64,000 bases of DNA from an uncultured Roseateles sp. (GTDB taxonomy: Bacteria; Pseudomonadota; Gammaproteobacteria; Burkholderiales; Burkholderiaceae_C): the NCBI RefSeq assembly GCF_945956965.1, contig NZ_CAMFJS010000002.1, forward strand, positions 124,001-188,000, given 5' to 3'. Made by a program: the position numbers and the translations under genes. The notes under the pieces are model-generated. The model searched no databases, was not told the origin of the DNA, and worked only from the letters and a program-made list of their open reading frames with translations. This document shows positions 1-64,000 of the stretch, one piece after another (the first letter of the stretch is position 1; each line of letters begins with the position of its first letter).

Positions 1-3000
1 TGGCCGCCGTCGGCATCGAGCACGGTCATATGGCCCTGGGTCTGCAGCTGCGCATCGCCGTCGGCCAGCACGCTGCCGGTATCGGCGCCGCCGAGCTGGG
101 CGGCGGCATTGCCGTGCGCTGCGCCGCCCGTATTCGCCTGCGGCAGGCCCTTGATGGGCACGCTGCCGAGCAGGTGATTGGCCGGCTGGTTCATGTAGGC
201 ACCCTCGAACCTGAGCATGCCCTCGTCGCCCGCATTGTGGAAGAAGTAGCCGGCGCTACCGCCCACACTGCCTTGCATCACCAGCATGGCGCCGGGGTGA
301 GCCTTGAGTTGGTCGCACAGCTCGTTCATCGGCACGCGGTAGCCGAAGAACTTGGTCCCCTGGTCGAAGGTGTGCAGCACATGGCCGGCGGCATCCACCA
401 CGGTGGGCTTGCCGTCGAACACATTCATGACCACATCGCGCAGGCCGGCCGCGTCACCCGCAGCCATGCGTTGGGCGATCACCTGGTAGCCCCGCGTGTC
501 CCAGCCGCCCTGCGCCATCAGAGTGCGGGCGATCTCGGGCCAGAGATCGGGCTTCTCGTCCGCGCCGTTGACCGTCACATTGATGGTGTGCGCCGTGCCG
601 TCCACGCTCTTGACCACAAAGGTCTCGACGGCGGACTGGCCCTTGTTCAGGGCGTTCAGCGCGGCGCTGTTGTTGTCGGCAGAGTAGCTCCAGCGCCCAT
701 CCGTTTCCAGGGACAGATGGCCGTATTGGCCGGCCACATCGAGCAGCGGCGCGAAGGCCGCCTGGCCGCTTTCGGGGTCCTGGATGGCGAGCTGGCCATG
801 GGCCTCGATCAAGCCTGCGCCGGTGACCTGGGCATCTTCGGTGACGCTGCCGGTGTCCACGCCGGTAATCACGGCGTTTTCGGCCGTGCCCTGGATGCTC
901 AGCGTGATCTGGTGCGTCGTGCCGTCCGCGCTGGCCACGGTGACCACCTCACTCAACTCGCCCGGCAGCGGCGCCGAGTGCCATTGCAAGGCCAGGTGCT
1001 GGGCCGCGTTGGCCGGGTCGCTCAACTCGGCCACGCCGCTGAGCGGGAGGCCGTGCAAGCTGGCGGCATCCCCGCGGTCGTGCACAAAGGCCTGCACATC
1101 GGTCTGCGTGCCCTGCAGATGCACTTCGTAGCCTTTGCCCTGGTGCAGCCAGCTCAGTAGCTCGTCCACGCCGACGGTGGATCGGCCCTGCGCATCCATG
1201 GCATAGACCACCGGCGTACTGCCGGCCGGGCCTGTGAGCACGATGGCCGCACCCTGGATGCTCAGATCCAGCGCACCGGCCACCGCGCCCGCCTGGCCTT
1301 GCGCCAGCGCTTCACCTACAGCATGGAAGCCCGCCTCGCTGGATTGCGACAAGACCTGGGCCAGGCTTTGCGCCACATTGCCCGTCTCGCCCGGCGTGCC
1401 GCCAGGCTTCAGCGCCTGCACCTCAGCCTTGCTGTTGTCGACTTCATAACGCCAGGCACCGCTGGCGTCGATGCTGAAGTGGCCGAACTGCGTGGCCACG
1501 GCGTTCTGCGCCACGAAGGCGGCTTCGCCGGCATCCACATCGCTGACAGTGAGCTGACCGTGGGCCTCGAGGGTGCCGGCGGCTCTGACGTTCTGATCTT
1601 CCACCAGCTGGCCGGTGTCGGCCCCGGTGATGACCGCGCCGTCGTTCTGACCGTGGATGGTGATGTTGACCTCATGCGGCGTGCCGTCTGCACTGTGCAC
1701 GGTGATGGTGTCGATCAGCGTTTCGCCGTCTTTCAGCGCCTGCACATCGGGGCGGCTGCTGTCGAGCTGGTAGGTCCAGTTGCCGTTGACGTCGATATTG
1801 AAGCTGCCGTGGGCCGCCTGATGGTTCGTCATCGGCTGCATGGACGACTGGCCCTCATCGGGGTCCTGAACCTGGATCAGACCCATGATCTGCTGGTCGT
1901 TATCTTCCTGCACATGCGCGGTATCAAAGGGCAAGGCGACATGGGTGGCCGACAGGCTGCCGGCCGTCGGGGCGATGGGGGCCACGTGCATTTGCGGCGT
2001 GAAGCTGGCCGCGTTCTGGTCGGGGTGCAGCACCATGTCCGTGTACGGATAGCGTCCCATCAGCATGCCGGGATTGCCCTGGTTGTGGGCATAGACCTCG
2101 ACCTGCGCCGCCGTCGCATCGATCAGCACCACCTGGTAGCCCGCGCCCTTGGCATGCCAGGCGATCAAATCAGCCACCGGCACCTTGGCCACGTCGCGAA
2201 CAGCCGCATAGGTGTGCGACACGCTGCCGTCCGGCCCCAGCAAGGCCACGCCAGCGTGTTTGATGGCGATCACCGCCGTCTGGAACGGCGCCGGGTCGCG
2301 CTGATGCAGCATCATGTCGGCTAGATACTGGAAGCCGGACACGGCGAACCGGGTCTGCAAGGCCTGCGCGATCTGGGTATAGGCATCGTTCGACACCGTG
2401 GGCCCGTGCGACACAAAGGCCGCCGTGTCGTCGCTGCCGTGGATCAGCACCGTGATGTCACGCGAGGTGCCGTCGGCGCTGCGCACGGTCAGGGTGTCGG
2501 ACATCAGCTGGTTGTTGCCCAGTTTGTCCACATCGGGCCAGTCGTTGCGGATGGTGTAGGTCCAGTGGCCGCTCGCATCCACGCTGAAGCGGCCCAGGCC
2601 GCCGTTGCCCTGCACATTGTTCTGCGCGATGAAATGGTCTTCGCCCGCGTCGACGTCGCGGATGGTCAGTTGGCCGCTGGTGCTGAGCAGTCCGCCCTGC
2701 ACGTTCACATCCTCGGTGACGTTGCCGAGGACATCCCCGCCGATGGAGGCGGCATGGCCGACGCCGGTCACCGTGATGGTCAGGTTCTGCGTGCTGGTGG
2801 CGCCGTCATGGTCGGTCACCGTGATGGGGATGACCACGTCCTGCTTCTGGCCGCCGGCAATGTGCTGGTAGCTGGCGTGGCTGGGGTCGAAGCTGTAGCT
2901 GCCGTCGGCGTGCAGCGTGAAGCCGTCCACAGCGTGGGCGACGCTGAAGGCCTGGGTGTCGCCGGTGTCCTCATCGGTGGCCACCATATGGCCGCTGATC

Positions 3001-6000
3001 GCCGAGCTGCCGGCGTCGACCGCCTGGTGCTGGGCGGCCAGCACCGGGGCGTCGTTGACCGGCGTGATGGTCATGTACAGCGTGCCGTGAACGTACAGAC
3101 CGCTTCCGCTGGTGACGGTCAGCTTGAAGGGGATCAGGTCGTCCGACACATTGGCGGCTGGCGTGAAGGTCCAGCCGCCATTGGCCTCGTGTGTGAAGTG
3201 GCCGAAAGCCGGGTCGATCTGCACATCGTCAACCGCGTAGGTCTTGCCCGGCGGTGCCGACAGGCCGGCCAAGGCCAACAGGCGGGCGGCGCTGAAGGTC
3301 TGGGGCGTGTCTTCAGCCACGGTGATGCGCTCGAAGCTGAGGTCCAACAGGTGCTCGGCCGAAACCGCACTCTGGTGGCTGGCAGCATCGTCCGCACGGG
3401 CGCTGACCTGGATCTGCAGCTTGCCGCTGTAATCGACCGGCGCGCGCACGGCCAAGTCGGCCACGGCCCAGCCCTGGGTGTCGATCACCTGCCCCGCTGA
3501 CGTGACCGCGGCCATGTGTACGCCGTCGGTCAGTACAAAGCCCACCGGCAAGCCCTTGACCAGCAGGCTGAGGGTTTCGCCCGGCAGGTTGGTGTCGCTC
3601 AGCCTGAAGTTGGACCCCAGGTTGAGCTGCAGGTCATGGTTGATGGAGGTGGCACGCTGGCTGGCGAGGTCGAGGTTGTCCACCAGCACCATGTGTTGCC
3701 AGTCATCCGCCTTGGTGCGCAGTTCCAGCCGCGCCTGGCTGCCCGTGGCCACCAGGTCGTAGCTGTGGTGCGCGAGGTCGAAGCCGGCGCTGCCGGGCGT
3801 GATGGTGTCGATGACCTTGCCTTCCCACAGCACCTCGACGGCCGCTGCGGGATGGCCCGGGCGGGCGCTGAGGTCAAAGGCGAAGCGCAGGGGCTCGCCC
3901 GGCGCAGTGTCGATGTCGCGGAACAGATTGCCGGGGTGGCTGGCATCGGCGGTCAGCTCGACGATCTGGTTGCCGCTGCTGCCGGCCCCACCGTACAGGC
4001 GGTCAGCGCCCAGCTCGACGCCGCTGCCCAGGTCGGTCTTCCAGCCCCAGCGGGCCGGGTCCACGTTTTCATAACCAGCCGAAGCGACGGCCTGGCTGTC
4101 GAAGTCGGTGTGCACGGCAGAGAGGCCGATCACGGTGGGCGCGTGCAGCACCGCCGTCACATCCACCTGGGCATGGGCCTCGGTGCTGGCCGTGCCATCG
4201 GTGACGCGGAACTGCAGGTCCACGTCCTGGCCGCTGTAGTTGGCGGCTGGGGTGAAGGTGAAGCCGTGGGCCGCATCCCCAGTAAAGGTGCCGTGCGGAG
4301 ATCTCAGCGAGCCGGCGACGATGTGCAGGTTGTCGGTGCTGTCCACATCGCTGGCACCCACCGCCTGGAGCAACTCCGACTCGGTGAACACGCGCACGGT
4401 GCCGCCGGTCATCGTGCCGACATCGGCAGCCGCAGCCGCCGTGCCGTGGGCCACCAGCGGCGCGTCGTTGACCGGCGTGATGGCCAGTTGCAGCTGACTG
4501 CAGATGGGCTGGGCGCCGCCGCTGACCGTCAGCGTGAACGGCACCGCATCGGCGTTGACGTTGGCGGCGGGGGTGAAGGTCCAGCCGCCGTTGGCGTCAT
4601 GCGTGAAGTGGCCGAAGGCCGGGTCTACTTGCACATCGTCCAGCGTGTAGGTCTGGCCGTCTGGCGCGTGCAGCCCCGCCAATACCAACAGCTTGGCGTC
4701 GCTGTAGGTCTGCGGCGTGTCTTCCGCCACGCTCAGGCGCTCGAAACTCAGGTGCAAGGGCAGCGTGGCCGACGTGGCGGTCTGGTGTGTGGCGGTCTCT
4801 TCGCTGCGCGCACTGATCTCAACGCTCAGTTGTCCCTCGAAGTCCTGCGGGGCCCGCACGGCCAGCGCGTCCTGGTTCCAACCGGCGGTTTCGATCACCT
4901 GTCCGGCGCTGGCCACAGTGACGCTGTGCGTGCCGTCGGTGAGCGTGAAGCCCACCGGCAGGCCCTTGATGAGGTAGCGCAGGGTCTCGCTGCCATCGGT
5001 GTCGACCAGGTGAAAGTGCGTTCCCGGGTCGAGCCGCATCTCGTGGTTCACCAAGGCGAGTTTTGCGGGTGCCACCACTAGGTTGTCGATCTCAGCCGTC
5101 CACCTGCTGTGGTTATCCCCCCCAGTCCCTTCACTGATCCTGAGTTCGAGACGAGAAGTCGTACCTGTGGCGACCAAAGCGTATTGGTGTTGCTCCCAGC
5201 TCAATTGCCTGCCCGGCGTCGGAACCAGGTGGTCGATGACCTTGCCTTCCCAGATCACATCAATGGGCGCCTTGATGTCCTGTTGTCGATAGTCCCCAGT
5301 CCAACCCGCGCCAAAGGAGAAATGAAAGGTCTCGCCGGGGCGGGAGGCAAGGTCCTTGTAGATGACAGACTCACCCGCCGACTTGTTGACGGTCAGCATC
5401 CCAAGCATGTTGTCGGGGTTGCCGTGCAGGATCTTCTCGGGAACCACCGCAAGCCGATTGCCTTGCCAGCCCAACTGCTCAGGCTGGGCATAGTGGTCTC
5501 CCACGTCCGGGTCGCGTCCGAAGTCCGTCTGGATGACCGCCGAGGTCAACTCGGGCGCATCCACCACCGCCGTGACATCGAGCTGCGCATGCGCCTCGCG
5601 AGCCTCGGTGCCATCGCTCACACTGAACTGCAGGTCCACGTCCTGGCCGCTGAAGTTGGCGGCTGGTGTGAAGGTGAAACCGTGGGCGGCATCGCCGGTG
5701 AAGGTGCCGTGGGCTGAGGTCAGCGAGCCCGCCACGATGTGCAGGCTGCTGCCGTCGTCCACGTCGGTGGCGCCCACGGCTTGCAGCAGCTCGGCTTCGG
5801 TGAACACGCGCGGCGTGTCTTCGTTGATGGCGCCCAGGTCGGCGGCTGTGGCTGCCGTGGCGTGGGTCACCTGCGGGCCGTCGTTAGCGCCGGTGACGGT
5901 GATGGTCAGGTTCTGCGTCGAGGTCGCGCCGGCGTGGTCGGTGACTGTCACCGGGATCACGAGCGTCTCGGTCTGGCCCTCGGCCAGATGCTGGTAGGCC

Positions 6001-9000
6001 GCGTTGGAGGGGTCAAAGCGGTAGCTGCCATCGGCGTTCAAGGTAAAGCCAGCCACCGGCTGATCGATGCGGAAGCTCAGCGTGTCGCCTGCATCTGCGT
6101 CGCTGGCGTGCATCTGCCCGCTGAGCTGCGCGCCGTCTTCACTCACCGACTGGCTTTGCGCGAACAGCACCGGGGCGTCGTTCTTGCCGTAGACCGCTAC
6201 CGAGACGACATGGCTGCTGCCATCGGCACTGGTCACCATGAAGCTGTCGGTCAGCTGAGCGCCGGCCTGCAGGTTTTGCACCGCCGCCTGGCCGTTGTCC
6301 ACGCTGTAGACCCAGTGGCCGCTGGCGTCGATGCTGAAGCTGCCGTAGGTCCCGGCCACATCCTTCTGCGCATTGAAGTGGTTCTCGCCGGCATCCGCGT
6401 CGCTGATGCTGAGCTGGCCGCTGGTCTGCAGCTGGCCGGCGTGATCGACGCTGATGTCGGTGACCGAGATGGTCAGCGAGTCGCTGGCATCCGGCACGGT
6501 CCCCGCCGCGCTCAATGGGGTGGGCAGGCCGTCGATGGGCAGCTGGCCCATGGGGTTGTTGGCCTGGTTGTAGTGGGACAAGCCGCGGAAGTGCAGCTCC
6601 ATCACGTTGCCGCTGTCGTGCAGATAGAAGCCACTGCTGCCGCCGACGTTGCCGTCCAGCACCAGCCGGGCGCCCGGGTGGCTCTTCAGCAGGTCCACCA
6701 CCTGGCCGATGCTGATGTCGTGGCCGAACATGCCGAGATCGCTGCCGCTGGCCAGCACATGGCCGTTGGCATCCACCACGCTCGGGTTGCCGCTGTTAAA
6801 GGCCAAGCGCATCGAGCCCAGGGCGCCGGAGTCCCCGGCATCGATGCGTTGGCCGATCAGGTTGTACGGCGCCCAGTTGCTCTTGATCGCGCTGACGATG
6901 CTGGACCAGATGTCGTGCCGGGGCTCGTCCGCGCCCTGGATCGTGAGGCTGATCGTGTGGGCCGTGCCATCGACGCTGTGCACGGTGAAGCTCTCGGTGG
7001 CGCTCTGCCCCGCGCTCAGGCCCTGCACGGCAGCGCTGCTGTTGTCGGCCTTGTAGACCCAGCCGCCGTCTGCGCTCAAGCTCAGGCGGCCGAACTTGCC
7101 GGCCAGGTCGGAGAGCGGCGTGAACTGGTCGCCGCCGGCGTCAGGCGTGCTGGCATGCAGCTGGCCCTGGGCGATGAGTTGGCCGCCGCTGACGTTCTGG
7201 TCCTCGGTCAGGGTCTGGTGATCTTCACCGGTGATGAGCGCCGCATCGTTCTTGCCGGCGATGCTGATGTTGACCGTGTGCGCCGTGCCGTCGGCGCTGC
7301 GCACGGTGAAGCTGTCGATCACGTTCTGGCCGTCGCGCAGGGCCTGCACCTCGGGCTTGCTGTTGTCGATCTGGTAGTGCCACTGGCCGTTTTCATCGAG
7401 GCTGAATTGCCCATAGCTGCCCGCCGTGCCGCTTTGCGCGATGAAGTGGGCCTCGCCATCGTCGGCATCGGCCACCGTGAGCTGGCCGCTCAGCGCATCG
7501 GGCCGGTCTTCCTGCGTGGTGCCGGCTTCGACCCCGCCAAAGCTGGCGGCGTCGTTGGCGCCCCTCAGCAGAATGGTCAGTGTTTGCGTGCTGCTGGCCC
7601 CCGCGCTGTCGGTCACGGTGATGGGGATGCTCAGCGTCTCGCTCTGGCCGGCAGCCAGGTGCTGGTAGCTCGGGTGGGCCGGGTCAAAGCTGTAGCTGCC
7701 ATCGGCGTTGAGCGTGAAGCCGTCCACCGGCTGTCCCAAGCTGTAGCTCAGGGTGTCGCCCACATCGATATCGCTGGCGTGGAACTGGCCGCTCAGGGCG
7801 GCGCCGCCCTCGGTGGCGGTGAGCAGGCCGCTGTCACTGGCCGTACCGGTGCTGGCACTGGCCTGCCAGGCATGGAAAGGCGGCCAGATGTTGACCTGGT
7901 TGACGTAGAGGCTGGCCTGCCCCTGCGGCCCGGTGATGTGGTTGGGGTCGCCGGCATCATGGAAGCTGAGGTCCAGCCCAGTCGTGCCCTTGGGCCCGAA
8001 CACGCGGAACTCATGGCCAGGGCCTTGCTGCTGCCAGTCCACCAGTGCCTGCAGTTTGAACTCCTGGCCGGGCGCAAAGACCTGGGCCGCCTGCCCATCG
8101 GGCCCGATCAGGGCCAGGCCGCCTAAGCTCACCGTGACGCAGGTGTTGGCATAGGCGCCGATGGGGGCCTGGCCTTGCAGGATCTGCTGGATGTCCAGGT
8201 ACTGCGCGACCCGGGTGAAGCCGATGTTGCTGATGATCAGGGGCAAGACATCGTTTGACTCCAGCTCCGGGTGGTAGTCCGGCGCCACCTGCAGATGGAA
8301 CTGCGGTGCGTCATTGGTGCCGGTCAGCGTCACGGTCACGGTGTGCTGGGCGCCATCGGCCCCTTGCACGGTGAAGGAATCGTTCAGGGTCGCGCCGGCG
8401 GCCAGCTGCTGGATGGCCTTCTGGCTGTTGTCCGCGCTGTAGCTCCAGTGACCCTGCGCGTCCAGGCTGAAGCGGCCAAGGCCGTAGCTGCCCAGCACAT
8501 CGGTCTGCGGGATGAAGTGGTTTTCGCCGCTGTCGACATCGGTGATGCTCAGCTGGCCGGAGGCCTGCAACTGACCGGACTGGACGGCCTGGTCCTCGGT
8601 CACCGCGCCGGTGAAGACGCCGCCGATCACGGCGCCGTCATTGGTGCCGGTGATGGTGATCGTTAGGCTCTGCGTGTGGCTGGCCCCGGCGCTGTCGGTG
8701 ACGGTGACCGGGATCACGAGGTCCTGCGTCTGGCCGGCGGCGAGCTGCTGGTAGGCCGCGTTGGCGGGATCAAAGCTGTAGCTGCCATCAGCGTTCAGCG
8801 TGAAGCCGTCCACCGCCTGAGCGATGCTGAAGGTCTGCGTGTCGCCCTGATCCACATCGCTGGCCACCATTTGGCCCTGCAGCAGGCTGCCGTCTTCGCT
8901 GACGGATTGGTGCTGGGCCTGCAGCACTGGCGCGTCGTTCGTGCCTTGCAGGGTGATGGTGACGGTGTGGGCCGTGCCGTCGGCGCTGTGCACGGTGAAG

Positions 9001-12000
9001 TGCTCGCTCAGGCTGTCGCCGGCCTTGAGCTGCTGGATCGCCGCCTGGCTGCTGTCGGCGCTGTAGTGCCACTGCCCGTCTTCGCTGAGGCTGAAGTGCC
9101 CGTAGCTGCCCGCCACCTGGGCCTGCGCCGTGAAGTGGGCCTGGCCGGCATCGGGGTCGGTGATGCTGAGCTGGCCGCTGGCGCTGAGGGTGGCGGCCTG
9201 GTCTTCGCTCACCGTGCCGGTGTCGCTGCCAGCGATGACGGCACGGTCGTCCTGGCCGGCGATGCTGACAGTCACCTGTTGGCTCGTGCCGTCAGCACTC
9301 GTGACCGTGAAGCTGTCGGTGACGCTGTCGCCGCCTTTGAGCGCTTGCAGCGCGGGCTTGCTGTTGTCGAGCTGGTAGCGCCACTGGCCGTTCTCGTCGA
9401 GGCTGAAGCTGCCGTAGGTGCCTGCCGTCCCGGTCTGGGCCACGAAGTGAGCTTCGCCGTCGTCCACATCGGCCACGGTCAGCTGGCCGGCTACGGCATC
9501 GGGCTTGTCTTCCAGTGTGCTGCCGATATGGACGCCGCCGAGGGTGGCGCCGTCGTTCGTGCCGGTGAGCGTGATGGTGAGGTTTTGTGTGCTGCTGGCG
9601 CCTGCGCTGTCGGTCACGGTGACCGGGATGGTCAGCGTCTGGGTCTGGCCGGCGGCGAGGTGCTGGTAGGCGGTGTTGGACGGGTCGAAGCTGTAGCTGC
9701 CGTCAGCGTTGAGCGTGAAGCCGTCCACTGCCTGGGCGAGGCTGAAGGTTTGAGTGTCGCCTTGATCGACATCCGTGGCGACCATCTGGCCGTGCAGCAC
9801 CGTGCCGTCCTCAAGCACGGACTGGCTCTGCGCTTGCAGCACCGGGGCGTCGTTCGTGCCGGTCAGCGTCATGGTGACGGTGTGCGTGCTGCCGTCGGCG
9901 CTGGTGGCGGTGAAGCTGTCGCTCAGGGTGGCGCCAGCCTTGAGCTGCTGGATGGCGGCTTGGCTGTTGTCGGCGCTGTAGTTCCAGTGGCCGGTGTCGT
10001 CGAGGCTGAATTGCCCGTAGCTGCCGGCGGCGCTGGTCTGCGCGATGAAGTGGGCTTGGCCGGCATCCGCATCGGTGATCGTGAGCTGGCCGCCGGTGCT
10101 GAGGGTGGCGGCTTGGTCTTCGGCCACCGTGCCGGTGTCGGTGCCGGCGATGACGGCGCCGTCATCCTTGCCGGTGATGGTGACGGTCACCTGCTGGCTT
10201 GTGCCGTCGGCACTCGTGACCGTGAAGCTGTCGGTGACGCTGTCGCCAGTCTTGAGGGCTTGCAGCTCGGGCTTGCTGTTGTCGAGCTGATAGCTCCACT
10301 GGCCGTTCTCGTCGAGTGTGAATTGGCCGTAGCTGCCAGCGCTGCCGGTTTGGGCGATGAAGTGGGCTTCGCCGTCGTCGGCATCGCTGATGCTGAGCTG
10401 GCCGGTCGTGAGCTGGGTGCTGTCTTCGCTGGTGCTGCCCGTGTTGTCGCCGCCGAGGGTGGCGCCGTCGTTCGTGCCGGTGAGTGTGATCGTCAAATGC
10501 TCGGTGCTGCTGGCACCGGCACTGTCGGTCACGGTGATGGGGATGGTGAGCGTTTGGGTCTGGCCTTGTGCCAGGTGCTGGTAGCTGGCGTGGGAAGGGT
10601 CGAAGCTGTAGCTGCCGTCGGCGTTGAGCGTGAAGCCGTCCACCGCCTGGGCCAGGCTGAAGCTCTGGGTGTCGCCTTGGTCCACATCGCTGGCGAGCAT
10701 CTGGCCGTGCAGGGCGCTGCCGTCCTCAAGCACGGACTGGCTTTGCGCTTGCAACACCGGCGCGTCGTTCGTGCCTTGGATGGTGATGCTGATGGTGTGC
10801 TGGGTACCGTCGGGGCTGCTGACCTGAAGCAGGTCAGTCAAAGTTTCGCCTTGACCCAGGGCCTGAATATCAGGATGTTGGTTGTCCGCCAGATAGTCCC
10901 AGTTCCCGTGCGCATCGATGCTGAAACGACCGTAGTTCGTTGGGGTCCCGGATTGCGGCACAAAGACGGCTTGCCCCGGGTCGGGGTCCTGGATATTCAG
11001 GTGACCTCGCGCCTCCAAGACGCCTGCGGCGCTAACACTGGCGTCTTCCGTCACGCCACCGTGGTCCTGGCCTGAGATCAGGGCCGGACTGTCGGTCGGC
11101 GCGATGTCCAACTGAATGCTGACCTCGGTGGTGACCGGGTCGCCGGCGTCATTCAAAGTCACCCCCTGCGCACCCGATGCCGTGGTGGTGACATGACCGT
11201 CGGGGCCGGTGGTGGTGACTTCCAACACCACATGCGCCCCCACATGCGAGCCGGCCGGCAACTGCGCTGTGAGGCCGGCGAGATTCCAGTGGGTGATGTC
11301 CGCCGCGTCAGCGGGGCCGTGGATCACGTAGCTGTGGCCTTGGCCATCGCTCAGCTCCGTGCCAGCCGAGAAGCCCTTGATGGCCACCGCGCTCACATGG
11401 TCGTCCGGATCCGCGGGCGCCCCCACATGGGCGCTCAGGTGCAGCAAGGCACCGGGATTCGGGTTGGCGATGCGCGTGTCGACCTGGGTCGTGGGCGTCG
11501 TCACCGGGCCGGAGGTGGCGAAGGAATGGTGGCCGGTCAAGTCCACGACCTGCCGACCCTGTGCCTGCACGTCCATGATCAGGTTCGAGCCTGTCGCCAG
11601 ATCGCGCAGCGCATGTTGCGTCATCGCGGCGGCCGACACGCCCTTGGCCATGCTGGCGCTGAACAGTTGGCCGTGCCAGGCGTCTTCAGGCGCGAAGCCT
11701 CCGCCGAGGCTGTCCTGGTCATTGCCAAAGGCCATGACGCCGCCGCCCGTCAATGAACCGCCTTTGGCGACGTTCTCGAGATGCTTGACGATCTGACCGT
11801 CCCGCAGCACATCGAAGCTGCCAGCGGCGCCGTTCCAGACGAAGCCGTAGCGATGGCTGCCGGTGTCATGACTGATGTCGACGCCCGTGTCGTAATCGCG
11901 TCCGCCCAAATGCAGCTGCAGGTTTTCAGGGCGCCAGAGGTACATCGCGTTCATGTCAGCTGCGGTCGCATAGCTGATCAAGGTGGGGCCGTTATGACCC

Positions 12001-15000
12001 TGCACCGCGACTTGTGAACCCCCTACGACCGTCATCTCAATGGCAAAGTCGCCCAGATCGCCGCCACTCTGGATGCCCCCGGTGGTGTAGATGGCCGGCG
12101 CGCCCGCATCGCCGAATTGGATGACATGTTGCTCGGCCATCACGGACAAGCTGGGCGTGGCCGCGTCGGTGACTGATTTGATGTCCAGCGTCGCCTGCGC
12201 CTGTGTCGTGGCCTGTCCGTCGCTCACCGAAAGGGTCAGGGGGATATCGAGATGGTGAGCATTGGCCACCGGGGTGAAGGTCCAACTGCCATCGTGCTCT
12301 TGGGCAAAGCTGCCATAGGCCGCATCCACATGGATGGCGGTGATATGCAAAGCGTCCCCATCGGCGTCGGAGGCGCCGACCAGCCTGAGCAAGTCAGCCT
12401 CGCTGAAGTGCTTGGGGGTGTCCTCCAGCGTCGTCCCCAGGTCAGCGGGGGACGTGGAACTCGCGGTGAGGACCGGCGCATCGTTGCTGCCGGTGATGGT
12501 GATCGACACCGTGTGCGCGCTGCCGTCCACGCTATGCGCAACAAAGCTGTCGGTGAGGGTGTCGCCTTGCTTGAGGTGCTGGATGCGGTCCAGGCTGTTG
12601 TCGGCGATATAGGTCCAGTCGCCTTGGGCTGACAGGGTGAAAACGCCGTAGTGGCCCAGCACGCGTGCGCGCGGCACGAACTCGGCCTCGCCTTGGTCGG
12701 GGTCCAGCACGGTCAGGCGCTCGGCGATCAGGAAGAAGCCGCCTTGCGTGCCCTGGTCTTCGGTCAGCCTACCGCTGTCGGTGCCGGCGATGACGGCTCG
12801 GTCGTCCTGGCCGGCAATGGTCACGGTGACCTGCTGGCTGCTGCCGTCGACGGTGGTGACGGTGAAGTGCTCGTTGACGCTGTCACCGCTCTTGAGCGCC
12901 TGCACTTCGGGCTTGCTGTTGTCGAGCTGGTAGCGCCAGTGCCCGCTCTCGTCCAGGGCGAAGCTGCCATAGGCGCCTGCCGTGCTGGTCTGTGCCACGA
13001 AGTGGGCTTGGCCGTCGTCGGCGTCGGTCACCGTCAGCTGGCCGGTGGTGAGCAGGGCGCTGTCTTCCGTGGTGCTGCCGGTGCTGACGCCGCCGATGGT
13101 AGCGCCGTCATTGGTGCCGGTGAGGGTGATCGTTAGCTGCTGGGTGCTGCTGGCGCCCGCGCTGTCGGTCACCGTGACCGGGATGGTGAGGGTCTGGGTC
13201 TGTCCCGCGGCCAGGTGCTGGTAGGCGGCGTGACTGGGGTCGAAGCTGTAGCTGCCGTCGGCATTGAGCGTGAGCCCGTCCACCGCGTGGGCGAGGCTGA
13301 CGCGCTGGCTGTCGCCCACATCCACATCGCTGGCGACCATATGGCCGTGCAGGGCGCTGCCGTCTTCGCTGACGGCCTGGCTCTGTGCTTGCAGCACCGG
13401 CGCGTCGTTCGTGCCTTGGATCGTCACGGTGACGGTGTGCGTCGTGCCGTCCGCGCTGCTGACGGTGAACTGCTCGTTCAGACTGGCGCCGGCCTTGAGG
13501 GCCTGGATGGCGCTTTGGCTGTTGTCTGCGCTGTAGCGCCAGTGGCCGGCGGCGTCGATGCTGAATTGCCCATAGCTGCCCGCAACATTCGTCTGCGCGC
13601 TGAAGCTGGCCTGGCCGGCATCGGGGTCTGTGATTGTGAGCTGGCCGCTGGTGCTCAGCGTGGCGGCCTGGTCTTCGGTGACGCTGCCGGTGTCGGTGCC
13701 GGCAATCACCGCAGCGTCGTCGTTGCCGGTGATGGTGATGCTGACGTGCTGGCTTGTGCCGTCGGCACTCGTGACCGTGAAGCGGTCGGTGACGCTGTCG
13801 CCGCTCTTGAGCGCTTGCACCTCGGGGCGGCTGTTGTCGAGCTGATAGCTCCACTGGCCGTTCTCGTCCAGGCTGAAGCTGCCGTACTGGCCAGCGCTGC
13901 CGGTCTGGGCGATGAAGTGGGCTTCGCCGTCGTCCACATCGGCCACTGTCAGCTGGCCGGTGGTGAGCTGGCTGCTGTCTTCGCCGGTGCTGCCCGCGCT
14001 CAGGCCGCCGATGATGGCGCCGTCGTTGCTGCCGGTGAGGGTGATCGTCAGGCTCTGCGTGTTGCTGGCGCCCGCGCTGTCGGTCACCGTGATAGGGATG
14101 GTCAGCGTCTGGGTCTGGCCAGCAGCGAGATGCTGATAGGCCGCATCGGAGGGATCGAAGCTGTAGCTGCCGTCGGCCTGGAGGGTAAAGCCGGCGGGCG
14201 CTGAGGCCGTGGAGAACTGCAGCGTATCGCCCAGGTCAACATCGCCGGCTTGCATCTGCCCGGCCAGGCGGTGCCCGTCTTCGCTGAGGGACTGTGTTTG
14301 TGCTTGCAGCACGGGCGCGTCATTTGTGCCGATGAGGGTCACCCGGATCTGATGGGTCGAGCCATCCATGGTGGTGACCGTCAAGGAATCCGTGAGGGTC
14401 TCGCCCGCTTTCAGCTGCTGGATCTCGGGGCGCGCGTTGTCGGCCTCATAGTGCCAGGTGCCGCGTCCACTGATGCTGAAAACGCCGTAAGTACCGGGCG
14501 TTGCTCCCTGCGCCACAAAGCGTGCTTGGCCGGCATCGGGGTCGAGGATTTTCAGTTGACCCGAGCCGACCAGCATGCCATTCACTACCGAGACGTCTTC
14601 GGTCAGCGACACGCTGTCGCGGCCCGAGATGACGGCGCCTTCGTTGACCCCGGTGATCGTGATGCTGAGGGTCTGGGTGCTGCTGGCGCCGGCGCTGTCG
14701 GTGACGGTGATGGGAATGTTCAGGGTCTGCGTCTGCCCTTGCGCAAGTTGCTGGTAGGCCGGGTTGCCCGGGTCGAAGCTGTAGCTGCCGTCGGCGTTCA
14801 GCGTAAAGCCGTCCACCGCCCGAGCGATGCTGAAGGTCTGAGTGTCGCCGTGGTCCACATCGCTCGCCACCATCTGGCCGTGCAACTGAGCGCCTCCTTC
14901 GGTGACGGACTGCTGCTGGGCCTGCAGCACCGGCGCATCATTCGTGCCTTGCAGGGTGACGATGACGGTGTGGGCCGTGCCGTCGGCGCTGTGTACGGTG

Positions 15001-18000
15001 AAGCGATCTGTCAAGCTGTCGCCGGCCTTGAGCTGCTGGATCGCGGCCTGGCTGTTGTCGGCGCTGTAGTGCCACTGGCCGTCTTCGCTCAGGCTGAAAT
15101 GCCCGTAGCTGCCTGCCACCTGGGCCTGCGCCGTGAAGTGGGACTGGCCGGCATCCGGGTCGGTGATGCCGAGGCGGCCTCCGGTCTGCAAGCTGGCGGC
15201 TTGGTCTTCTGTCACCGTGCCGGTGTCGGCGCCGGCGATCACCGCGCTGTCGTCCCGTCCGGCAATGCTGACCGTCACCTGCTGCGTGCTGCCGTCGGCA
15301 CTGCTCACGGTGAAGCTGTCGCTGACGCTCTCGCCGCTCTTGAGCGCCTGCACCTCGGGCTTGCTGTTGTCGAGCTGGTAGCGCCACTGGCCGCTCTCGT
15401 CCAGGCTGAAGCTGCCGTACTGGCCAGCGCTGCCGGTCTGGGCGATGAAGTGGGCTTCGCCGTCGTCCACATCGGCCACTGTCAGCTGGCCGCTTGTGAG
15501 CTGGGCGCTGTCTTCGCTGGTGCTGCCCGCGCTCACGCCGCCGATGATGGCGCCGTCGTTGCTGCCGGTGAGGGTGATCGTCAGGTTCTGCGTGCTGCTG
15601 GCGCCCGCGCTGTCGCTCACCGTGATGGGGATGGTGAGCGTCTGGGTCTGGCCAGCGGCGAGATGCTGGTAGGCCGCATCGGAGGGGTCGAAGCTGTAGC
15701 TGCCGTCGGCATTCAGCGTGAAGCCGTCAACGGCCTGGGCCAGGCTGAAGGTCTGGCTGTCGCCCTGGTCCACGTCGGTGGCCACCATCTGGCCGCGCAG
15801 GGTCGCGCCGTCTTCGCTGACGGCCTGGCTTTGCGCTTGCAGCACCGGCGCGTCGTTCGTGCCTTGGAGGGTGACGGTGACGATATGCGTCGTGCCGTCC
15901 GCGCTGCTGACCGTGAGCTGCTCGGTCAAGCTGGCGCCGGCCTTGAGCTGCTGGATGGCGGACTGGCTGCTGTCGGCGCTGTAGGTCCAGTGGCCGGCCT
16001 CATCGAGGCTGAACTGCCCATAGCTGCCGCTGACGCCGTTTTGTGCGATGAAGTGGGCTTGGCCGGCGTCGGGGTCGGTGATTGTGAGCTGGCCGCTGGT
16101 CTGCAGCGTGGCGCTCTGGTCCTCGGTGACCGTGCCGGTGTCAGTGCCGGCGATGACGGCGCCGTCATCCTTGCCATTGATGGTGACGGTGACCTGCTGG
16201 CTCGTGCCGTCCGCACTCGTCACGGTGAAGCGATCGGTGACGCTCTCGCCGCTTTTGAGCGCCTGGACCTCGGGCTTGCTGTTGTCGAGCTGGTAGCTCC
16301 ATTGGCCGCTGTCGTCCAAGCTGAACTGGCCGTAGCTGCCGGCGGTGCCGGTCTGGGCGATGAAGTGCGCCTCGCCGTCGTCGGCATCGGCCACGGTGAG
16401 CTGGCCGGTGGTGATCCGGCTGGCGTCTTCGGTCGCGGAGCCGCTGCTGACCCCGCCGATCACGGCGCCGTCGTTCGTGCCGGTGAGTGTGATCGTCAGA
16501 TTCTGCGTGCTACTGGCACCTGCGCTGTCGCTGACTGTCACCGGGATGGTGAGGGTTTGCGTCTGGCCTTGGGCCAGATGCTGGTAGGCCGCGTGGGCGG
16601 GGTCGAAGCTGTAGCTGCCGTCGGCGTTCAGGGTGAAGCCGTTCACGACCTGGGCAAGGCTGAAGGTTTGGCTATCACCCTGATCCACGTCGCTGGCGAG
16701 CAGCTGGCCGCGCAGGGCTGCGCCATCTTCGGCCACCGCCTGGATTTGTGCCTGCAGCACCGGTGCGTCGTTCGTGCCCTGGAGGGTGACGGTGACGGTG
16801 TGCGTGCTGCCGTCGGCGCTGCTGACCGTCAGCTGGTCGGTCAGGGTGGCGCCGGCCTTGAGCTGCTGGATGGCGGATTGGCTGTTGTCGGCGCTGTAGG
16901 TCCAGTGGCCGGCCTCGTCGATGCTGAACTGCCCATAGCGGCCCTTCACCCCGCTTTGCGCGTTGAAGCGGGCCTCGCCAGCATCGGGGTCGCTGATGCT
17001 GAGGCTGCCGCTCACACGCAGGCTGGCGGCTTGGTCTTCGCTGACCGTGCCGGTGTCGCGGCCAGCGATCACCGCGCCATCGGCCTGACCGTGGACGGTG
17101 ACGCTGACCTGCTGGGTCGTGCCGTCCGCACTGCTCACGGTGAAACTGTCGGTGACTTGCTCGCCGCTCTTGAGCGCCTGGACCTCGGGCTTGCTGTTGT
17201 CGAGCGTGTAGTGCCACTGGCCGTTCTCGTCCAGGCTGAAGCTGCCGTAAGTGCCAGCGGTCCCGGTCTGCGCGAGGAAACGTGCCTCGCCATCGTCCAC
17301 ATCACTCACCGTCAACTGGCCGCTGACCGCTTGCGCGCTGTCTTCCGTGGTGTCGCCGGTGTTGGCGCCGGTGATGATCGCGCCGTCCTTGCTGCCGGTG
17401 AGGATGATCGTTAGGCTTTGCGTGCTGCTGGCCCCCGCGCTGTCGGTCACGGTGATGGGGATGGTCAGCGTCTGGCTCTGGCCCTGAGCCAGGTGCTGGT
17501 AGGCCGCGTTGGACGGGTCGAAGCTGTAGCTGCCGTCGGCATTGAGGGTGAAGCCGTCCACGGCTTTCGCCAGACTGAAGCTGTGGCTGTCGCCGCTGTC
17601 CACATCGCTGAACACCATGCGGCCGTGCAGTGCCGTGCCATCCTCGGCCACGGCCTGGCTTTGCGCTTGGAGCACCGGCGCGTCGTTGGTGCCGGTGAGA
17701 GTGACGGTGACGGTGTGGGCCGTGCCGTCTGCGCTGTGCGCGACGAAGCTGTCGGTGACGGTGGCACCGGCTTTGAGGTTTTGAATGCGATCGAGGCTGT
17801 TGTCGGTGATGTAGGACCAACTGCCGTCTTCACTGAGTCGGAACACGCCGTAGTGCCCGAGCACCCGGGACTGGGCGATGAAGTGGGCCTGCCCGGCGTC
17901 GGGGTCGCTGACGGTGAGTTGCTGGCTGAGGTAGAGGAAGCCACCTTGCCCGCCCAGGTCTTCGGTGATTGCGCCGCTGTCGGCCCCGCCGATGACGGCA

Positions 18001-21000
18001 CGGTCGTCCTGGCCGGCGATGGTGACCGTGACCTGTTGCCTCGTGCCGTCGGCACTCGTCACCGTGAAGCTGTCGCTGACGCTCTCGCCGCTCTTGAGCG
18101 CCTGCACCTCGGGCTTGCTGTTGTCGAGTTGGTAGTGCCAGTGGCCGCTCTCGTCCAGTGCGAATTGCCCATAGCTGCCGGCCGTGCCGGTCTGCGCGAC
18201 GAAGTGGGCCTGGCCGTCATCGACATCGGTCACCGTCAGCTGGCCGGTCACGGCATCGGGCTTGTCTTCCAAGGTGCTGCCGATATGGACGCCGCCAATG
18301 GTGGCGCTATCGTTGCTGCCGGTGAGCGTGATCGTGAGCTTGGCGGTGCTGCTCGCACCCGCGCTGTCGGTGACGGTGATCGGGATGGTCAGCGTCTGCG
18401 TCTGGCCGGCGGCCAGGTGCTGGTAGGCGGCGTGACTGGGGTCGAAGCTGTAGCTGCCGTCGGCATTGAGCGTGAAACCGTCCACCGCGTGGGCGAGGCT
18501 GAAGCGCTGGCTGTCGCCCACATCCACATCACTGGCGGCCATCTGGCCGTGCAGGGCTGTGCCGTCCTCTAGCACGCTTTGGCTTTGCGCTTGCAGCACC
18601 GGCGCGTCGTTGCTGCCTGTGAGCATGACGATGACGGTGTGCGTGCTGCCGTCGGCGGAGCTCGCGGTAAAGCTGTCACTGAGGGTGGCGCCGGCCTTGA
18701 GTTGCTGGATGGCCGTCTGGCTGTTGTCGGCGCTGTAGCGCCAGTGGCCGGTGTCGTCGAGGCTGAAGTGGCCGTAGGCACCGTTCACGCTGCTTTGCGC
18801 GATGAAGTGGGCCTGGCCGGCGTCGGGGTCGGTGATGCTGAGTTGGCCGCTGGTGGTCAGCGTGGCGGCCTGGTCTTCGGTGACGCTGCCGATGTCGGTG
18901 CCGGCGATGACGGCGCCGTCATCCTTGCCATTGACGGTGACGGTGACTTGCTGGGTCGTGCCGTCGGCAGTCGTCACCGTGAAGCTGTCGCTGACGCTGT
19001 CCCCGCTCTTGAGGGCTTGTACCTCGGGCTTGCTGTTGTCGAGCTGGTAGCTCCACTGGCCGTTCTCGTCCAGGCTGAAGCTGCCGTACTGGCCAACGCT
19101 GCCGGTCTGGGCGATGAAGTGGGCTTCGCCGTCGTCCACATCGGCCACTGTCAGCTGGCCGCTTGTGAGCTGGGCGCTGTCTTCGCTGGTGCTGCCCGCG
19201 CTCACGCCGCCGATGATGGCGCCGTCGTTGCTGCCGGTGAGGGTGATCGTCAGGTTCTGCGTGTTGCTGGCGCCCGCGCTATCGGTCACCGTGATCGGGA
19301 TGGTCAGCGTCTGGGTCTGGCCCGCTGCCAGGTGCTGGTAGGCCGCAGCGCTGGGGTCGAAGCTGTAGGTCCCGTCGGCGTTGAGCGTGAAGCCGTCCAC
19401 CGCGTGGGTTTGGCTGAAGGTTTGGGTGTCGCCCAGGTCGACATCAAAGGCCATCATCTGGCCATGCAGGGCCGTGCCGTCTTCGCTGACGGCCTGGGTC
19501 TGCGCATGCAGCACCGGCACGTCGTTGGTGCCGGTCAGGGTGACGGTGATCGTGTGCTGGGTACCGTCCGCACTCATAGCCACAAAGCGGTCGGTCAGGG
19601 TCAAGCCCTGTTTCAGTTCCTGGATACGCGTCAGGGTGTTGTCGGTGACATAGGTCCAGTCACCTTGTTCCGACAGGGTGAACACGCCGAAATGACCCAG
19701 CACTCTGGAGCGGGCGATGAAATGGTCTTGCCCCCTGTCGGGGTCAGCAATGCTCAGCTGCTGCGAGACGACGAAAAAGCCGTTCTGGGTGGCCTGGTCC
19801 TCGGTCAGGACCACGGCGTCCACACCGCCAATCACGGCGCCGTTGTCCTTGCCGTCGATGGTGATTTCGATCTGGTGGCTGCTGCCATCCAGGCTTTGCA
19901 CCAGCACATGATCGACCAGCTGCTCGCCAGTCTTGAGCCCCTGGACCAAGGAATTGCTGTTGTCCAGCGCATAGCCCCAGCGCCCATCGGCGCCGAGCTC
20001 CAGCACCCCATACTGGCCCGGGGCATGGCGCAGCTCGGCGAAATGCGCTTCTCCGCTGTCCGCATCCTGAATGCGCAAACGCCCGGTGATGGCCGAGGCA
20101 TCCCCTTCACGGATATGGCCGCTATCGGTGCCTGAAATCAGGGCGCGGTCATTGGCGCCCGTTACCGTGATGGTGAGGTTCTGGGTGCTGCTGGCCCCAG
20201 CGCTGTCGGTGACGGTGATGGGGATCACCACATCCTGCGTCTGCCCCGGCTTCAGCAGCTGGTAGCTGGCGTGAGAGGGGTCGAAGCTGTAGCTGCCATC
20301 GACGTTCAGGGTGAAGCCGTCCACCGGATGGGCCAGGCTGAAGGTCTGGCTGTCGCCTTGGTCGATGTCGCTGGCGAGCATCTGGCCGTGCAGCTGAGCG
20401 CCGTCTTCGCTGACGGTTTGGCTCTGGGCGGCCAGCACCGGGGCATCGTTACTGCCTTGCACGGTGATGGTGACGGTGTGGCTGCTGCCGTCGGCGCTGA
20501 GCACAGTCAGGGTGTCGCTCAGCGACTCGCCGTCTTTGAGCGCTTGCACCTCGGGCCGGCTGTTGTCGAGCTGGTAGCGCCACTGGCCGTTCTCATCCAG
20601 GCTGAAGCTGCCGTAATGGCCGGCCGTGCTGCTTTGCGCGATGAAATGGGCCTGGCCGTCGTCCACATCGCTGAGGCTCAGCTGGCCGCTGGCGATCAGG
20701 GCGGTGTCTTCGCGGGTGATGCCGCGGTCAAGGCCGGCGATGGTGGCGCCATCGTTGCGGCCGCTGAGGGTGAGGGTCAGGTCTTGCGTGTGGGTGGCGC
20801 CAGCGCTGTCGGTGACCGTGATCGGAACGCTCAAGGTTTGCGTCTGCCCGGCGGCCAGATGCTGATAGGCCGGGTCGGCAGGGTTGAAGCTGTAACTGCC
20901 GTCGGCGTTCAGCGTGAAGCCGGCGACGGCCTGGCTGAGGCTGAAGCTCAGCCGGTCGCCCGTGTCTACATCGCTGGCCCGCATCTGGCCCCTCAGCAGG

Positions 21001-23189
21001 GCGCCGTCTTCGCTCACCGACTGGCTTTGCGCCAGCAAGACCGGCGCATCGTTGCTGCCGGTGATGGCGATTCGAATCGTGGTGCTGGCGCTCGCGCCCG
21101 CGCTGTCGGTGGCGGTGATTTGAAAGACGTCTTCGGCGCGCTGACCTGCGCGCAAGGCGTCGGTCTCCGGGCGGCTATTGTCCAGGTGGTAGGTCCAGGC
21201 CTGGGTGTGCGGGTCAAAATGCAGCTGCCCGAAATGGCCTTGGCCGCTGCCGACGAGTCGCCAGCTGAGCGTGTCGCTGCTGTCGGCATCGTGGCTGTGC
21301 AGCTGGCCGCTGAGCGATGTGGTGGCGGCGTCCTCACGCAGCAGATGCGCGTTGGCATGGGGGCTGGCAATGCCAGGGGCGTCGTTGCTGCCGCTGACCG
21401 TGATCAGCAGGTTTTCGGTATGGCTGGCGCCGGCGCTATCGGTGACGGTGATCGGAATCAGCACGTCCTGTGTTTGACCGGCGGCCAGGTGCTGGTAGGC
21501 GGCGTCAGCGGGGTCGAAGCGGTAGCTGCCGTCGGGCTGGATTGTGAAGCCCGGTGTGGCCGCGGCGCTGCTGTAGCTCAGCGTGTCTCCGCGGTCTTTA
21601 TCGGCGCCGATGATTTGGCCTTGCAAGACGGCCGCGTCTTCTTGCGTGCTGAGGGGCGTGAGCTGCAAGGTCGGCGCATTATTGCTGCCGGTTAGGGTGA
21701 TTTGCAGGCGCTGGCTGTCTTGCGCGCCATGGCTGTCGGTGACGGTGACGGGAATGTTCAGCGTCAGGGCCTCGCCGGCTTGAAGATGCTCGTAAGCGGG
21801 GTCGCTGGGGTCAAAGCGGTAGCTGCCGTCGGCATTCAGATGAAAACCGGCCACCGGCTGGCCCAGGCTGAAACTCAGGGTGTCGCCGGGGTCGGCATCG
21901 CTGGCGCTGAGTTGCCCGCTCACGACCGAGCCGCCTTCGATGGCCGCCAGTGGCGGCAGCAGGGCCATCAGCGGCGCATCATTGCTGCCGGCAATGGCCA
22001 CGGTAATGACATGCGCCGTACCGTCCAGGGCATGGACGCTCAGGTTTTCGCTCAGTGCCGTCCCGGCGGCAAGGAGTTTGGACGTGCTGGGGCTGAGCGT
22101 ATAGGTCCATTGCCCATCGGCGGCCAGATGCAAGGTGCCGTACTGGCCGCTCAGATCGCCGGCGCGCATTTGAGCCTCGCCTCGGTCGACATCGCTGATG
22201 TCCAGCTTGCCGCTGCATTGCGGCTGCAGGTTCTCGGTGACGCTGCCTTTGGAGACGCCGCTGATCAGCGCGGCATCGTTGCTGCCCTTGACGGTGATGC
22301 TCAGCCGGACGGCTTGCGTCTGGCCGGTGAGGGTGTCGCGCGCAAAAGCCGTGAAGTGTTCGACGGCGACCTCACCATCACGCAGGGCCTGGACCTGGGG
22401 CTTAGCGCCATCGAGTTGGTAGTGCCAGTGGCCATGGGGGTCGAGTTGGAGTTCTCCGAACCGACCCGCGGTGGCGGCCAAGGACCATTGCTTGGCGCCG
22501 GGCGGCCCGGCCGTCACGCTCAGCGTGCCCTGGGCTTGGCTGAGGCCATCTTCGGTGACCGTGCCGCTTCGCTCGCCCCCTGTTCTGAGGGCTTGATGGC
22601 CGGCGGCTGTGGCCACCGCCGCGATTGCAGGCATGACCGGCGTGCCAATGGCGCCCGCGGGATTCATGGCGCCTATGGCCCCCAGCACGCCCTGGGTGGG
22701 GTCTTGTCGCAGTGTGGCTGTTGCCTGTGGCGGCGGCACCAGGGCTTGCAGGTCGGTGTCGGCATCAGCTGGGGCGCCGCCTGTCAGCGCTGGCGCATGG
22801 CGTTCGGTGGCCCCTGTCTCGGGGCGGCCTAGCCATTCGTCGCCCAGGGCGGGCGCAATAGGCGAAGGAGGGCCTCCCTCGGAAATCTCTGTGTTTGCGA
22901 CCGGCGTAATCGTCGGCGGATGGGTAGAGGAGGTGCTCGCTGGCGCTGTCGGCCGCAAGGCCTCATGCGGCGCTTTTGACACCGCAGGGGCTGGTGCCGA
23001 TGAGTCGCGGCCCGATGCCTCATCCCCCAAGACGGGCGCGCTGGCACTGGTCTCCCACGCAATCGGTGCGGGCTCAGTGCCCTGCACCAGTTCACCGGCG
23101 CTGCCCAGTGGCTTGTTCTTGGCCTTCAGACCTTGCGCCAACTCTTCGGCGCTGGGCTCGTCGTTCTTGGGGGGGACCATGCTGTCCAT
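1..23189 (-). CDS. Giant VCBS/cadherin-repeat adhesin, type I secreted (3' end outside the window)
   Basis: One minus-strand frame is open from ATG 23189 to the left edge: at least 7,729 residues. A GAGG Shine-Dalgarno lies 5 bases before this ATG; a second in-frame ATG is at 23180. Residues 1-205 are Pro/Ala/Ser-rich without a Sec signal, as in type I substrates, and contain TAAG at 194-197. From about residue 207 the protein is VCBS domains (TEDG, GxFGxLxLDxxGxW, FTVxSADGT, ITGxNDA) alternating with a cadherin/Ig-like type carrying DGSYSFDP and YQHLAAGQ. Asp-rich DxDxG turns suggest calcium binding. Non-VCBS parts are a LamG-like domain (residues ~3684-3860), two carbohydrate-binding-like sandwiches (~5881-6041, ~6359-6510) and five copies of an unrecognised module. 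RTX nonapeptides and the C-terminal secretion signal are not seen and presumably lie beyond the edge. The exporter genes immediately upstream support export by type I secretion. A surface adhesin or biofilm role is inferred from the family. Confidence 0.93.
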   Translation of the reverse strand, partial: MDSMVPPKNDEPSAEELAQGLKAKNKPLGSAGELVQGTEPAPIAWETSASAPVLGDEASGRDSSAPAPAVSKAPHEALRPTAPASTSSTHPPTITPVANTEISEGGPPSPIAPALGDEWLGRPETGATERHAPALTGGAPADADTDLQALVPPPQATATLRQDPTQGVLGAIGAMNPAGAIGTPVMPAIAAVATAAGHQALRTGGERSGTVTEDGLSQAQGTLSVTAGPPGAKQWSLAATAGRFGELQLDPHGHWHYQLDGAKPQVQALRDGEVAVEHFTAFARDTLTGQTQAVRLSITVKGSNDAALISGVSKGSVTENLQPQCSGKLDISDVDRGEAQMRAGDLSGQYGTLHLAADGQWTYTLSPSTSKLLAAGTALSENLSVHALDGTAHVITVAIAGSNDAPLMALLPPLAAIEGGSVVSGQLSASDADPGDTLSFSLGQPVAGFHLNADGSYRFDPSDPAYEHLQAGEALTLNIPVTVTDSHGAQDSQRLQITLTGSNNAPTLQLTPLSTQEDAAVLQGQIIGADKDRGDTLSYSSAAATPGFTIQPDGSYRFDPADAAYQHLAAGQTQDVLIPITVTDSAGASHTENLLITVSGSNDAPGIASPHANAHLLREDAATTSLSGQLHSHDADSSDTLSWRLVGSGQGHFGQLHFDPHTQAWTYHLDNSRPETDALRAGQRAEDVFQITATDSAGASASTTIRIAITGSNDAPVLLAQSQSVSEDGALLRGQMRASDVDTGDRLSFSLSQAVAGFTLNADGSYSFNPADPAYQHLAAGQTQTLSVPITVTDSAGATHTQDLTLTLSGRNDGATIAGLDRGITREDTALIASGQLSLSDVDDGQAHFIAQSSTAGHYGSFSLDENGQWRYQLDNSRPEVQALKDGESLSDTLTVLSADGSSHTVTITVQGSNDAPVLAAQSQTVSEDGAQLHGQMLASDIDQGDSQTFSLAHPVDGFTLNVDGSYSFDPSHASYQLLKPGQTQDVVIPITVTDSAGASSTQNLTITVTGANDRALISGTDSGHIREGDASAITGRLRIQDADSGEAHFAELRHAPGQYGVLELGADGRWGYALDNSNSLVQGLKTGEQLVDHVLVQSLDGSSHQIEITIDGKDNGAVIGGVDAVVLTEDQATQNGFFVVSQQLSIADPDRGQDHFIARSRVLGHFGVFTLSEQGDWTYVTDNTLTRIQELKQGLTLTDRFVAMSADGTQHTITVTLTGTNDVPVLHAQTQAVSEDGTALHGQMMAFDVDLGDTQTFSQTHAVDGFTLNADGTYSFDPSAAAYQHLAAGQTQTLTIPITVTDSAGASNTQNLTITLTGSNDGAIIGGVSAGSTSEDSAQLTSGQLTVADVDDGEAHFIAQTGSVGQYGSFSLDENGQWSYQLDNSKPEVQALKSGDSVSDSFTVTTADGTTQQVTVTVNGKDDGAVIAGTDIGSVTEDQAATLTTSGQLSITDPDAGQAHFIAQSSVNGAYGHFSLDDTGHWRYSADNSQTAIQQLKAGATLSDSFTASSADGSTHTVIVMLTGSNDAPVLQAQSQSVLEDGTALHGQMAASDVDVGDSQRFSLAHAVDGFTLNADGSYSFDPSHAAYQHLAAGQTQTLTIPITVTDSAGASSTAKLTITLTGSNDSATIGGVHIGSTLEDKPDAVTGQLTVTDVDDGQAHFVAQTGTAGSYGQFALDESGHWHYQLDNSKPEVQALKSGESVSDSFTVTSADGTRQQVTVTIAGQDDRAVIGGADSGAITEDLGGQGGFLYLSQQLTVSDPDAGQAHFIAQSRVLGHYGVFRLSEDGSWSYITDNSLDRIQNLKAGATVTDSFVAHSADGTAHTVTVTLTGTNDAPVLQAQSQAVAEDGTALHGRMVFSDVDSGDSHSFSLAKAVDGFTLNADGSYSFDPSNAAYQHLAQGQSQTLTIPITVTDSAGASSTQSLTIILTGSKDGAIITGANTGDTTEDSAQAVSGQLTVSDVDDGEARFLAQTGTAGTYGSFSLDENGQWHYTLDNSKPEVQALKSGEQVTDSFTVSSADGTTQQVSVTVHGQADGAVIAGRDTGTVSEDQAASLRVSGSLSISDPDAGEARFNAQSGVKGRYGQFSIDEAGHWTYSADNSQSAIQQLKAGATLTDQLTVSSADGSTHTVTVTLQGTNDAPVLQAQIQAVAEDGAALRGQLLASDVDQGDSQTFSLAQVVNGFTLNADGSYSFDPAHAAYQHLAQGQTQTLTIPVTVSDSAGASSTQNLTITLTGTNDGAVIGGVSSGSATEDASRITTGQLTVADADDGEAHFIAQTGTAGSYGQFSLDDSGQWSYQLDNSKPEVQALKSGESVTDRFTVTSADGTSQQVTVTINGKDDGAVIAGTDTGTVTEDQSATLQTSGQLTITDPDAGQAHFIAQNGVSGSYGQFSLDEAGHWTYSADSSQSAIQQLKAGASLTEQLTVSSADGTTHIVTVTLQGTNDAPVLQAQSQAVSEDGATLRGQMVATDVDQGDSQTFSLAQAVDGFTLNADGSYSFDPSDAAYQHLAAGQTQTLTIPITVSDSAGASSTQNLTITLTGSNDGAIIGGVSAGSTSEDSAQLTSGQLTVADVDDGEAHFIAQTGSAGQYGSFSLDESGQWRYQLDNSKPEVQALKSGESVSDSFTVSSADGSTQQVTVSIAGRDDSAVIAGADTGTVTEDQAASLQTGGRLGITDPDAGQSHFTAQAQVAGSYGHFSLSEDGQWHYSADNSQAAIQQLKAGDSLTDRFTVHSADGTAHTVIVTLQGTNDAPVLQAQQQSVTEGGAQLHGQMVASDVDHGDTQTFSIARAVDGFTLNADGSYSFDPGNPAYQQLAQGQTQTLNIPITVTDSAGASSTQTLSITITGVNEGAVISGRDSVSLTEDVSVVNGMLVGSGQLKILDPDAGQARFVAQGATPGTYGVFSISGRGTWHYEADNARPEIQQLKAGETLTDSLTVTTMDGSTHQIRVTLIGTNDAPVLQAQTQSLSEDGHRLAGQMQAGDVDLGDTLQFSTASAPAGFTLQADGSYSFDPSDAAYQHLAAGQTQTLTIPITVTDSAGASNTQSLTITLTGSNDGAIIGGLSAGSTGEDSSQLTTGQLTVADVDDGEAHFIAQTGSAGQYGSFSLDENGQWSYQLDNSRPEVQALKSGDSVTDRFTVTSADGTSQHVSITITGNDDAAVIAGTDTGSVTEDQAATLSTSGQLTITDPDAGQASFSAQTNVAGSYGQFSIDAAGHWRYSADNSQSAIQALKAGASLNEQFTVSSADGTTHTVTVTIQGTNDAPVLQAQSQAVSEDGSALHGHMVASDVDVGDSQRVSLAHAVDGLTLNADGSYSFDPSHAAYQHLAAGQTQTLTIPVTVTDSAGASSTQQLTITLTGTNDGATIGGVSTGSTTEDSALLTTGQLTVTDADDGQAHFVAQTSTAGAYGSFALDESGHWRYQLDNSKPEVQALKSGDSVNEHFTVTTVDGSSQQVTVTIAGQDDRAVIAGTDSGRLTEDQGTQGGFFLIAERLTVLDPDQGEAEFVPRARVLGHYGVFTLSAQGDWTYIADNSLDRIQHLKQGDTLTDSFVAHSVDGSAHTVSITITGSNDAPVLTASSTSPADLGTTLEDTPKHFSEADLLRLVGASDADGDALHITAIHVDAAYGSFAQEHDGSWTFTPVANAHHLDIPLTLSVSDGQATTQAQATLDIKSVTDAATPSLSVMAEQHVIQFGDAGAPAIYTTGGIQSGGDLGDFAIEMTVVGGSQVAVQGHNGPTLISYATAADMNAMYLWRPENLQLHLGGRDYDTGVDISHDTGSHRYGFVWNGAAGSFDVLRDGQIVKHLENVAKGGSLTGGGVMAFGNDQDSLGGGFAPEDAWHGQLFSASMAKGVSAAAMTQHALRDLATGSNLIMDVQAQGRQVVDLTGHHSFATSGPVTTPTTQVDTRIANPNPGALLHLSAHVGAPADPDDHVSAVAIKGFSAGTELSDGQGHSYVIHGPADAADITHWNLAGLTAQLPAGSHVGAHVVLEVTTTGPDGHVTTTASGAQGVTLNDAGDPVTTEVSIQLDIAPTDSPALISGQDHGGVTEDASVSAAGVLEARGHLNIQDPDPGQAVFVPQSGTPTNYGRFSIDAHGNWDYLADNQHPDIQALGQGETLTDLLQVSSPDGTQHTISITIQGTNDAPVLQAQSQSVLEDGSALHGQMLASDVDQGDTQSFSLAQAVDGFTLNADGSYSFDPSHASYQHLAQGQTQTLTIPITVTDSAGASSTEHLTITLTGTNDGATLGGDNTGSTSEDSTQLTTGQLSISDADDGEAHFIAQTGSAGSYGQFTLDENGQWSYQLDNSKPELQALKTGDSVTDSFTVTSADGTSQQVTVTITGKDDGAVIAGTDTGTVAEDQAATLSTGGQLTITDADAGQAHFIAQTSAAGSYGQFSLDDTGHWNYSADNSQAAIQQLKAGATLSDSFTATSADGSTHTVTMTLTGTNDAPVLQAQSQSVLEDGTVLHGQMVATDVDQGDTQTFSLAQAVDGFTLNADGSYSFDPSNTAYQHLAAGQTQTLTIPVTVTDSAGASSTQNLTITLTGTNDGATLGGVHIGSTLEDKPDAVAGQLTVADVDDGEAHFVAQTGTAGTYGSFSLDENGQWRYQLDNSKPALQALKGGDSVTDSFTVTSADGTSQQVTVSIAGQDDRAVIAGSDTGTVSEDQAATLSASGQLSITDPDAGQAHFTAQAQVAGSYGHFSLSEDGQWHYSADSSQAAIQQLKAGDSLSEHFTVHSADGTAHTVTITLQGTNDAPVLQAQHQSVSEDGSLLQGQMVASDVDQGDTQTFSIAQAVDGFTLNADGSYSFDPANAAYQQLAAGQTQDLVIPVTVTDSAGASHTQSLTITITGTNDGAVIGGVFTGAVTEDQAVQSGQLQASGQLSITDVDSGENHFIPQTDVLGSYGLGRFSLDAQGHWSYSADNSQKAIQQLAAGATLNDSFTVQGADGAQHTVTVTLTGTNDAPQFHLQVAPDYHPELESNDVLPLIISNIGFTRVAQYLDIQQILQGQAPIGAYANTCVTVSLGGLALIGPDGQAAQVFAPGQEFKLQALVDWQQQGPGHEFRVFGPKGTTGLDLSFHDAGDPNHITGPQGQASLYVNQVNIWPPFHAWQASASTGTASDSGLLTATEGGAALSGQFHASDIDVGDTLSYSLGQPVDGFTLNADGSYSFDPAHPSYQHLAAGQSETLSIPITVTDSAGASSTQTLTILLRGANDAASFGGVEAGTTQEDRPDALSGQLTVADADDGEAHFIAQSGTAGSYGQFSLDENGQWHYQIDNSKPEVQALRDGQNVIDSFTVRSADGTAHTVNISIAGKNDAALITGEDHQTLTEDQNVSGGQLIAQGQLHASTPDAGGDQFTPLSDLAGKFGRLSLSADGGWVYKADNSSAAVQGLSAGQSATESFTVHSVDGTAHTISLTIQGADEPRHDIWSSIVSAIKSNWAPYNLIGQRIDAGDSGALGSMRLAFNSGNPSVVDANGHVLASGSDLGMFGHDISIGQVVDLLKSHPGARLVLDGNVGGSSGFYLHDSGNVMELHFRGLSHYNQANNPMGQLPIDGLPTPLSAAGTVPDASDSLTISVTDISVDHAGQLQTSGQLSISDADAGENHFNAQKDVAGTYGSFSIDASGHWVYSVDNGQAAVQNLQAGAQLTDSFMVTSADGSSHVVSVAVYGKNDAPVLFAQSQSVSEDGAQLSGQMHASDADAGDTLSFRIDQPVAGFTLNADGSYRFDPSNAAYQHLAEGQTETLVIPVTVTDHAGATSTQNLTITVTGANDGPQVTHATAATAADLGAINEDTPRVFTEAELLQAVGATDVDDGSSLHIVAGSLTSAHGTFTGDAAHGFTFTPAANFSGQDVDLQFSVSDGTEAREAHAQLDVTAVVDAPELTSAVIQTDFGRDPDVGDHYAQPEQLGWQGNRLAVVPEKILHGNPDNMLGMLTVNKSAGESVIYKDLASRPGETFHFSFGAGWTGDYRQQDIKAPIDVIWEGKVIDHLVPTPGRQLSWEQHQYALVATGTTSRLELRISEGTGGDNHSRWTAEIDNLVVAPAKLALVNHEMRLDPGTHFHLVDTDGSETLRYLIKGLPVGFTLTDGTHSVTVASAGQVIETAGWNQDALAVRAPQDFEGQLSVEISARSEETATHQTATSATLPLHLSFERLSVAEDTPQTYSDAKLLVLAGLHAPDGQTYTLDDVQVDPAFGHFTHDANGGWTFTPAANVNADAVPFTLTVSGGAQPICSQLQLAITPVNDAPLVAHGTAAAAADVGTMTGGTVRVFTESELLQAVGASDVDSTDNLHIVAGSLRSPHGTFTGDAAHGFTFTPAANYSGQDVDLQFRVTDGTASTEAHAQVDVTAVLHAPTVIGLSAVHTDFDSQAVASAGYENVDPARWGWKTDLGSGVELGADRLYGGAGSSGNQIVELTADASHPGNLFRDIDTAPGEPLRFAFDLSARPGHPAAAVEVLWEGKVIDTITPGSAGFDLAHHSYDLVATGSQARLELRTKADDWQHMVLVDNLDLASQRATSINHDLQLNLGSNFRLSDTNLPGETLSLLVKGLPVGFVLTDGVHMAAVTSAGQVIDTQGWAVADLAVRAPVDYSGKLQIQVSARADDAASHQSAVSAEHLLDLSFERITVAEDTPQTFSAARLLALAGLSAPPGKTYAVDDVQIDPAFGHFTHEANGGWTFTPAANVSDDLIPFKLTVTSGSGLYVHGTLYMTITPVNDAPVLAAQHQAVDAGSSAISGHMVATDEDTGDTQAFSVAHAVDGFTLHADGSYSFDPSHASYQHIAGGQKQDVVIPITVTDHDGATSTQNLTITVTGVGHAASIGGDVLGNVTEDVNVQGGLLSTSGQLTIRDVDAGEDHFIAQNNVQGNGGLGRFSVDASGHWTYTIRNDWPDVDKLGNNQLMSDTLTVRSADGTSRDITVLIHGSDDTAAFVSHGPTVSNDAYTQIAQALQTRFAVSGFQYLADMMLHQRDPAPFQTAVIAIKHAGVALLGPDGSVSHTYAAVRDVAKVPVADLIAWHAKGAGYQVVLIDATAAQVEVYAHNQGNPGMLMGRYPYTDMVLHPDQNAASFTPQMHVAPIAPTAGSLSATHVALPFDTAHVQEDNDQQIMGLIQVQDPDEGQSSMQPMTNHQAAHGSFNIDVNGNWTYQLDSSRPDVQALKDGETLIDTITVHSADGTPHEVNITIHGQNDGAVITGADTGQLVEDQNVRAAGTLEAHGQLTVSDVDAGEAAFVAQNAVATQFGHFSIDASGAWRYEVDNSKAEVQALKPGGTPGETGNVAQSLAQVLSQSSEAGFHAVGEALAQGQAGAVAGALDLSIQGAAIVLTGPAGSTPVVYAMDAQGRSTVGVDELLSWLHQGKGYEVHLQGTQTDVQAFVHDRGDAASLHGLPLSGVAELSDPANAAQHLALQWHSAPLPGELSEVVTVASADGTTHQITLSIQGTAENAVITGVDTGSVTEDAQVTGAGLIEAHGQLAIQDPESGQAAFAPLLDVAGQYGHLSLETDGRWSYSADNNSAALNALNKGQSAVETFVVKSVDGTAHTINVTVNGADEKPDLWPEIARTLMAQGGWDTRGYQVIAQRMAAGDAAGLRDVVMNVFDGKPTVVDAAGHVLHTFDQGTKFFGYRVPMNELCDQLKAHPGAMLVMQGSVGGSAGYFFHNAGDEGMLRFEGAYMNQPANHLLGSVPIKGLPQANTGGAAHGNAAAQLGGADTGSVLADGDAQLQTQGHMTVLDADGG
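160..540 (-). other. Unrecognised inserted module, copy 5 of 5 (in adhesin)
   Basis: Residues ~7550-7676, at a VCBS junction after 'NGADEKP'. Landmarks: YQVIAQRMAAGDAAGL, PTVVDAAGHVL, QLKAHPGAMLVMQG, GGSAGYFFHNAGD, NQPANHLLG, VPIKGLP. Very close in motif order to copy 2. Confidence 0.6.
1030..1400 (-). other. Unrecognised inserted module, copy 4 of 5 (in adhesin)
   Basis: Residues ~7264-7386. Unlike the others it sits inside a VCBS domain, between the VQALKPGG strand end and the VTVASADGT strand. Landmarks: FHAVGEALAQGQAG, IVLTGPAG, ELLSWLHQGKGYEVHL, VQAFVHDRGDAASLHG, SDPANAAQHL. Confidence 0.6.
2000..2400 (-). other. Unrecognised inserted module, copy 3 of 5 (in adhesin)
   Basis: Residues ~6931-7063, at a VCBS junction. 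Landmarks: SNDAYTQIAQAL, GVALLGPDG, DLIAWHAKGAGYQVVL, QVEVYAHNQGNPGMLMG. Shares the SND...GPDG...HNQGNP order with copy 1. Confidence 0.6.
3660..4115 (-). other. Carbohydrate-binding-like beta-sandwich, copy 2 (in adhesin)
   Basis: Residues ~6359-6510 parallel the copy at 5065-5550: TDFDSQAV, WGWKTDLGSGVELG, FRDIDTAPGEPLRFAFDL, VEVLWEGKVIDTITPG, DLVATGSQARLELRTK and VDNLDL. Together the two copies form a long duplicated block that includes the following Ig-like segments. Confidence 0.55.
5065..5550 (-). other. Carbohydrate-binding-like beta-sandwich, copy 1 (in adhesin)
   Basis: Residues ~5881-6041 read as a DUF642/CBM-like fold: an opening TDF, a LGW segment, a KDLASRPGETFHFSF strand pair, IDVIWEGKVIDHLVP, and a closing ALVATGTTSRLELR ... 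EIDNLVV. The same order of motifs occurs in the copy at 3660-4115, and both are followed by an 'SFERxxVAEDTPQT' segment. Glycan binding is a family-based inference. Confidence 0.55.
6510..6920 (-). other. Unrecognised inserted module, copy 2 of 5 (in adhesin)
   Basis: Residues ~5424-5560, at a VCBS junction after an 'IQGADEP' end. Landmarks: YNLIGQRIDAGDSGAL, PSVVDANGHVL, DLLKSHPGARLVLDG, GGSSGFYLHDSGN, YNQANNPMG, LPIDGLP. Closest to copy 5 at 160-540. Confidence 0.6.
7850..8270 (-). other. Unrecognised inserted module, copy 1 of 5 (in adhesin)
   Basis: Residues ~4974-5113, between two VCBS-type domains. Landmarks: ESNDVLPLI, FTRVAQYL, GGLALIGPDG, ALVDWQQQGPGHEF, LSFHDAGDPNHITG and a C-terminal NIWPPFHAW. 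The ALIGPDG and HDAGDP landmarks match copies at 2000-2400 and 1030-1400. Confidence 0.6.
8300..22250 (-). repeat. Three-domain super-repeat array (period about 915 bp) inside the adhesin gene
   Basis: The segment encoding YQHLAAG recurs at about 20255, 19330, 18415, 17490, 16578, 15661 and 14748, with spacings of 912-925 bp. It continues at 14128, 13211, 10575, 9657 and 8750, interrupted by the LamG insert. Each period codes for two VCBS domains of different subtype plus one cadherin/Ig-like domain, about 305 residues. Shorter steps of about 300 or 620 bp at 20255-21787 and 14128-14748 show that one or two domains were lost or gained there. Confidence 0.9.
11610..12140 (-). other. LamG/pentraxin-like lectin domain within the adhesin
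   Basis: The adhesin frame here (residues ~3684-3860) has no VCBS signature. It reads as a concanavalin A-like jelly roll: an ISYATAADMN segment, then LQLHLGG, then a YGFVWNGAAGSFDVLRDG stretch matching the 'WHH..tWdg..G.v.ly.DG' pattern of LamG domains, then GGGVMAFGNDQDSLGGGF and a closing WHGQLFSA strand. Such domains usually bind glycans or matrix in large secreted adhesins. Ligand unknown. Confidence 0.7.
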
Positions 23190-23227
23190 GCGAACCTCGG
23201 TGGAATCTCTTGTCGACTGCGAACGGC

Positions 23228-24571
23228 TCAACGTTCGTGGAAGGCGGTATCGGCGGCCAGGAAGATGGGCTTGAGCAGGTACTGCATCACTGTTTTGCTG
23301 CCAGTCGCAATATCGGCTTCACCGGTCATGCCGGGCATCAGGCGGTGCTTTTGCGAGCCAACAAAGGGCTTGGCCAAAGCGACTTCCACTTTGTAGAAGG
23401 GTTGGCCGTTTTCCTTCAGCTTGGTCGATGTGGGCGCGACCCGCAAGACGCGGCCTTCGACAAAGCCGAATCGCGCCGAATCGAAACTGTCGATCTTGAC
23501 GCTGGCCCGCTGACCCTCTTTGACAAAGCCGATATCGCGCGGCAGCACCATCACTTCCATGACGATATCGAGCCCGGTGGGTACCACTTCGGCCACGATG
23601 CCGCCGGGCGGCACCACGGCGCCTTCGGCGGTGCGGGGCAGTTCCATCACGATGCCGGTCACTGGCGACTTGATTTCGATGCGGCCCTTGCGCTCTTCAA
23701 GCGCCTTGCGGTCGGCCTGCAATTCGCGGAAGTTCTCGGTGACCTTGCTCAGGTCGGCGCTGATTTGTTGGTTGAAGTCGGCGCGCACTTTGGCCACATC
23801 AGCCTCCACGCCGCTGACATTGCTGCGCATGCCGCTGGCGCGGGAGGTCGCTTCCGACAGGCGTTGTTCCAGCACCGACAGCTGCAGCCGCACATCGCTG
23901 ACCGCAAACTGGGTGACAGCGCCGCCACGCGCGCCTTCTTCCAGGCGGGCGAGGCGATCTTTGGTTTCCTTGATTTGACGCTCGATCAGCAGCTTGTCCT
24001 GCTCGGCGCCACCGATCAAGGCGCCTTGCTGGCCGCCCTGAGCACGCTTGGAGGCCACGGCCGCGTCACGGCTGGCCATTTGCTCACGGTAGGTGGTGAG
24101 CGCCTGTGCCACCAGCATCGGGTATTCCTGCTCGAACTTGGCGAAGTCCGGGCGGCGGTTTTCCAGCACAGCCAACATGCGCTCGCGGTCGATCGCCAGG
24201 GCATTGAGCTTGATCTCGGTCTGGGTGCGTAGCTTCTCGATGTCGGTGGTGGCGAACTCGGCGATCAGCTGGCCGGCTTTCACGCTTTCACCTTCCTTCA
24301 CATGCAGCTTGATGATGGTGCCGCCTTCTTGGCTTTGCAGCACTTGCACATGGCCGCCGGGCTGGATCTCACCGCGCGAGCGCGCAACTTCGTCAACTTT
24401 GGCCACGCTGGCCCAGACCAAGAGCGCCAAGACCAGAAACACGATGGCAGCGAGTGTGCGGCGCAAGGTGCGAGATTGCCCGCGCTCATCCAAGAGGGCC
24501 TCAATATTCAGCGGGGGCCGGTCGTCCGCGGCGCTGATGGAAACAAGCTTGGGGTTGCTGGAGGGGCTCAT
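23228..24571 (-). CDS. HlyD-family membrane fusion protein of the adhesin type I secretion system
   Basis: Periplasmic adaptor, 447 residues, linking the inner-membrane ABC exporter to an outer-membrane TolC-type channel; no TolC gene is in the window. One membrane helix is near residues 37-57 (LAAIVFLVLALLVWASVA). A biotinyl-lipoyl half follows (GGHVQVLQSQEGG, VKEGESVKAGQ), then a long Arg/Glu/Gln-rich coiled coil (~100-300), the second lipoyl half (IKSPVTGIVMELPRTAEGAVVPPGG) and a beta-barrel. The frame is open upstream to 24685, but that extension lies inside the ABC gene and looks unlike protein, so ATG 24571, 16 bases after the ABC stop, is preferred. It ends 38 bases before the adhesin start, so the two are almost certainly co-transcribed. 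Confidence 0.92.
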   Translation of the reverse strand: MSPSSNPKLVSISAADDRPPLNIEALLDERGQSRTLRRTLAAIVFLVLALLVWASVAKVDEVARSRGEIQPGGHVQVLQSQEGGTIIKLHVKEGESVKAGQLIAEFATTDIEKLRTQTEIKLNALAIDRERMLAVLENRRPDFAKFEQEYPMLVAQALTTYREQMASRDAAVASKRAQGGQQGALIGGAEQDKLLIERQIKETKDRLARLEEGARGGAVTQFAVSDVRLQLSVLEQRLSEATSRASGMRSNVSGVEADVAKVRADFNQQISADLSKVTENFRELQADRKALEERKGRIEIKSPVTGIVMELPRTAEGAVVPPGGIVAEVVPTGLDIVMEVMVLPRDIGFVKEGQRASVKIDSFDSARFGFVEGRVLRVAPTSTKLKENGQPFYKVEVALAKPFVGSQKHRLMPGMTGEADIATGSKTVMQYLLKPIFLAADTAFHER

Positions 24572-24587
24572 GCGTGAACTTTCGTCG

Positions 24588-26774
24588 TCAAGCTGTTGCG
24601 GCTGTGCTGTCCAAAGATGTCTGGGGCGTCTCGGGCGGCGCAATAGGCCCGAAGTGGGCGAGGGCGCCATCGTTGAGCACCGCAATCAAGTCGGCGCCTT
24701 GAATCAGGTCGGGTCGGTGCGTGGCCAGGATCACGGTGCTGCGGCCCTTCAAGCTGGCCAGTAGGCGCAGCAGATAGGGGTCCAGCGCGGGGTCGCGGTC
24801 GCCAATCGGGTCGTCCAGCAAGACCAGCGGCGGGTCCCCCAGAATGGCCGCGGCCAGCTGCACAAGATAGCGGCTGCGGGTGGCCTCGCGGTCTTCACGC
24901 CAAGGCTCCAGGCGCAGGTCCAGCGCTTCGGTGCCGGAGCTGGCGCCGAAGAAGCGCCACCAGCTCTCGCCACCGACGCGGGCCAGCGCAGCCGCCAGTT
25001 CGCTGTCCATGCTGCCGGGCCGGCGCAGGCTGATGGCTTCGCGCACGGTGAGTGGCAGGCTTTGCATCATCTGGGGCAGATAGCCGTGCCAGGCGCGGTA
25101 GTCCACCGGATCGAACTGGCGGATGTCACGGCCAGAAATGCGCACCCGGCCGTTTTGGGCGGGGCGCACGCCGGCCAGCACTTCCAGCAGCGTGCTTTTG
25201 CCCGCGCCGTTGGGCCCCACCACCGCCAGCATCTGGCCGGCTGCAAGGGCAAAGCTCACACCGGCCAAGGCCGGTTCGCGGTCCGCGCTATGGCGGTAGT
25301 AAAGCCGGTCGGCTTCCAGCGCGGGAGACAGCTCCGCCACCGCCGAGGTCAGCTGCGGGTTCGAGGCTTCGCCCGGCGTGGCCAGCAAGCGCTCCAGCTG
25401 GCGGCCGGAATCGAGCAGTTGCTTCACGCGCACCTGGCTGGCGAAGAACTGCTGCGCCGGGGTGGTGATGCGCCAGATCAGCATCATGGCGGCGATCAGG
25501 CCGCCGGTGCTCATGCTTTGGTTCAAGACCAGAGAAATGCCCACACCCATGGTGCACAGCACGATCAGCATCGAGAGTGCCTGGCCGACGGTTTGCGTCA
25601 GCGCATTGGCCAGGGCGTAGTCCCGGTTCAGGGCCACCGACTGCGCCACCAATTCGCCCAGGTGGCGGTTCCACAGCGCGCTGGCCGGCACCCCGCGCAA
25701 GGCCCGCAGCCGGCCACTGACCACGCCGGCCATCTCGCCCAGGTGGCGCGAGAGGCGACCGACTGCGCTCGCCCGGGCATTGAGCAGGGTCGACAACGGC
25801 CAGGAGAGCAGGGCGAACAGCCCCAGACCGACGATGGGCACAAAGACGATGGGCCCGCCCAGCAGGGCAATCACCAGCAAGAAGATCAGTACGAAGGGGT
25901 AGTCAATATTGACCGCGCCGCCACCGCCGCCGAACCATTGCCGCACCCCTTCCAGAGAGCGCAGCCGGCTCAGATTGTTTTCCACCCCCATGCGAGCCGA
26001 GACATCCAGCGGCAGCCCCAAGGTCTTGGTCATGGCCAGTTGGCTGATGCGAACCCCGGCCCAGCCGCTCAGGCGCGCCAGCAAGGTGGCGCGCGCCATG
26101 CGCAAGCCCCAGGCGCCGCAGATGGCGATGACCGCGCCGGCCGTCAGGGTCCAGAGCGTGCCCCGGGCGCCGCTTGGAATCACCGTGTTGTAGACAAACA
26201 TGGTGAACAAGGAGATCACCAAGGCCAGCAGATTGGCCGCCAGGCTGACCCACATCAGCCCGCCAATCTCACGCCGGGCGGCCAGGAAGAGGCGGCCGAA
26301 CCAGCCGGTTTGCGGCGCGTCCAGGGGTTGATAGGTGGCGTCGGCTTGGATCAGCAGCAAGGTGTCGCCCTTGGCGGGCGGCGCCCCTTCGCTGGCCGTT
26401 TGGCCGTCATGCCACCAATGCTTGCCTTCGCTGTGCCCGAGGTAAACACGGGCTGAGCCCGCGGCTTCCACGATGCTGCCGACCGGCAGGGTCTCCAACT
26501 GGCCGGGCCATCCCTTCCAACTGCGGCGCCGCAGCTGATAGCCCAGATGGCTCAAGAGCCGCGTCAAGGCATCGGCGTCAAACAAGCTGCTCTTGGGCGG
26601 CAGGCCGCTGAGCAAGCGCCGCGGCGCACCCATCCAGTTCAGCGTTATCAGCAGCGGCGCGACACATGCTGCCAAGGGCGACTGGCCCAGGCGGGCCTCG
26701 CCGAGCACGGCATTGATGGCTGCGATGCGTTGCTTCTCGCTGCCAATGCTGAGGCGGTGATCAAGCGCGCTCAT
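24588..26774 (-). CDS. Type I secretion ABC exporter subunit 2 (Walker A intact, signature motif lost)
   Basis: 728 residues. Residues 1-150 resemble a C39-like domain without recognisable catalytic Cys/His, as in RTX exporters. Five or six membrane helices fill ~170-440 and an NBD ~480-710. The NBD has Walker A GPNGAGKST (520-528), a Q-loop (YLPQ, Q568) and an H-loop (ATHR, H686). There is no LSGGQ: the region before Walker B reads DREATRSRYLVQLAAAILG. Walker B is LVLLDD, with Asp655 where the catalytic Glu normally sits. The start overlaps the stop of subunit 1 by ATGA and has GGGAGGTG as Shine-Dalgarno, implying coupled translation. Inferred to pair with subunit 1 as a heterodimer that exports the giant adhesin. 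Confidence 0.9.
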   Translation of the reverse strand: MSALDHRLSIGSEKQRIAAINAVLGEARLGQSPLAACVAPLLITLNWMGAPRRLLSGLPPKSSLFDADALTRLLSHLGYQLRRRSWKGWPGQLETLPVGSIVEAAGSARVYLGHSEGKHWWHDGQTASEGAPPAKGDTLLLIQADATYQPLDAPQTGWFGRLFLAARREIGGLMWVSLAANLLALVISLFTMFVYNTVIPSGARGTLWTLTAGAVIAICGAWGLRMARATLLARLSGWAGVRISQLAMTKTLGLPLDVSARMGVENNLSRLRSLEGVRQWFGGGGGAVNIDYPFVLIFLLVIALLGGPIVFVPIVGLGLFALLSWPLSTLLNARASAVGRLSRHLGEMAGVVSGRLRALRGVPASALWNRHLGELVAQSVALNRDYALANALTQTVGQALSMLIVLCTMGVGISLVLNQSMSTGGLIAAMMLIWRITTPAQQFFASQVRVKQLLDSGRQLERLLATPGEASNPQLTSAVAELSPALEADRLYYRHSADREPALAGVSFALAAGQMLAVVGPNGAGKSTLLEVLAGVRPAQNGRVRISGRDIRQFDPVDYRAWHGYLPQMMQSLPLTVREAISLRRPGSMDSELAAALARVGGESWWRFFGASSGTEALDLRLEPWREDREATRSRYLVQLAAAILGDPPLVLLDDPIGDRDPALDPYLLRLLASLKGRSTVILATHRPDLIQGADLIAVLNDGALAHFGPIAPPETPQTSLDSTAATA

Positions 26775-28417
26775 TGCACACCTCCCGCCGGCTTGAGCAC
26801 CAATCTGCGATTGCAGGCCGCAATCAGCGGCTCTTTGTAGGTCGCGATCAACACCGTGGTCTTGCCTTGCATCTCTCTCAGCAGGGCGGCGAGGCGCTTG
26901 ACGCCGTCAAGGTCAACGCCGCTGGCCGCGTGATCCAGCAACAAAATCCGCGGCTGGCAGAGCAGGGCGCGGACGATGGCGATGCGCTGGTAAACACCCT
27001 CATCGATCTGTTCCGCGCTGCCGGGGCCGACGTCGGTCAGCACACCGTTCTTGAGCTTGTCGATATGCGCTTGCAGGCCAAGCGCCTCGCACAGCGCTTG
27101 TACCGAGGCATTGAGGCTGGCGTTGTACAGGGTCAGATTGTTGAGAATCGAGCCCGGCACCAAGGCCAGTTGCCGGGTGACCAGGGCCACGCCACTGCGG
27201 TAAGCCTCATGGCTGTAGGCGGACTGCGCATGCCCGTCCACTTGCACCTGAATGCCCTCGTCATGCCCCAGTCCCGCAATGGCCGTCAGCAGGCGCGAGG
27301 CGGCTTGGGTATCGTCGGTTTGCAGATGCACCACCTCGCCGGGGGCGAGGGTGACCGGGCCGTCCAAGAGGCTTGGCGCCTCCAAACGGAGTTCGCCGTG
27401 GTCGATGCTGAGCTTGGCTGCCGAGGCAGACGATGCCGGTGCGGCAAAGCTCGGCGCATCGGGCAGGTTCAGCAAATCATCCACCTGGGCTTGTGCCTCG
27501 CCCATGCGCGCTCTTTGCGACCAATAGCCCAGGCTGGACATGGCCGGGCCGATGGACCGGCCGGCCAGCATGGTGCAGGCAGCCAGTGCGCCGGTGGTGA
27601 GCTGGCCATTCATGACTTCAGTTGCGCCAAAAGCGACGACCAAGACGGTGGATAGCTGACCGATCGCCGCCGCGTTCTCGCGCAGCCAGCCCAGCCGGGC
27701 CTCGAGTTCGGCATTGACGGCCATCGAGTGCTGATTGATGTCGCGCCACAGCGCGGCAAGGCTGAGTTCGGCGCCAATCGCCTTCAAGTAGCGCAGCGCG
27801 CCAAACACCGACCACACAAAGTCCTGGCGCTGGCGGTTGACCTGTTCCGCATCGCTGGACCAGCGCTCGATTTGTGGGTTCCAGATCAGGGCAAAGCCCA
27901 TGGCCACGATGAACAGGCCCAGCGGAATCAGAGCCAGCCAGCCGCCCACATAGGCAATCAAGGCGATGTACAGCGCCACAAAAGGCAGTTCGTAAAGCGC
28001 TGCGCCGGCTTGGCCGGACCAGAAATCGCGCACCTGGCCGATGGCGCGCAAGGCATCGCTGATGGCGGCGGTGCCGCGCTTTTCCAGCAGTGCAATATCG
28101 GCCAATTGCAGGCGCTCGAGTGCAGCCATGGTGGCCTGCGCCTCGTAGCGGGCGCCGATATTGGCAAACAAGGCCTGGCGCCCGTAACGCAGCACGGCTT
28201 CCAACACGATGGCGACGGCCACCCCCATCACCAAAAACACCGCCGTGCCGTAGGCTTGGGCGGGCAGGATGCGGTCATAAATCTGTAAAAGCGCCAGCGG
28301 CAGTGCCAGGCCCAGCAAGTGCATCACCAAAGACACCAACAGAATGTCGGGCCTGAACAATCGGGGCCGCCCGGTGGGGCTGGGCCGGTGTGGTGTCGAC
28401 GGATGGATGGCTGTCAT
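26771..28417 (-). CDS. Type I secretion ABC exporter subunit 1 (NBD lacking Walker A)
   Basis: 548 residues, first gene of the adhesin operon. An ABC exporter membrane domain (~22-310, starting DILLVSLVMHLLGLALPLALLQIYDRI, typical of type I exporters) is followed by a clearly related but broken NBD. Where GxxGxGKS/T is expected the sequence is LQTDDTQAAS (365-374). LSGGQ is replaced by IDEGV (471-475), the Glu after Walker B ILLLD (491-495) is His496, and the H-loop His is Tyr527 (IATYK). It has no N-terminal C39-like domain. It should not bind ATP normally by itself; a heterodimer with the next gene is inferred from the ATGA overlap. Length and frame are intact, so it is not simply a decaying pseudogene. 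Confidence 0.88.
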   Translation of the reverse strand: MTAIHPSTPHRPSPTGRPRLFRPDILLVSLVMHLLGLALPLALLQIYDRILPAQAYGTAVFLVMGVAVAIVLEAVLRYGRQALFANIGARYEAQATMAALERLQLADIALLEKRGTAAISDALRAIGQVRDFWSGQAGAALYELPFVALYIALIAYVGGWLALIPLGLFIVAMGFALIWNPQIERWSSDAEQVNRQRQDFVWSVFGALRYLKAIGAELSLAALWRDINQHSMAVNAELEARLGWLRENAAAIGQLSTVLVVAFGATEVMNGQLTTGALAACTMLAGRSIGPAMSSLGYWSQRARMGEAQAQVDDLLNLPDAPSFAAPASSASAAKLSIDHGELRLEAPSLLDGPVTLAPGEVVHLQTDDTQAASRLLTAIAGLGHDEGIQVQVDGHAQSAYSHEAYRSGVALVTRQLALVPGSILNNLTLYNASLNASVQALCEALGLQAHIDKLKNGVLTDVGPGSAEQIDEGVYQRIAIVRALLCQPRILLLDHAASGVDLDGVKRLAALLREMQGKTTVLIATYKEPLIAACNRRLVLKPAGGVQ

Positions 28418-28445
28418 GGATGGGTTGATTCAAGAGAAGCAAAGA

Positions 28446-28474
28446 CCACTAGCGCTGGCCCAAATTTGTGTCAA
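28446..28474 (-). promoter_or_regulatory. Possible promoter of the adhesin secretion operon
   Basis: A consensus -35 box TTGACA (28474-28469) is followed after 17 bases by TAGTGG (28451-28446), a poor -10. It lies about 30 bases before the first exporter gene. An alternative is TATATT further upstream (near 28490) without a clear -35. Confidence 0.3.
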
Positions 28475-28519
28475 CAAGGGCTATGCCAATATAGCAATGA
28501 ACCCATACCCGTGACGGGC

Positions 28520-28545
28520 GCGCCGGGCCTCAACAGGCCTGGCGC
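28520..28545 (-). terminator. Stem-loop between the HD-GYP gene and the adhesin operon
   Basis: GCGCC/GGCGC plus GGCCT/AGGCC arms with one mismatch and a 4-base loop, about 75 bases after the HD-GYP stop. No T-run follows, so termination is uncertain. Otherwise the 200-base gap 28418-28617 holds only the possible promoter. Confidence 0.35.
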
Positions 28546-28617
28546 CGCGGTCTTGTCGGGCAGCCTTTGTGTGACTGTGGCTGGCCGTATACAGCGATGC
28601 GCTCTGGGCACGGCGCA

Positions 28618-29784
28618 TCACGCCGCGCCGCCTTCTCCACCGGTGGCAATCTCGATCTGTCGCGCCTTCTCGGCCATATCGTCATCACTGTCTTGATAGT
28701 GCTTGGCAATTTCGATGAAGGTGGACTCGATGGCCAGGAAGGCATCGACCAGTAGCGGGTCGAAGTGGGTGCCGCGGCCCTCGCGGATGATGGCCACGGC
28801 TTTCTCATGGGTCATCGGCGCCTTGTAGACGCGGCGGCTGATCAAGGCGTCATACACATCGGCCAGCGCCATCAGCCGGGCGGAAAGCGGAATGGCCTCG
28901 CCGCTGAGGCCCTCGGGGTAGCCGCTGCCATCCCACTTTTCCTGGTGGGCATAGGCGATGTCTTTGGCATGGGCCAGGAAGGGCACGCTCATGCCCAGCT
29001 CTTGTTCGGCGCGGATGATGGCATCGCGGCCCAGCCGGGGGTGGGACTTCATGATTTCGAACTCATGCGGCTCATAGCGGCCGGGCTTGAGCAGGATGCG
29101 GTCGGGGATGCCGACCTTGCCGATGTCATGCAGCGGGGCCGACTTGAACAGCATGTCGATGGTGTGGTCGTCCAGCTGCGCCGCGTAGGGCGAGTCTTTT
29201 TGCAGCTGCAGGGCCAGGGCCTTGATGTAGTGCTGGGTGCGGCGGATATGGTTGCCGGTTTCGTTGTCGCGGGTTTCCGCCAGCGAGGCCATGGCCATGA
29301 TGGTGACGTCTTGAATCGCCGCCACCTCGCGGGTGCGCCGCTGCACCTCGCTTTCCAGATAGGCATTCTGGTCGCGCAGAAAGTCGGCGCTGGCCTTGAG
29401 CGCCAGCTGGGTCTGCACCCGCGCCAGCACGATGGGTGGGCTGATCGGTTTGGTGATGTAGTCCACCGCGCCCAGGTCCAGGCCGCGCTTCTCGTCTTCG
29501 ATCTCGTTCTTGGCGGTCAGGAAAATCACCGGGATATGGCGTGTCTGGGCATCCGCCTTGAGCTGGGTGCAGACCGCGTAGCCGTCCAGGCCGGGCATCA
29601 TGATGTCCAGCAAGATCAGATCCGGCGGGTTGGCGCTGGCGGCAATCTTCAGCGCCTTCTCGCCGCTATTGGCGACCTTGACCTTGTAGAGGTCTTTCAG
29701 CAACTCGCTCATCAAGCTGAGGTTGTCGGGCGTGTCATCCACCACCAACACGGTGGCCTTTTGCTCGGCGTGCAAGTTGTCCAT
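28618..29784 (-). CDS. Response regulator with HD-GYP phosphodiesterase domain (RpfG-like)
   Basis: 388 residues. An N-terminal receiver (VLVVDDTPDN; phospho-acceptor in LILLDIMMPGLDG; Lys in ITKP) is joined by a short helix to an HD-GYP domain with HDIGKVGIPDR, HPRLG, HQEKWDGSGYP and ADVYDAL, so the metal ligands look complete. The family hydrolyses cyclic di-GMP when the receiver is phosphorylated. The frame also has an ATG at 29799 directly after the kinase stop, but ATG 29784 has GGAG 9 bases upstream and is preferred. It directly follows the hybrid kinase gene, its likely partner, and precedes the adhesin export operon, suggesting c-di-GMP control of adhesin production or surface retention (inference). 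Confidence 0.92.
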   Translation of the reverse strand: MDNLHAEQKATVLVVDDTPDNLSLMSELLKDLYKVKVANSGEKALKIAASANPPDLILLDIMMPGLDGYAVCTQLKADAQTRHIPVIFLTAKNEIEDEKRGLDLGAVDYITKPISPPIVLARVQTQLALKASADFLRDQNAYLESEVQRRTREVAAIQDVTIMAMASLAETRDNETGNHIRRTQHYIKALALQLQKDSPYAAQLDDHTIDMLFKSAPLHDIGKVGIPDRILLKPGRYEPHEFEIMKSHPRLGRDAIIRAEQELGMSVPFLAHAKDIAYAHQEKWDGSGYPEGLSGEAIPLSARLMALADVYDALISRRVYKAPMTHEKAVAIIREGRGTHFDPLLVDAFLAIESTFIEIAKHYQDSDDDMAEKARQIEIATGGEGGAA

Positions 29785-29799
29785 CTGTTTCTTCTCCAT

Positions 29800-33798
<3,999 letters not shown>

Positions 33799-33928
33799 CG
33801 TGGTTCGAGCTAAGAAGGTGCTGGGCAGTATTTCATAGGTCTAGGCCGCTTCTCCCCGAGCCGTCGTCGTGGCTTTGTTCTTTTTATCCTTGGTGCCTAT
33901 TCCCACTGTTTCGGTGATGGCTTTCGCA

Positions 33929-35275
33929 TCAATACGCTTGGGCCTCGATGGTTTGTTTGACCCGCCCCAGCGCGTCCCGCAGCACCTCCAGCGGCACCGA
34001 GCCGAGCGCCAGGCGCAGCGCTTGCGGCGCGGGGCCGGTCGAGAAGGGCTGGGCTGTTGCGACCGAGATGCCTTGGGACAAAAGCGCCATCGCAACCTGG
34101 TCGGCGCGCTGCTCTTCCCGCAGCGGCAGCCAGGCGAAGTAGGAGGCGGGGTGGCGGATGCAGCTCAGGTCGCCCAGCACCTGGCTGACCAGGCTTTGCC
34201 TAGCCTGGGCGTCTTGGCGCTTTTTCTCCTCCAGGCTGGCTACTGTGCCGTCTTCGAGCCAGGCGCAGGCTATCGCCGTCATCAAGCCCGGGGCATTCCA
34301 GGTGGTGGCGCGGATGGCGCGTTCGATCTGCGCCAGCCACGGTGCCGGCGCCACCACAAAGCCAACCCGCAGCCCGGCGGCCACGTTCTTGGACAGTCCG
34401 CTGACATAGACCGTCAGCTCAGGCGCCAGCGTCGCCAGCGGTGGCGGGGCATGGCGTTCAAGAAAGGCATAGGCCGCGTCTTCGATGATCAGCAGGCCAT
34501 GCTGCCGGGCCACCTCGACCAGGGCCTGCCGGTGCGCGCTACTCATCACCCAGCCCATGGGGTTGTGCAGGGTGGGCATGGTGTAGATGGCACGCACACG
34601 GCGGCGCTGGCACAAGGCGCGCAAAGCCTCCGGATCAGGACCCTGGCCCGCGGCCGGCAGGGGGGCTAACTCAAGACGATGGGTCTCGGCCAGCAGCTTG
34701 AAGCCGGGATAGCTCAGCGCATCAATCGCCACCAGATCGCCCGGCTGCAGCAAGGCCATCACCGTGCTGGCCAAGCCATGCTGTGCGCCGGTGACCAGGG
34801 CGACTTGCTCGCCATCCACCCTCAAGCCGCGTTGCTGCAGATGGCGCGCCACCGTCACCCGCTCATGCGCGCGGCCGCCGTGCGGCGAGTAGCGCAGCAG
34901 CGCCTCCAGATTGCCGGCTGTGGCCAGCTGGCGCAGGGCAGTGCGCAGCAGTTCCGCCTGGCCCGGCATGGCGGGGTAGTTGAAATTCAGATCCAGCATG
35001 CCGTCGGGCGTGGCCTGCTGGTCCAGGCCATGGGCTTGTGGCAGCTTGGCTTCGCGCACAAAAGTGCCACGGCCGGTTTCGCCGCTGACCAAGCCCATGA
35101 CCTCTAACTCCGCATACACACGGCTGGCGGTGACCAGGGCCATGCCTTCGCTGCGCGCCAGATCGCGGTGGGTGGGCAGGCGGGTGCCGGGGGCCAGGCT
35201 GCCGGCCTGAATCTCGGCCGCAAAGCGGTCGACCACTTGTTTGTACCGGGCGCGCACCATGGGCAATGTATCCAT
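33929..35275 (-). CDS. MocR-type transcriptional regulator (GntR wHTH plus aminotransferase domain)
   Basis: 448 residues from ATG 35275. An N-terminal GntR winged helix (VVDRFAAEIQAGSLAPGTRLP, RDLARSEGMALVTASRVYAELE, VSGETGRGTFV) is followed by a fold-type I PLP aminotransferase-like domain. The PLP Lys is in YVSGLSKNVAAGLRVGF and the Asp in LIIEDAAYAF. MocR proteins bind PLP and usually control vitamin B6, amino acid or transport genes. The frame extends further upstream to 35404 through non-protein-like sequence; no good Shine-Dalgarno precedes 35275, so the mRNA may be nearly leaderless. Divergent from the EamA gene at 35418, its probable target. Confidence 0.9.
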   Translation of the reverse strand: MDTLPMVRARYKQVVDRFAAEIQAGSLAPGTRLPTHRDLARSEGMALVTASRVYAELEVMGLVSGETGRGTFVREAKLPQAHGLDQQATPDGMLDLNFNYPAMPGQAELLRTALRQLATAGNLEALLRYSPHGGRAHERVTVARHLQQRGLRVDGEQVALVTGAQHGLASTVMALLQPGDLVAIDALSYPGFKLLAETHRLELAPLPAAGQGPDPEALRALCQRRRVRAIYTMPTLHNPMGWVMSSAHRQALVEVARQHGLLIIEDAAYAFLERHAPPPLATLAPELTVYVSGLSKNVAAGLRVGFVVAPAPWLAQIERAIRATTWNAPGLMTAIACAWLEDGTVASLEEKKRQDAQARQSLVSQVLGDLSCIRHPASYFAWLPLREEQRADQVAMALLSQGISVATAQPFSTGPAPQALRLALGSVPLEVLRDALGRVKQTIEAQAY

Positions 35276-35313
35276 GACAATTAATTGAATGTCATCATTC
35301 TCTTGCCTAGCAT
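35274..35313. promoter_or_regulatory. MocR/EamA intergenic operator-promoter region
   Basis: Nested palindromes lie here: CAATTAATTG (35278-35287, perfect), ATGACA/TGTCAT (35274-35279 and 35290-35295) and GAATG-TCAT-CATTC (35287-35300). They overlap a plausible plus-strand promoter TTGAAT (35285-35290), 17 bases, TAGCAT (35308-35313). This fits a MocR operator controlling the exporter and the regulator itself; binding is inferred. Confidence 0.45.
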
Positions 35314-35417
35314 GGCGCCAGGCCAATCCCTCAAACCCGAGGTGCATGCCTTGCCATTCGCCAAGAAGGCTCCGTACCCATTGGGCCGAGCGACATGGCG
35401 CCAAGGGAGTGCGCGCA

Positions 35418-36350
35418 GTGAAGCTTCAAGAACAAAACGGGACTAGCGCCTTGGCCCCGCGCCTGGATGGTGAACGCAACAACGGGTCACATGTGAGCCT
35501 GCGCGGCTGGGTCAACGGCTTCATCGGCGTGCTGATCTTCAGCGCCTCACTGCCGGCTACGCGGGTGGCGGTGCAGGAGTTCTCGCCGCTTTTTCTTACG
35601 GCGGCACGGGCCAGCATTGCCGCACTTTTGGCTTTGCTGCTTTTGCTGCTGTTCAGGGCGCCACGGCCGGCGCCTCAGCAAATGGGTTCGCTGGTGCTGG
35701 TGGCTTTGGGCGTGGTTCTGGGCTTCCCGATCTTGACGGCGCTGGCGCTGCAGCATGTCAGCTCGGCCCACTCCATCGTGTTTCTCGGCCTGCTGCCTCT
35801 GGCCACCGCCGCCTTTGCCGTGCTGCGCGGCGGCGAGCGACCCAGGCCGGTGTTCTGGGCCTTCTCGGTTTTGGGCAGCGCCTTGGTGGTGGGATTCGCT
35901 TTTTCCCAAGGCCTGAGCGCGGCGCCTGCGGGTGACTTGCTGATGCTGCTGGCCATTGTGGTGTGCGGCCTGGGCTATGCCGAAGGCGCCAAGCTCTCGC
36001 GCACATTGGGCGGCTGGCAGGTGATCAGCTGGGCCTTGCTCTTGGCCTGGCCCTTCATGGCCCTGCTGGCTTGGCAAACCCAGCCGGCGCAGTTCCGCGG
36101 CATTTCGACGGCGGCCTGGCTCAGCCTGGGCTATGTGTCGGTGTTCAGCATGCTGATCGGCTTTGTCTTCTGGTACCGCGGCCTGGCCCAGGGCGGCATT
36201 GCGGCCGTCGGCCAGTTACAGCTCTTGCAACCTTTCTTCGGCTTGGCCTTGGCGGCGACCTTGCTGCATGAGCAAGTCAGCCCCGGCATGCTGGGCGTAA
36301 CGCTGGGGGTGATTCTTTGTGTGGCGGGGGCGAAAAGGTTCTCTCGCTAG
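35418..36350 (+). CDS. EamA-family (DMT superfamily) exporter
   Basis: 310 residues, ten predicted membrane helices in two EamA repeats (first ~34-160, second ~170-305), ending in a short basic tail. The start is taken as GTG 35418, with GGGAG 8 bases upstream; the frame is open to 35289 but would add a non-conserved Arg-rich extension across the operator. EamA proteins export amino acids or related metabolites; the substrate cannot be told. Pairing with a divergent MocR regulator suggests it is induced by an amine or amino acid-like signal. Confidence 0.85.
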   Translation: MKLQEQNGTSALAPRLDGERNNGSHVSLRGWVNGFIGVLIFSASLPATRVAVQEFSPLFLTAARASIAALLALLLLLLFRAPRPAPQQMGSLVLVALGVVLGFPILTALALQHVSSAHSIVFLGLLPLATAAFAVLRGGERPRPVFWAFSVLGSALVVGFAFSQGLSAAPAGDLLMLLAIVVCGLGYAEGAKLSRTLGGWQVISWALLLAWPFMALLAWQTQPAQFRGISTAAWLSLGYVSVFSMLIGFVFWYRGLAQGGIAAVGQLQLLQPFFGLALAATLLHEQVSPGMLGVTLGVILCVAGAKRFSR

Positions 36351-36357
36351 CTTGGCC

Positions 36358-38520
36358 TCAGGCCTGCACGCTGCGTAAATCCTGGGCAATGCGCCCGCCC
36401 TGCAGGGCGATGACGCGCTGGGCGGCGGCGATGGTTTCGGGCCGGTGGGCGATGACGATTTTGGTCAGCGGCAACTGGCGGAGTGAGGCGTTGACCTGGC
36501 GTTCTTTGTCCACATCCAGGGCGCTGGTGGCTTCGTCCAGGAACAGGAATTGCGGCTTTTTGTACAGGGCCCGGGCTAGCAGCACGCGCTGGCGCTGACC
36601 GCCGGAGAGGCTGTGGCCCATATCGCCGATGAGGCTCTGAAAGCCCATGGGCATGGCGGCGATGTCCTCGAACACGCAGGCCAGGCGGGCGCATTGCTGC
36701 ACCCAGTCGGCGTCGGCATCGGGGTCGAAGAAGCTGATGTTGTCGGCAATGCTGCCGGCAAAGAGCTGGTCATCCTGCATCACCGTGCCAATGCGCTGGC
36801 GCCAGGCCGCCGTGCCAATCTTCTCCAGCGGCTGCTCACCCAAGAGGATGGCGCCCGACTGCGGCGCGTGGATGCCCAGCATCAGCTTGAGCAAGCTGGT
36901 CTTGCCGCAGCCCGAGGGGCCGATGATGGCGACCGACTCGCCCGGCTCGATGCGCAGCGAGCAATGCGCCAGCACCAGCGGCTCACCATCGGCGTAGCGA
37001 AAGCTGACGTCGCGCAATTCCAGCGCGGCGCTGTCGGGCGGCGCGGCCACCAGGGCTTGCTGCGCGGCTTCGGGCGCCGTCAGCACGATGTCGGCCAGGC
37101 GCTCGCCTTGCAGGCGCAACATGCGCAACTCCACCGTTTTGTCGATCAAGCCGGCCAGGCGCAGGCTGAACTGCTCTTTGTAGGCCAGGAAAGCGAACAA
37201 CATGCCCACCGACAGCTCGCGGTCCAGCACCAGCAAGGCGCCCAGCCAGACGATGGCCACGCGCTCCAGCCCGAACAAGAGCTTGTTGCCCACGCCCATC
37301 CAGAGGTCGAGGCGGCGGATGTGGATGCCCGCATTCATCTGCTCCACCACAAGATTGGCATAGCTGGCGCTGCGCTCGGCCTGGGCGTTGAAGAGCTTGA
37401 TGGCCTGGGCGCCGCGCAGTGATTCAAGAAAATGGCTGTTCTGCCGTGCTTCGTGCACCAGGGCCTCTTCCGAGGCCTCGCGCAGCGGCCTGAAGAAGGC
37501 CCAGCGCAGCCCGGCATAAGCCGCCACGGCCAGCATGGCCACGGCGCTCAGGCGTGGGCTGTAAACCCACATCATGGCCAGCGTCAGCAGCACCATGGCG
37601 CCGTCCAGCAGCGCTTCGGCGAACTGGGTGGAGAAGGCGCGCTGAATCGTCTGCACGCTGCCGAAGCGCGACCAGATATCGCCGATCTGGCGTTTTTCAA
37701 ACCAGTCCAGCGGCAGCCGCATCAGATGCGCAAACACCTGGCTCAGCCACTGCACATTCAGCGTGGCCGAGAGATATAGCACCGCCCAGGAGCGCAACGC
37801 CCCCACACCCACCTGCAAAAGCACCAGCAGGCCAAAGCCCAGCCCCAACGTGACCAGCAGGTCGCGGTCGGCGCTGACCAGCACCCCGTCCACGACCCAT
37901 TGCAGCAAGAAGGGCGACAGCAGGGCTAGCAGCTCCAGCGTCAGGGCCAGGCCCAGAACCATCGCCAGCGAGCGCCGCAGCCCGGTGATCCGCCCCAGCA
38001 ACTGCCGCCAGCGCAGTGGCGCCGGGCGTGGCTGTGGCGCGAAGTCAGCGCCCGCTCGCAACTCCAGCGCGATGCCGGTGAAGTGCTTGGACAAGTCCGC
38101 CAGCTTGAGCCTGCGGCGGCCATGGGCGGGGTCGATGATGTGGGCCTCGTCGCCTTGCACCCGCTCCAGCACCACGAAGTGATTGAAGTCCCAATGCAGG
38201 ATGCAGGGCAGATGCAGCTGGGCCAAATGCGCCGGTTCGGCGCGCAGGGCTCGGCTGGTCAGGCCCAGTTGCGTGGCCATGCGCACCAGATCGGCCATGG
38301 TGGCGCCCTTGAGCGAGAGCGAGAACTGCGTGCGCAACTGGCGCAAATCGCAATGCCGGCCTTGCGCGCTGGCAATCATGGCCAAGCAGGCCAGGCCGCA
38401 TTCGGCGCCCTCGGTCTGCAGAATGACCGGCATTTGGCCGCGGCCGCGCCAGCCCAGGCTCAGGCGTTCCAGAAGGCGGTGCGAGGACGAGGATGAGGGA
38501 GCTTCAGACACGTTGGGCAA
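36358..38520 (-). CDS. CvaB-like peptidase-containing ABC exporter (C39 protease)
   Basis: 720 residues. The N-terminal C39 peptidase cleaves double-glycine leaders: Gln35 and Cys41 (LQTEGAECGLACLAMI), His114 (HWDFNHFVVL), Asp130 (IIDP), numbered from the TTG at 38520. It closely follows the colicin V exporter CvaB pattern. An ABC exporter membrane domain (~165-450) and an intact NBD follow: GPSGCGKTS, LSGGQRQR, FLFLDEATS, IAHRPE. The start is uncertain: TTG 38520 overlaps the adaptor gene by 17 bases, and GTG 38511 is in frame; neither has a strong Shine-Dalgarno. With the adaptor and the double-glycine peptide at 39829-40011 it forms a complete peptide maturation and export unit, apart from an outer-membrane channel. 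Its stop is 7 bases from the convergent EamA stop. Confidence 0.93.
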   Translation of the reverse strand: MPNVSEAPSSSSSHRLLERLSLGWRGRGQMPVILQTEGAECGLACLAMIASAQGRHCDLRQLRTQFSLSLKGATMADLVRMATQLGLTSRALRAEPAHLAQLHLPCILHWDFNHFVVLERVQGDEAHIIDPAHGRRRLKLADLSKHFTGIALELRAGADFAPQPRPAPLRWRQLLGRITGLRRSLAMVLGLALTLELLALLSPFLLQWVVDGVLVSADRDLLVTLGLGFGLLVLLQVGVGALRSWAVLYLSATLNVQWLSQVFAHLMRLPLDWFEKRQIGDIWSRFGSVQTIQRAFSTQFAEALLDGAMVLLTLAMMWVYSPRLSAVAMLAVAAYAGLRWAFFRPLREASEEALVHEARQNSHFLESLRGAQAIKLFNAQAERSASYANLVVEQMNAGIHIRRLDLWMGVGNKLLFGLERVAIVWLGALLVLDRELSVGMLFAFLAYKEQFSLRLAGLIDKTVELRMLRLQGERLADIVLTAPEAAQQALVAAPPDSAALELRDVSFRYADGEPLVLAHCSLRIEPGESVAIIGPSGCGKTSLLKLMLGIHAPQSGAILLGEQPLEKIGTAAWRQRIGTVMQDDQLFAGSIADNISFFDPDADADWVQQCARLACVFEDIAAMPMGFQSLIGDMGHSLSGGQRQRVLLARALYKKPQFLFLDEATSALDVDKERQVNASLRQLPLTKIVIAHRPETIAAAQRVIALQGGRIAQDLRSVQA

Positions 38521-39757
38521 GGCTCAAGATGGGCTCAAAGATCCACTCGATCAGGCGGCGCCGCTCCAGCATCACATCGGCATCCAGCTGCATGCCGGCG
38601 GCCAAAGGCTGGGCCTGGCCGTAGGCCGACACGGTTTGCCGGTCCAGCTTGACGGTGATGCGGTAGAGCGGCTCACTGCCCGGGCCTTGGCTCAGCGCGG
38701 CGGGCAGGTTCAGGCCGGCCAGCTCGGCCGGGCTCAGCGGCGTGCGCGAAACCTGCAAGACGCTGCCGCTTTGCTGGCCGAATTTTTGATAGGGAAAAGC
38801 TTGATAGCGCAGCTGTACCGCCTGCTGCGCGCGCACAAAGCCGACTGCGCTGGAGGGCGCGAACAGCTGCGCCAGCATCTGCGTTTGCGCCGGCAGCAGG
38901 CTGGCCAGTGGCGCGGCGCTGTTGACGCTTTGCCCCGGCTCGGCCTGCAAGGTGGACACAACGCCGTCGCTGGGCGCGCGCAGCACCAAGCGGCGCCGGC
39001 CTTCTGTTTCCAGCCCTTGCTGCTGCAAGGCGGCGAGGTCACGGCTGATCTCGCCTTGCAGCACCTGGCTGCGCAGCGGCAACTCCCGCGCTTGGGCGTC
39101 CACCGTTTCCAGATCACGCTGCAGCGCTTCGCGTTGGCGCTCCAAGGCTTGGGCTTGGGCGCGCAAGCCCAGCAATTCCTCGCGCTTGCTTTGCACCTGG
39201 GCGGTGGAGATGAACTGATCGTTCTTCAAAGCCTCCAGCCGCGCCAGCGCCTCGGCGGCCAGGCTCAGGCGTTCGGCATGCAGGGCGCGCTCGTCCTGCA
39301 ACTGGCGCAGCTCGCGCTGCAAGCCTAGGCGCCGCTGCGCCAGGGCGCTTTGCTGGGTTTCCAGCAAGCGCTGTTGTTGCTCGGCCGTCTGCCCCAGGCT
39401 TTGCTGGCGGGCGCTGAGGTTTTTGGCGATGTCCTCCGGCGCCTGGCTGGCGCTGTCCAGGGCCAGCACAAACAGCACATCCCCTTGCTTGACCTGCTGG
39501 CCTTCGCTCACCAGGCGGCTCAGCACCGTGGCGGTTTGCGGCGCATTGATGCGCAAGACGCCGCGGTCGGGCACCAGGTAGCCGCTGACCCGCGCCTTGC
39601 GGGTGTACTCGGCCGTGCTCAAAAACACGCCGACCAAGAACAAACTGCCCACGGCCGCAGCGGTGAGCAGTTGGAGCGACAGCGGTGGCAGGACTTGCAC
39701 CTGACCCAGCCAGCCTTTTTGCTCTTGGCCAGCCAGGGCTTCGGGTCTGAAAAGCAT
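38504..39757 (-). CDS. CvaA-like HlyD-family adaptor for peptide export
   Basis: 417 residues. It starts MLFRPEAL, as CvaA-type adaptors do, with one membrane helix (~28-48), a lipoyl half (VLRINAPQTATVLSRLVSEGQQVKQGD), a ~150-residue Gln/Arg-rich coiled coil, the second lipoyl half (APSDGVVSTLQAEPGQSV) and a barrel containing YQAFPYQKFGQQSG and VSRTPLS, then LEAGM-like and LERRRLIEW segments typical of the CvaA/microcin adaptor branch. AGGT precedes the ATG by 4 bases. It bridges the CvaB-like ABC protein to a TolC-like channel. It lies 71 bases downstream of the peptide gene; that gap holds only a weak AGCG/CGCT stem followed by T5, which could attenuate readthrough. Confidence 0.92.
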   Translation of the reverse strand: MLFRPEALAGQEQKGWLGQVQVLPPLSLQLLTAAAVGSLFLVGVFLSTAEYTRKARVSGYLVPDRGVLRINAPQTATVLSRLVSEGQQVKQGDVLFVLALDSASQAPEDIAKNLSARQQSLGQTAEQQQRLLETQQSALAQRRLGLQRELRQLQDERALHAERLSLAAEALARLEALKNDQFISTAQVQSKREELLGLRAQAQALERQREALQRDLETVDAQARELPLRSQVLQGEISRDLAALQQQGLETEGRRRLVLRAPSDGVVSTLQAEPGQSVNSAAPLASLLPAQTQMLAQLFAPSSAVGFVRAQQAVQLRYQAFPYQKFGQQSGSVLQVSRTPLSPAELAGLNLPAALSQGPGSEPLYRITVKLDRQTVSAYGQAQPLAAGMQLDADVMLERRRLIEWIFEPILSLAQRV

Positions 39758-39828
39758 GCGGACCTAGAAAAAGCGAACTCCGCTGTTGTGTTGGGATATC
39801 GCTGCTGCGGTATCGCTTGGGAGGCTGA

Positions 39829-40011
39829 TTACCAGCCGCCGCGCGGTGTCGGCGCTTCGACTTGCACAGCAAGTTCGGTGGTGGGTTCAGTAATCCAGCC
39901 GCCGCGTGGGGTGCCGCCCGAAACCTGTTGCAGCAAGTCAAGGCTGATTTCCACAGGGCCAGCTTCGGTGTTCTTGATGATTGCGACAGGGGCTTGGTCT
40001 TGGGTGTTCAT
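39829..40011 (-). CDS. Double-glycine leader peptide with twin TPRGGW core (candidate microcin or pheromone)
   Basis: 60 residues from ATG 40011. The leader is 33 residues, ends ISLDLLQQVSGG, and matches class II double-glycine leaders (hydrophobic residues at -4, -7, -12; Gly at -1 and -2). The predicted core of 27 residues begins with TPRGGW, continues with an acidic Thr/Glu/Val stretch, and ends with TPRGGW at the C-terminus. It has no Cys, Ser or Lys and only two basic residues. The longer in-frame start at 40077 would run through the upstream palindrome and is less likely. The peptide gene lies between a LuxR-type regulator and CvaAB-like export genes on the same strand, so it is the likely substrate. 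Function (antibacterial, signalling or RiPP precursor) is not determined; no modification enzyme is nearby. Confidence 0.85.
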   Translation of the reverse strand: MNTQDQAPVAIIKNTEAGPVEISLDLLQQVSGGTPRGGWITEPTTELAVQVEAPTPRGGW

Positions 40012-40033
40012 GTGGGCATCCGGTTGTTGAACT

Positions 40034-40047
40034 CGCTCAATTGAGCG
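40034..40047. promoter_or_regulatory. Perfect 14-bp palindrome in the peptide 5' region
   Basis: CGCTCAATTGAGCG, 22 bases before the peptide start. It could be an operator or an RNA hairpin in the leader; the short loop-free centre favours a DNA-binding site. Confidence 0.45.
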
Positions 40048-40087
40048 CATGAATTGAATTTCAACAGACCGATGCAATTGAGGTAAC

Positions 40088-40116
40088 TGTCAACTCTGAC
40101 ACTTGTCAGTGTGACA
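40088..40116. promoter_or_regulatory. Cluster of TGTCA/TGACA half-sites, putative LuxR-type box, with -35 box
   Basis: Four alternating half-sites: TGTCA 40088-40092, TGACA 40097-40101, TGTCA 40104-40108, TGACA 40112-40116. The middle pair forms the palindrome CTGACACTTGTCAG (40096-40109). On the minus strand a consensus -35 TTGACA (40093-40088) follows the palindrome after two bases, the arrangement of LuxR-activated promoters; the matching -10 is poor, as expected for an activator-dependent promoter. The 10-mer ACACTTGTCA (40099-40108) recurs at 40969-40978 upstream of the regulator gene. Confidence 0.5.
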
Positions 40117-40146
40117 TTCTTGGCATTAATTGGGGGTAAGTGCGAT

Positions 40147-40866
40147 CTATCGGATCAAGCCAAAACGCAGTGCCTTCAGCACCGCCTGATGTTTGGTCGT
40201 GCAATCGAGTTTCCGCATTGCGTTGCTGATGTGAAGAACCGCTGTTCTTTCCGAAATACTCAGGATGGTTCCGACTTCCCAGGCGGTCTTGCCATCCATC
40301 GTCCAGCGCAAAGCTTCAAGTTCGCGAGGCGTGAGATGCATTTTGGGCGATAAAGCCCCCTGAGATTTTGGCAAGACTACCCGCCACGCAGCCTCTTGCG
40401 CGTAAACGGCAAAGAGTTGGAGGTCGGCAACCAGTCGAGTCAATTCGCCAGAATCGCTCGGCAGTGGATCGCTTCGATCCATGCCAAACATGAAATGGCG
40501 ACCCTCTGGCATGTGGAGAGCAAGTGCAATGCCGGTTCTGTAGCCAAACTGTGCTTGTTCTTCCCAAAGATCAGCCTGACCGCAAGACGCGTAGGTGTTC
40601 TGATTCCAGATGATGGGGACGCTCTGGCGTTTGCAATGCTGGGTGACTGGGCAACGCCGCCAGGTGTCGCGATCCTGGAAATGGGTCGAGTAGGAATCCG
40701 GCGTGTTGTCTACCGTTTCAAAGTCGGAAACGCCCAAGGTGTGGTCGACCACCACCGTGGCAGACACCGTCGCAAATCCCAGACCTTGCGCGAAGCGAAT
40801 GATTTCGCTTCGGAACTGATCGCGGGATTGGGCTTCGAGTACCGATTGGTATCCCCCCTGCAGCAT
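40147..40866 (-). CDS. LuxR-type regulator with autoinducer-binding domain (no luxI nearby)
   Basis: 239 residues. Residues ~1-160 fit an autoinducer-binding fold (LGFATVSATV, TPDSYSTHFQ, HCKRQSVPIIW, FGYRTGIALALHMPEG), and 175-239 a LuxR HTH (LTPRELEALRW, WEVGTILSISERTAVLHISNAMRKL, QAVLKALRFGLI). Compared with LasR/TraR, the conserved Trp and Asp of the ligand pocket appear replaced: 'DP' aligns with Cys-Pro (RRCPV) and the first Trp with Tyr, while the Pro-Ile-x-Trp motif is kept. A changed ligand, or none, is therefore possible. It lies 135 bases upstream of the double-glycine peptide on the same strand, making it the likely controller of that operon. Confidence 0.88.
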   Translation of the reverse strand: MLQGGYQSVLEAQSRDQFRSEIIRFAQGLGFATVSATVVVDHTLGVSDFETVDNTPDSYSTHFQDRDTWRRCPVTQHCKRQSVPIIWNQNTYASCGQADLWEEQAQFGYRTGIALALHMPEGRHFMFGMDRSDPLPSDSGELTRLVADLQLFAVYAQEAAWRVVLPKSQGALSPKMHLTPRELEALRWTMDGKTAWEVGTILSISERTAVLHISNAMRKLDCTTKHQAVLKALRFGLIR

Positions 40867-40955
40867 CTCATTCGTCCAAATTTAGGCGTGCCGTTCGTGA
40901 TGCATCGAACGACGGTGCCGTTGTTCCCTGACAAGGTTTACAGCTATCGAATTAC

Positions 40956-40978
40956 GACAGGTGTCTTCACACTTGTCA
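40956..40978. promoter_or_regulatory. Second TGTCA-type motif cluster, upstream of the LuxR gene
   Basis: GACAGGTGTC (40956-40965) is a palindrome with a 2-base centre, followed by ACACTTGTCA (40969-40978), the same 10-mer as in front of the peptide. It lies about 90-110 bases upstream of the regulator start, so autoregulation is plausible. The rest of 40867-41036 shows no clear promoter. Confidence 0.4.
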
Positions 40979-41036
40979 TATTCCAAGCCTGAGCGCTTGA
41001 GCTTTTTTACCTGCCTCAATTTAAAGAATAGTTCTT

Positions 41037-41408
41037 ATGACCCCAGCATGGATTGTGTACGCGTGGCCGCGAGTTTTGTGTAAGGTAAAGCATGCGCATC
41101 AACTACAGTTCGCGCATTTGAGCACTCAAGTGTTGGTTGCCGGCGACGCCAATCGCCCAGCTCTGGGGCAAACCCTGTGGCAAGGCGACGACGGTCGTTC
41201 GCGCGCCGGTGTGGCCTGGGATTGGGTCAGCATGTCGCAAGGGGTGGTGGCCATGGTGGACCCGATGGCTTTGATCACCAATGTGCAGTTCCTGACGTCC
41301 GCCGGCGAGGTGCTGGCGCCGTTTGAATCAGCGCGCCAGCTCAATGAGATCGTGCATGCCTTGCCTTGGCAGCATGAGGTGCAGCGGGCTTTGTCGGGGC
41401 TGCATTGA
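41037..41408 (+). CDS. Hypothetical protein, 123 residues, start uncertain
   Basis: Not recognised. The C-terminal two thirds look like real protein (AGVAWDWVSMSQGVVAMVDPM, VLAPFESARQLNEIVHALPW) with GC-rich third positions and no membrane helix or Cys pattern. The N-terminal ~30 residues from ATG 41037 have no Shine-Dalgarno and odd codon use. A better start signal, TAAGG then ATG 41092, is in another frame and stops after nine codons, which could mean a frameshift or a small upstream ORF. It is divergent from the LuxR gene and may be unrelated to the peptide system. Confidence 0.5.
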   Translation: MTPAWIVYAWPRVLCKVKHAHQLQFAHLSTQVLVAGDANRPALGQTLWQGDDGRSRAGVAWDWVSMSQGVVAMVDPMALITNVQFLTSAGEVLAPFESARQLNEIVHALPWQHEVQRALSGLH

Positions 41409-41489
41409 GGCTGAAGCGAAGCCGCGCCATTCGACTCCTGAAATCAGCGAACCGATTCGTCACGGGCCCGCCCGCCCGTACCTGCTGCC

Positions 41490-43445
41490 TCAGCATTTGA
41501 TCCACAGCGTGACGCGGGTGCCGACGCCGAGTTCGCTCTCGATCTGCATATGCCCGCCCATCAGATCCAGCAATTCGCGGGCGATGCTGACGCCCAGGCC
41601 TGTGCCGGGAATGTGACCGGAGGTGTCGACTCGGAAAAAGCGTTCGCCCATGCGCGCCAGGCTTTCTGCGGACAGGCCAACGCCACGGTCTTCAACCTGA
41701 ACGCCGAAATGCAGGCGACCTGGCTGGCCCGTCGCGGCAAGACCGGCCTCATTGGCGTTGCCGAATGGGCTGCTGTGCGCCATTGCCTTGCTGGGGCTGG
41801 GTCGTTGGGCTTGCAATAAGCGCAGTGTCACCGGGCCGCCTTCGGGCGAGTATTTGTAGGCATTGGACAAAGTGCCCAGCAAGATCTGTTGCATCTTTTG
41901 ACGGTCGATGCACACCAGCATGGGCGGGTGTCCGCCCTCGCGGGTTTCCAGCTGTGGCTGTTCGCGGCCTTGTGGGGCTTTGAAATCGTGGACCGTTTCG
42001 GCCACCACGGTGGCCAGATCCAAGGTCTCGAACTTGAAGTCACTGGCGCCGCGCGCCTCGATGCGGGCCAGGTCCAGCAGTTCGTTGAGGATATTGACCA
42101 TCAACTGGCATTGGCGGTAGACACGCGCCAGCATGGATTGACGCTTGGCCTCGCTCATCTCGCGTTCCAGCATCAACTCGACGTAGCCAAAAATGCTGGT
42201 CATCGGTGTGCGCAGCTCATGCGCGGCCAGGGCCAGGAACTCTGACTTCATGCGGTCCAACTCATGTTGGCGCGTCACGTCACCGACATACAAGACCCGG
42301 CTGACCCCGGCCGATTGGCTGAGCTGGCCGCTCAGCGCCAGGACGCGAGGGCGGTCGCCGATCAAACTCAGGGTGGTCTGGCTGGCTGGTTTGGGCGCCA
42401 TGGGGGTCTCTGCGGGGGCGAAGCAAGCGGCCAGTCCGGCGAAATCTTTGGCGTCCTGGGCGCGCGCCAGCAGCAGGGTCTCCAGCCGCGCAGCCGTTTG
42501 GCCCAGCAGCTCTTCGGCCTTCAGGCCGGTCAAGTCGAGAAAGGCTTGATTGGCGAAGCGCACCAGGCCGTGCTGATCGAAGGTGAGCAGGCCGTCGCGG
42601 CTGAGCGCGAAGATGGCGCTCAGTTGCTCGTTCTTCTCTTCCATCTGCGCCTTGTGGGTTTGCTGGCGCTGCATGCTGTCTTGCAGCACGATCATTTGCT
42701 GAAGCAGCAAGACCGAGGCTTCGTTGAGGGCGCGGCCCAGTTCCACAAACTCAATCGGCCCGGCCTCCACCGGCTGGGTCAGGCCGCGGGCATCGGCCAG
42801 CTCACTGGCGAAGCGGCGGGCATTTTCCAGCGCCCGCATCGGGCGCTTCAGCAGGGCGTGCAGCAAGATCATGCACAAGCCCACCAGCAGCGCCGCCACC
42901 GCCAAGGTTTCGCGCCAGACCTGGGCCTGCACTTCACGCAGGGCTTGCAAGTCATAGTCCAGCTTGACCCAGCCCAAATGCCGCCCGGCGATCACCGGTT
43001 GCCAGACCTCCAGGTGGCTGCCATCGCTGGCAAGTTTGGCGCTGAACAGGGCTTGGCTGGGCAGCACCATGCCGGCGCCATTGCTGGCACTGTGGCTTGG
43101 CTGGGTGGCGGTGGGCCGTCGATGCAGCTGCGCCATGACCTGGCCTTTGAGGCTCAGAATGCTCAACGCCCCCACGCTGTCGAAGCTGGCATAACTTTGA
43201 ATCAAGGCTTGCAGCTCGATATAGCCTCTGTCACTGCGCAGCAATTCCGCTGTGGCCACCGCCAGGCTATGCGCCAGCATGGCGGCCTGTTCGCGCCGGT
43301 CTTGCAGCGCCAGATTGCTTTGCCGTTGCGCCGTGATGGCGCCTTGGATGGCCGTTGCCAAGACCAGCAAGACCGAGACCAGCAACATCAGCCGGTGCTT
43401 GAAATGCCGGGGCCACAGTCCGCTCAGCGCAAGGGTCTCAACCAT
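41490..43445 (-). CDS. Membrane histidine kinase with HAMP-like and PAS domains
   Basis: 651 residues. TM helices near 17-36 and 188-207 enclose a ~150-residue periplasmic part. A HAMP-like linker and coiled coil follow, then PAS (~285-395), HisKA with His409 (AAHELRTPMTS), and HATPase_c with SNAYKYSPEGG, VEDRGVGLS, RFFRVD and GTGLGVSIA. It lacks a receiver domain, and no response regulator lies beside it, so its partner is elsewhere. The ~25-residue SPSKAMAHSS insert between the N box and the G1 box is unusual in position. Transcribed alone on the minus strand. Confidence 0.88.
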   Translation of the reverse strand: MVETLALSGLWPRHFKHRLMLLVSVLLVLATAIQGAITAQRQSNLALQDRREQAAMLAHSLAVATAELLRSDRGYIELQALIQSYASFDSVGALSILSLKGQVMAQLHRRPTATQPSHSASNGAGMVLPSQALFSAKLASDGSHLEVWQPVIAGRHLGWVKLDYDLQALREVQAQVWRETLAVAALLVGLCMILLHALLKRPMRALENARRFASELADARGLTQPVEAGPIEFVELGRALNEASVLLLQQMIVLQDSMQRQQTHKAQMEEKNEQLSAIFALSRDGLLTFDQHGLVRFANQAFLDLTGLKAEELLGQTAARLETLLLARAQDAKDFAGLAACFAPAETPMAPKPASQTTLSLIGDRPRVLALSGQLSQSAGVSRVLYVGDVTRQHELDRMKSEFLALAAHELRTPMTSIFGYVELMLEREMSEAKRQSMLARVYRQCQLMVNILNELLDLARIEARGASDFKFETLDLATVVAETVHDFKAPQGREQPQLETREGGHPPMLVCIDRQKMQQILLGTLSNAYKYSPEGGPVTLRLLQAQRPSPSKAMAHSSPFGNANEAGLAATGQPGRLHFGVQVEDRGVGLSAESLARMGERFFRVDTSGHIPGTGLGVSIARELLDLMGGHMQIESELGVGTRVTLWIKC

Positions 43446-43813
43446 TGTTGCTTGCCCTGGCCTCGGGCTTCAGCGCAAGGAGGTTTGCGCCGCCGGGCGG
43501 CATGGCGCTTGGTGCCGGACGCAGGCCGAAGGCGTGTTCCCGTTCGTGGCAATGCGCAAGCAAAGGCTGGGCAAGAACATGCAAGGCTCCCGAAGGTCGG
43601 CTGCTGAGGGGTTGACACCTGCGTGTGCTGCAGATGCCGGATCATTATGTGCAGGAGCCGGCGCCCAAGACAATGGCCAGCATTCCCCTCCTTGGCCGCA
43701 GGATCTTGCCGTGCCCGGCCAGCCAGCTAGCGCCTTGCCCGCGCTGACCGCCAAGGGGGGGAGCCGCCGCCCTCAGCGGCCCTCAGCGGCCCTCAGCGGT
43801 ACAGGGCCAAACG
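43446..43813. other. Intergenic region with three 10-bp tandem repeats
   Basis: No convincing gene. 43771-43800 holds three copies of CCTCAGCGGC (last ends in T) just after the stop of the ABC permease gene. A plus-strand TTGACA near 43614 lacks a partner -10. Nothing else stands out. Confidence 0.5.
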
Positions 43814-45022
43814 CTACTTGGCCACCGCGCCGCGCATTGAGCGCGCCACAAAGATCAGGCTGGCGACCGTCAGCAACAATCCCACCAGCACCCCGGGCAG
43901 CACCTGGGCGGCGCACAGTGCCTCGCCCTTGAGCACCAGCATCATCAAGGTGTTCTGCGCTAGGCCCGGCACCCACAGATACCAGGGCGCGTCGCCGCCC
44001 GGGTTGAGCAGGCTGACCATGGGCGCCAGTGCCACCAAGGTGATCACCAGGGTGCTGCTGGCCTGTGCCTCTTTGAAGCTCTTGGTGCGAATCGCCATCG
44101 CCATCAGCAAGGCGCCGATGCCTGCGGCCAGCGGCAGCTGCAGCAAGAAAAAGACCAGCACCTCGTGGCTGCCGAACTGGAACATGGCTTGCAGACTGTC
44201 ATTGCCCAGCAGCCATTGCGCCGGCAAAAAGCTGAGGTTGGCCAGCATGGCCACCGCCAGCCCCAGGCAGGCCACTGCGCCCCATTTGCCCAGCACCAGG
44301 GCGAACTGTTGCACCGGGTTCATCAACAGCGGCTCCAGCGAGCCGCGCTCGCGCTCACCCGCGGTGCTGTCGAGGGCCGACGTTAGCGCGCCGTACAAGA
44401 CCGCCATGATGATGAACATCGGGATCATGCCGGTGATGCGGGCGGCGCGCGCCTGGGTGCTGGCCAGGTCACGTTCTTCTACCAGCAGCGGCTGCAGCAG
44501 CTCGGTGGAGACGCCGCGCAGCGCCAAGTTGAGCGAAGCGCGCTCGCGGTTGAAGCCGCTGAGCAGGCGTTGGATCGGCGCCATGCCCGCGCCGGCGCGC
44601 TGGTTGGCGCTGTCGCTCACCAGTTCCACCGTGGGCTGCTCGCCGTGCAGCAAGTCTTGCTCAAAGTCCTTGCCGATCACCAGCACCGGCTCCAGCAAGG
44701 TGTTGGCGCGCAGGCCGGCCTCGTAGTCCTTGGGCGCTTCCTTAATGGTGTAGGTCTGGCGTTCGATGTAGTTGCGCAGGGTAGGGGCGTGTTCCATGCC
44801 GGCCACCAGAATCTCGCGCTTATCGGCGCGGGTTTCCAGCGAGGAGATCAGGCCCGAAATTGCTAGCAGCATCAGAGGCCCCATCAGCACGGCGGGCACC
44901 ATCAGGCGCAGCAGGGTGCGGCGGTCGCGCAAGGCATCGATCACCTCTTTGAAGAAGACGACGCGGAAGTTGCGCCAGAGGCCGCTGGCCGGCTTGTTGT
45001 TGTTCTTGTCCTCGGTCCTCAT
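43814..45022 (-). CDS. ABC-2 type permease (NatB-like)
   Basis: 402 residues. TM1 is near 40-60, then a ~150-residue extracytoplasmic domain, then five helices from ~200 to 395, the topology of NatB/YhaP-type ABC-2 permeases. The segment ALTSALDSTAGERERGSLEPLLMNPV is the conserved cytoplasmic coupling region of this family. The start overlaps the ATPase stop by ATGA. With the ATPase it forms an exporter; sodium or a drug is a possible substrate from NatAB-family knowledge, but the substrate cannot be told here. Confidence 0.9.
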   Translation of the reverse strand: MRTEDKNNNKPASGLWRNFRVVFFKEVIDALRDRRTLLRLMVPAVLMGPLMLLAISGLISSLETRADKREILVAGMEHAPTLRNYIERQTYTIKEAPKDYEAGLRANTLLEPVLVIGKDFEQDLLHGEQPTVELVSDSANQRAGAGMAPIQRLLSGFNRERASLNLALRGVSTELLQPLLVEERDLASTQARAARITGMIPMFIIMAVLYGALTSALDSTAGERERGSLEPLLMNPVQQFALVLGKWGAVACLGLAVAMLANLSFLPAQWLLGNDSLQAMFQFGSHEVLVFFLLQLPLAAGIGALLMAMAIRTKSFKEAQASSTLVITLVALAPMVSLLNPGGDAPWYLWVPGLAQNTLMMLVLKGEALCAAQVLPGVLVGLLLTVASLIFVARSMRGAVAK

Positions 45023-45843
45023 GCGGCCACCTCTTCAGAATTGCCAGAAAATGCCAGTTTCACGAACGCGTCTTCGAAGCGGCGCTCACCCGCCAAGTCC
45101 AGCAGCTCGGGCACCGAACCTTCGGCCACGCTGCGGCCTTTGGCCACCACCACCACGTGCTCGCACAGCTGCTCCACCTCTTGCATGATGTGGGTCGAAA
45201 AAATGATGGTCTTGTTGCCGCCCGCAGCGGAGCGCAGATGCCGCAGCGCCTCGCGCAGCGAGCGGGTGGCCAGCACATCGAGGCCGTTGGTGGGCTCGTC
45301 CAGCACGATGTTGGCGGGGTCATGCACCAGGGCACGGGCCAGCGCCGTCTTCATGCGTTCGCCCTGGCTGAAGCCTTCGGCGCGGCGGTCCAGGATGTGG
45401 TTCATGTCGAGCAAACGCGCCAATTCGACGGCACGCGCATTGGCCGCGTCTTGCTCCATGCCTTGCAGGCGGCCGAAGTAGATGATGTTTTCACGCGCCG
45501 TCAGGCGCGGGTAGAGGCCGTGGGCGTCGCCCAGAATGCCCATGCGGGCCAGCGCTTCGCGCGGCTGGCTGGCCACGGCAATGCCGTCCACCGTGATGCG
45601 GCCGCTATCGGGTTGGAACAAGCCGCCGAGCATGCGCAAGGTGGTGGTCTTGCCGGCGCCGTTGGCCCCCAGCAAGCCGGTGATGCGGCCGCTGGGCGCG
45701 ATCACCGTCACATTGCTGACCGCATGCACGATCTGCTTGGGCACGCGCTTCAGCCCCAAGCCCGCGAGCAGGCCTGGCTTGCCGCCGCTAGCCGAGCCAC
45801 CCGGGGCGACGAACTGTTTGCTGACGTTTTCGATCTCGATCAT
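45019..45843 (-). CDS. ABC transporter ATP-binding protein (NatA-like)
   Basis: 274 residues from ATG 45843. Walker A is GANGAGKTT, the signature FSQGERMKTALARAL (a SQGE variant of LSGGQ), Walker B NIVLDEPTNGLD, and the H-loop FSTHIMQEV, all intact. The frame extends upstream to 45999 within the peptidase gene, but ATG 45843 begins the normal fold (MIEIENVSKQF). ATGA overlaps at both ends couple it to the peptidase upstream and the permease downstream. Confidence 0.92.
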   Translation of the reverse strand: MIEIENVSKQFVAPGGSASGGKPGLLAGLGLKRVPKQIVHAVSNVTVIAPSGRITGLLGANGAGKTTTLRMLGGLFQPDSGRITVDGIAVASQPREALARMGILGDAHGLYPRLTARENIIYFGRLQGMEQDAANARAVELARLLDMNHILDRRAEGFSQGERMKTALARALVHDPANIVLDEPTNGLDVLATRSLREALRHLRSAAGGNKTIIFSTHIMQEVEQLCEHVVVVAKGRSVAEGSVPELLDLAGERRFEDAFVKLAFSGNSEEVAA

Positions 45844-47378
45844 GAGGCTTCCTTGGCGGTGGCGGCTGCCTGTTGTTGCTGCTGAACAGGCAGGAAGGCA
45901 GGTGGGCGGGGAATCTTGATGGCGCAGCTGGCGTCCTGGGGCAGGGCGGCGCTGTCGGTTTTGGCGTCGATGAAGCGGAACAGCAGCTCGCGCATGCAAC
46001 CCAGGCCCATCACGCCGTGGCCGGCTTCGGGCACGACGATGTGCTGAGCCTTGGCCCCCAGGGCCTTGGCCGCGCGTTCACCGTGGCGGGGCGGAGTCGC
46101 AGGGTCGGCGCCACCGCTGAGCAGCAAGACCGGCGACTGCGCCGGCGGCATGCTGTAGAAGCCCGGCGGCACGGCTGCGCGAGGCCAGTTCTTGCACACC
46201 TGGGTGTAGAGCTGGGCGTCGTTCAGGCCGAAATCGGCGCCGGGCTTGTCACTCGCTTGGGCCAAGCGCGGCACATCTTCGGCGCACACGACCGAGAAGT
46301 GCATGCCCTCGGCCAGCTTCGTGGCCTTGGCCGAACCCAGGCTGCCGCTCAAACCCAGCAGGCCTTCAAATTGGCCCAGATGCGCGGCGTGAATGGCCGC
46401 AGGCAGGGCGGCTGCCAAGGCCGGTAAGTAAAGCGGGGTGCGCACCGCTTGCAGCAGCTGCGCACGTTCCAGCGTGAAGCGCTCGGCCTGGCCGGTCAGC
46501 GGATGCTTGACGCTGATGCTGCGCGGCAGGCTTTGCAGCAGGCCTTGCCATTCCTGGCGCAACTGGGGGAATTGTTGTGCGCAGCTTTTGTCTTTGGCGC
46601 AGAAGTCCAGCATGGCGTCGAGTGCCGCCTGGCCGTCAACAGAGAAGCTGGCCGGCAAGACCATGTCCGGTGGGGCCACGCCGTCCAGCACCGTGCGCCG
46701 CACCTGGGCCGGGAACTGGCGCTGGTATTCCAGGGCGGCACGGGTGCCGTAGGAGCCACCGATCAGGTTCCACTGCGGTGCGCCCAGGGCCTGGCGCACG
46801 GCCTCGAAGTCTTGCACCGCGATGCTGCTGCTGTACTGGGTCAAATCACCGTGCGGCAGCTGGCTCAACTCAAGCCGGCATTGCTCCAGGCGCTTGAGCA
46901 TGGCGGCTCGGTCCAGCGCTTCGCTCAGCGGCAGCTTGCTGGCATCGGCGCATTGCAGCGGGGCCGACTTGCCGGTGCCGCGTTGGTCGATGAAGACCAG
47001 ATCGCGGCGATTGTTCATGCGTGCCAGGCGAGGCAGCACCATGGGCGCCACGCTGATAGCGCTTTGGCCGGGGCCGCCGGCCAGCATCAGCACCGGGTCG
47101 GGCTGCTTGTTGCGCGCCATGGCCGGCACCACCAGGAAGTGGATGTCGATCTGCGTGCCCTGCGGCTTGCTGGGATCCAGCGGGCGCTTGATGCTGCCGC
47201 ATTGCAATTCGTTGGGCACGCCCTCCACGCGGCAGGCTTGGGTCGTCGTGCGTTCGGCGGTGGCGGCGGGGCTGGCCGTGGCCGCCTGCGCGGCGGCTGC
47301 TGCCATCGTCAGGCTCAGCAGGCCGCTCGTCCAGTGCTGCCGGCCGCGTTGGCGGGCTAGTCTTCTCATGCCATTCAT
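45840..47378 (-). CDS. Exported alpha/beta hydrolase, S33 (tripeptidyl/proline aminopeptidase-like) family
   Basis: 512 residues from ATG 47378, chosen because GGAG lies 9 bases upstream; an in-frame GTG 15 bases earlier is part of that Shine-Dalgarno. A signal peptide covers ~1-33 (TSGLLSLTMAAAAAQAATA). The hydrolase has an oxyanion HGGP-like AGGPGQS, nucleophile in GGSYGTR, acid Asp in SGGADPATP and His in PEAGHGVMG, the last two in a TAP-like C-terminal domain. Four or more Cys suggest disulfides in the periplasm. The family releases N-terminal residues from peptides. Its translational coupling to a NatAB-like exporter is unusual and suggests a shared substrate or stress. Confidence 0.88.
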   Translation of the reverse strand: MNGMRRLARQRGRQHWTSGLLSLTMAAAAAQAATASPAATAERTTTQACRVEGVPNELQCGSIKRPLDPSKPQGTQIDIHFLVVPAMARNKQPDPVLMLAGGPGQSAISVAPMVLPRLARMNNRRDLVFIDQRGTGKSAPLQCADASKLPLSEALDRAAMLKRLEQCRLELSQLPHGDLTQYSSSIAVQDFEAVRQALGAPQWNLIGGSYGTRAALEYQRQFPAQVRRTVLDGVAPPDMVLPASFSVDGQAALDAMLDFCAKDKSCAQQFPQLRQEWQGLLQSLPRSISVKHPLTGQAERFTLERAQLLQAVRTPLYLPALAAALPAAIHAAHLGQFEGLLGLSGSLGSAKATKLAEGMHFSVVCAEDVPRLAQASDKPGADFGLNDAQLYTQVCKNWPRAAVPPGFYSMPPAQSPVLLLSGGADPATPPRHGERAAKALGAKAQHIVVPEAGHGVMGLGCMRELLFRFIDAKTDSAALPQDASCAIKIPRPPAFLPVQQQQQAAATAKEAS

Positions 47379-47610
47379 CTGCTTTTTCTCCACTCCAGCT
47401 TGGGATGGGGCGGATTATGGGCACGCGGGACGGGCCCACAAGGCACAGACGTTCAATGGGCGATTGCGCGGATGAATGGCCCTAGGCCCGGATGAATGGG
47501 CCGGCGCCTACCGTTCGCGCTGGCCAAGCGGCAGTCTGTCGCATGGGCTGGCCGGCGGCGGCTGAAAGCCTTAGGCTAGCGCCATCAACATCAATCGGAG
47601 GGTTATTTCC

Positions 47611-47952
47611 ATGTCCATCAGCGACGAGCTGGCCAAATTGGCCGAACTGCATGAACGCGGCACTTTGTCAGCCGAGGAATACGCGCGGGCCAAAGAACGG
47701 GTGCTGGGTGGTGGCGCGGCCGGCGCTTCCGCAGCTGCGGGCTCTTTTGCGGGCAATGCCATTCCTGCCATCAATGAATTCAAACGCAGCCGCGATGACC
47801 GCTGGCTGGGCGGTGTGTGCGGTGGCTTGGCGCAACTCACGGCCACGCCGACCTGGCTGTGGCGGCTGATGTTCAGCTTGTTGACCATTTGCGCCGGCAG
47901 CGGCTTGCTGGTCTATCTGCTCCTGTGGATCTTTGTCCCGGAAGAATCTTAA
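47611..47952 (+). CDS. SHOCT-PspC domain membrane protein
   Basis: 113 residues. A short SHOCT-like helical pair (MSISDELAKLAELHERGTLS...EEYARAKERVL) and a Gly/Ala linker are followed by a PspC domain (RSRDDRWLGGVCGGLAQ, then a TM helix LMFSLLTICAGSGLLVYLLLWIFV). GGAGGG lies 9 bases before the ATG. PspC domains act in envelope stress responses; the SHOCT motif usually mediates oligomerisation. Divergent from the peptidase operon; the 232-base gap shows only a repeated GGATGAATGG. Confidence 0.88.
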   Translation: MSISDELAKLAELHERGTLSAEEYARAKERVLGGGAAGASAAAGSFAGNAIPAINEFKRSRDDRWLGGVCGGLAQLTATPTWLWRLMFSLLTICAGSGLLVYLLLWIFVPEES

Positions 47953-47955
47953 GTA

Positions 47956-48153
47956 TTGCGTGACAGACCGCCCGAACGGAGCGAAGCGACGTGAGTAGCT
48001 CTGAGGCCGCACAGCCAAGCCGGAAGGCTTGGCTCGGCTGCCGAAGGACTTGCCGCGATACCAGCGGCAAGGCTGTCACCAACTGATTGAGCGGGTTGTT
48101 GCGTGGCAGACCGCCCGAACGGCGCGAAGCGACCTGAGTCGCTTTGAAGCCGC
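47956..48153. repeat. Pair of 55-bp direct repeats flanking two hairpins
   Basis: 47956-48010 and 48099-48153 differ at 6 of 55 positions and share AGACCGCCCGAACGG and GCGAAGCGAC. Between them are a 9-bp perfect stem AGCCAAGCC/GGCTTGGCT with a GGAA tetraloop (48013-48034) and an 8-bp stem CTTGCCGC/GCGGCAAG (48049-48071). It fills the gap between the convergent PspC and MaoC genes. It resembles a REP/BIME-like dispersed element; the hairpins may also end transcription. Confidence 0.7.
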
Positions 48154-48609
48154 TCAGGCCGCGCCGGCGCGGCGCCCAAACATCCCCCAGCCTTCCATGC
48201 TCAGTACCTGCTCCTCGTGCTGATTGAACACAGCCCAGAGGCTGCGCACCAGGCCGATTTGCGGGCGGCTATTGCTGGGGCGGGCTTCTTGCACGGTCAT
48301 GCGCACATGCAAGGTGTCGCCGGGGCGCACCGGCTTTAACCAGCGCAGATTGTCGATGCCGGGTGAGCCTTGCGAGGTGGAGTCCAGCAGGTAGGCGTCA
48401 CACATCATGCGCATCACCATCGCGCAGGTGTGCCAGCCGCTGACCGACAAGCCCCCCAGCACCGAGGCCTCGGCCGCGGCTTCGTCCAGATGCAGAGGCT
48501 GTGGGTCGTAGGCGGCGGCGAAGCGCAGGCCCTCCTCGCGGTCGACGAGGCGGCCACCGAACTCAAAAACGCGTCCGGGCGTGAAGTCTTCAAAGGCGTA
48601 TGTCGGCAT
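48154..48609 (-). CDS. MaoC-family (R)-specific enoyl-CoA hydratase-like protein
   Basis: 151 residues, a single hotdog fold. The hydratase motif is YDPQPLHLDEAAA (Asp and His of the active site) after FAAA, with GLSVSGWHTCAMVMRMM forming the central helix and RPGDTLHVRMTV the strand after it. The family hydrates trans-2-enoyl-CoA or related thioesters in fatty acid or PHA metabolism; the actual substrate is unknown. The second 55-bp repeat abuts its stop codon. Confidence 0.88.
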   Translation of the reverse strand: MPTYAFEDFTPGRVFEFGGRLVDREEGLRFAAAYDPQPLHLDEAAAEASVLGGLSVSGWHTCAMVMRMMCDAYLLDSTSQGSPGIDNLRWLKPVRPGDTLHVRMTVQEARPSNSRPQIGLVRSLWAVFNQHEEQVLSMEGWGMFGRRAGAA

Positions 48610-48707
48610 GGCCCGAATATAGCCGTAACGTGAAAGGGCTTCGCTTCGGCAGGGGTGCGCATTTGGGCGTATCGTCGGCGCTCCTTTGATCCCCAGGAAT
48701 GGAATCT

Positions 48708-49316
48708 ATGAAGCTCTATTACAGCCCCGGCGCCTGCTCCCTGTCTCCCCACATCGCCTTGCGTGAAGCGGGTCTGCCCTTTGAATTGGTGCTGGCCAGC
48801 ACCAAGACCAAGAAGCTGGCCGATGGCAGCGATTTCTACGCCATCAACTCCAAGGGCTCGGTGCCCGTGCTGGAACTGGACAATGGCGAGCGCCTGACCG
48901 AAGGCCCGGCCATCGTGCAATACATCGCCGATCAAGCCCCCGCCGCCAAGCTGGCGCCGGCCAATGGCAGCTGGCAGCGTTATCGCCTGCAGGAGTGGCT
49001 CAACTTCATCACTTCTGAGCTGCACAAGGGCTTTTCGCCCCTGTTCAACCCGGCCACCGGTGAAGAGCACAAAGCCCTGGCACGCACGCAGCTGGCCAGC
49101 AAACTGGCTTGGGTGAACGCGCAGCTGGAAGGCAAGCAGTACCTGATGGGCGATGAGTTCAGCGTGGCTGACGCCTATCTGTTCGTGGTCACGAACTGGG
49201 GTCAGTACGTGGGCGTGGAAGTCGCGGGCCTGCCGAATCTGGTGGCCCTGCGTGGCCGCGTGGCCGCTCGCCCCGCCGTGGTCGAGGCGATGAAGGCCGA
49301 AGGCCTGATCAAGTAA
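48708..49316 (+). CDS. gstA: Glutathione S-transferase, beta class
   Basis: 202 residues from ATG 48708 (AGGA upstream; another ATG is 9 bases earlier). The N-terminal thioredoxin-like domain has the beta-class Cys10 (YYSPGACSLSPHIALREAGL), the cis-Pro in GSVPVLEL, and the glutathione Ser contact in LTEGPAIVQYIAD. The helical C-terminal domain ends ARPAVVEAMKAEGLIK. It closely follows E. coli GstA in length and motifs. It conjugates or reduces with glutathione in the cytoplasm, in detoxification and redox defence. Confidence 0.93.
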   Translation: MKLYYSPGACSLSPHIALREAGLPFELVLASTKTKKLADGSDFYAINSKGSVPVLELDNGERLTEGPAIVQYIADQAPAAKLAPANGSWQRYRLQEWLNFITSELHKGFSPLFNPATGEEHKALARTQLASKLAWVNAQLEGKQYLMGDEFSVADAYLFVVTNWGQYVGVEVAGLPNLVALRGRVAARPAVVEAMKAEGLIK

Positions 49317-49329
49317 ACAAAGGCTGGCG

Positions 49330-49360
49330 AATCAGGCGGGCCTCATCAGCCCGCCTGATT
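49330..49360. terminator. Bidirectional terminator between gstA and the thioredoxin-like gene
   Basis: A perfect 12-bp stem, AATCAGGCGGGC/GCCCGCCTGATT, with a 7-base loop, lies between two convergent genes, 13 bases after the gstA stop. Confidence 0.85.
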
Positions 49361-49371
49361 GCCTTTGGGCT

Positions 49372-50955
49372 TCAGCCCTTCTTGGCCGTCAGCAGCGCTT
49401 CGCAGGTGGCGCGTTGCTTGTCGGCGGCGTCCACCTTGGGGCAGATGCCATCGAGCTGGCTGCGCAGGCGCTTGAGCGAGGGCTCGTACTGGCCCTTGGC
49501 ATTCCACTGCGTCAGGCTGGTGCCCACTTTTTGCAGGGAACGCGCGCTGCGCTCATAGAACGCGCCCTTGTCCTGGGCGGCTTCGCTGAACAACTGGGCC
49601 GCGGTCTTCTCGATGCGGGCGCTGTCTTGCGGGCTCAGCTCGATCAGGGTGCTGACGTAGTTGGCGCCCCACTGCAAGCGCGTGGCCGGGCCTTCGCTCT
49701 TGTTGAAGGCTTCTTCAGACCAGCGCAGCGCCTCGTCCTTCTTGCCCAGCTTCTTGGCATTGCTGGCCAGGCCGCTCATCAGGTAGTAGGGCGAATGGCT
49801 CTTGGCCAGGCCGGCCTTGAGCAAGGCGTCGCTGTCCTGCCACTGGCCGGCTTGGCCCAGCAGATGCGCGGCCGAGCTGATGACGGCTTGGCGCTCGTAG
49901 CCGTCGCTGATCTCGCGGTCGGCGCGGGCGGTTTGTTCCTTCACATCTTTCACCAGGCCGGCGTTCAGCTTGGGATAGAGCTCGGTCTTGGGCAGGTCCA
50001 GGCGAGCCAGGTCGACGCGGGCTTGCAGGGCTTGCAGGCGGTCGGCGCGTGACAAGCTGGTGTCGGCTTCGAAGCGCTTCAGGCTGCTGTCAAACTGGCC
50101 CAACAGCGTGGCTCGATCCGCGCCGGCTTGCGGGCTCAGCGACTTGACGATATCGGCCGCGCCATTGCTCAGCACATCGGCCAGGGCACGCGATTCGGCG
50201 GGGCTGGCCAAGACCTTGGCCAGGCGGGCGCGTTGCGCTGCATGGTCCTTGATCTCCGTCTTGCCATCATCGTTGGCGGAGAGTGACTTGAGCCACAAGC
50301 GGGTGGCGGTTTCCGGGTCCACCGCCTGGGCTTGGGTGGCCAGCTGGGCCAGCAGCGGCGTCACTTCGGCGGCGGGCAAGAGCTGACCCTGGTCGGTTTC
50401 CCAGGAGTAAAAGCCCAGCAAGCGCCACTCGTTGACGCTGAGCTTTTTGCCGGCGCGGGCATCGGCCAGCACCGTCTTCACCGGCCGGCCACCGGCCAGG
50501 CCCAGCTGCATCACCTTGAGCACCTGCGGGGCGTCGATTTCGCCGGGCAGGCGGGTCAGCTCTTGGCCGTCGGCGCTGAACAGAATCATCGTCGGGTAGC
50601 CGCGCACCTTGAAGCGGGTGCCGAGCTTTTGCGCGCCGGGCGAGTCACCATCGATGTGCACGGCCACGAAGGCGCGGCTTTGCTCGATGAAGTCCTGGCG
50701 GTTGAACAGCGTGGCCTTGAGCTGATTGCAAGGCGGGCACCACTTGGCACCCCAGTACAGCAGCAGCGGTTTGTTGTCGCTGCGGGCTTGGGCAAAAGCG
50801 CGCTCGATGTCGGCATCTGCGCCGGCTTCGGCCCAGGCCACGCCGGGCGCTTGCGTCAGGGTGGCATGCGCGGGCAGGGCGGCGGCGCCAAACAGCGCAG
50901 CCAAGGCCAGCAAGCTGGCGCGCGAGAGGGAGGACAAGGGCTTGTTGAGCGTCAT
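49372..50955 (-). CDS. Exported thioredoxin-fold protein with long helical C-terminal region
   Basis: 527 residues from ATG 50955 (GAAG 4 bases upstream; a TTG three codons earlier is less likely). A signal peptide of ~31 residues ends PAHA. The thioredoxin domain has WCPPC (Cys73 and Cys76), YPTMILFS with the cis-Pro, and DGDSPGAQKLGTRFKV. Residues ~180-527 are alpha-helical, TPR-like without clear repeats, and hold a second Cys pair near the end. It is likely a periplasmic disulfide reductase or isomerase acting on envelope proteins. The C-terminal part is not a domain I can name. Confidence 0.88.
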   Translation of the reverse strand: MTLNKPLSSLSRASLLALAALFGAAALPAHATLTQAPGVAWAEAGADADIERAFAQARSDNKPLLLYWGAKWCPPCNQLKATLFNRQDFIEQSRAFVAVHIDGDSPGAQKLGTRFKVRGYPTMILFSADGQELTRLPGEIDAPQVLKVMQLGLAGGRPVKTVLADARAGKKLSVNEWRLLGFYSWETDQGQLLPAAEVTPLLAQLATQAQAVDPETATRLWLKSLSANDDGKTEIKDHAAQRARLAKVLASPAESRALADVLSNGAADIVKSLSPQAGADRATLLGQFDSSLKRFEADTSLSRADRLQALQARVDLARLDLPKTELYPKLNAGLVKDVKEQTARADREISDGYERQAVISSAAHLLGQAGQWQDSDALLKAGLAKSHSPYYLMSGLASNAKKLGKKDEALRWSEEAFNKSEGPATRLQWGANYVSTLIELSPQDSARIEKTAAQLFSEAAQDKGAFYERSARSLQKVGTSLTQWNAKGQYEPSLKRLRSQLDGICPKVDAADKQRATCEALLTAKKG

Positions 50956-51116
50956 GGTCTTCAATGAAGTGGCGTTGCAGGAGGTACCGGCGGCAAGGGT
51001 CGCCAGATTGTGCCTGGCGCCAAATCCGCCATTGTGGGGCCAAGCCGGGGCCTCGCCTTAGGCGCAAAGTGCATATGCTTTTGCGCAAGCGCTGAAGAGC
51101 GCCCGCGGCGGCGGGT

Positions 51117-52067
51117 TCAATCGATGGGCGGCTGGCTGTCGATCTGGGCGTTTGCCTTGTTGCGGCTAGTGCTGCTGCTGAACTGCGCCAGTGCCACGCC
51201 GCCCAAGGTGATGGCGGCTCCCAGCAGCTTGGGCCAGGTGAAAGATTCGCCGCCGGCCAGCCAGGCCGCCAGGCCCGCAAAAGGCGGCATCAGATAGATC
51301 AGCGGTGCGCTGCGCGCCACGCCGCGCTGGGCATTGACCCAGCCCCAGGCCAGCCAGCTCAGAAAACCAATGCCCACCACCGCCCAGGCCGCGCCCAGCC
51401 AAAGCCAGGCCGGCACCTCGGCCCAGGCGGTTTGCCTGGCGCCCGGCCAGCTGTAGATCAGCAGCGGCAGGGCGGCGGCCAGGCTGGCATAAGCCATCAC
51501 CGGCACGGCGCCGTGCCGCTGGATCAGCGGTTTGGCGGCTACCGTGTAGTAGGAGAACATGGCCGCCGCCAGCAGCAAGATCAGGTCGCCGCCACTGGCG
51601 CGCCAGTTGGCGGCCAGCAGCTTGTCCGACATGAAGAGCAGCGCGCCGCAGGCCGCCACCGCAATGCCCAGCACCTGGGCGCGCTGCAGACGCTCCAGCC
51701 CGAAGGCGCGCAGGATCAGCAGGGTGAACACCGGCCCGCAGGCCAACATCACCGAGCTGGAAAACGGCGTTGACCAGTCAATGCCGTAGCTGGACAGCGC
51801 CATGTGCAGGCCCTGGCCCAGCAGGCCCAAGCGGGCCAGCGCCCAGGCGTCAGCGGTGGATACGCGCGGCCAATGCCTGCCGTAGCGCTGCAGCATCAGG
51901 CCGGTCACCAGCAGCGGCATCAGGGCAAAGCGCAGGAACAAAAAGCCTTGCGGCCCAAGCGCGGTGAGCAGCGCTTTTTGCAGCGGGAAGTTCAGGCCCC
52001 AGGCCAGCACGACCAGCAGGCCGACCAGCAAGGCATGGCGGGATTCTTTGGCTTGTTTGACAGTCAC
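51117..52067 (-). CDS. EamA-family (DMT superfamily) transporter
   Basis: 316 residues from GTG 52067, which has GAGGGG 7 bases upstream. The frame is open to 52115 (ATG 52106 would add RPEGPEGPE, encoded by 9-bp repeats). Ten membrane helices lie in two EamA repeats (LLVGLLVVLAWGLNFPLQ at the start of the first; ILLLAAAMFSYYTVAAKPL at the second). It keeps the family's GxNFxxxK-like motif, as in YedA/RhtA-type exporters. The substrate is unknown. It is preceded by the terminator of the lipoprotein gene, so it has its own promoter or depends on readthrough. Confidence 0.87.
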   Translation of the reverse strand: MTVKQAKESRHALLVGLLVVLAWGLNFPLQKALLTALGPQGFLFLRFALMPLLVTGLMLQRYGRHWPRVSTADAWALARLGLLGQGLHMALSSYGIDWSTPFSSSVMLACGPVFTLLILRAFGLERLQRAQVLGIAVAACGALLFMSDKLLAANWRASGGDLILLLAAAMFSYYTVAAKPLIQRHGAVPVMAYASLAAALPLLIYSWPGARQTAWAEVPAWLWLGAAWAVVGIGFLSWLAWGWVNAQRGVARSAPLIYLMPPFAGLAAWLAGGESFTWPKLLGAAITLGGVALAQFSSSTSRNKANAQIDSQPPID

Positions 52068-52116
52068 TTCTGGCCCCTCTGGCCCCTCTGGCCTCTCTGG
52101 TCGCATGGCGCGCACA

Positions 52117-52143
52117 CAAAAAAGGCCACCCGGAGGTGGCCTT
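52117..52143 (-). terminator. Rho-independent terminator of the DUF4397 lipoprotein gene
   Basis: A perfect 9-bp stem, AAGGCCACC/GGTGGCCTT, with a 4-base loop; on the minus strand the stem runs into T6. It starts 23 bases after the stop codon. Confidence 0.9.
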
Positions 52144-52165
52144 GCTGGCTTCAGAGAAGCAAGAC

Positions 52166-53497
52166 TTATTGCGCCGGCACGAGGTCGTCGCGGTTGATCT
52201 GCACCGTGTAAGGCACGACAGAGTCACCCAGCACGAAGACGGTGAACACAGCATTGGCGGTGAAGTTCACACCGGTCAGCGTCTGCAGCGGCGGGTTGGC
52301 CGTGGGCAGAGCGACGTTGACGCGCGAGCCGGTCGCCAGGCTGGTCAGCAGCTGCGGTGTGGAGGCCACGCCCGGCAGCACATTGCTGGCCACGCTGGCG
52401 AAGTCCACTTGCATGCTGGCACCGGCGGCGGTCGAGACGCCGTTCATCAGGCGCACCTTGGTGTAGCCGGCAGTCGAAGGCAGGCGGTTGTCATCGGAAA
52501 TCACCGACACCACCGGCGCAGCCACCGTGCCCGACACCAGCAAGGTGTAGTCGCCACCGGCGGTCAGGGTCGGGGCAGCCACGGTCACGGGCACGCCATT
52601 GAGCGTCACGTCCAGGGTCGAGGCACCGGCCTTGGTCGTCACGTATTGACCAACCACCGGAGCCAGCGATTGGGTCAACAGAGGCTGGCTGTTCAGCGTT
52701 GCGCTGACAGCGGTGCCGGCCGAAGAGGCCACGCCATTGACAGGTGCGGAGGCCGAGGCCACGCCGTTCACCACGCGAGCACGTGCAGACGTGGTCAGGT
52801 AGTTGGCGGTGCTGCCTTGCTGCTTGAGCACGATGCCATTGACCAGCTTGCCGCCGGTGGTGGAGGTGGCGATCAAGGTCTGCACAGTGGCCGAGTCCAG
52901 CGTCACGCTGGGCAGGTCCAGGCGGATGTCGTTGGGCTTGCCGGTGCCGGTCAGGGTCAGGCGGAAAGCGCCGCTATTGAGCAGGTTGTAGCCGCTGCCG
53001 CCGATGATGTTGGTGGCGACGGGCGTGGAGCTGGTCAGCGGGCCGGTGCCGTTGGCAGCGGTGACGTAGAGGTCCAGGGCGCCGGCATCGGCGGCCAGGT
53101 TCAACAAGAGCAGCTTGGCCTTGTTGGCGTCCGGATTGGGTTCGGTTTCCTGCAGCAAGGTGGTGCGCACCGCGCCGGCCCAGCCGTAGGCAATGATGGT
53201 GTAGTTGCTATTGCCAGCCAGCGTGGGGGTCAGCGAGACCACGGCGCTGCCGTTGCTGCTGTCCAGCACTTGCGAGGCTGTGGCGCCGGTGTCAACGCTG
53301 CCATAGGCACCAACGCCACCGTAGGCGACCTTGGCGTTGAGGCTCTTGCTGTTCACGGAAAGGTCCAGCGCCGAGTAAGAGACGCTGGCATTCAGCAATC
53401 GGACATTGGTACTGCTGCTGCTGCCACCACCACCGCAAGCGGAGAGAAGGGCGGCGCCGGCTAAGGTCAGGCCAAGCGCCCAGGGTTTGAATCGCAT
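52166..53497 (-). CDS. DUF4397-type outer-membrane/periplasmic lipoprotein
   Basis: 443 residues from ATG 53497 (GGAG 7 bases upstream). The lipobox LLSAC is followed by GGGGSSSS, so it is anchored after lipidation of that Cys. Two DUF4397 immunoglobulin-like units are visible: TNVRLLNASVSYSALDLSVN ... YTIIAYG, and YTKVRLMNGVSTAAG ... FTVFVLGD. Between them lies a Thr/Val-rich beta region. Function unknown; such proteins are cell-surface or periplasmic in proteobacteria. Confidence 0.87.
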   Translation of the reverse strand: MRFKPWALGLTLAGAALLSACGGGGSSSSTNVRLLNASVSYSALDLSVNSKSLNAKVAYGGVGAYGSVDTGATASQVLDSSNGSAVVSLTPTLAGNSNYTIIAYGWAGAVRTTLLQETEPNPDANKAKLLLLNLAADAGALDLYVTAANGTGPLTSSTPVATNIIGGSGYNLLNSGAFRLTLTGTGKPNDIRLDLPSVTLDSATVQTLIATSTTGGKLVNGIVLKQQGSTANYLTTSARARVVNGVASASAPVNGVASSAGTAVSATLNSQPLLTQSLAPVVGQYVTTKAGASTLDVTLNGVPVTVAAPTLTAGGDYTLLVSGTVAAPVVSVISDDNRLPSTAGYTKVRLMNGVSTAAGASMQVDFASVASNVLPGVASTPQLLTSLATGSRVNVALPTANPPLQTLTGVNFTANAVFTVFVLGDSVVPYTVQINRDDLVPAQ

Positions 53498-53591
53498 TGA
53501 AAAGCTCCGTTGAATGGTGTTGCGCGATTGGGCTCGGTCCCTGTTTCCAGGGCATGTGGCCAATGTTTCGCTCATGTGAAGACACCTGAAG

Positions 53592-55758
<2,167 letters not shown>

Positions 55759-55928
55759 GGGCCACCCCGACTCAAGCCCTGCATTGACACTACCGAAACG
55801 GGCTCAAAGCATCCGAGGGGGTGCGCTTTCTTCTTGGGCCATCGGTTTGAAGAACGGTGCCAGATGTCAGCCTTCCGCTTGCGGCGCGGCGAGAACTGGA
55901 CACCGTCGAAACTTTTTATGGGTAGGGC

Positions 55929-58295
55929 ATGGGGCAAGAAAAATCTGGATGGCTGCGCACCGCGCGGGCCCCGGCGCTGCTGGGGCTACCGGCGGTGTTG
56001 AGCGCGCTCGGTGCGCTGAGCCTGCTCGGCGTGCTCGGCCTCTTGGGTTACAGCGGCCCGGTCTGGGCGGTGGCTCAGCAGCCGGTGGCCGGCCTCAGTG
56101 CCTGGGTCTACGGCCTGGGTGTTGGCGCGGCCCTGCTGCTGGCCTTGTTGCTGCGTTTGTTGGTGGTGCTGCGCCAGCGCCTGCACCGCCGCCGCGCCGA
56201 GTTGCATGCCGAGCGGCGTGAGCGCAGCAAGCTCAGCGCCCTGCTCAACGCCATTCCTGACCCGGTGTATTTCCGTGACCAGCAAGGCGCGTTCGAGGGC
56301 TGCAACCCGGCCTTTGAGCTGTGCACGGGCGTGAGCGAGACGGCCTTGCGCGAGCAGGGCACGCAGCATGATCAGCCCGGCCTGGAATGGAGCCATCTGC
56401 GCCAAGGCGCCGGGTCGGCCGAGGCGACACAACGAGCCCTCAGCTGGACAACCGGCCCGGACGGCCAGCGCATCTGCCTGGACGTGGTGCAAGCCCCGGT
56501 GCTGGTGGACGGCGAAAACCTGGGCTCGGTGGGCGTGGCCCGCGACGTCACGCGCTTGCGCGCGGCGATGACGCAGCTGCACCGTGCCGTCACGGTGTTT
56601 GAGCATTGCGGCGAAGGCATCATGGTGATGGACGCCGACTTGCTGATCCGTGACGTCAACCCAGCCATGTGCGCCATCACCGGCTACAGCTGCGAAGAGT
56701 TGCTGGGCACCATGCCGCAGTACCTGCAAATCGGCGTGCAAAATCCTGAGCTGCTGCGCGAGCTGTGGGCCGAGGTAGAGGCCAAAGGCAAGTGGAGCGG
56801 CGAGCTGGTGGAGCGCAACAAGTCCGGCATCGCCGTGCCCTTGTGGGCTACCTTGGTCAGCGTGCCGCCGGCCGAATTGGGCGGCGAGGGCCATTACCTG
56901 GCCGTGCTGACCGATATCTCCCGCATCAAGCAGACCGAGGCCGAGCTGCTGCACCAAGAGCTGCACGACCGCCTCACCGGCCTGCCCAACTCTGCCCTGC
57001 TGCGCGACCGCATCAACCGCCAGATCGGCGTGGCCGAGCGCGAGCGCAGCGGCGTGGCCTTGCTCTATATCGACCTGGACGGCTTCCGCGAGGTCAACGA
57101 TGTGGCCGGCCATGCCGCCGGCGATGCCGTGTTGCAAGAAGCCGCGGCCCGGTTTGTGAATGTGCTGCGCGCCAGCGACTCGGTCGCCCGCGTGGGTTCG
57201 GATGAATTCGTGGTCTTGCTCTCAGGCCTGGTGGACGAAGAAACGGCCATGCGCCTGGGCGAGCGCCTGATCGACGCGATGAGTGAGCCGGTGCAAGTCC
57301 ATCTGGGTGAGCAGACGCAGCGCTTCAATCTCGGCGCCAGCATCGGTCTGGCCCTGTACCCGACCGACGGCAATGATGTGGACGACTTGCTGCGCAATGC
57401 CGAAGCGGCCATGTGCCGGGCCAAGGTGCATGCGCGCAATTCGGTGCAAGCCTATCGCCCCGAACTCACCGCCGCCGTGCGCCTGCGCTTCGAGATGACC
57501 CATGCCCTGCGCCATGCCAATGAGCTGGCGCAGTTCCGCCTGGAATACCAACCGCAGGTGCGCTTGTCGGATGGCGTGCTGATCGGCGCCGAGGCGCTGC
57601 TGCGCTGGCGTCACCCCAGCCGCGGTGCCATCTCGCCACTGGAATTCATCCCCCTGGCCGAAGATACCGGCCTGATCGTGCCGATTGGCCGTTGGGTGCT
57701 GGAAACCGCTTGCGCGCAAGCGGCCGCCTGGCAAGGCTTGGCCGGCAAGCCGCAGCAAGTGGCGGTGAATGTGTCGGCGCGGCAATTGCGCCAGCCCGAC
57801 TTTGTGGCCATGGTGGACAGCGTGTTGGCCCGCAGCGGCTGCCCGGCCCATGCGCTGGAGCTGGAAGTGACCGAAAGTCTGCTGCTGGAAGATGCTGAAG
57901 GCGCCATCGAGCTGCTGGGCGCGTTGACCCAGCGCGGCGTGCGTGTGGCGATTGACGACTTCGGCACTGGCTACAGCTCCTTGTCCTATCTGCGCCGCAT
58001 GCCGGTGCAGACGCTCAAGATCGATCGCAGCTTTGTCAGCGAGCTGGGCAGTGGCGATGCCAACGTCGCGGCGATTGCCCGCACCGTCATCGTGCTGGCG
58101 CGCAGCTTGAACCTGGATGTGCTGGCCGAGGGCGTGGAAACCGCCGAGCAGGCCGCCTGGCTGCAGCGCGAAGGCTGTGACTGGGCGCAGGGCTGGTTCT
58201 TCGGCCGGCCGATGGCTGCGGCGGACTTCAGCTACACGGTGACGCCGGTGGCCGTCAGCGGTCTCGTGGCCGAAGTGGATTTGCTGCCGGCTTGA
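55929..58295 (+). CDS. PAS-PAS-GGDEF-EAL cyclic di-GMP protein
   Basis: 788 residues. Two N-terminal membrane helices (~15-40 and 58-80) are followed by a coil and two PAS domains (~100-215 and ~220-340). The GGDEF domain (~350-500) has a GSDEF active site (Gly423-Phe427), a one-residue change of GGDEF. The EAL domain (~515-775) keeps E555-A556-L557, TES, DDFGTGYSS, KIDRSF and AEGVET, so phosphodiesterase activity is likely. Cyclase activity may be reduced or serve only GTP sensing. No partner gene is adjacent. GGGTAGGG precedes the ATG closely. Confidence 0.93.
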   Translation: MGQEKSGWLRTARAPALLGLPAVLSALGALSLLGVLGLLGYSGPVWAVAQQPVAGLSAWVYGLGVGAALLLALLLRLLVVLRQRLHRRRAELHAERRERSKLSALLNAIPDPVYFRDQQGAFEGCNPAFELCTGVSETALREQGTQHDQPGLEWSHLRQGAGSAEATQRALSWTTGPDGQRICLDVVQAPVLVDGENLGSVGVARDVTRLRAAMTQLHRAVTVFEHCGEGIMVMDADLLIRDVNPAMCAITGYSCEELLGTMPQYLQIGVQNPELLRELWAEVEAKGKWSGELVERNKSGIAVPLWATLVSVPPAELGGEGHYLAVLTDISRIKQTEAELLHQELHDRLTGLPNSALLRDRINRQIGVAERERSGVALLYIDLDGFREVNDVAGHAAGDAVLQEAAARFVNVLRASDSVARVGSDEFVVLLSGLVDEETAMRLGERLIDAMSEPVQVHLGEQTQRFNLGASIGLALYPTDGNDVDDLLRNAEAAMCRAKVHARNSVQAYRPELTAAVRLRFEMTHALRHANELAQFRLEYQPQVRLSDGVLIGAEALLRWRHPSRGAISPLEFIPLAEDTGLIVPIGRWVLETACAQAAAWQGLAGKPQQVAVNVSARQLRQPDFVAMVDSVLARSGCPAHALELEVTESLLLEDAEGAIELLGALTQRGVRVAIDDFGTGYSSLSYLRRMPVQTLKIDRSFVSELGSGDANVAAIARTVIVLARSLNLDVLAEGVETAEQAAWLQREGCDWAQGWFFGRPMAAADFSYTVTPVAVSGLVAEVDLLPA

Positions 58296-58306
58296 GCCCG
58301 GGCGGC

Positions 58307-58329
58307 GGGCGGGCGCGAGCGCCCGGCCC
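58307..58329. terminator. Stem-loop between the EAL and HDOD genes
   Basis: GGGC-GGGCG, CGAG loop, CGCCC-G-GCCC (one bulge), between two convergent stops. No T-run. Confidence 0.5.
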
Positions 58330-58331
58330 CC

Positions 58332-59279
58332 TCAGACCAGTTTGGGCAGCAGGCTCAGGGTGGGTTCCAAGCCCAGATGCAGCAGGTCGGCAATGTCTTT
58401 GACGTCTTGCGCCAGCGCCGGGTGATAAAGGCCTCCAGGTGTATTCAGCTGCTCCACAGGCAGGTGCATCAAGGCCTTGAGGCTGGGGTCCTTGCGGGTG
58501 TGGCGCGCCAGCCGGATGGCCAGAATCACGCAGCGCACCTGGGCGCGCTTGGCATGGTCGTCATCGGTCAGCTGGGCCAACACATCGGGCAGGTGCCAGG
58601 CCTTGATCAGCGCCAGGCGCAGCTCCAGCAAGTCGATGCCCAAGACCATGCGGCAGGCCTGGCGGGTGCGCAGCCCCGGCGTGGTCGCCTGCAAGGTGTC
58701 GATCTGTTGGGCCAAAGTGGGTGCATGCAGCCACATCATCATTTCCACGAAGTGATGCAGCAAGGCGGCCTCGTGGATCAGCGGCGCATTCGGGTCGTCG
58801 AGTTGGGTGGCAAAACCATGGGCAAAGCGCGCGGCGCGGTGGCCCAGGTCCAGCACCCGGTCCAGGCCGCTCATGGCTTCCATCCGTTCGGCCAGCCAGT
58901 TTTCGGCACAGGGCAGGTGGGTGAATGAGCGGAAAAAGGGCGTGATGCCCATCAGGATCAGCATCTCCAGCGAAGACACGCTTTTCGGGTCGGCCGGGTT
59001 GCGGCCCTTCAGGTTCTTGGCGCCCGCATGCCGCAGCAGGCGCAGCAGCATCAGCGGGTCGTTATTGATCAGGGCAGCCAGATCATTCATGTCCACCGTG
59101 TCTTCGTCCAACGCCAAGGCGTCGATTTGCTCGGCGGTTGTGGCCAAGACCGGGATCTCGATGGCGCGAAAGTAGTCCACCCAGGCCGTGAGGCTGGATT
59201 TGGACTTTTCGAGAAACTGCGGGCTGAGGGAAATTGATGGCTCCATGGCGGGCTCGATCCGCTCTGCAATGAGGGGCAT
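58332..59279 (-). CDS. HDOD-domain protein
   Basis: 315 residues. The HDOD domain begins near residue 40 (IPVLATTAEQIDALAL, LAALINNDPLMLLRLLRHA) and includes HEAALLHHFVEMMMW; the metal-binding HD pair of true phosphodiesterases is absent, as is usual for HDOD. Such proteins act as regulators of c-di-GMP and stress signalling. ATG 59279 has a weak Shine-Dalgarno; ATG 59246 is an alternative. It lies next to a c-di-GMP gene but convergent. Confidence 0.85.
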   Translation of the reverse strand: MPLIAERIEPAMEPSISLSPQFLEKSKSSLTAWVDYFRAIEIPVLATTAEQIDALALDEDTVDMNDLAALINNDPLMLLRLLRHAGAKNLKGRNPADPKSVSSLEMLILMGITPFFRSFTHLPCAENWLAERMEAMSGLDRVLDLGHRAARFAHGFATQLDDPNAPLIHEAALLHHFVEMMMWLHAPTLAQQIDTLQATTPGLRTRQACRMVLGIDLLELRLALIKAWHLPDVLAQLTDDDHAKRAQVRCVILAIRLARHTRKDPSLKALMHLPVEQLNTPGGLYHPALAQDVKDIADLLHLGLEPTLSLLPKLV

Positions 59280-59294
59280 CTCACTGCGTCTTCG

Positions 59295-59323
59295 GCCGCG
59301 GCTCAGAAAACTGAAGCCGCGGC
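59295..59323. terminator. 12-bp stem-loop upstream of the HDOD gene
   Basis: GCCGCGGCTCAG, AAAA loop, CTGA-A-GCCGCGGC with one bulge. Together with the stem at 59351-59376 it fills the gap between the DUF885 and HDOD genes. Confidence 0.45.
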
Positions 59324-59350
59324 ACCCGGCATGGGCCCATATGGACCAAG

Positions 59351-59376
59351 CTGGCCCGGCACGGCGGCCGGGCCAG
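59351..59376 (-). terminator. Stem-loop after the DUF885 gene
   Basis: CTGGCCCGGC/GCCGGGCCAG, 10 bp perfect, loop of 6, beginning 4 bases after the stop codon. No T-run follows. Confidence 0.55.
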
Positions 59377-59379
59377 TGC

Positions 59380-61308
59380 TCAGCGCTGGGTCTGCGCGGG
59401 CGTCAGCGGGGCCTTCTTGGTCGGGGCTGGCGCTTGCATCATGCGGCTGACCATGGCCACCGGCGCGCTGCCGTAGCTGAGGAATTCCTCGTGGAAGGCC
59501 TTCAGATTGAAGCGATCGCCCTGGGTGGCCTTGAGCTGATCGCGCAGCGCCAGAATTTCCGAGAAGCCGGCGAAGTAACTGCTCAGCTGCACAGAGCTGA
59601 CCTGGGCGCGATGCCACTTCTCGGTCGCCTCGGTGTGCGACTGGAAGGCCTCGCCTTCGAGCAGCTGCAAGCCCTCGGCCTCGCTCATGCCCAGCACATG
59701 CACCGCGTAGTCCAGGATGGCATTGCAGACCACGCGCAGATTCCACTTCGCGTACATCAGGCCCATCTCGGGGCTGGGCTTGCCGTCCACCTGGCCCCAG
59801 CCGCTCTCCATCATCATGCGCTCGGAGTAGACCGCCCAGCCTTCCACCATGGCGCCGTTGCCGAACAAGGCCTTGACCTTGGAAGGCGATTTGTTCGAGT
59901 ACAGCAGTTGCACGTAATGGCCGGGAATGGCTTCGTGGATGCTCAGGATCTGCAGCACCCAGTGGTTGTACTCACGCAGATAGGACTCGGTCTTCTCGGG
60001 CTTGCCGACGGGGTCCAGCGGGTCCACGTTGTAGTAGGTCACGCCCTGTGGATCCAGCGGGCCGGGTGCGCTGATCGAGGCACCCGCCAGCCCGCGCATA
60101 AAGGCCGGGGTCTCGCGCACCTGCAGCGGCTTGCTGGGGTCCAGGGTCAGCAAATCATGCTTGACCACCCAGTCCGCCAGGGCCGGGATCTGCGCGCGGA
60201 TGTCATCGAAATAGCCTTCCGCCGAAACATGCCGCTCCGACAGCTTGTTGATCACCCGCGCGATTTTGCTCAGGCGCTCGGCCGGCGCGGCTTCGCCAGG
60301 GAAGAGGCTGGGCCACAAGCCATCGGCCAGCTCACTCATGCGGGCGTGCAGGGCGGCTTTCTGGTCGAGGGCGCGCTGGTACAGCGTCGGCGCGTCCACC
60401 GAGGCTTGAATCTCGTAGCGGAACTTCTCGTTGAAGGCTTCGCGGCCAATGCGCCAGCTGCGGCCGCTGCCGTCGGCGGTTTGGCGGGCGTCGATCTGCT
60501 CCAGGGCCTTGATGAAGCCTTGGGTGGATTGCAGGGCCGCGTCGCGCAGCTTGAGCACGCGCTGGCGGCTGGCGGCGTCCAGCTTGGCGCTGTCCAGCAG
60601 GGCCGGGATGTCTTGGGTGAACAGCTCCAGCCCGCCCTTGTTCTGCAGGATGGCCATTTGCAGCAGCGGCGCGGCCGGCGCTTTGATCTGCTGCAGGGCA
60701 GCGCGGTAATAGGCTGGCACTTGGCGCAGGCGCTGTTCCACCAGCTTGACGCGTTGGGCCGGCGTGAACTCGCCCTTGTTGAGCAGGTCGCTGAAGCCGC
60801 CGGCCACGTTGTAGCCGGTCGGGTCCCAGACATCGCTACGGAACTGCTGCAGCGACCAGCGCATGCCTTGCAGATGGTTGTCCAGCAAGGCCAGATCACC
60901 CAGCTGCCCGGCATTCAGGCTGAGCTTGGCCGGCAGGGCTTGCAGGCGCGCCAGCCATTGCTCGCAAAAGCGGATCTGCGCCAGGCGCTCGGCCTCGGTG
61001 GGCGCGGGCAGGCGGGCGGCGGCCTGGTACTGGCCGGCGGCCACGGCCGCATCGGGCAGCAGTTGCCAGTAGGCCTTCAGGAAGGCATCCACTTCCGCAT
61101 CGAAAGCCTGCGCATCACGCGCCGCATCGGCCTCGGTTTTGGCCACTTTGGCCTTGTAGTCGCGGGCGGCTTGCGCCTCGGGGGTTTTCACCGGCGCGGC
61201 CAGGCTGGCTGGGCTCAGGAAGCTGCCGCTCAAGCCCAAAAGCAGGGCGGCAAAACTGGCCCGATTCAAAGCGGGGCGGGCGGTGGAGGGGCGATGCGGC
61301 TTGTGCAT
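59380..61308 (-). CDS. Exported DUF885 family protein (putative zinc peptidase)
   Basis: 642 residues from ATG 61308. A signal peptide of about 38 residues ends ASLAA. The DUF885 core is alpha-helical with HEAIPGH (His458-His464) as an HExxxGH-type metal motif and a downstream VEGWAVYSERMM that supplies a Glu. The family is predicted to be metallopeptidase-like; the substrate is unknown. The frame extends to 61470 but only through Arg/Ser-rich sequence before the signal peptide. Divergent from the PAP2 gene; the 237-base gap holds no clear promoter. Confidence 0.87.
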   Translation of the reverse strand: MHKPHRPSTARPALNRASFAALLLGLSGSFLSPASLAAPVKTPEAQAARDYKAKVAKTEADAARDAQAFDAEVDAFLKAYWQLLPDAAVAAGQYQAAARLPAPTEAERLAQIRFCEQWLARLQALPAKLSLNAGQLGDLALLDNHLQGMRWSLQQFRSDVWDPTGYNVAGGFSDLLNKGEFTPAQRVKLVEQRLRQVPAYYRAALQQIKAPAAPLLQMAILQNKGGLELFTQDIPALLDSAKLDAASRQRVLKLRDAALQSTQGFIKALEQIDARQTADGSGRSWRIGREAFNEKFRYEIQASVDAPTLYQRALDQKAALHARMSELADGLWPSLFPGEAAPAERLSKIARVINKLSERHVSAEGYFDDIRAQIPALADWVVKHDLLTLDPSKPLQVRETPAFMRGLAGASISAPGPLDPQGVTYYNVDPLDPVGKPEKTESYLREYNHWVLQILSIHEAIPGHYVQLLYSNKSPSKVKALFGNGAMVEGWAVYSERMMMESGWGQVDGKPSPEMGLMYAKWNLRVVCNAILDYAVHVLGMSEAEGLQLLEGEAFQSHTEATEKWHRAQVSSVQLSSYFAGFSEILALRDQLKATQGDRFNLKAFHEEFLSYGSAPVAMVSRMMQAPAPTKKAPLTPAQTQR

Positions 61309-61545
61309 GGATTGGGCTGGGCCTGTGAGCTTGGGATAGGGCGAGATTCTCCGCCATGCGCTTGCGCTCTCAGGGGGCCGCCCGGCGTATGGTTTTCCCG
61401 CTGATGCTGAGTTCGCGCGTGCGGCGGCCGAATGGTGGGCTGCTTCATGGCTGCCGCGTCCGCCTAGCAAGCCTCGCGTGCGCCCTGCGCCGGGCCTGTG
61501 CGGGGACCGTATGGTTTGTCACAAGGCCTCACGTAGCATGGCGCC

Positions 61546-62340
61546 ATGCTGTTCTCTGCCTCCGTGACCGACACCACCACCGCCACCGCTTTCGACGCCA
61601 TCTGGCCTTGGCTGACCCGGCTGGGCGAGGCGCAAATCCTCTTGCCTCTGGCGCTGGTGGCCTGCCTGTGGCTGTGGCGCTCGAGTGAGCGCGGCGGCCG
61701 CGATGGTGAGCAGACGGGCACTCATGCTTCTTTGACTCATCTGGCGCCCGTGGCCCGGCGCTGGCTGTTCTGGCTGGGCGCGGCCGCTGGGCTGACCACG
61801 CTCAGCAAGCTGGCCTTCATCGGCTGGGGCCTGGGTGTTGAGGCGCTGGACTTCACCGGCATCTCCGGCCACGCCATGTTTGCCGCCGCCGTGCTGCCCA
61901 TGCTGGCCTGGACCCTGGTGCGCGGGCGCAGCATGCGTGTGCAGCGCGGCGCCGTGGCGCTGGCCTTTGCCCTGGCCGCCTTGATTGCCTACTCGCGCTT
62001 GAAGGTCGGCGCGCATTCATCCTTTGAAGCCTGGGCCGGTTTGCTGCTGGGCAGTGGCGCCAGCCTCTTGAGCCTGCCGCGGCGTCTGCGCGGCTCAACC
62101 GCTTCATCAGCAGCCCTGGGTCAGCGCCCGCCGACCTGGCTGCCGGCCGGCGTGGTGGCGGCTCTGCTGCTCTTGCCCATCGGCGCGCCGCCGTCGCGCA
62201 GCCATGATTTGGTCACGCAACTGGCCTTGCAGCTCTCGGGTCAGCCGCGGCCGTTTCAACGTTCGCAGCTGAAGCCGCCGCTGCCAGCGCCTCAGCAGCA
62301 ACAGCCGGGGAATGCCCATGGTGTGACGGCGCCTGTGTAG
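61546..62340 (+). CDS. PAP2-family membrane phosphatase
   Basis: 264 residues. Several membrane helices, with the PAP2 motif pair visible as SGHAMFAAAV and SRLKVGAHSSFEAWAG. The K(X6)RP motif of the first PAP2 signature is not obvious, so activity is uncertain. The family dephosphorylates lipid phosphates such as undecaprenyl diphosphate at the periplasmic face. The C-terminal ~50 residues are Pro/Gln-rich and probably disordered. Confidence 0.8.
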   Translation: MLFSASVTDTTTATAFDAIWPWLTRLGEAQILLPLALVACLWLWRSSERGGRDGEQTGTHASLTHLAPVARRWLFWLGAAAGLTTLSKLAFIGWGLGVEALDFTGISGHAMFAAAVLPMLAWTLVRGRSMRVQRGAVALAFALAALIAYSRLKVGAHSSFEAWAGLLLGSGASLLSLPRRLRGSTASSAALGQRPPTWLPAGVVAALLLLPIGAPPSRSHDLVTQLALQLSGQPRPFQRSQLKPPLPAPQQQQPGNAHGVTAPV

Positions 62341-62473
62341 CTTTGAGGGCTTGGCAGGGGCGGACTCAAGACCTGACCCCCCAAGTTGATCCCCAAGCTT
62401 TTGTTCCCCGCGAGCTTCACAAGGTTCTACAGTCCTCGGCATGTCCCCTCTTCAATCAAGAAGGTAGGAATTC

Positions 62474-63946
62474 ATGTCACAGCTTGTTCGCCCCAAACCG
62501 ATTCCCAGCGCGATCGCGCTGGGTTTGACCTTGTTGATCTGGTTTGTGATTCCTGTGCCAGAGAAGGTCAGCCCCGAGGCTTGGCATTTGCTGGCGCTGT
62601 TTGCCGGCACCATTGCCGCCATCATTGGCAAGGCGCTGCCGATTGGCGCTGTTTCCATGATCGCCATCGCGCTGGTGGCAATCACGCAAGTCACCCGCCC
62701 GGGTTCGCCCGATGGCGCGATTGCGGATGCCTTGAGCGGGTTTTCTAACGCCTTGATCTGGCTGATCGCGATTGCCGTGATGATCGCGGTGGCGCTGACC
62801 AAAACCGGCCTGGGCACGCGCATCGGCTATCACTTCATCTCGCTGTTCGGCAAGAAGACCATCGGCATTGCTTATGGCTTGGTCTTGTCCGAACTGGTGA
62901 TTGCACCGGTCACGCCCAGCAATACGGCGCGCGGCGGGGCCATCATTCACCCCATCATGAAGTCGATCGCGGATGGCTTCAAATCCAACCCTGATCTGGG
63001 CACCCAAAACAAGTTGGGGCGCTATCTGGCCCTGGTCAACTACAACGCCAACCCCATCACCTCTGCCATGTTCATCACGGCGACCGCACCCAATCCATTG
63101 ATTGTGGATTTGATCGCCAAGGGCACAGGCGCCGCCATCGACATCAGCTGGGGCCAATGGGCGCTGGCCGCCTTATTGCCCGGCTTGTGCATGTTGCTGC
63201 TGATGCCCTTGGTGCTGTTCTGGCTCTACCCACCCGAGATCAAAAACACGCCTGATGCCAAACCCATGGCCGAGGCTGAACTGCGCAAGCTGGGGCCCAT
63301 GAAGCAGTCGGAATACATCACCCTGGCGGTGTTGGCGCTGATGCTGGCGCTGTGGGCGGGCGTGCCCGAGTTGCTGTTTGGCCCCGAGATGGAGGTCAAT
63401 GCCACCACCACGGCGGTGATCGGCCTGTCATGCTTGCTGCTCACCGGGGTGCTGACTTGGGAAGACATTCTCAAAGCCAAGAGCGCCTGGGACACCTTGA
63501 TCTGGTTTGCCGCCCTGGTCATGATGGCCACCTTTTTGGGCAAGCTCGGCTTGATCGCCTGGTTCTCGGTCTCGATCCAGCAAGGCATCAGCCACCTGGG
63601 CTTGAGCTGGTTGGGGGCGACCGCGATTTTGGTCTTGGTCTATTTCTACTCCCACTATTTCTTCGCCAGCACCACGGCGCACATCACCGCCATGTTTGGT
63701 GCCTTCTTCGCCGCCGGTTTGGCCCTGGGCGCGCCGCCCATGCCGCTGGCCTTGCTCTTGGCGTTTTCGTCCTCGCTGATGATGTCGCTCACGCATTACG
63801 GCACCGGCACCGCGCCCATCATTTTTGGCTCCGGCTACACCACCTTGAATGAATGGTGGGGCGCCGGTGCGGTGATGAGCGTGGTCAATTTGCTAGTGCT
63901 GGTGGTGGTGGGCACGGCTTGGTGGCGCGTGCTGGGCTACATCTGA
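62474..63946 (+). CDS. DASS/SLC13-family (CitT-like) anion transporter
   Basis: 490 residues, about 12-14 membrane helices. DASS motifs are SNTARGGAI after APVTP in the first half and SLTHYGTGTAPIIFGSGY in the second, the paired substrate-binding loops. The CitT/TtdT branch exchanges citrate, tartrate or succinate across the inner membrane. AGGA precedes the ATG at 62474. No lyase or other catabolic gene is beside it, so the substrate cannot be narrowed. Confidence 0.92.
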   Translation: MSQLVRPKPIPSAIALGLTLLIWFVIPVPEKVSPEAWHLLALFAGTIAAIIGKALPIGAVSMIAIALVAITQVTRPGSPDGAIADALSGFSNALIWLIAIAVMIAVALTKTGLGTRIGYHFISLFGKKTIGIAYGLVLSELVIAPVTPSNTARGGAIIHPIMKSIADGFKSNPDLGTQNKLGRYLALVNYNANPITSAMFITATAPNPLIVDLIAKGTGAAIDISWGQWALAALLPGLCMLLLMPLVLFWLYPPEIKNTPDAKPMAEAELRKLGPMKQSEYITLAVLALMLALWAGVPELLFGPEMEVNATTTAVIGLSCLLLTGVLTWEDILKAKSAWDTLIWFAALVMMATFLGKLGLIAWFSVSIQQGISHLGLSWLGATAILVLVYFYSHYFFASTTAHITAMFGAFFAAGLALGAPPMPLALLLAFSSSLMMSLTHYGTGTAPIIFGSGYTTLNEWWGAGAVMSVVNLLVLVVVGTAWWRVLGYI

Positions 63947-63970
63947 GTCGCCAGCCAATCCGGCGGCGAC
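63947..63970. terminator. Stem-loop after the DASS transporter gene
   Basis: GTCGCC-A-GCC, 5-base loop, GGC-GGCGAC, starting at the base after the stop. No T-run is seen. The last 30 bases (TGCC repeats) hold nothing else. Confidence 0.45.
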
Positions 63971-64000
63971 TGCCTGCCTGCCTGCCGGCGGTCTTGCTGC

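Follow-up and report, generated by a model that had tools for sequence, protein, structure and literature searches.

A putative hexapeptide autoinducer encoded next to a LuxR-family regulator in Roseateles and related Burkholderiales

The peptide locus of the Roseateles window

The window, by which we mean the whole stretch of 64,000 nucleotides analysed from an uncultured Roseateles sp., carries a short gene for a double-glycine peptide, preceded by a LuxR-type regulator gene and followed by two exporter genes. The order on the minus strand is LuxR, peptide, HlyD and C39-ABC, and the features of the locus are as follows.

40147 to 40866, minus strand: LuxR-type regulator with autoinducer-binding (PF03472, E 4.1e-24) and LuxR helix-turn-helix (PF00196, E 4e-15) domains, the proposed hexapeptide receptor
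40087 to 40102, minus strand: lux-box-like dyad, GTGTCAGAGTTGACAG (family consensus CTGTAAGAGtTGACAG; the window copy is off at two of 16 positions)
40058 to 40067, minus strand: -10-like element, CTGTTGAAAT, 19 bp past the dyad
40034 to 40047, minus strand: short inverted repeat, CGCTC-AATT-GAGCG, recognized by eye in what is presumably the mRNA leader
39829 to 40011, minus strand: peptide precursor of 60 aa (ATG at 40011; leader 40011 to 39913; core 39912 to 39832; stop codon 39831 to 39829)
39895 to 39912, minus strand: first hexapeptide TPRGGW, immediately past the GG cleavage site
39832 to 39849, minus strand: second hexapeptide TPRGGW, at the C-terminal end of the core
38504 to 39757, minus strand: HlyD/CvaA-type membrane fusion protein (Pfam HlyD_3, E 2e-16)
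36358 to 38520, minus strand: C39-peptidase ABC exporter of the CvaB type (Peptidase_C39, E 1.1e-36; ABC_membrane, E 9.4e-40; ABC_tran, E 9.4e-32)

Translation of the window ORF gives a leader, MNTQDQAPVAIIKNTEAGPVEISLDLLQQVSGG, of 33 residues with VSGG at its C-terminal end, and a Cys-free core, TPRGGWITEPTTELAVQVEAPTPRGGW, of 27 residues with TPRGGW at both ends, exactly as a first-pass annotation of this DNA had described them. The two TPRGGW copies differ at two bases, both changes being synonymous. The peptide gene occurs once in its own genome (G000), and the peptide matched no family in Pfam, NCBIfam or PHROGs at E ≤ 1. The same annotation had spoken of CvaA/CvaB-like exporter genes alongside, and the HlyD and C39-ABC genes, downstream on the same strand and with clear Pfam matches, bear this out. 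For the C39-ABC exporter, a role in cutting the GG leader and exporting the core is proposed. The annotated neighbours in the window are the peptide, HlyD and C39-ABC genes together with histidine kinase, ABC-2 pair, EamA and MocR-type genes; since a modifying enzyme is absent among them, the idea of a modified RiPP was set aside.

Words, exporter and promoter across related loci

Homologous precursors were read by eye in 11 of the 18 genus genomes, the window's own included, and nine of these 11 hold two copies of the unit that corresponds to TPRGGW (hereafter the word), one pair being imperfect. This recurrence, together with the synonymous-only differences between the two window copies, argues that the window ORF is not a product of chance. 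At all 18 peptide loci that were fetched, the LuxR gene lies directly upstream; this set shares 11 genomes with the 80 loci described next. A scan of the genome collection with the peptide alone returned no matches because the words vary; the LuxR alignment succeeded and yielded 169 relatives, and the 80 that matched best were retained as named loci. Their titles name Roseateles, Paucibacter, Mitsuaria, Pelomonas, Rhizobacter, Rubrivivax, Methylibium, Piscinibacter, Ideonella, Leptothrix and others. Adding the eight loci found through the peptide (the window and seven more, all with a LuxR gene) gives the 88 loci considered below. The peptide matches L012 to L021 and L044 were judged to be chance on reading by eye.

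A small word-bearing ORF, with one to five copies, follows the LuxR gene in 80 of the 80 named loci, six Trp-less cases and several others having been recognized by eye. The first-pass annotation had made its reading depend on relatives having a small ORF with conserved PRGGW ends beside CvaAB genes: the ORF is indeed there, but PRGGW is not literally conserved, and what recurs is the frame xPxxxW. PRGGW is thus one among many words, a point which that annotation had overlooked, as it had the lux box and the place of the LuxR gene in the system. There are 49 distinct words in the 88 loci, and the word ends in Trp in 82, of which 81 fit xPxxxW and one has seven residues. Since the search pattern partly fixes P and W, their conservation was not used as evidence. 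At the six Trp-less loci, L081, L085, L104, L090, L093 and L130, the word is LPRVS, LPRVGGL or LPRIGGL; both copies are alike in the precursors of L081, L085, L104 and L093.

The number of copies per precursor varies: there is one in 42 loci, two in 42, four in two and five in two. (Three false matches ahead of the start codon, at L057, L103 and L131, were excluded before copy counting, and the L076 precursor was assigned by script, the automatic pick having been in the wrong frame.) Examples are GPNGGW five times in L072, SPKGTW four times in L118, LPRGTW four times in L119 and APKNTW twice in both L048 and L115; among single copies, L096 has LPRGGWTKE immediately after GG, and L061 has TSLPVKGW. 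Five very short ORFs that end in the word are leaderless (L066, L071, L073, L076 and L117), and L122, with five copies, is without a GG leader.

Within the 46 of 88 precursors that hold more than one copy (two to five), the copies are identical as amino acids in 41. The first and last hexamers agree in 37 of 41 six-letter pairs, as against a mean of 2.3 and a maximum of 10 in 20,000 rounds of shuffling between precursors. At the DNA level, 98 synonymous differences at 204 sites separate the copies, as against 12 non-synonymous differences at 621 sites, the latter tally taking in every base change within codons whose residue changed; copy pairs identical in DNA number six of 46. Because the copies mostly differ in codons, recent duplication is inadequate as a cause, and their identity is, on this comparison, accounted for by selection for equal peptides.

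The exporter genes lie directly downstream of the peptide gene in 16 of the 18 fetched loci; the other two, L047 (3.9 kb downstream examined) and L049 (9.8 kb), both from the eight loci found through the peptide, have a leader and no exporter within those distances. In the named loci, exporter genes adjoin the peptide in 70 of 80, although in L134 this is the start of HlyD only, where the contig ends. Four of the 74 leader-bearing named loci are without an exporter (L106, L110, L118 and L124). Conversely, all six loci with leaderless precursors are missing the exporter while keeping both LuxR and the box, so the exporter travels with the leader and the peptide travels with LuxR.

These six loci without leader and exporter would suit the idea that the peptide is a cofactor of LuxR inside the producer, for self-sensing or as a timer, with export serving its removal and not signalling; the neighbourhood of the locus showed no importer gene, which points the same way. 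We nevertheless consider this unlikely. A leader is present in 74 of the 80 named loci, 70 of which adjoin an exporter (one cut by the contig end), and the genome of the window holds 12 SBP_bac_5 (OppA-like) matches. Furthermore, precursors of secreted pheromones carry multiple copies of identical words, and the multi-copy precursors found here resemble them.

Several other neighbours recur. An ABC-2 permease and ATPase gene pair (43814 to 45849 in the window), upstream of LuxR, recurs in the majority of the 80 named loci, the six without leader and exporter included; it is possibly an alternative exporter, or mere synteny. A PAS-histidine kinase gene likewise lies upstream of LuxR in the window (41490 to 43445), and L023 has two homologues of it in tandem. 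Downstream genes at L073, L106, L117 and L118 look by eye like mnmG, rsmG or parA, and in some genera the locus may lie near the replication origin.

A dyad with the consensus accCTGTAAGAGtTGACAGTt is found between LuxR and peptide in all 88 loci. Its best match reaches at least 11 of 16 positions in 88 of 88 and at least 14 in 82, as against 2.1% of shuffles of those sequences at 11 of 16 and 0 of 4400 at 14 of 16. The -10-like element, gCTGcTgcAAT, has its AAT at a constant offset in 86 of the 88 loci, and one base further in two. From this spacing we infer that the dyad is a lux box over the -35 region, with its centre about 43 bp before the start; the family dyad resembles the lux box of Vibrio fischeri.

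The exact box core, CTGTAAGASNTGACAG, occurs at 55 sites in 53 of 299 family genomes, and its reversed control at none. By eye, 47 of the 55 sites adjoin such a LuxR gene, and one more (L234) adjoins a peptide gene whose LuxR partner falls outside the contig. Since most exact-box sites adjoin such a LuxR gene, the peptide operon looks like the main target of the box. Seven exact boxes in other genomes have neither LuxR nor peptide nearby, and six of these were examined. One, L232 in genome G010, has the exact core at about 3020 (minus-strand count), before the gene of a predicted 940-residue, probably exported protein, which is a possible further target. In G000 itself the exact consensus box is absent; there are 16 box sites at up to two mismatches, as against seven for the control, and inspection of seven of these loci gave no convincing further target.

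The best stems at the position of the inverted repeat average 5.8 over the 88 loci, as against 4.2 in shuffled sequence, and their arm sequences vary; in the window, the best stem of the scan differs from the repeat at 40034 to 40047. Because the stems are stronger and their arms differ, the repeat after the -10 element is perhaps an RNA hairpin or a second operator.

The family sample of 299 genomes from 141 genera contains a LuxR of this subfamily (E ≤ 1e-60) in 81 genomes and 38 genera. The lower-scoring of these include receptors that, by the pattern search, have no peptide (L188, L189 and L191 to L195), and L180, with a close LuxR and neither a peptide nor a box of the usual form, has apparently lost its peptide. 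An order-wide sample gave hits at E ≤ 1e-40 in five of 399 genomes, two from the same family and three distant, and the distant LuxR loci of other families (L150 to L152) showed no such peptide. LuxR genes also occur in arrays of five (L182), four (L183), four or five (L184), three (L185) and two (L186, L187 and L190). By the same pattern search, exactly one member of each array is followed by box and peptide; the remaining members look like receptor-only paralogues, which may listen to foreign words.

No LuxI (PF00765) was found in G000. The same search was positive in two of the 18 genus members and thus works in the genus; these two, G004 and G011, have LuxI homologues elsewhere in the genome in addition to the peptide system. 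Among 272 plasmid records, none covers 80% of the operon, and the five matches listed lie in the exporter part at 63 to 65% identity.

Co-variation of the word with the LuxR pocket

The LuxR protein has the QscR/LasR/SdiA fold, with QscR as the best Foldseek match. Its co-variation with the word was analysed over the 81 loci with six-letter words, the seven of 88 with other word lengths being excluded. LuxR proteins at least 97% alike were thinned for the Mantel and column tests and for the exporter control, and the residue pairings and tree counts refer to all 81 loci, unthinned. In a partial Mantel test on 73 non-redundant pairs, the correlation of word with ligand domain, given the DNA-binding domain, was r = 0.24 (matched in 0 of 2000 permutations), and that of word with DNA-binding domain, given the ligand domain, was 0.05.

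After removal of total LuxR distance, the top LuxR column was A114 for word position 1, Y59 for position 3 (with L100 level), T55 for position 4 and W69 for position 5. These residues correspond to T115, W60, Y56 and A70 of LasR, all of them pocket positions and all on the published LasR pocket list (PMC9654057); the pocket list used in the test, which agrees with the published one, had been fixed ahead of the results. Pocket columns exceeded the other ligand-domain columns (p = 0.003) as well as the DNA-binding columns (p = 0.006). With the word positions pooled, A185 of the DNA-binding domain came first (0.238), slightly over A114, W69 and T55.

Where residue 69 is large (W, M, Y, H or F), word position 5 is Gly in 39 of 39 loci, and where residue 69 is Gly, in 0 of 32; Lys100 is found with Lys or Arg at word position 3 in 0 of 15. 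Phe59 is paired with Lys in 24 of 28 cases, Trp59 with Arg in five of five and Cys114 with Ala in 18 of 23, all over the 81 loci. Such pairs make chemical sense, with complementarity of size and charge at residues 69 and 100. In 13 more peptide loci with LuxR identity below 90%, the rules held unevenly: Gly69 went with a non-Gly residue in three of four and Trp69 with Gly in one of one, and in the same type of test Cys114 went with Ala in three of three and Phe59 with Lys in two of three. Lys100 was paired with Asn in none of three and was without Lys or Arg in three of three.

Counting co-changes on the tree, W69 comes first for word position 5, F63 and then T55 for position 4, Y59, level with T68 and M119, for position 3, and T223, ahead of A114, for position 1. 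As a control, 725 variable columns of HlyD and C39-ABC were taken from 57 matched named loci. Their maxima fall below those of LuxR at position 1 (0.254 vs 0.305), position 4 (0.308 vs 0.467) and position 5 (0.231 vs 0.353); at position 3, an exporter column (0.306) exceeds the best LuxR column (0.207) in the same matched 57.

That exporter column raises the question as to whether the correlations reflect shared ancestry only, with LuxR, peptide and exporter passed on as one unit and clades marked by the correlated residues. In keeping with this, exporter columns do correlate with the word, the non-pocket residues A185 and T223 rank high, and the pairs from the examined genomes all come from one family. 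Yet the column test had total LuxR distance removed, the DNA-binding domain taken in full is nearly without partial signal, tree-based co-change lies above expectation at pocket residues, and residues 69 and 100 show complementarity of size and charge. We regard ancestry alone as very improbable, and co-variation of word and pocket as the preferred reading. An AlphaFold model of LuxR and precursor in tandem gave a good receptor domain and a peptide with pLDDT below 50 that was not docked.

WYDPWG is the motif of AHL sensors (PMC4414361). Over the 88 loci, W57 is present in five and Y61 in 20, D70 in 85, and P71, W85 and G113 in all 88; the window LuxR reads Y-F-C-P-W-G, with Cys in place of D70. 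Because D70, P71, W85 and G113 are largely retained, an AHL-like ligand is possible. The same retention, together with the CvaA/CvaB-type exporter and the double-glycine leader, could speak for a small bacteriocin of the class II microcin type, in which the repeats would be structural and a LuxR solo would switch production on when it senses an AHL or some other outside cue. This is quite improbable, however, since the mature part after GG is a mere 6 to 9 residues in some loci (LPRGGWTKE, TSLPVKGW, APGRRW), some words come from leaderless ORFs of 18 to 20 aa, those leaderless loci retain LuxR without an exporter, and the words co-vary with the LuxR pocket. The first-pass annotation had left two options, a single repeat-ended peptide and a short signal in two copies; copy identity, the copy-number and leaderless variants and the co-variation with the pocket favour the short signal, which would still have to be processed and secreted by the proposed route.

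Proposed mechanism and relation to known systems

Together, these observations point to positive feedback through a LuxR-family receptor whose autoinducer would be a gene-encoded hexapeptide, a reading to which we assign a probability of about 0.8. The C39 transporter and HlyD, judging from the parts present, would remove the double-glycine leader and export the core, which would then be cut into one or more TPRGGW copies. The peptide would re-enter the cell, probably through an oligopeptide permease such as the 12 OppA-like matches might provide. Inside, as the co-variation suggests, TPRGGW would occupy the pocket of the adjacent LuxR instead of an acyl-homoserine lactone, and the loaded LuxR, to go by the position of the box, would switch on the lux-box promoter of the peptide gene and so close the loop. 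As relatives have differing words with matched pockets, the words may be species- or group-specific addresses. A wider proposal, which we put forward tentatively and at somewhat less than even odds, is that of a peptide language within one group of Burkholderiales, with at least 49 words in 88 loci, each read by a LuxR pocket that a few residues would predict, and with peptide-less array LuxRs that hear the words of their neighbours.

RRNPP receptors are TPR proteins of Firmicutes systems such as Rgg-SHP, ComR-XIP and PlcR-PapR. Like these systems, the present one has its propeptide gene adjoining the receptor gene (88 of 88 loci), and word and receptor appear to vary together. Unlike them, its receptor is of the Autoind_bind plus GerE type, no TPR family being among the Pfam matches at E ≤ 1, and it combines a Gram-negative host, a double-glycine leader, a C39 exporter and, in many precursors, repeats of the word. 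Re-import and receptor binding, as in RRNPP, would be the predicted steps here; OppA-like matches are present, and the co-variation points to binding. The short propeptide and the intracellular receptor-regulator as an adjacent pair are described for RRNPP in PMC10075063; PMC9765709 is a further paper on RRNPP, and PMC13220807 a quorum-sensing review of 2026.

With LuxI/LuxR systems, the locus shares the LuxR fold, a lux-box-like dyad at fixed -10 spacing and a presumed autoinduction, the box being assigned by sequence alone. It differs in that its own genome is without a detected LuxI, W57 and Y61 are mostly replaced, and the proposed ligand is a gene-encoded peptide. In being a LuxR solo with an altered AHL motif, the receptor resembles the OryR/PipR solos, which are defined by W57M and Y61W (PMC4414361). 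Here, however, position 57 is Y in 55, F in 28 and W in five of the 88 loci and never M, and position 61 is W in two of 88. OryR and PipR have an exogenous signal and flanking peptidase genes, whereas the present LuxR gene adjoins that of the peptide, whose sequence follows the pocket; proline iminopeptidase, the OryR/PipR neighbour, is absent among the window neighbours. PipR is nonetheless the nearest precedent: it is reported to respond to the tripeptide Ser-His-Ser and to require an ABC peptide transporter (PMC4981722), although a 2023 review gives its ligand as an ethanolamine derivative (PMC10134790).

ComC/BlpC-type pheromones, which signal via membrane histidine kinases, and class II microcins, which kill, share with this system the double-glycine leader and the C39 ABC exporter. 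They differ from it in that LuxR is here the constant partner and the conserved unit is six residues long, many cores measuring only 6 to 12 residues. The parts are thus known ones, and their predicted combination departs on a defining point from each family tried except the microcins, with which the leader and the exporter are shared. Searches of an open-access library, the broad ones covering their top matches, listed no LuxR system whose signal is a gene-encoded peptide; that library extends neither to preprints nor to most subscription journals. We take the system to be a putative new kind of quorum sensing, in which comparison of the loci shows the receptor-word pairing and the chemistry is putative.

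In the textbooks, LuxR proteins sense small lactones, and peptide pheromones that act on cytoplasmic receptors belong to Gram-positive bacteria; if the present reading is true, a LuxR receptor whose signal is a peptide with a gene of its own would unite the two. It would give Gram-negative bacteria an extra class of quorum sensing and would supply ligands for a large group of LuxR solos. With the genome giving both word and pocket, specificity, cross-talk and eavesdropping would be predictable and directly testable, and matched word-receptor pairs could serve as orthogonal sensor parts. Nor would the system be a rarity, the exact box being present in 53 and the subfamily LuxR in 81 of the 299 sampled genomes of the family.
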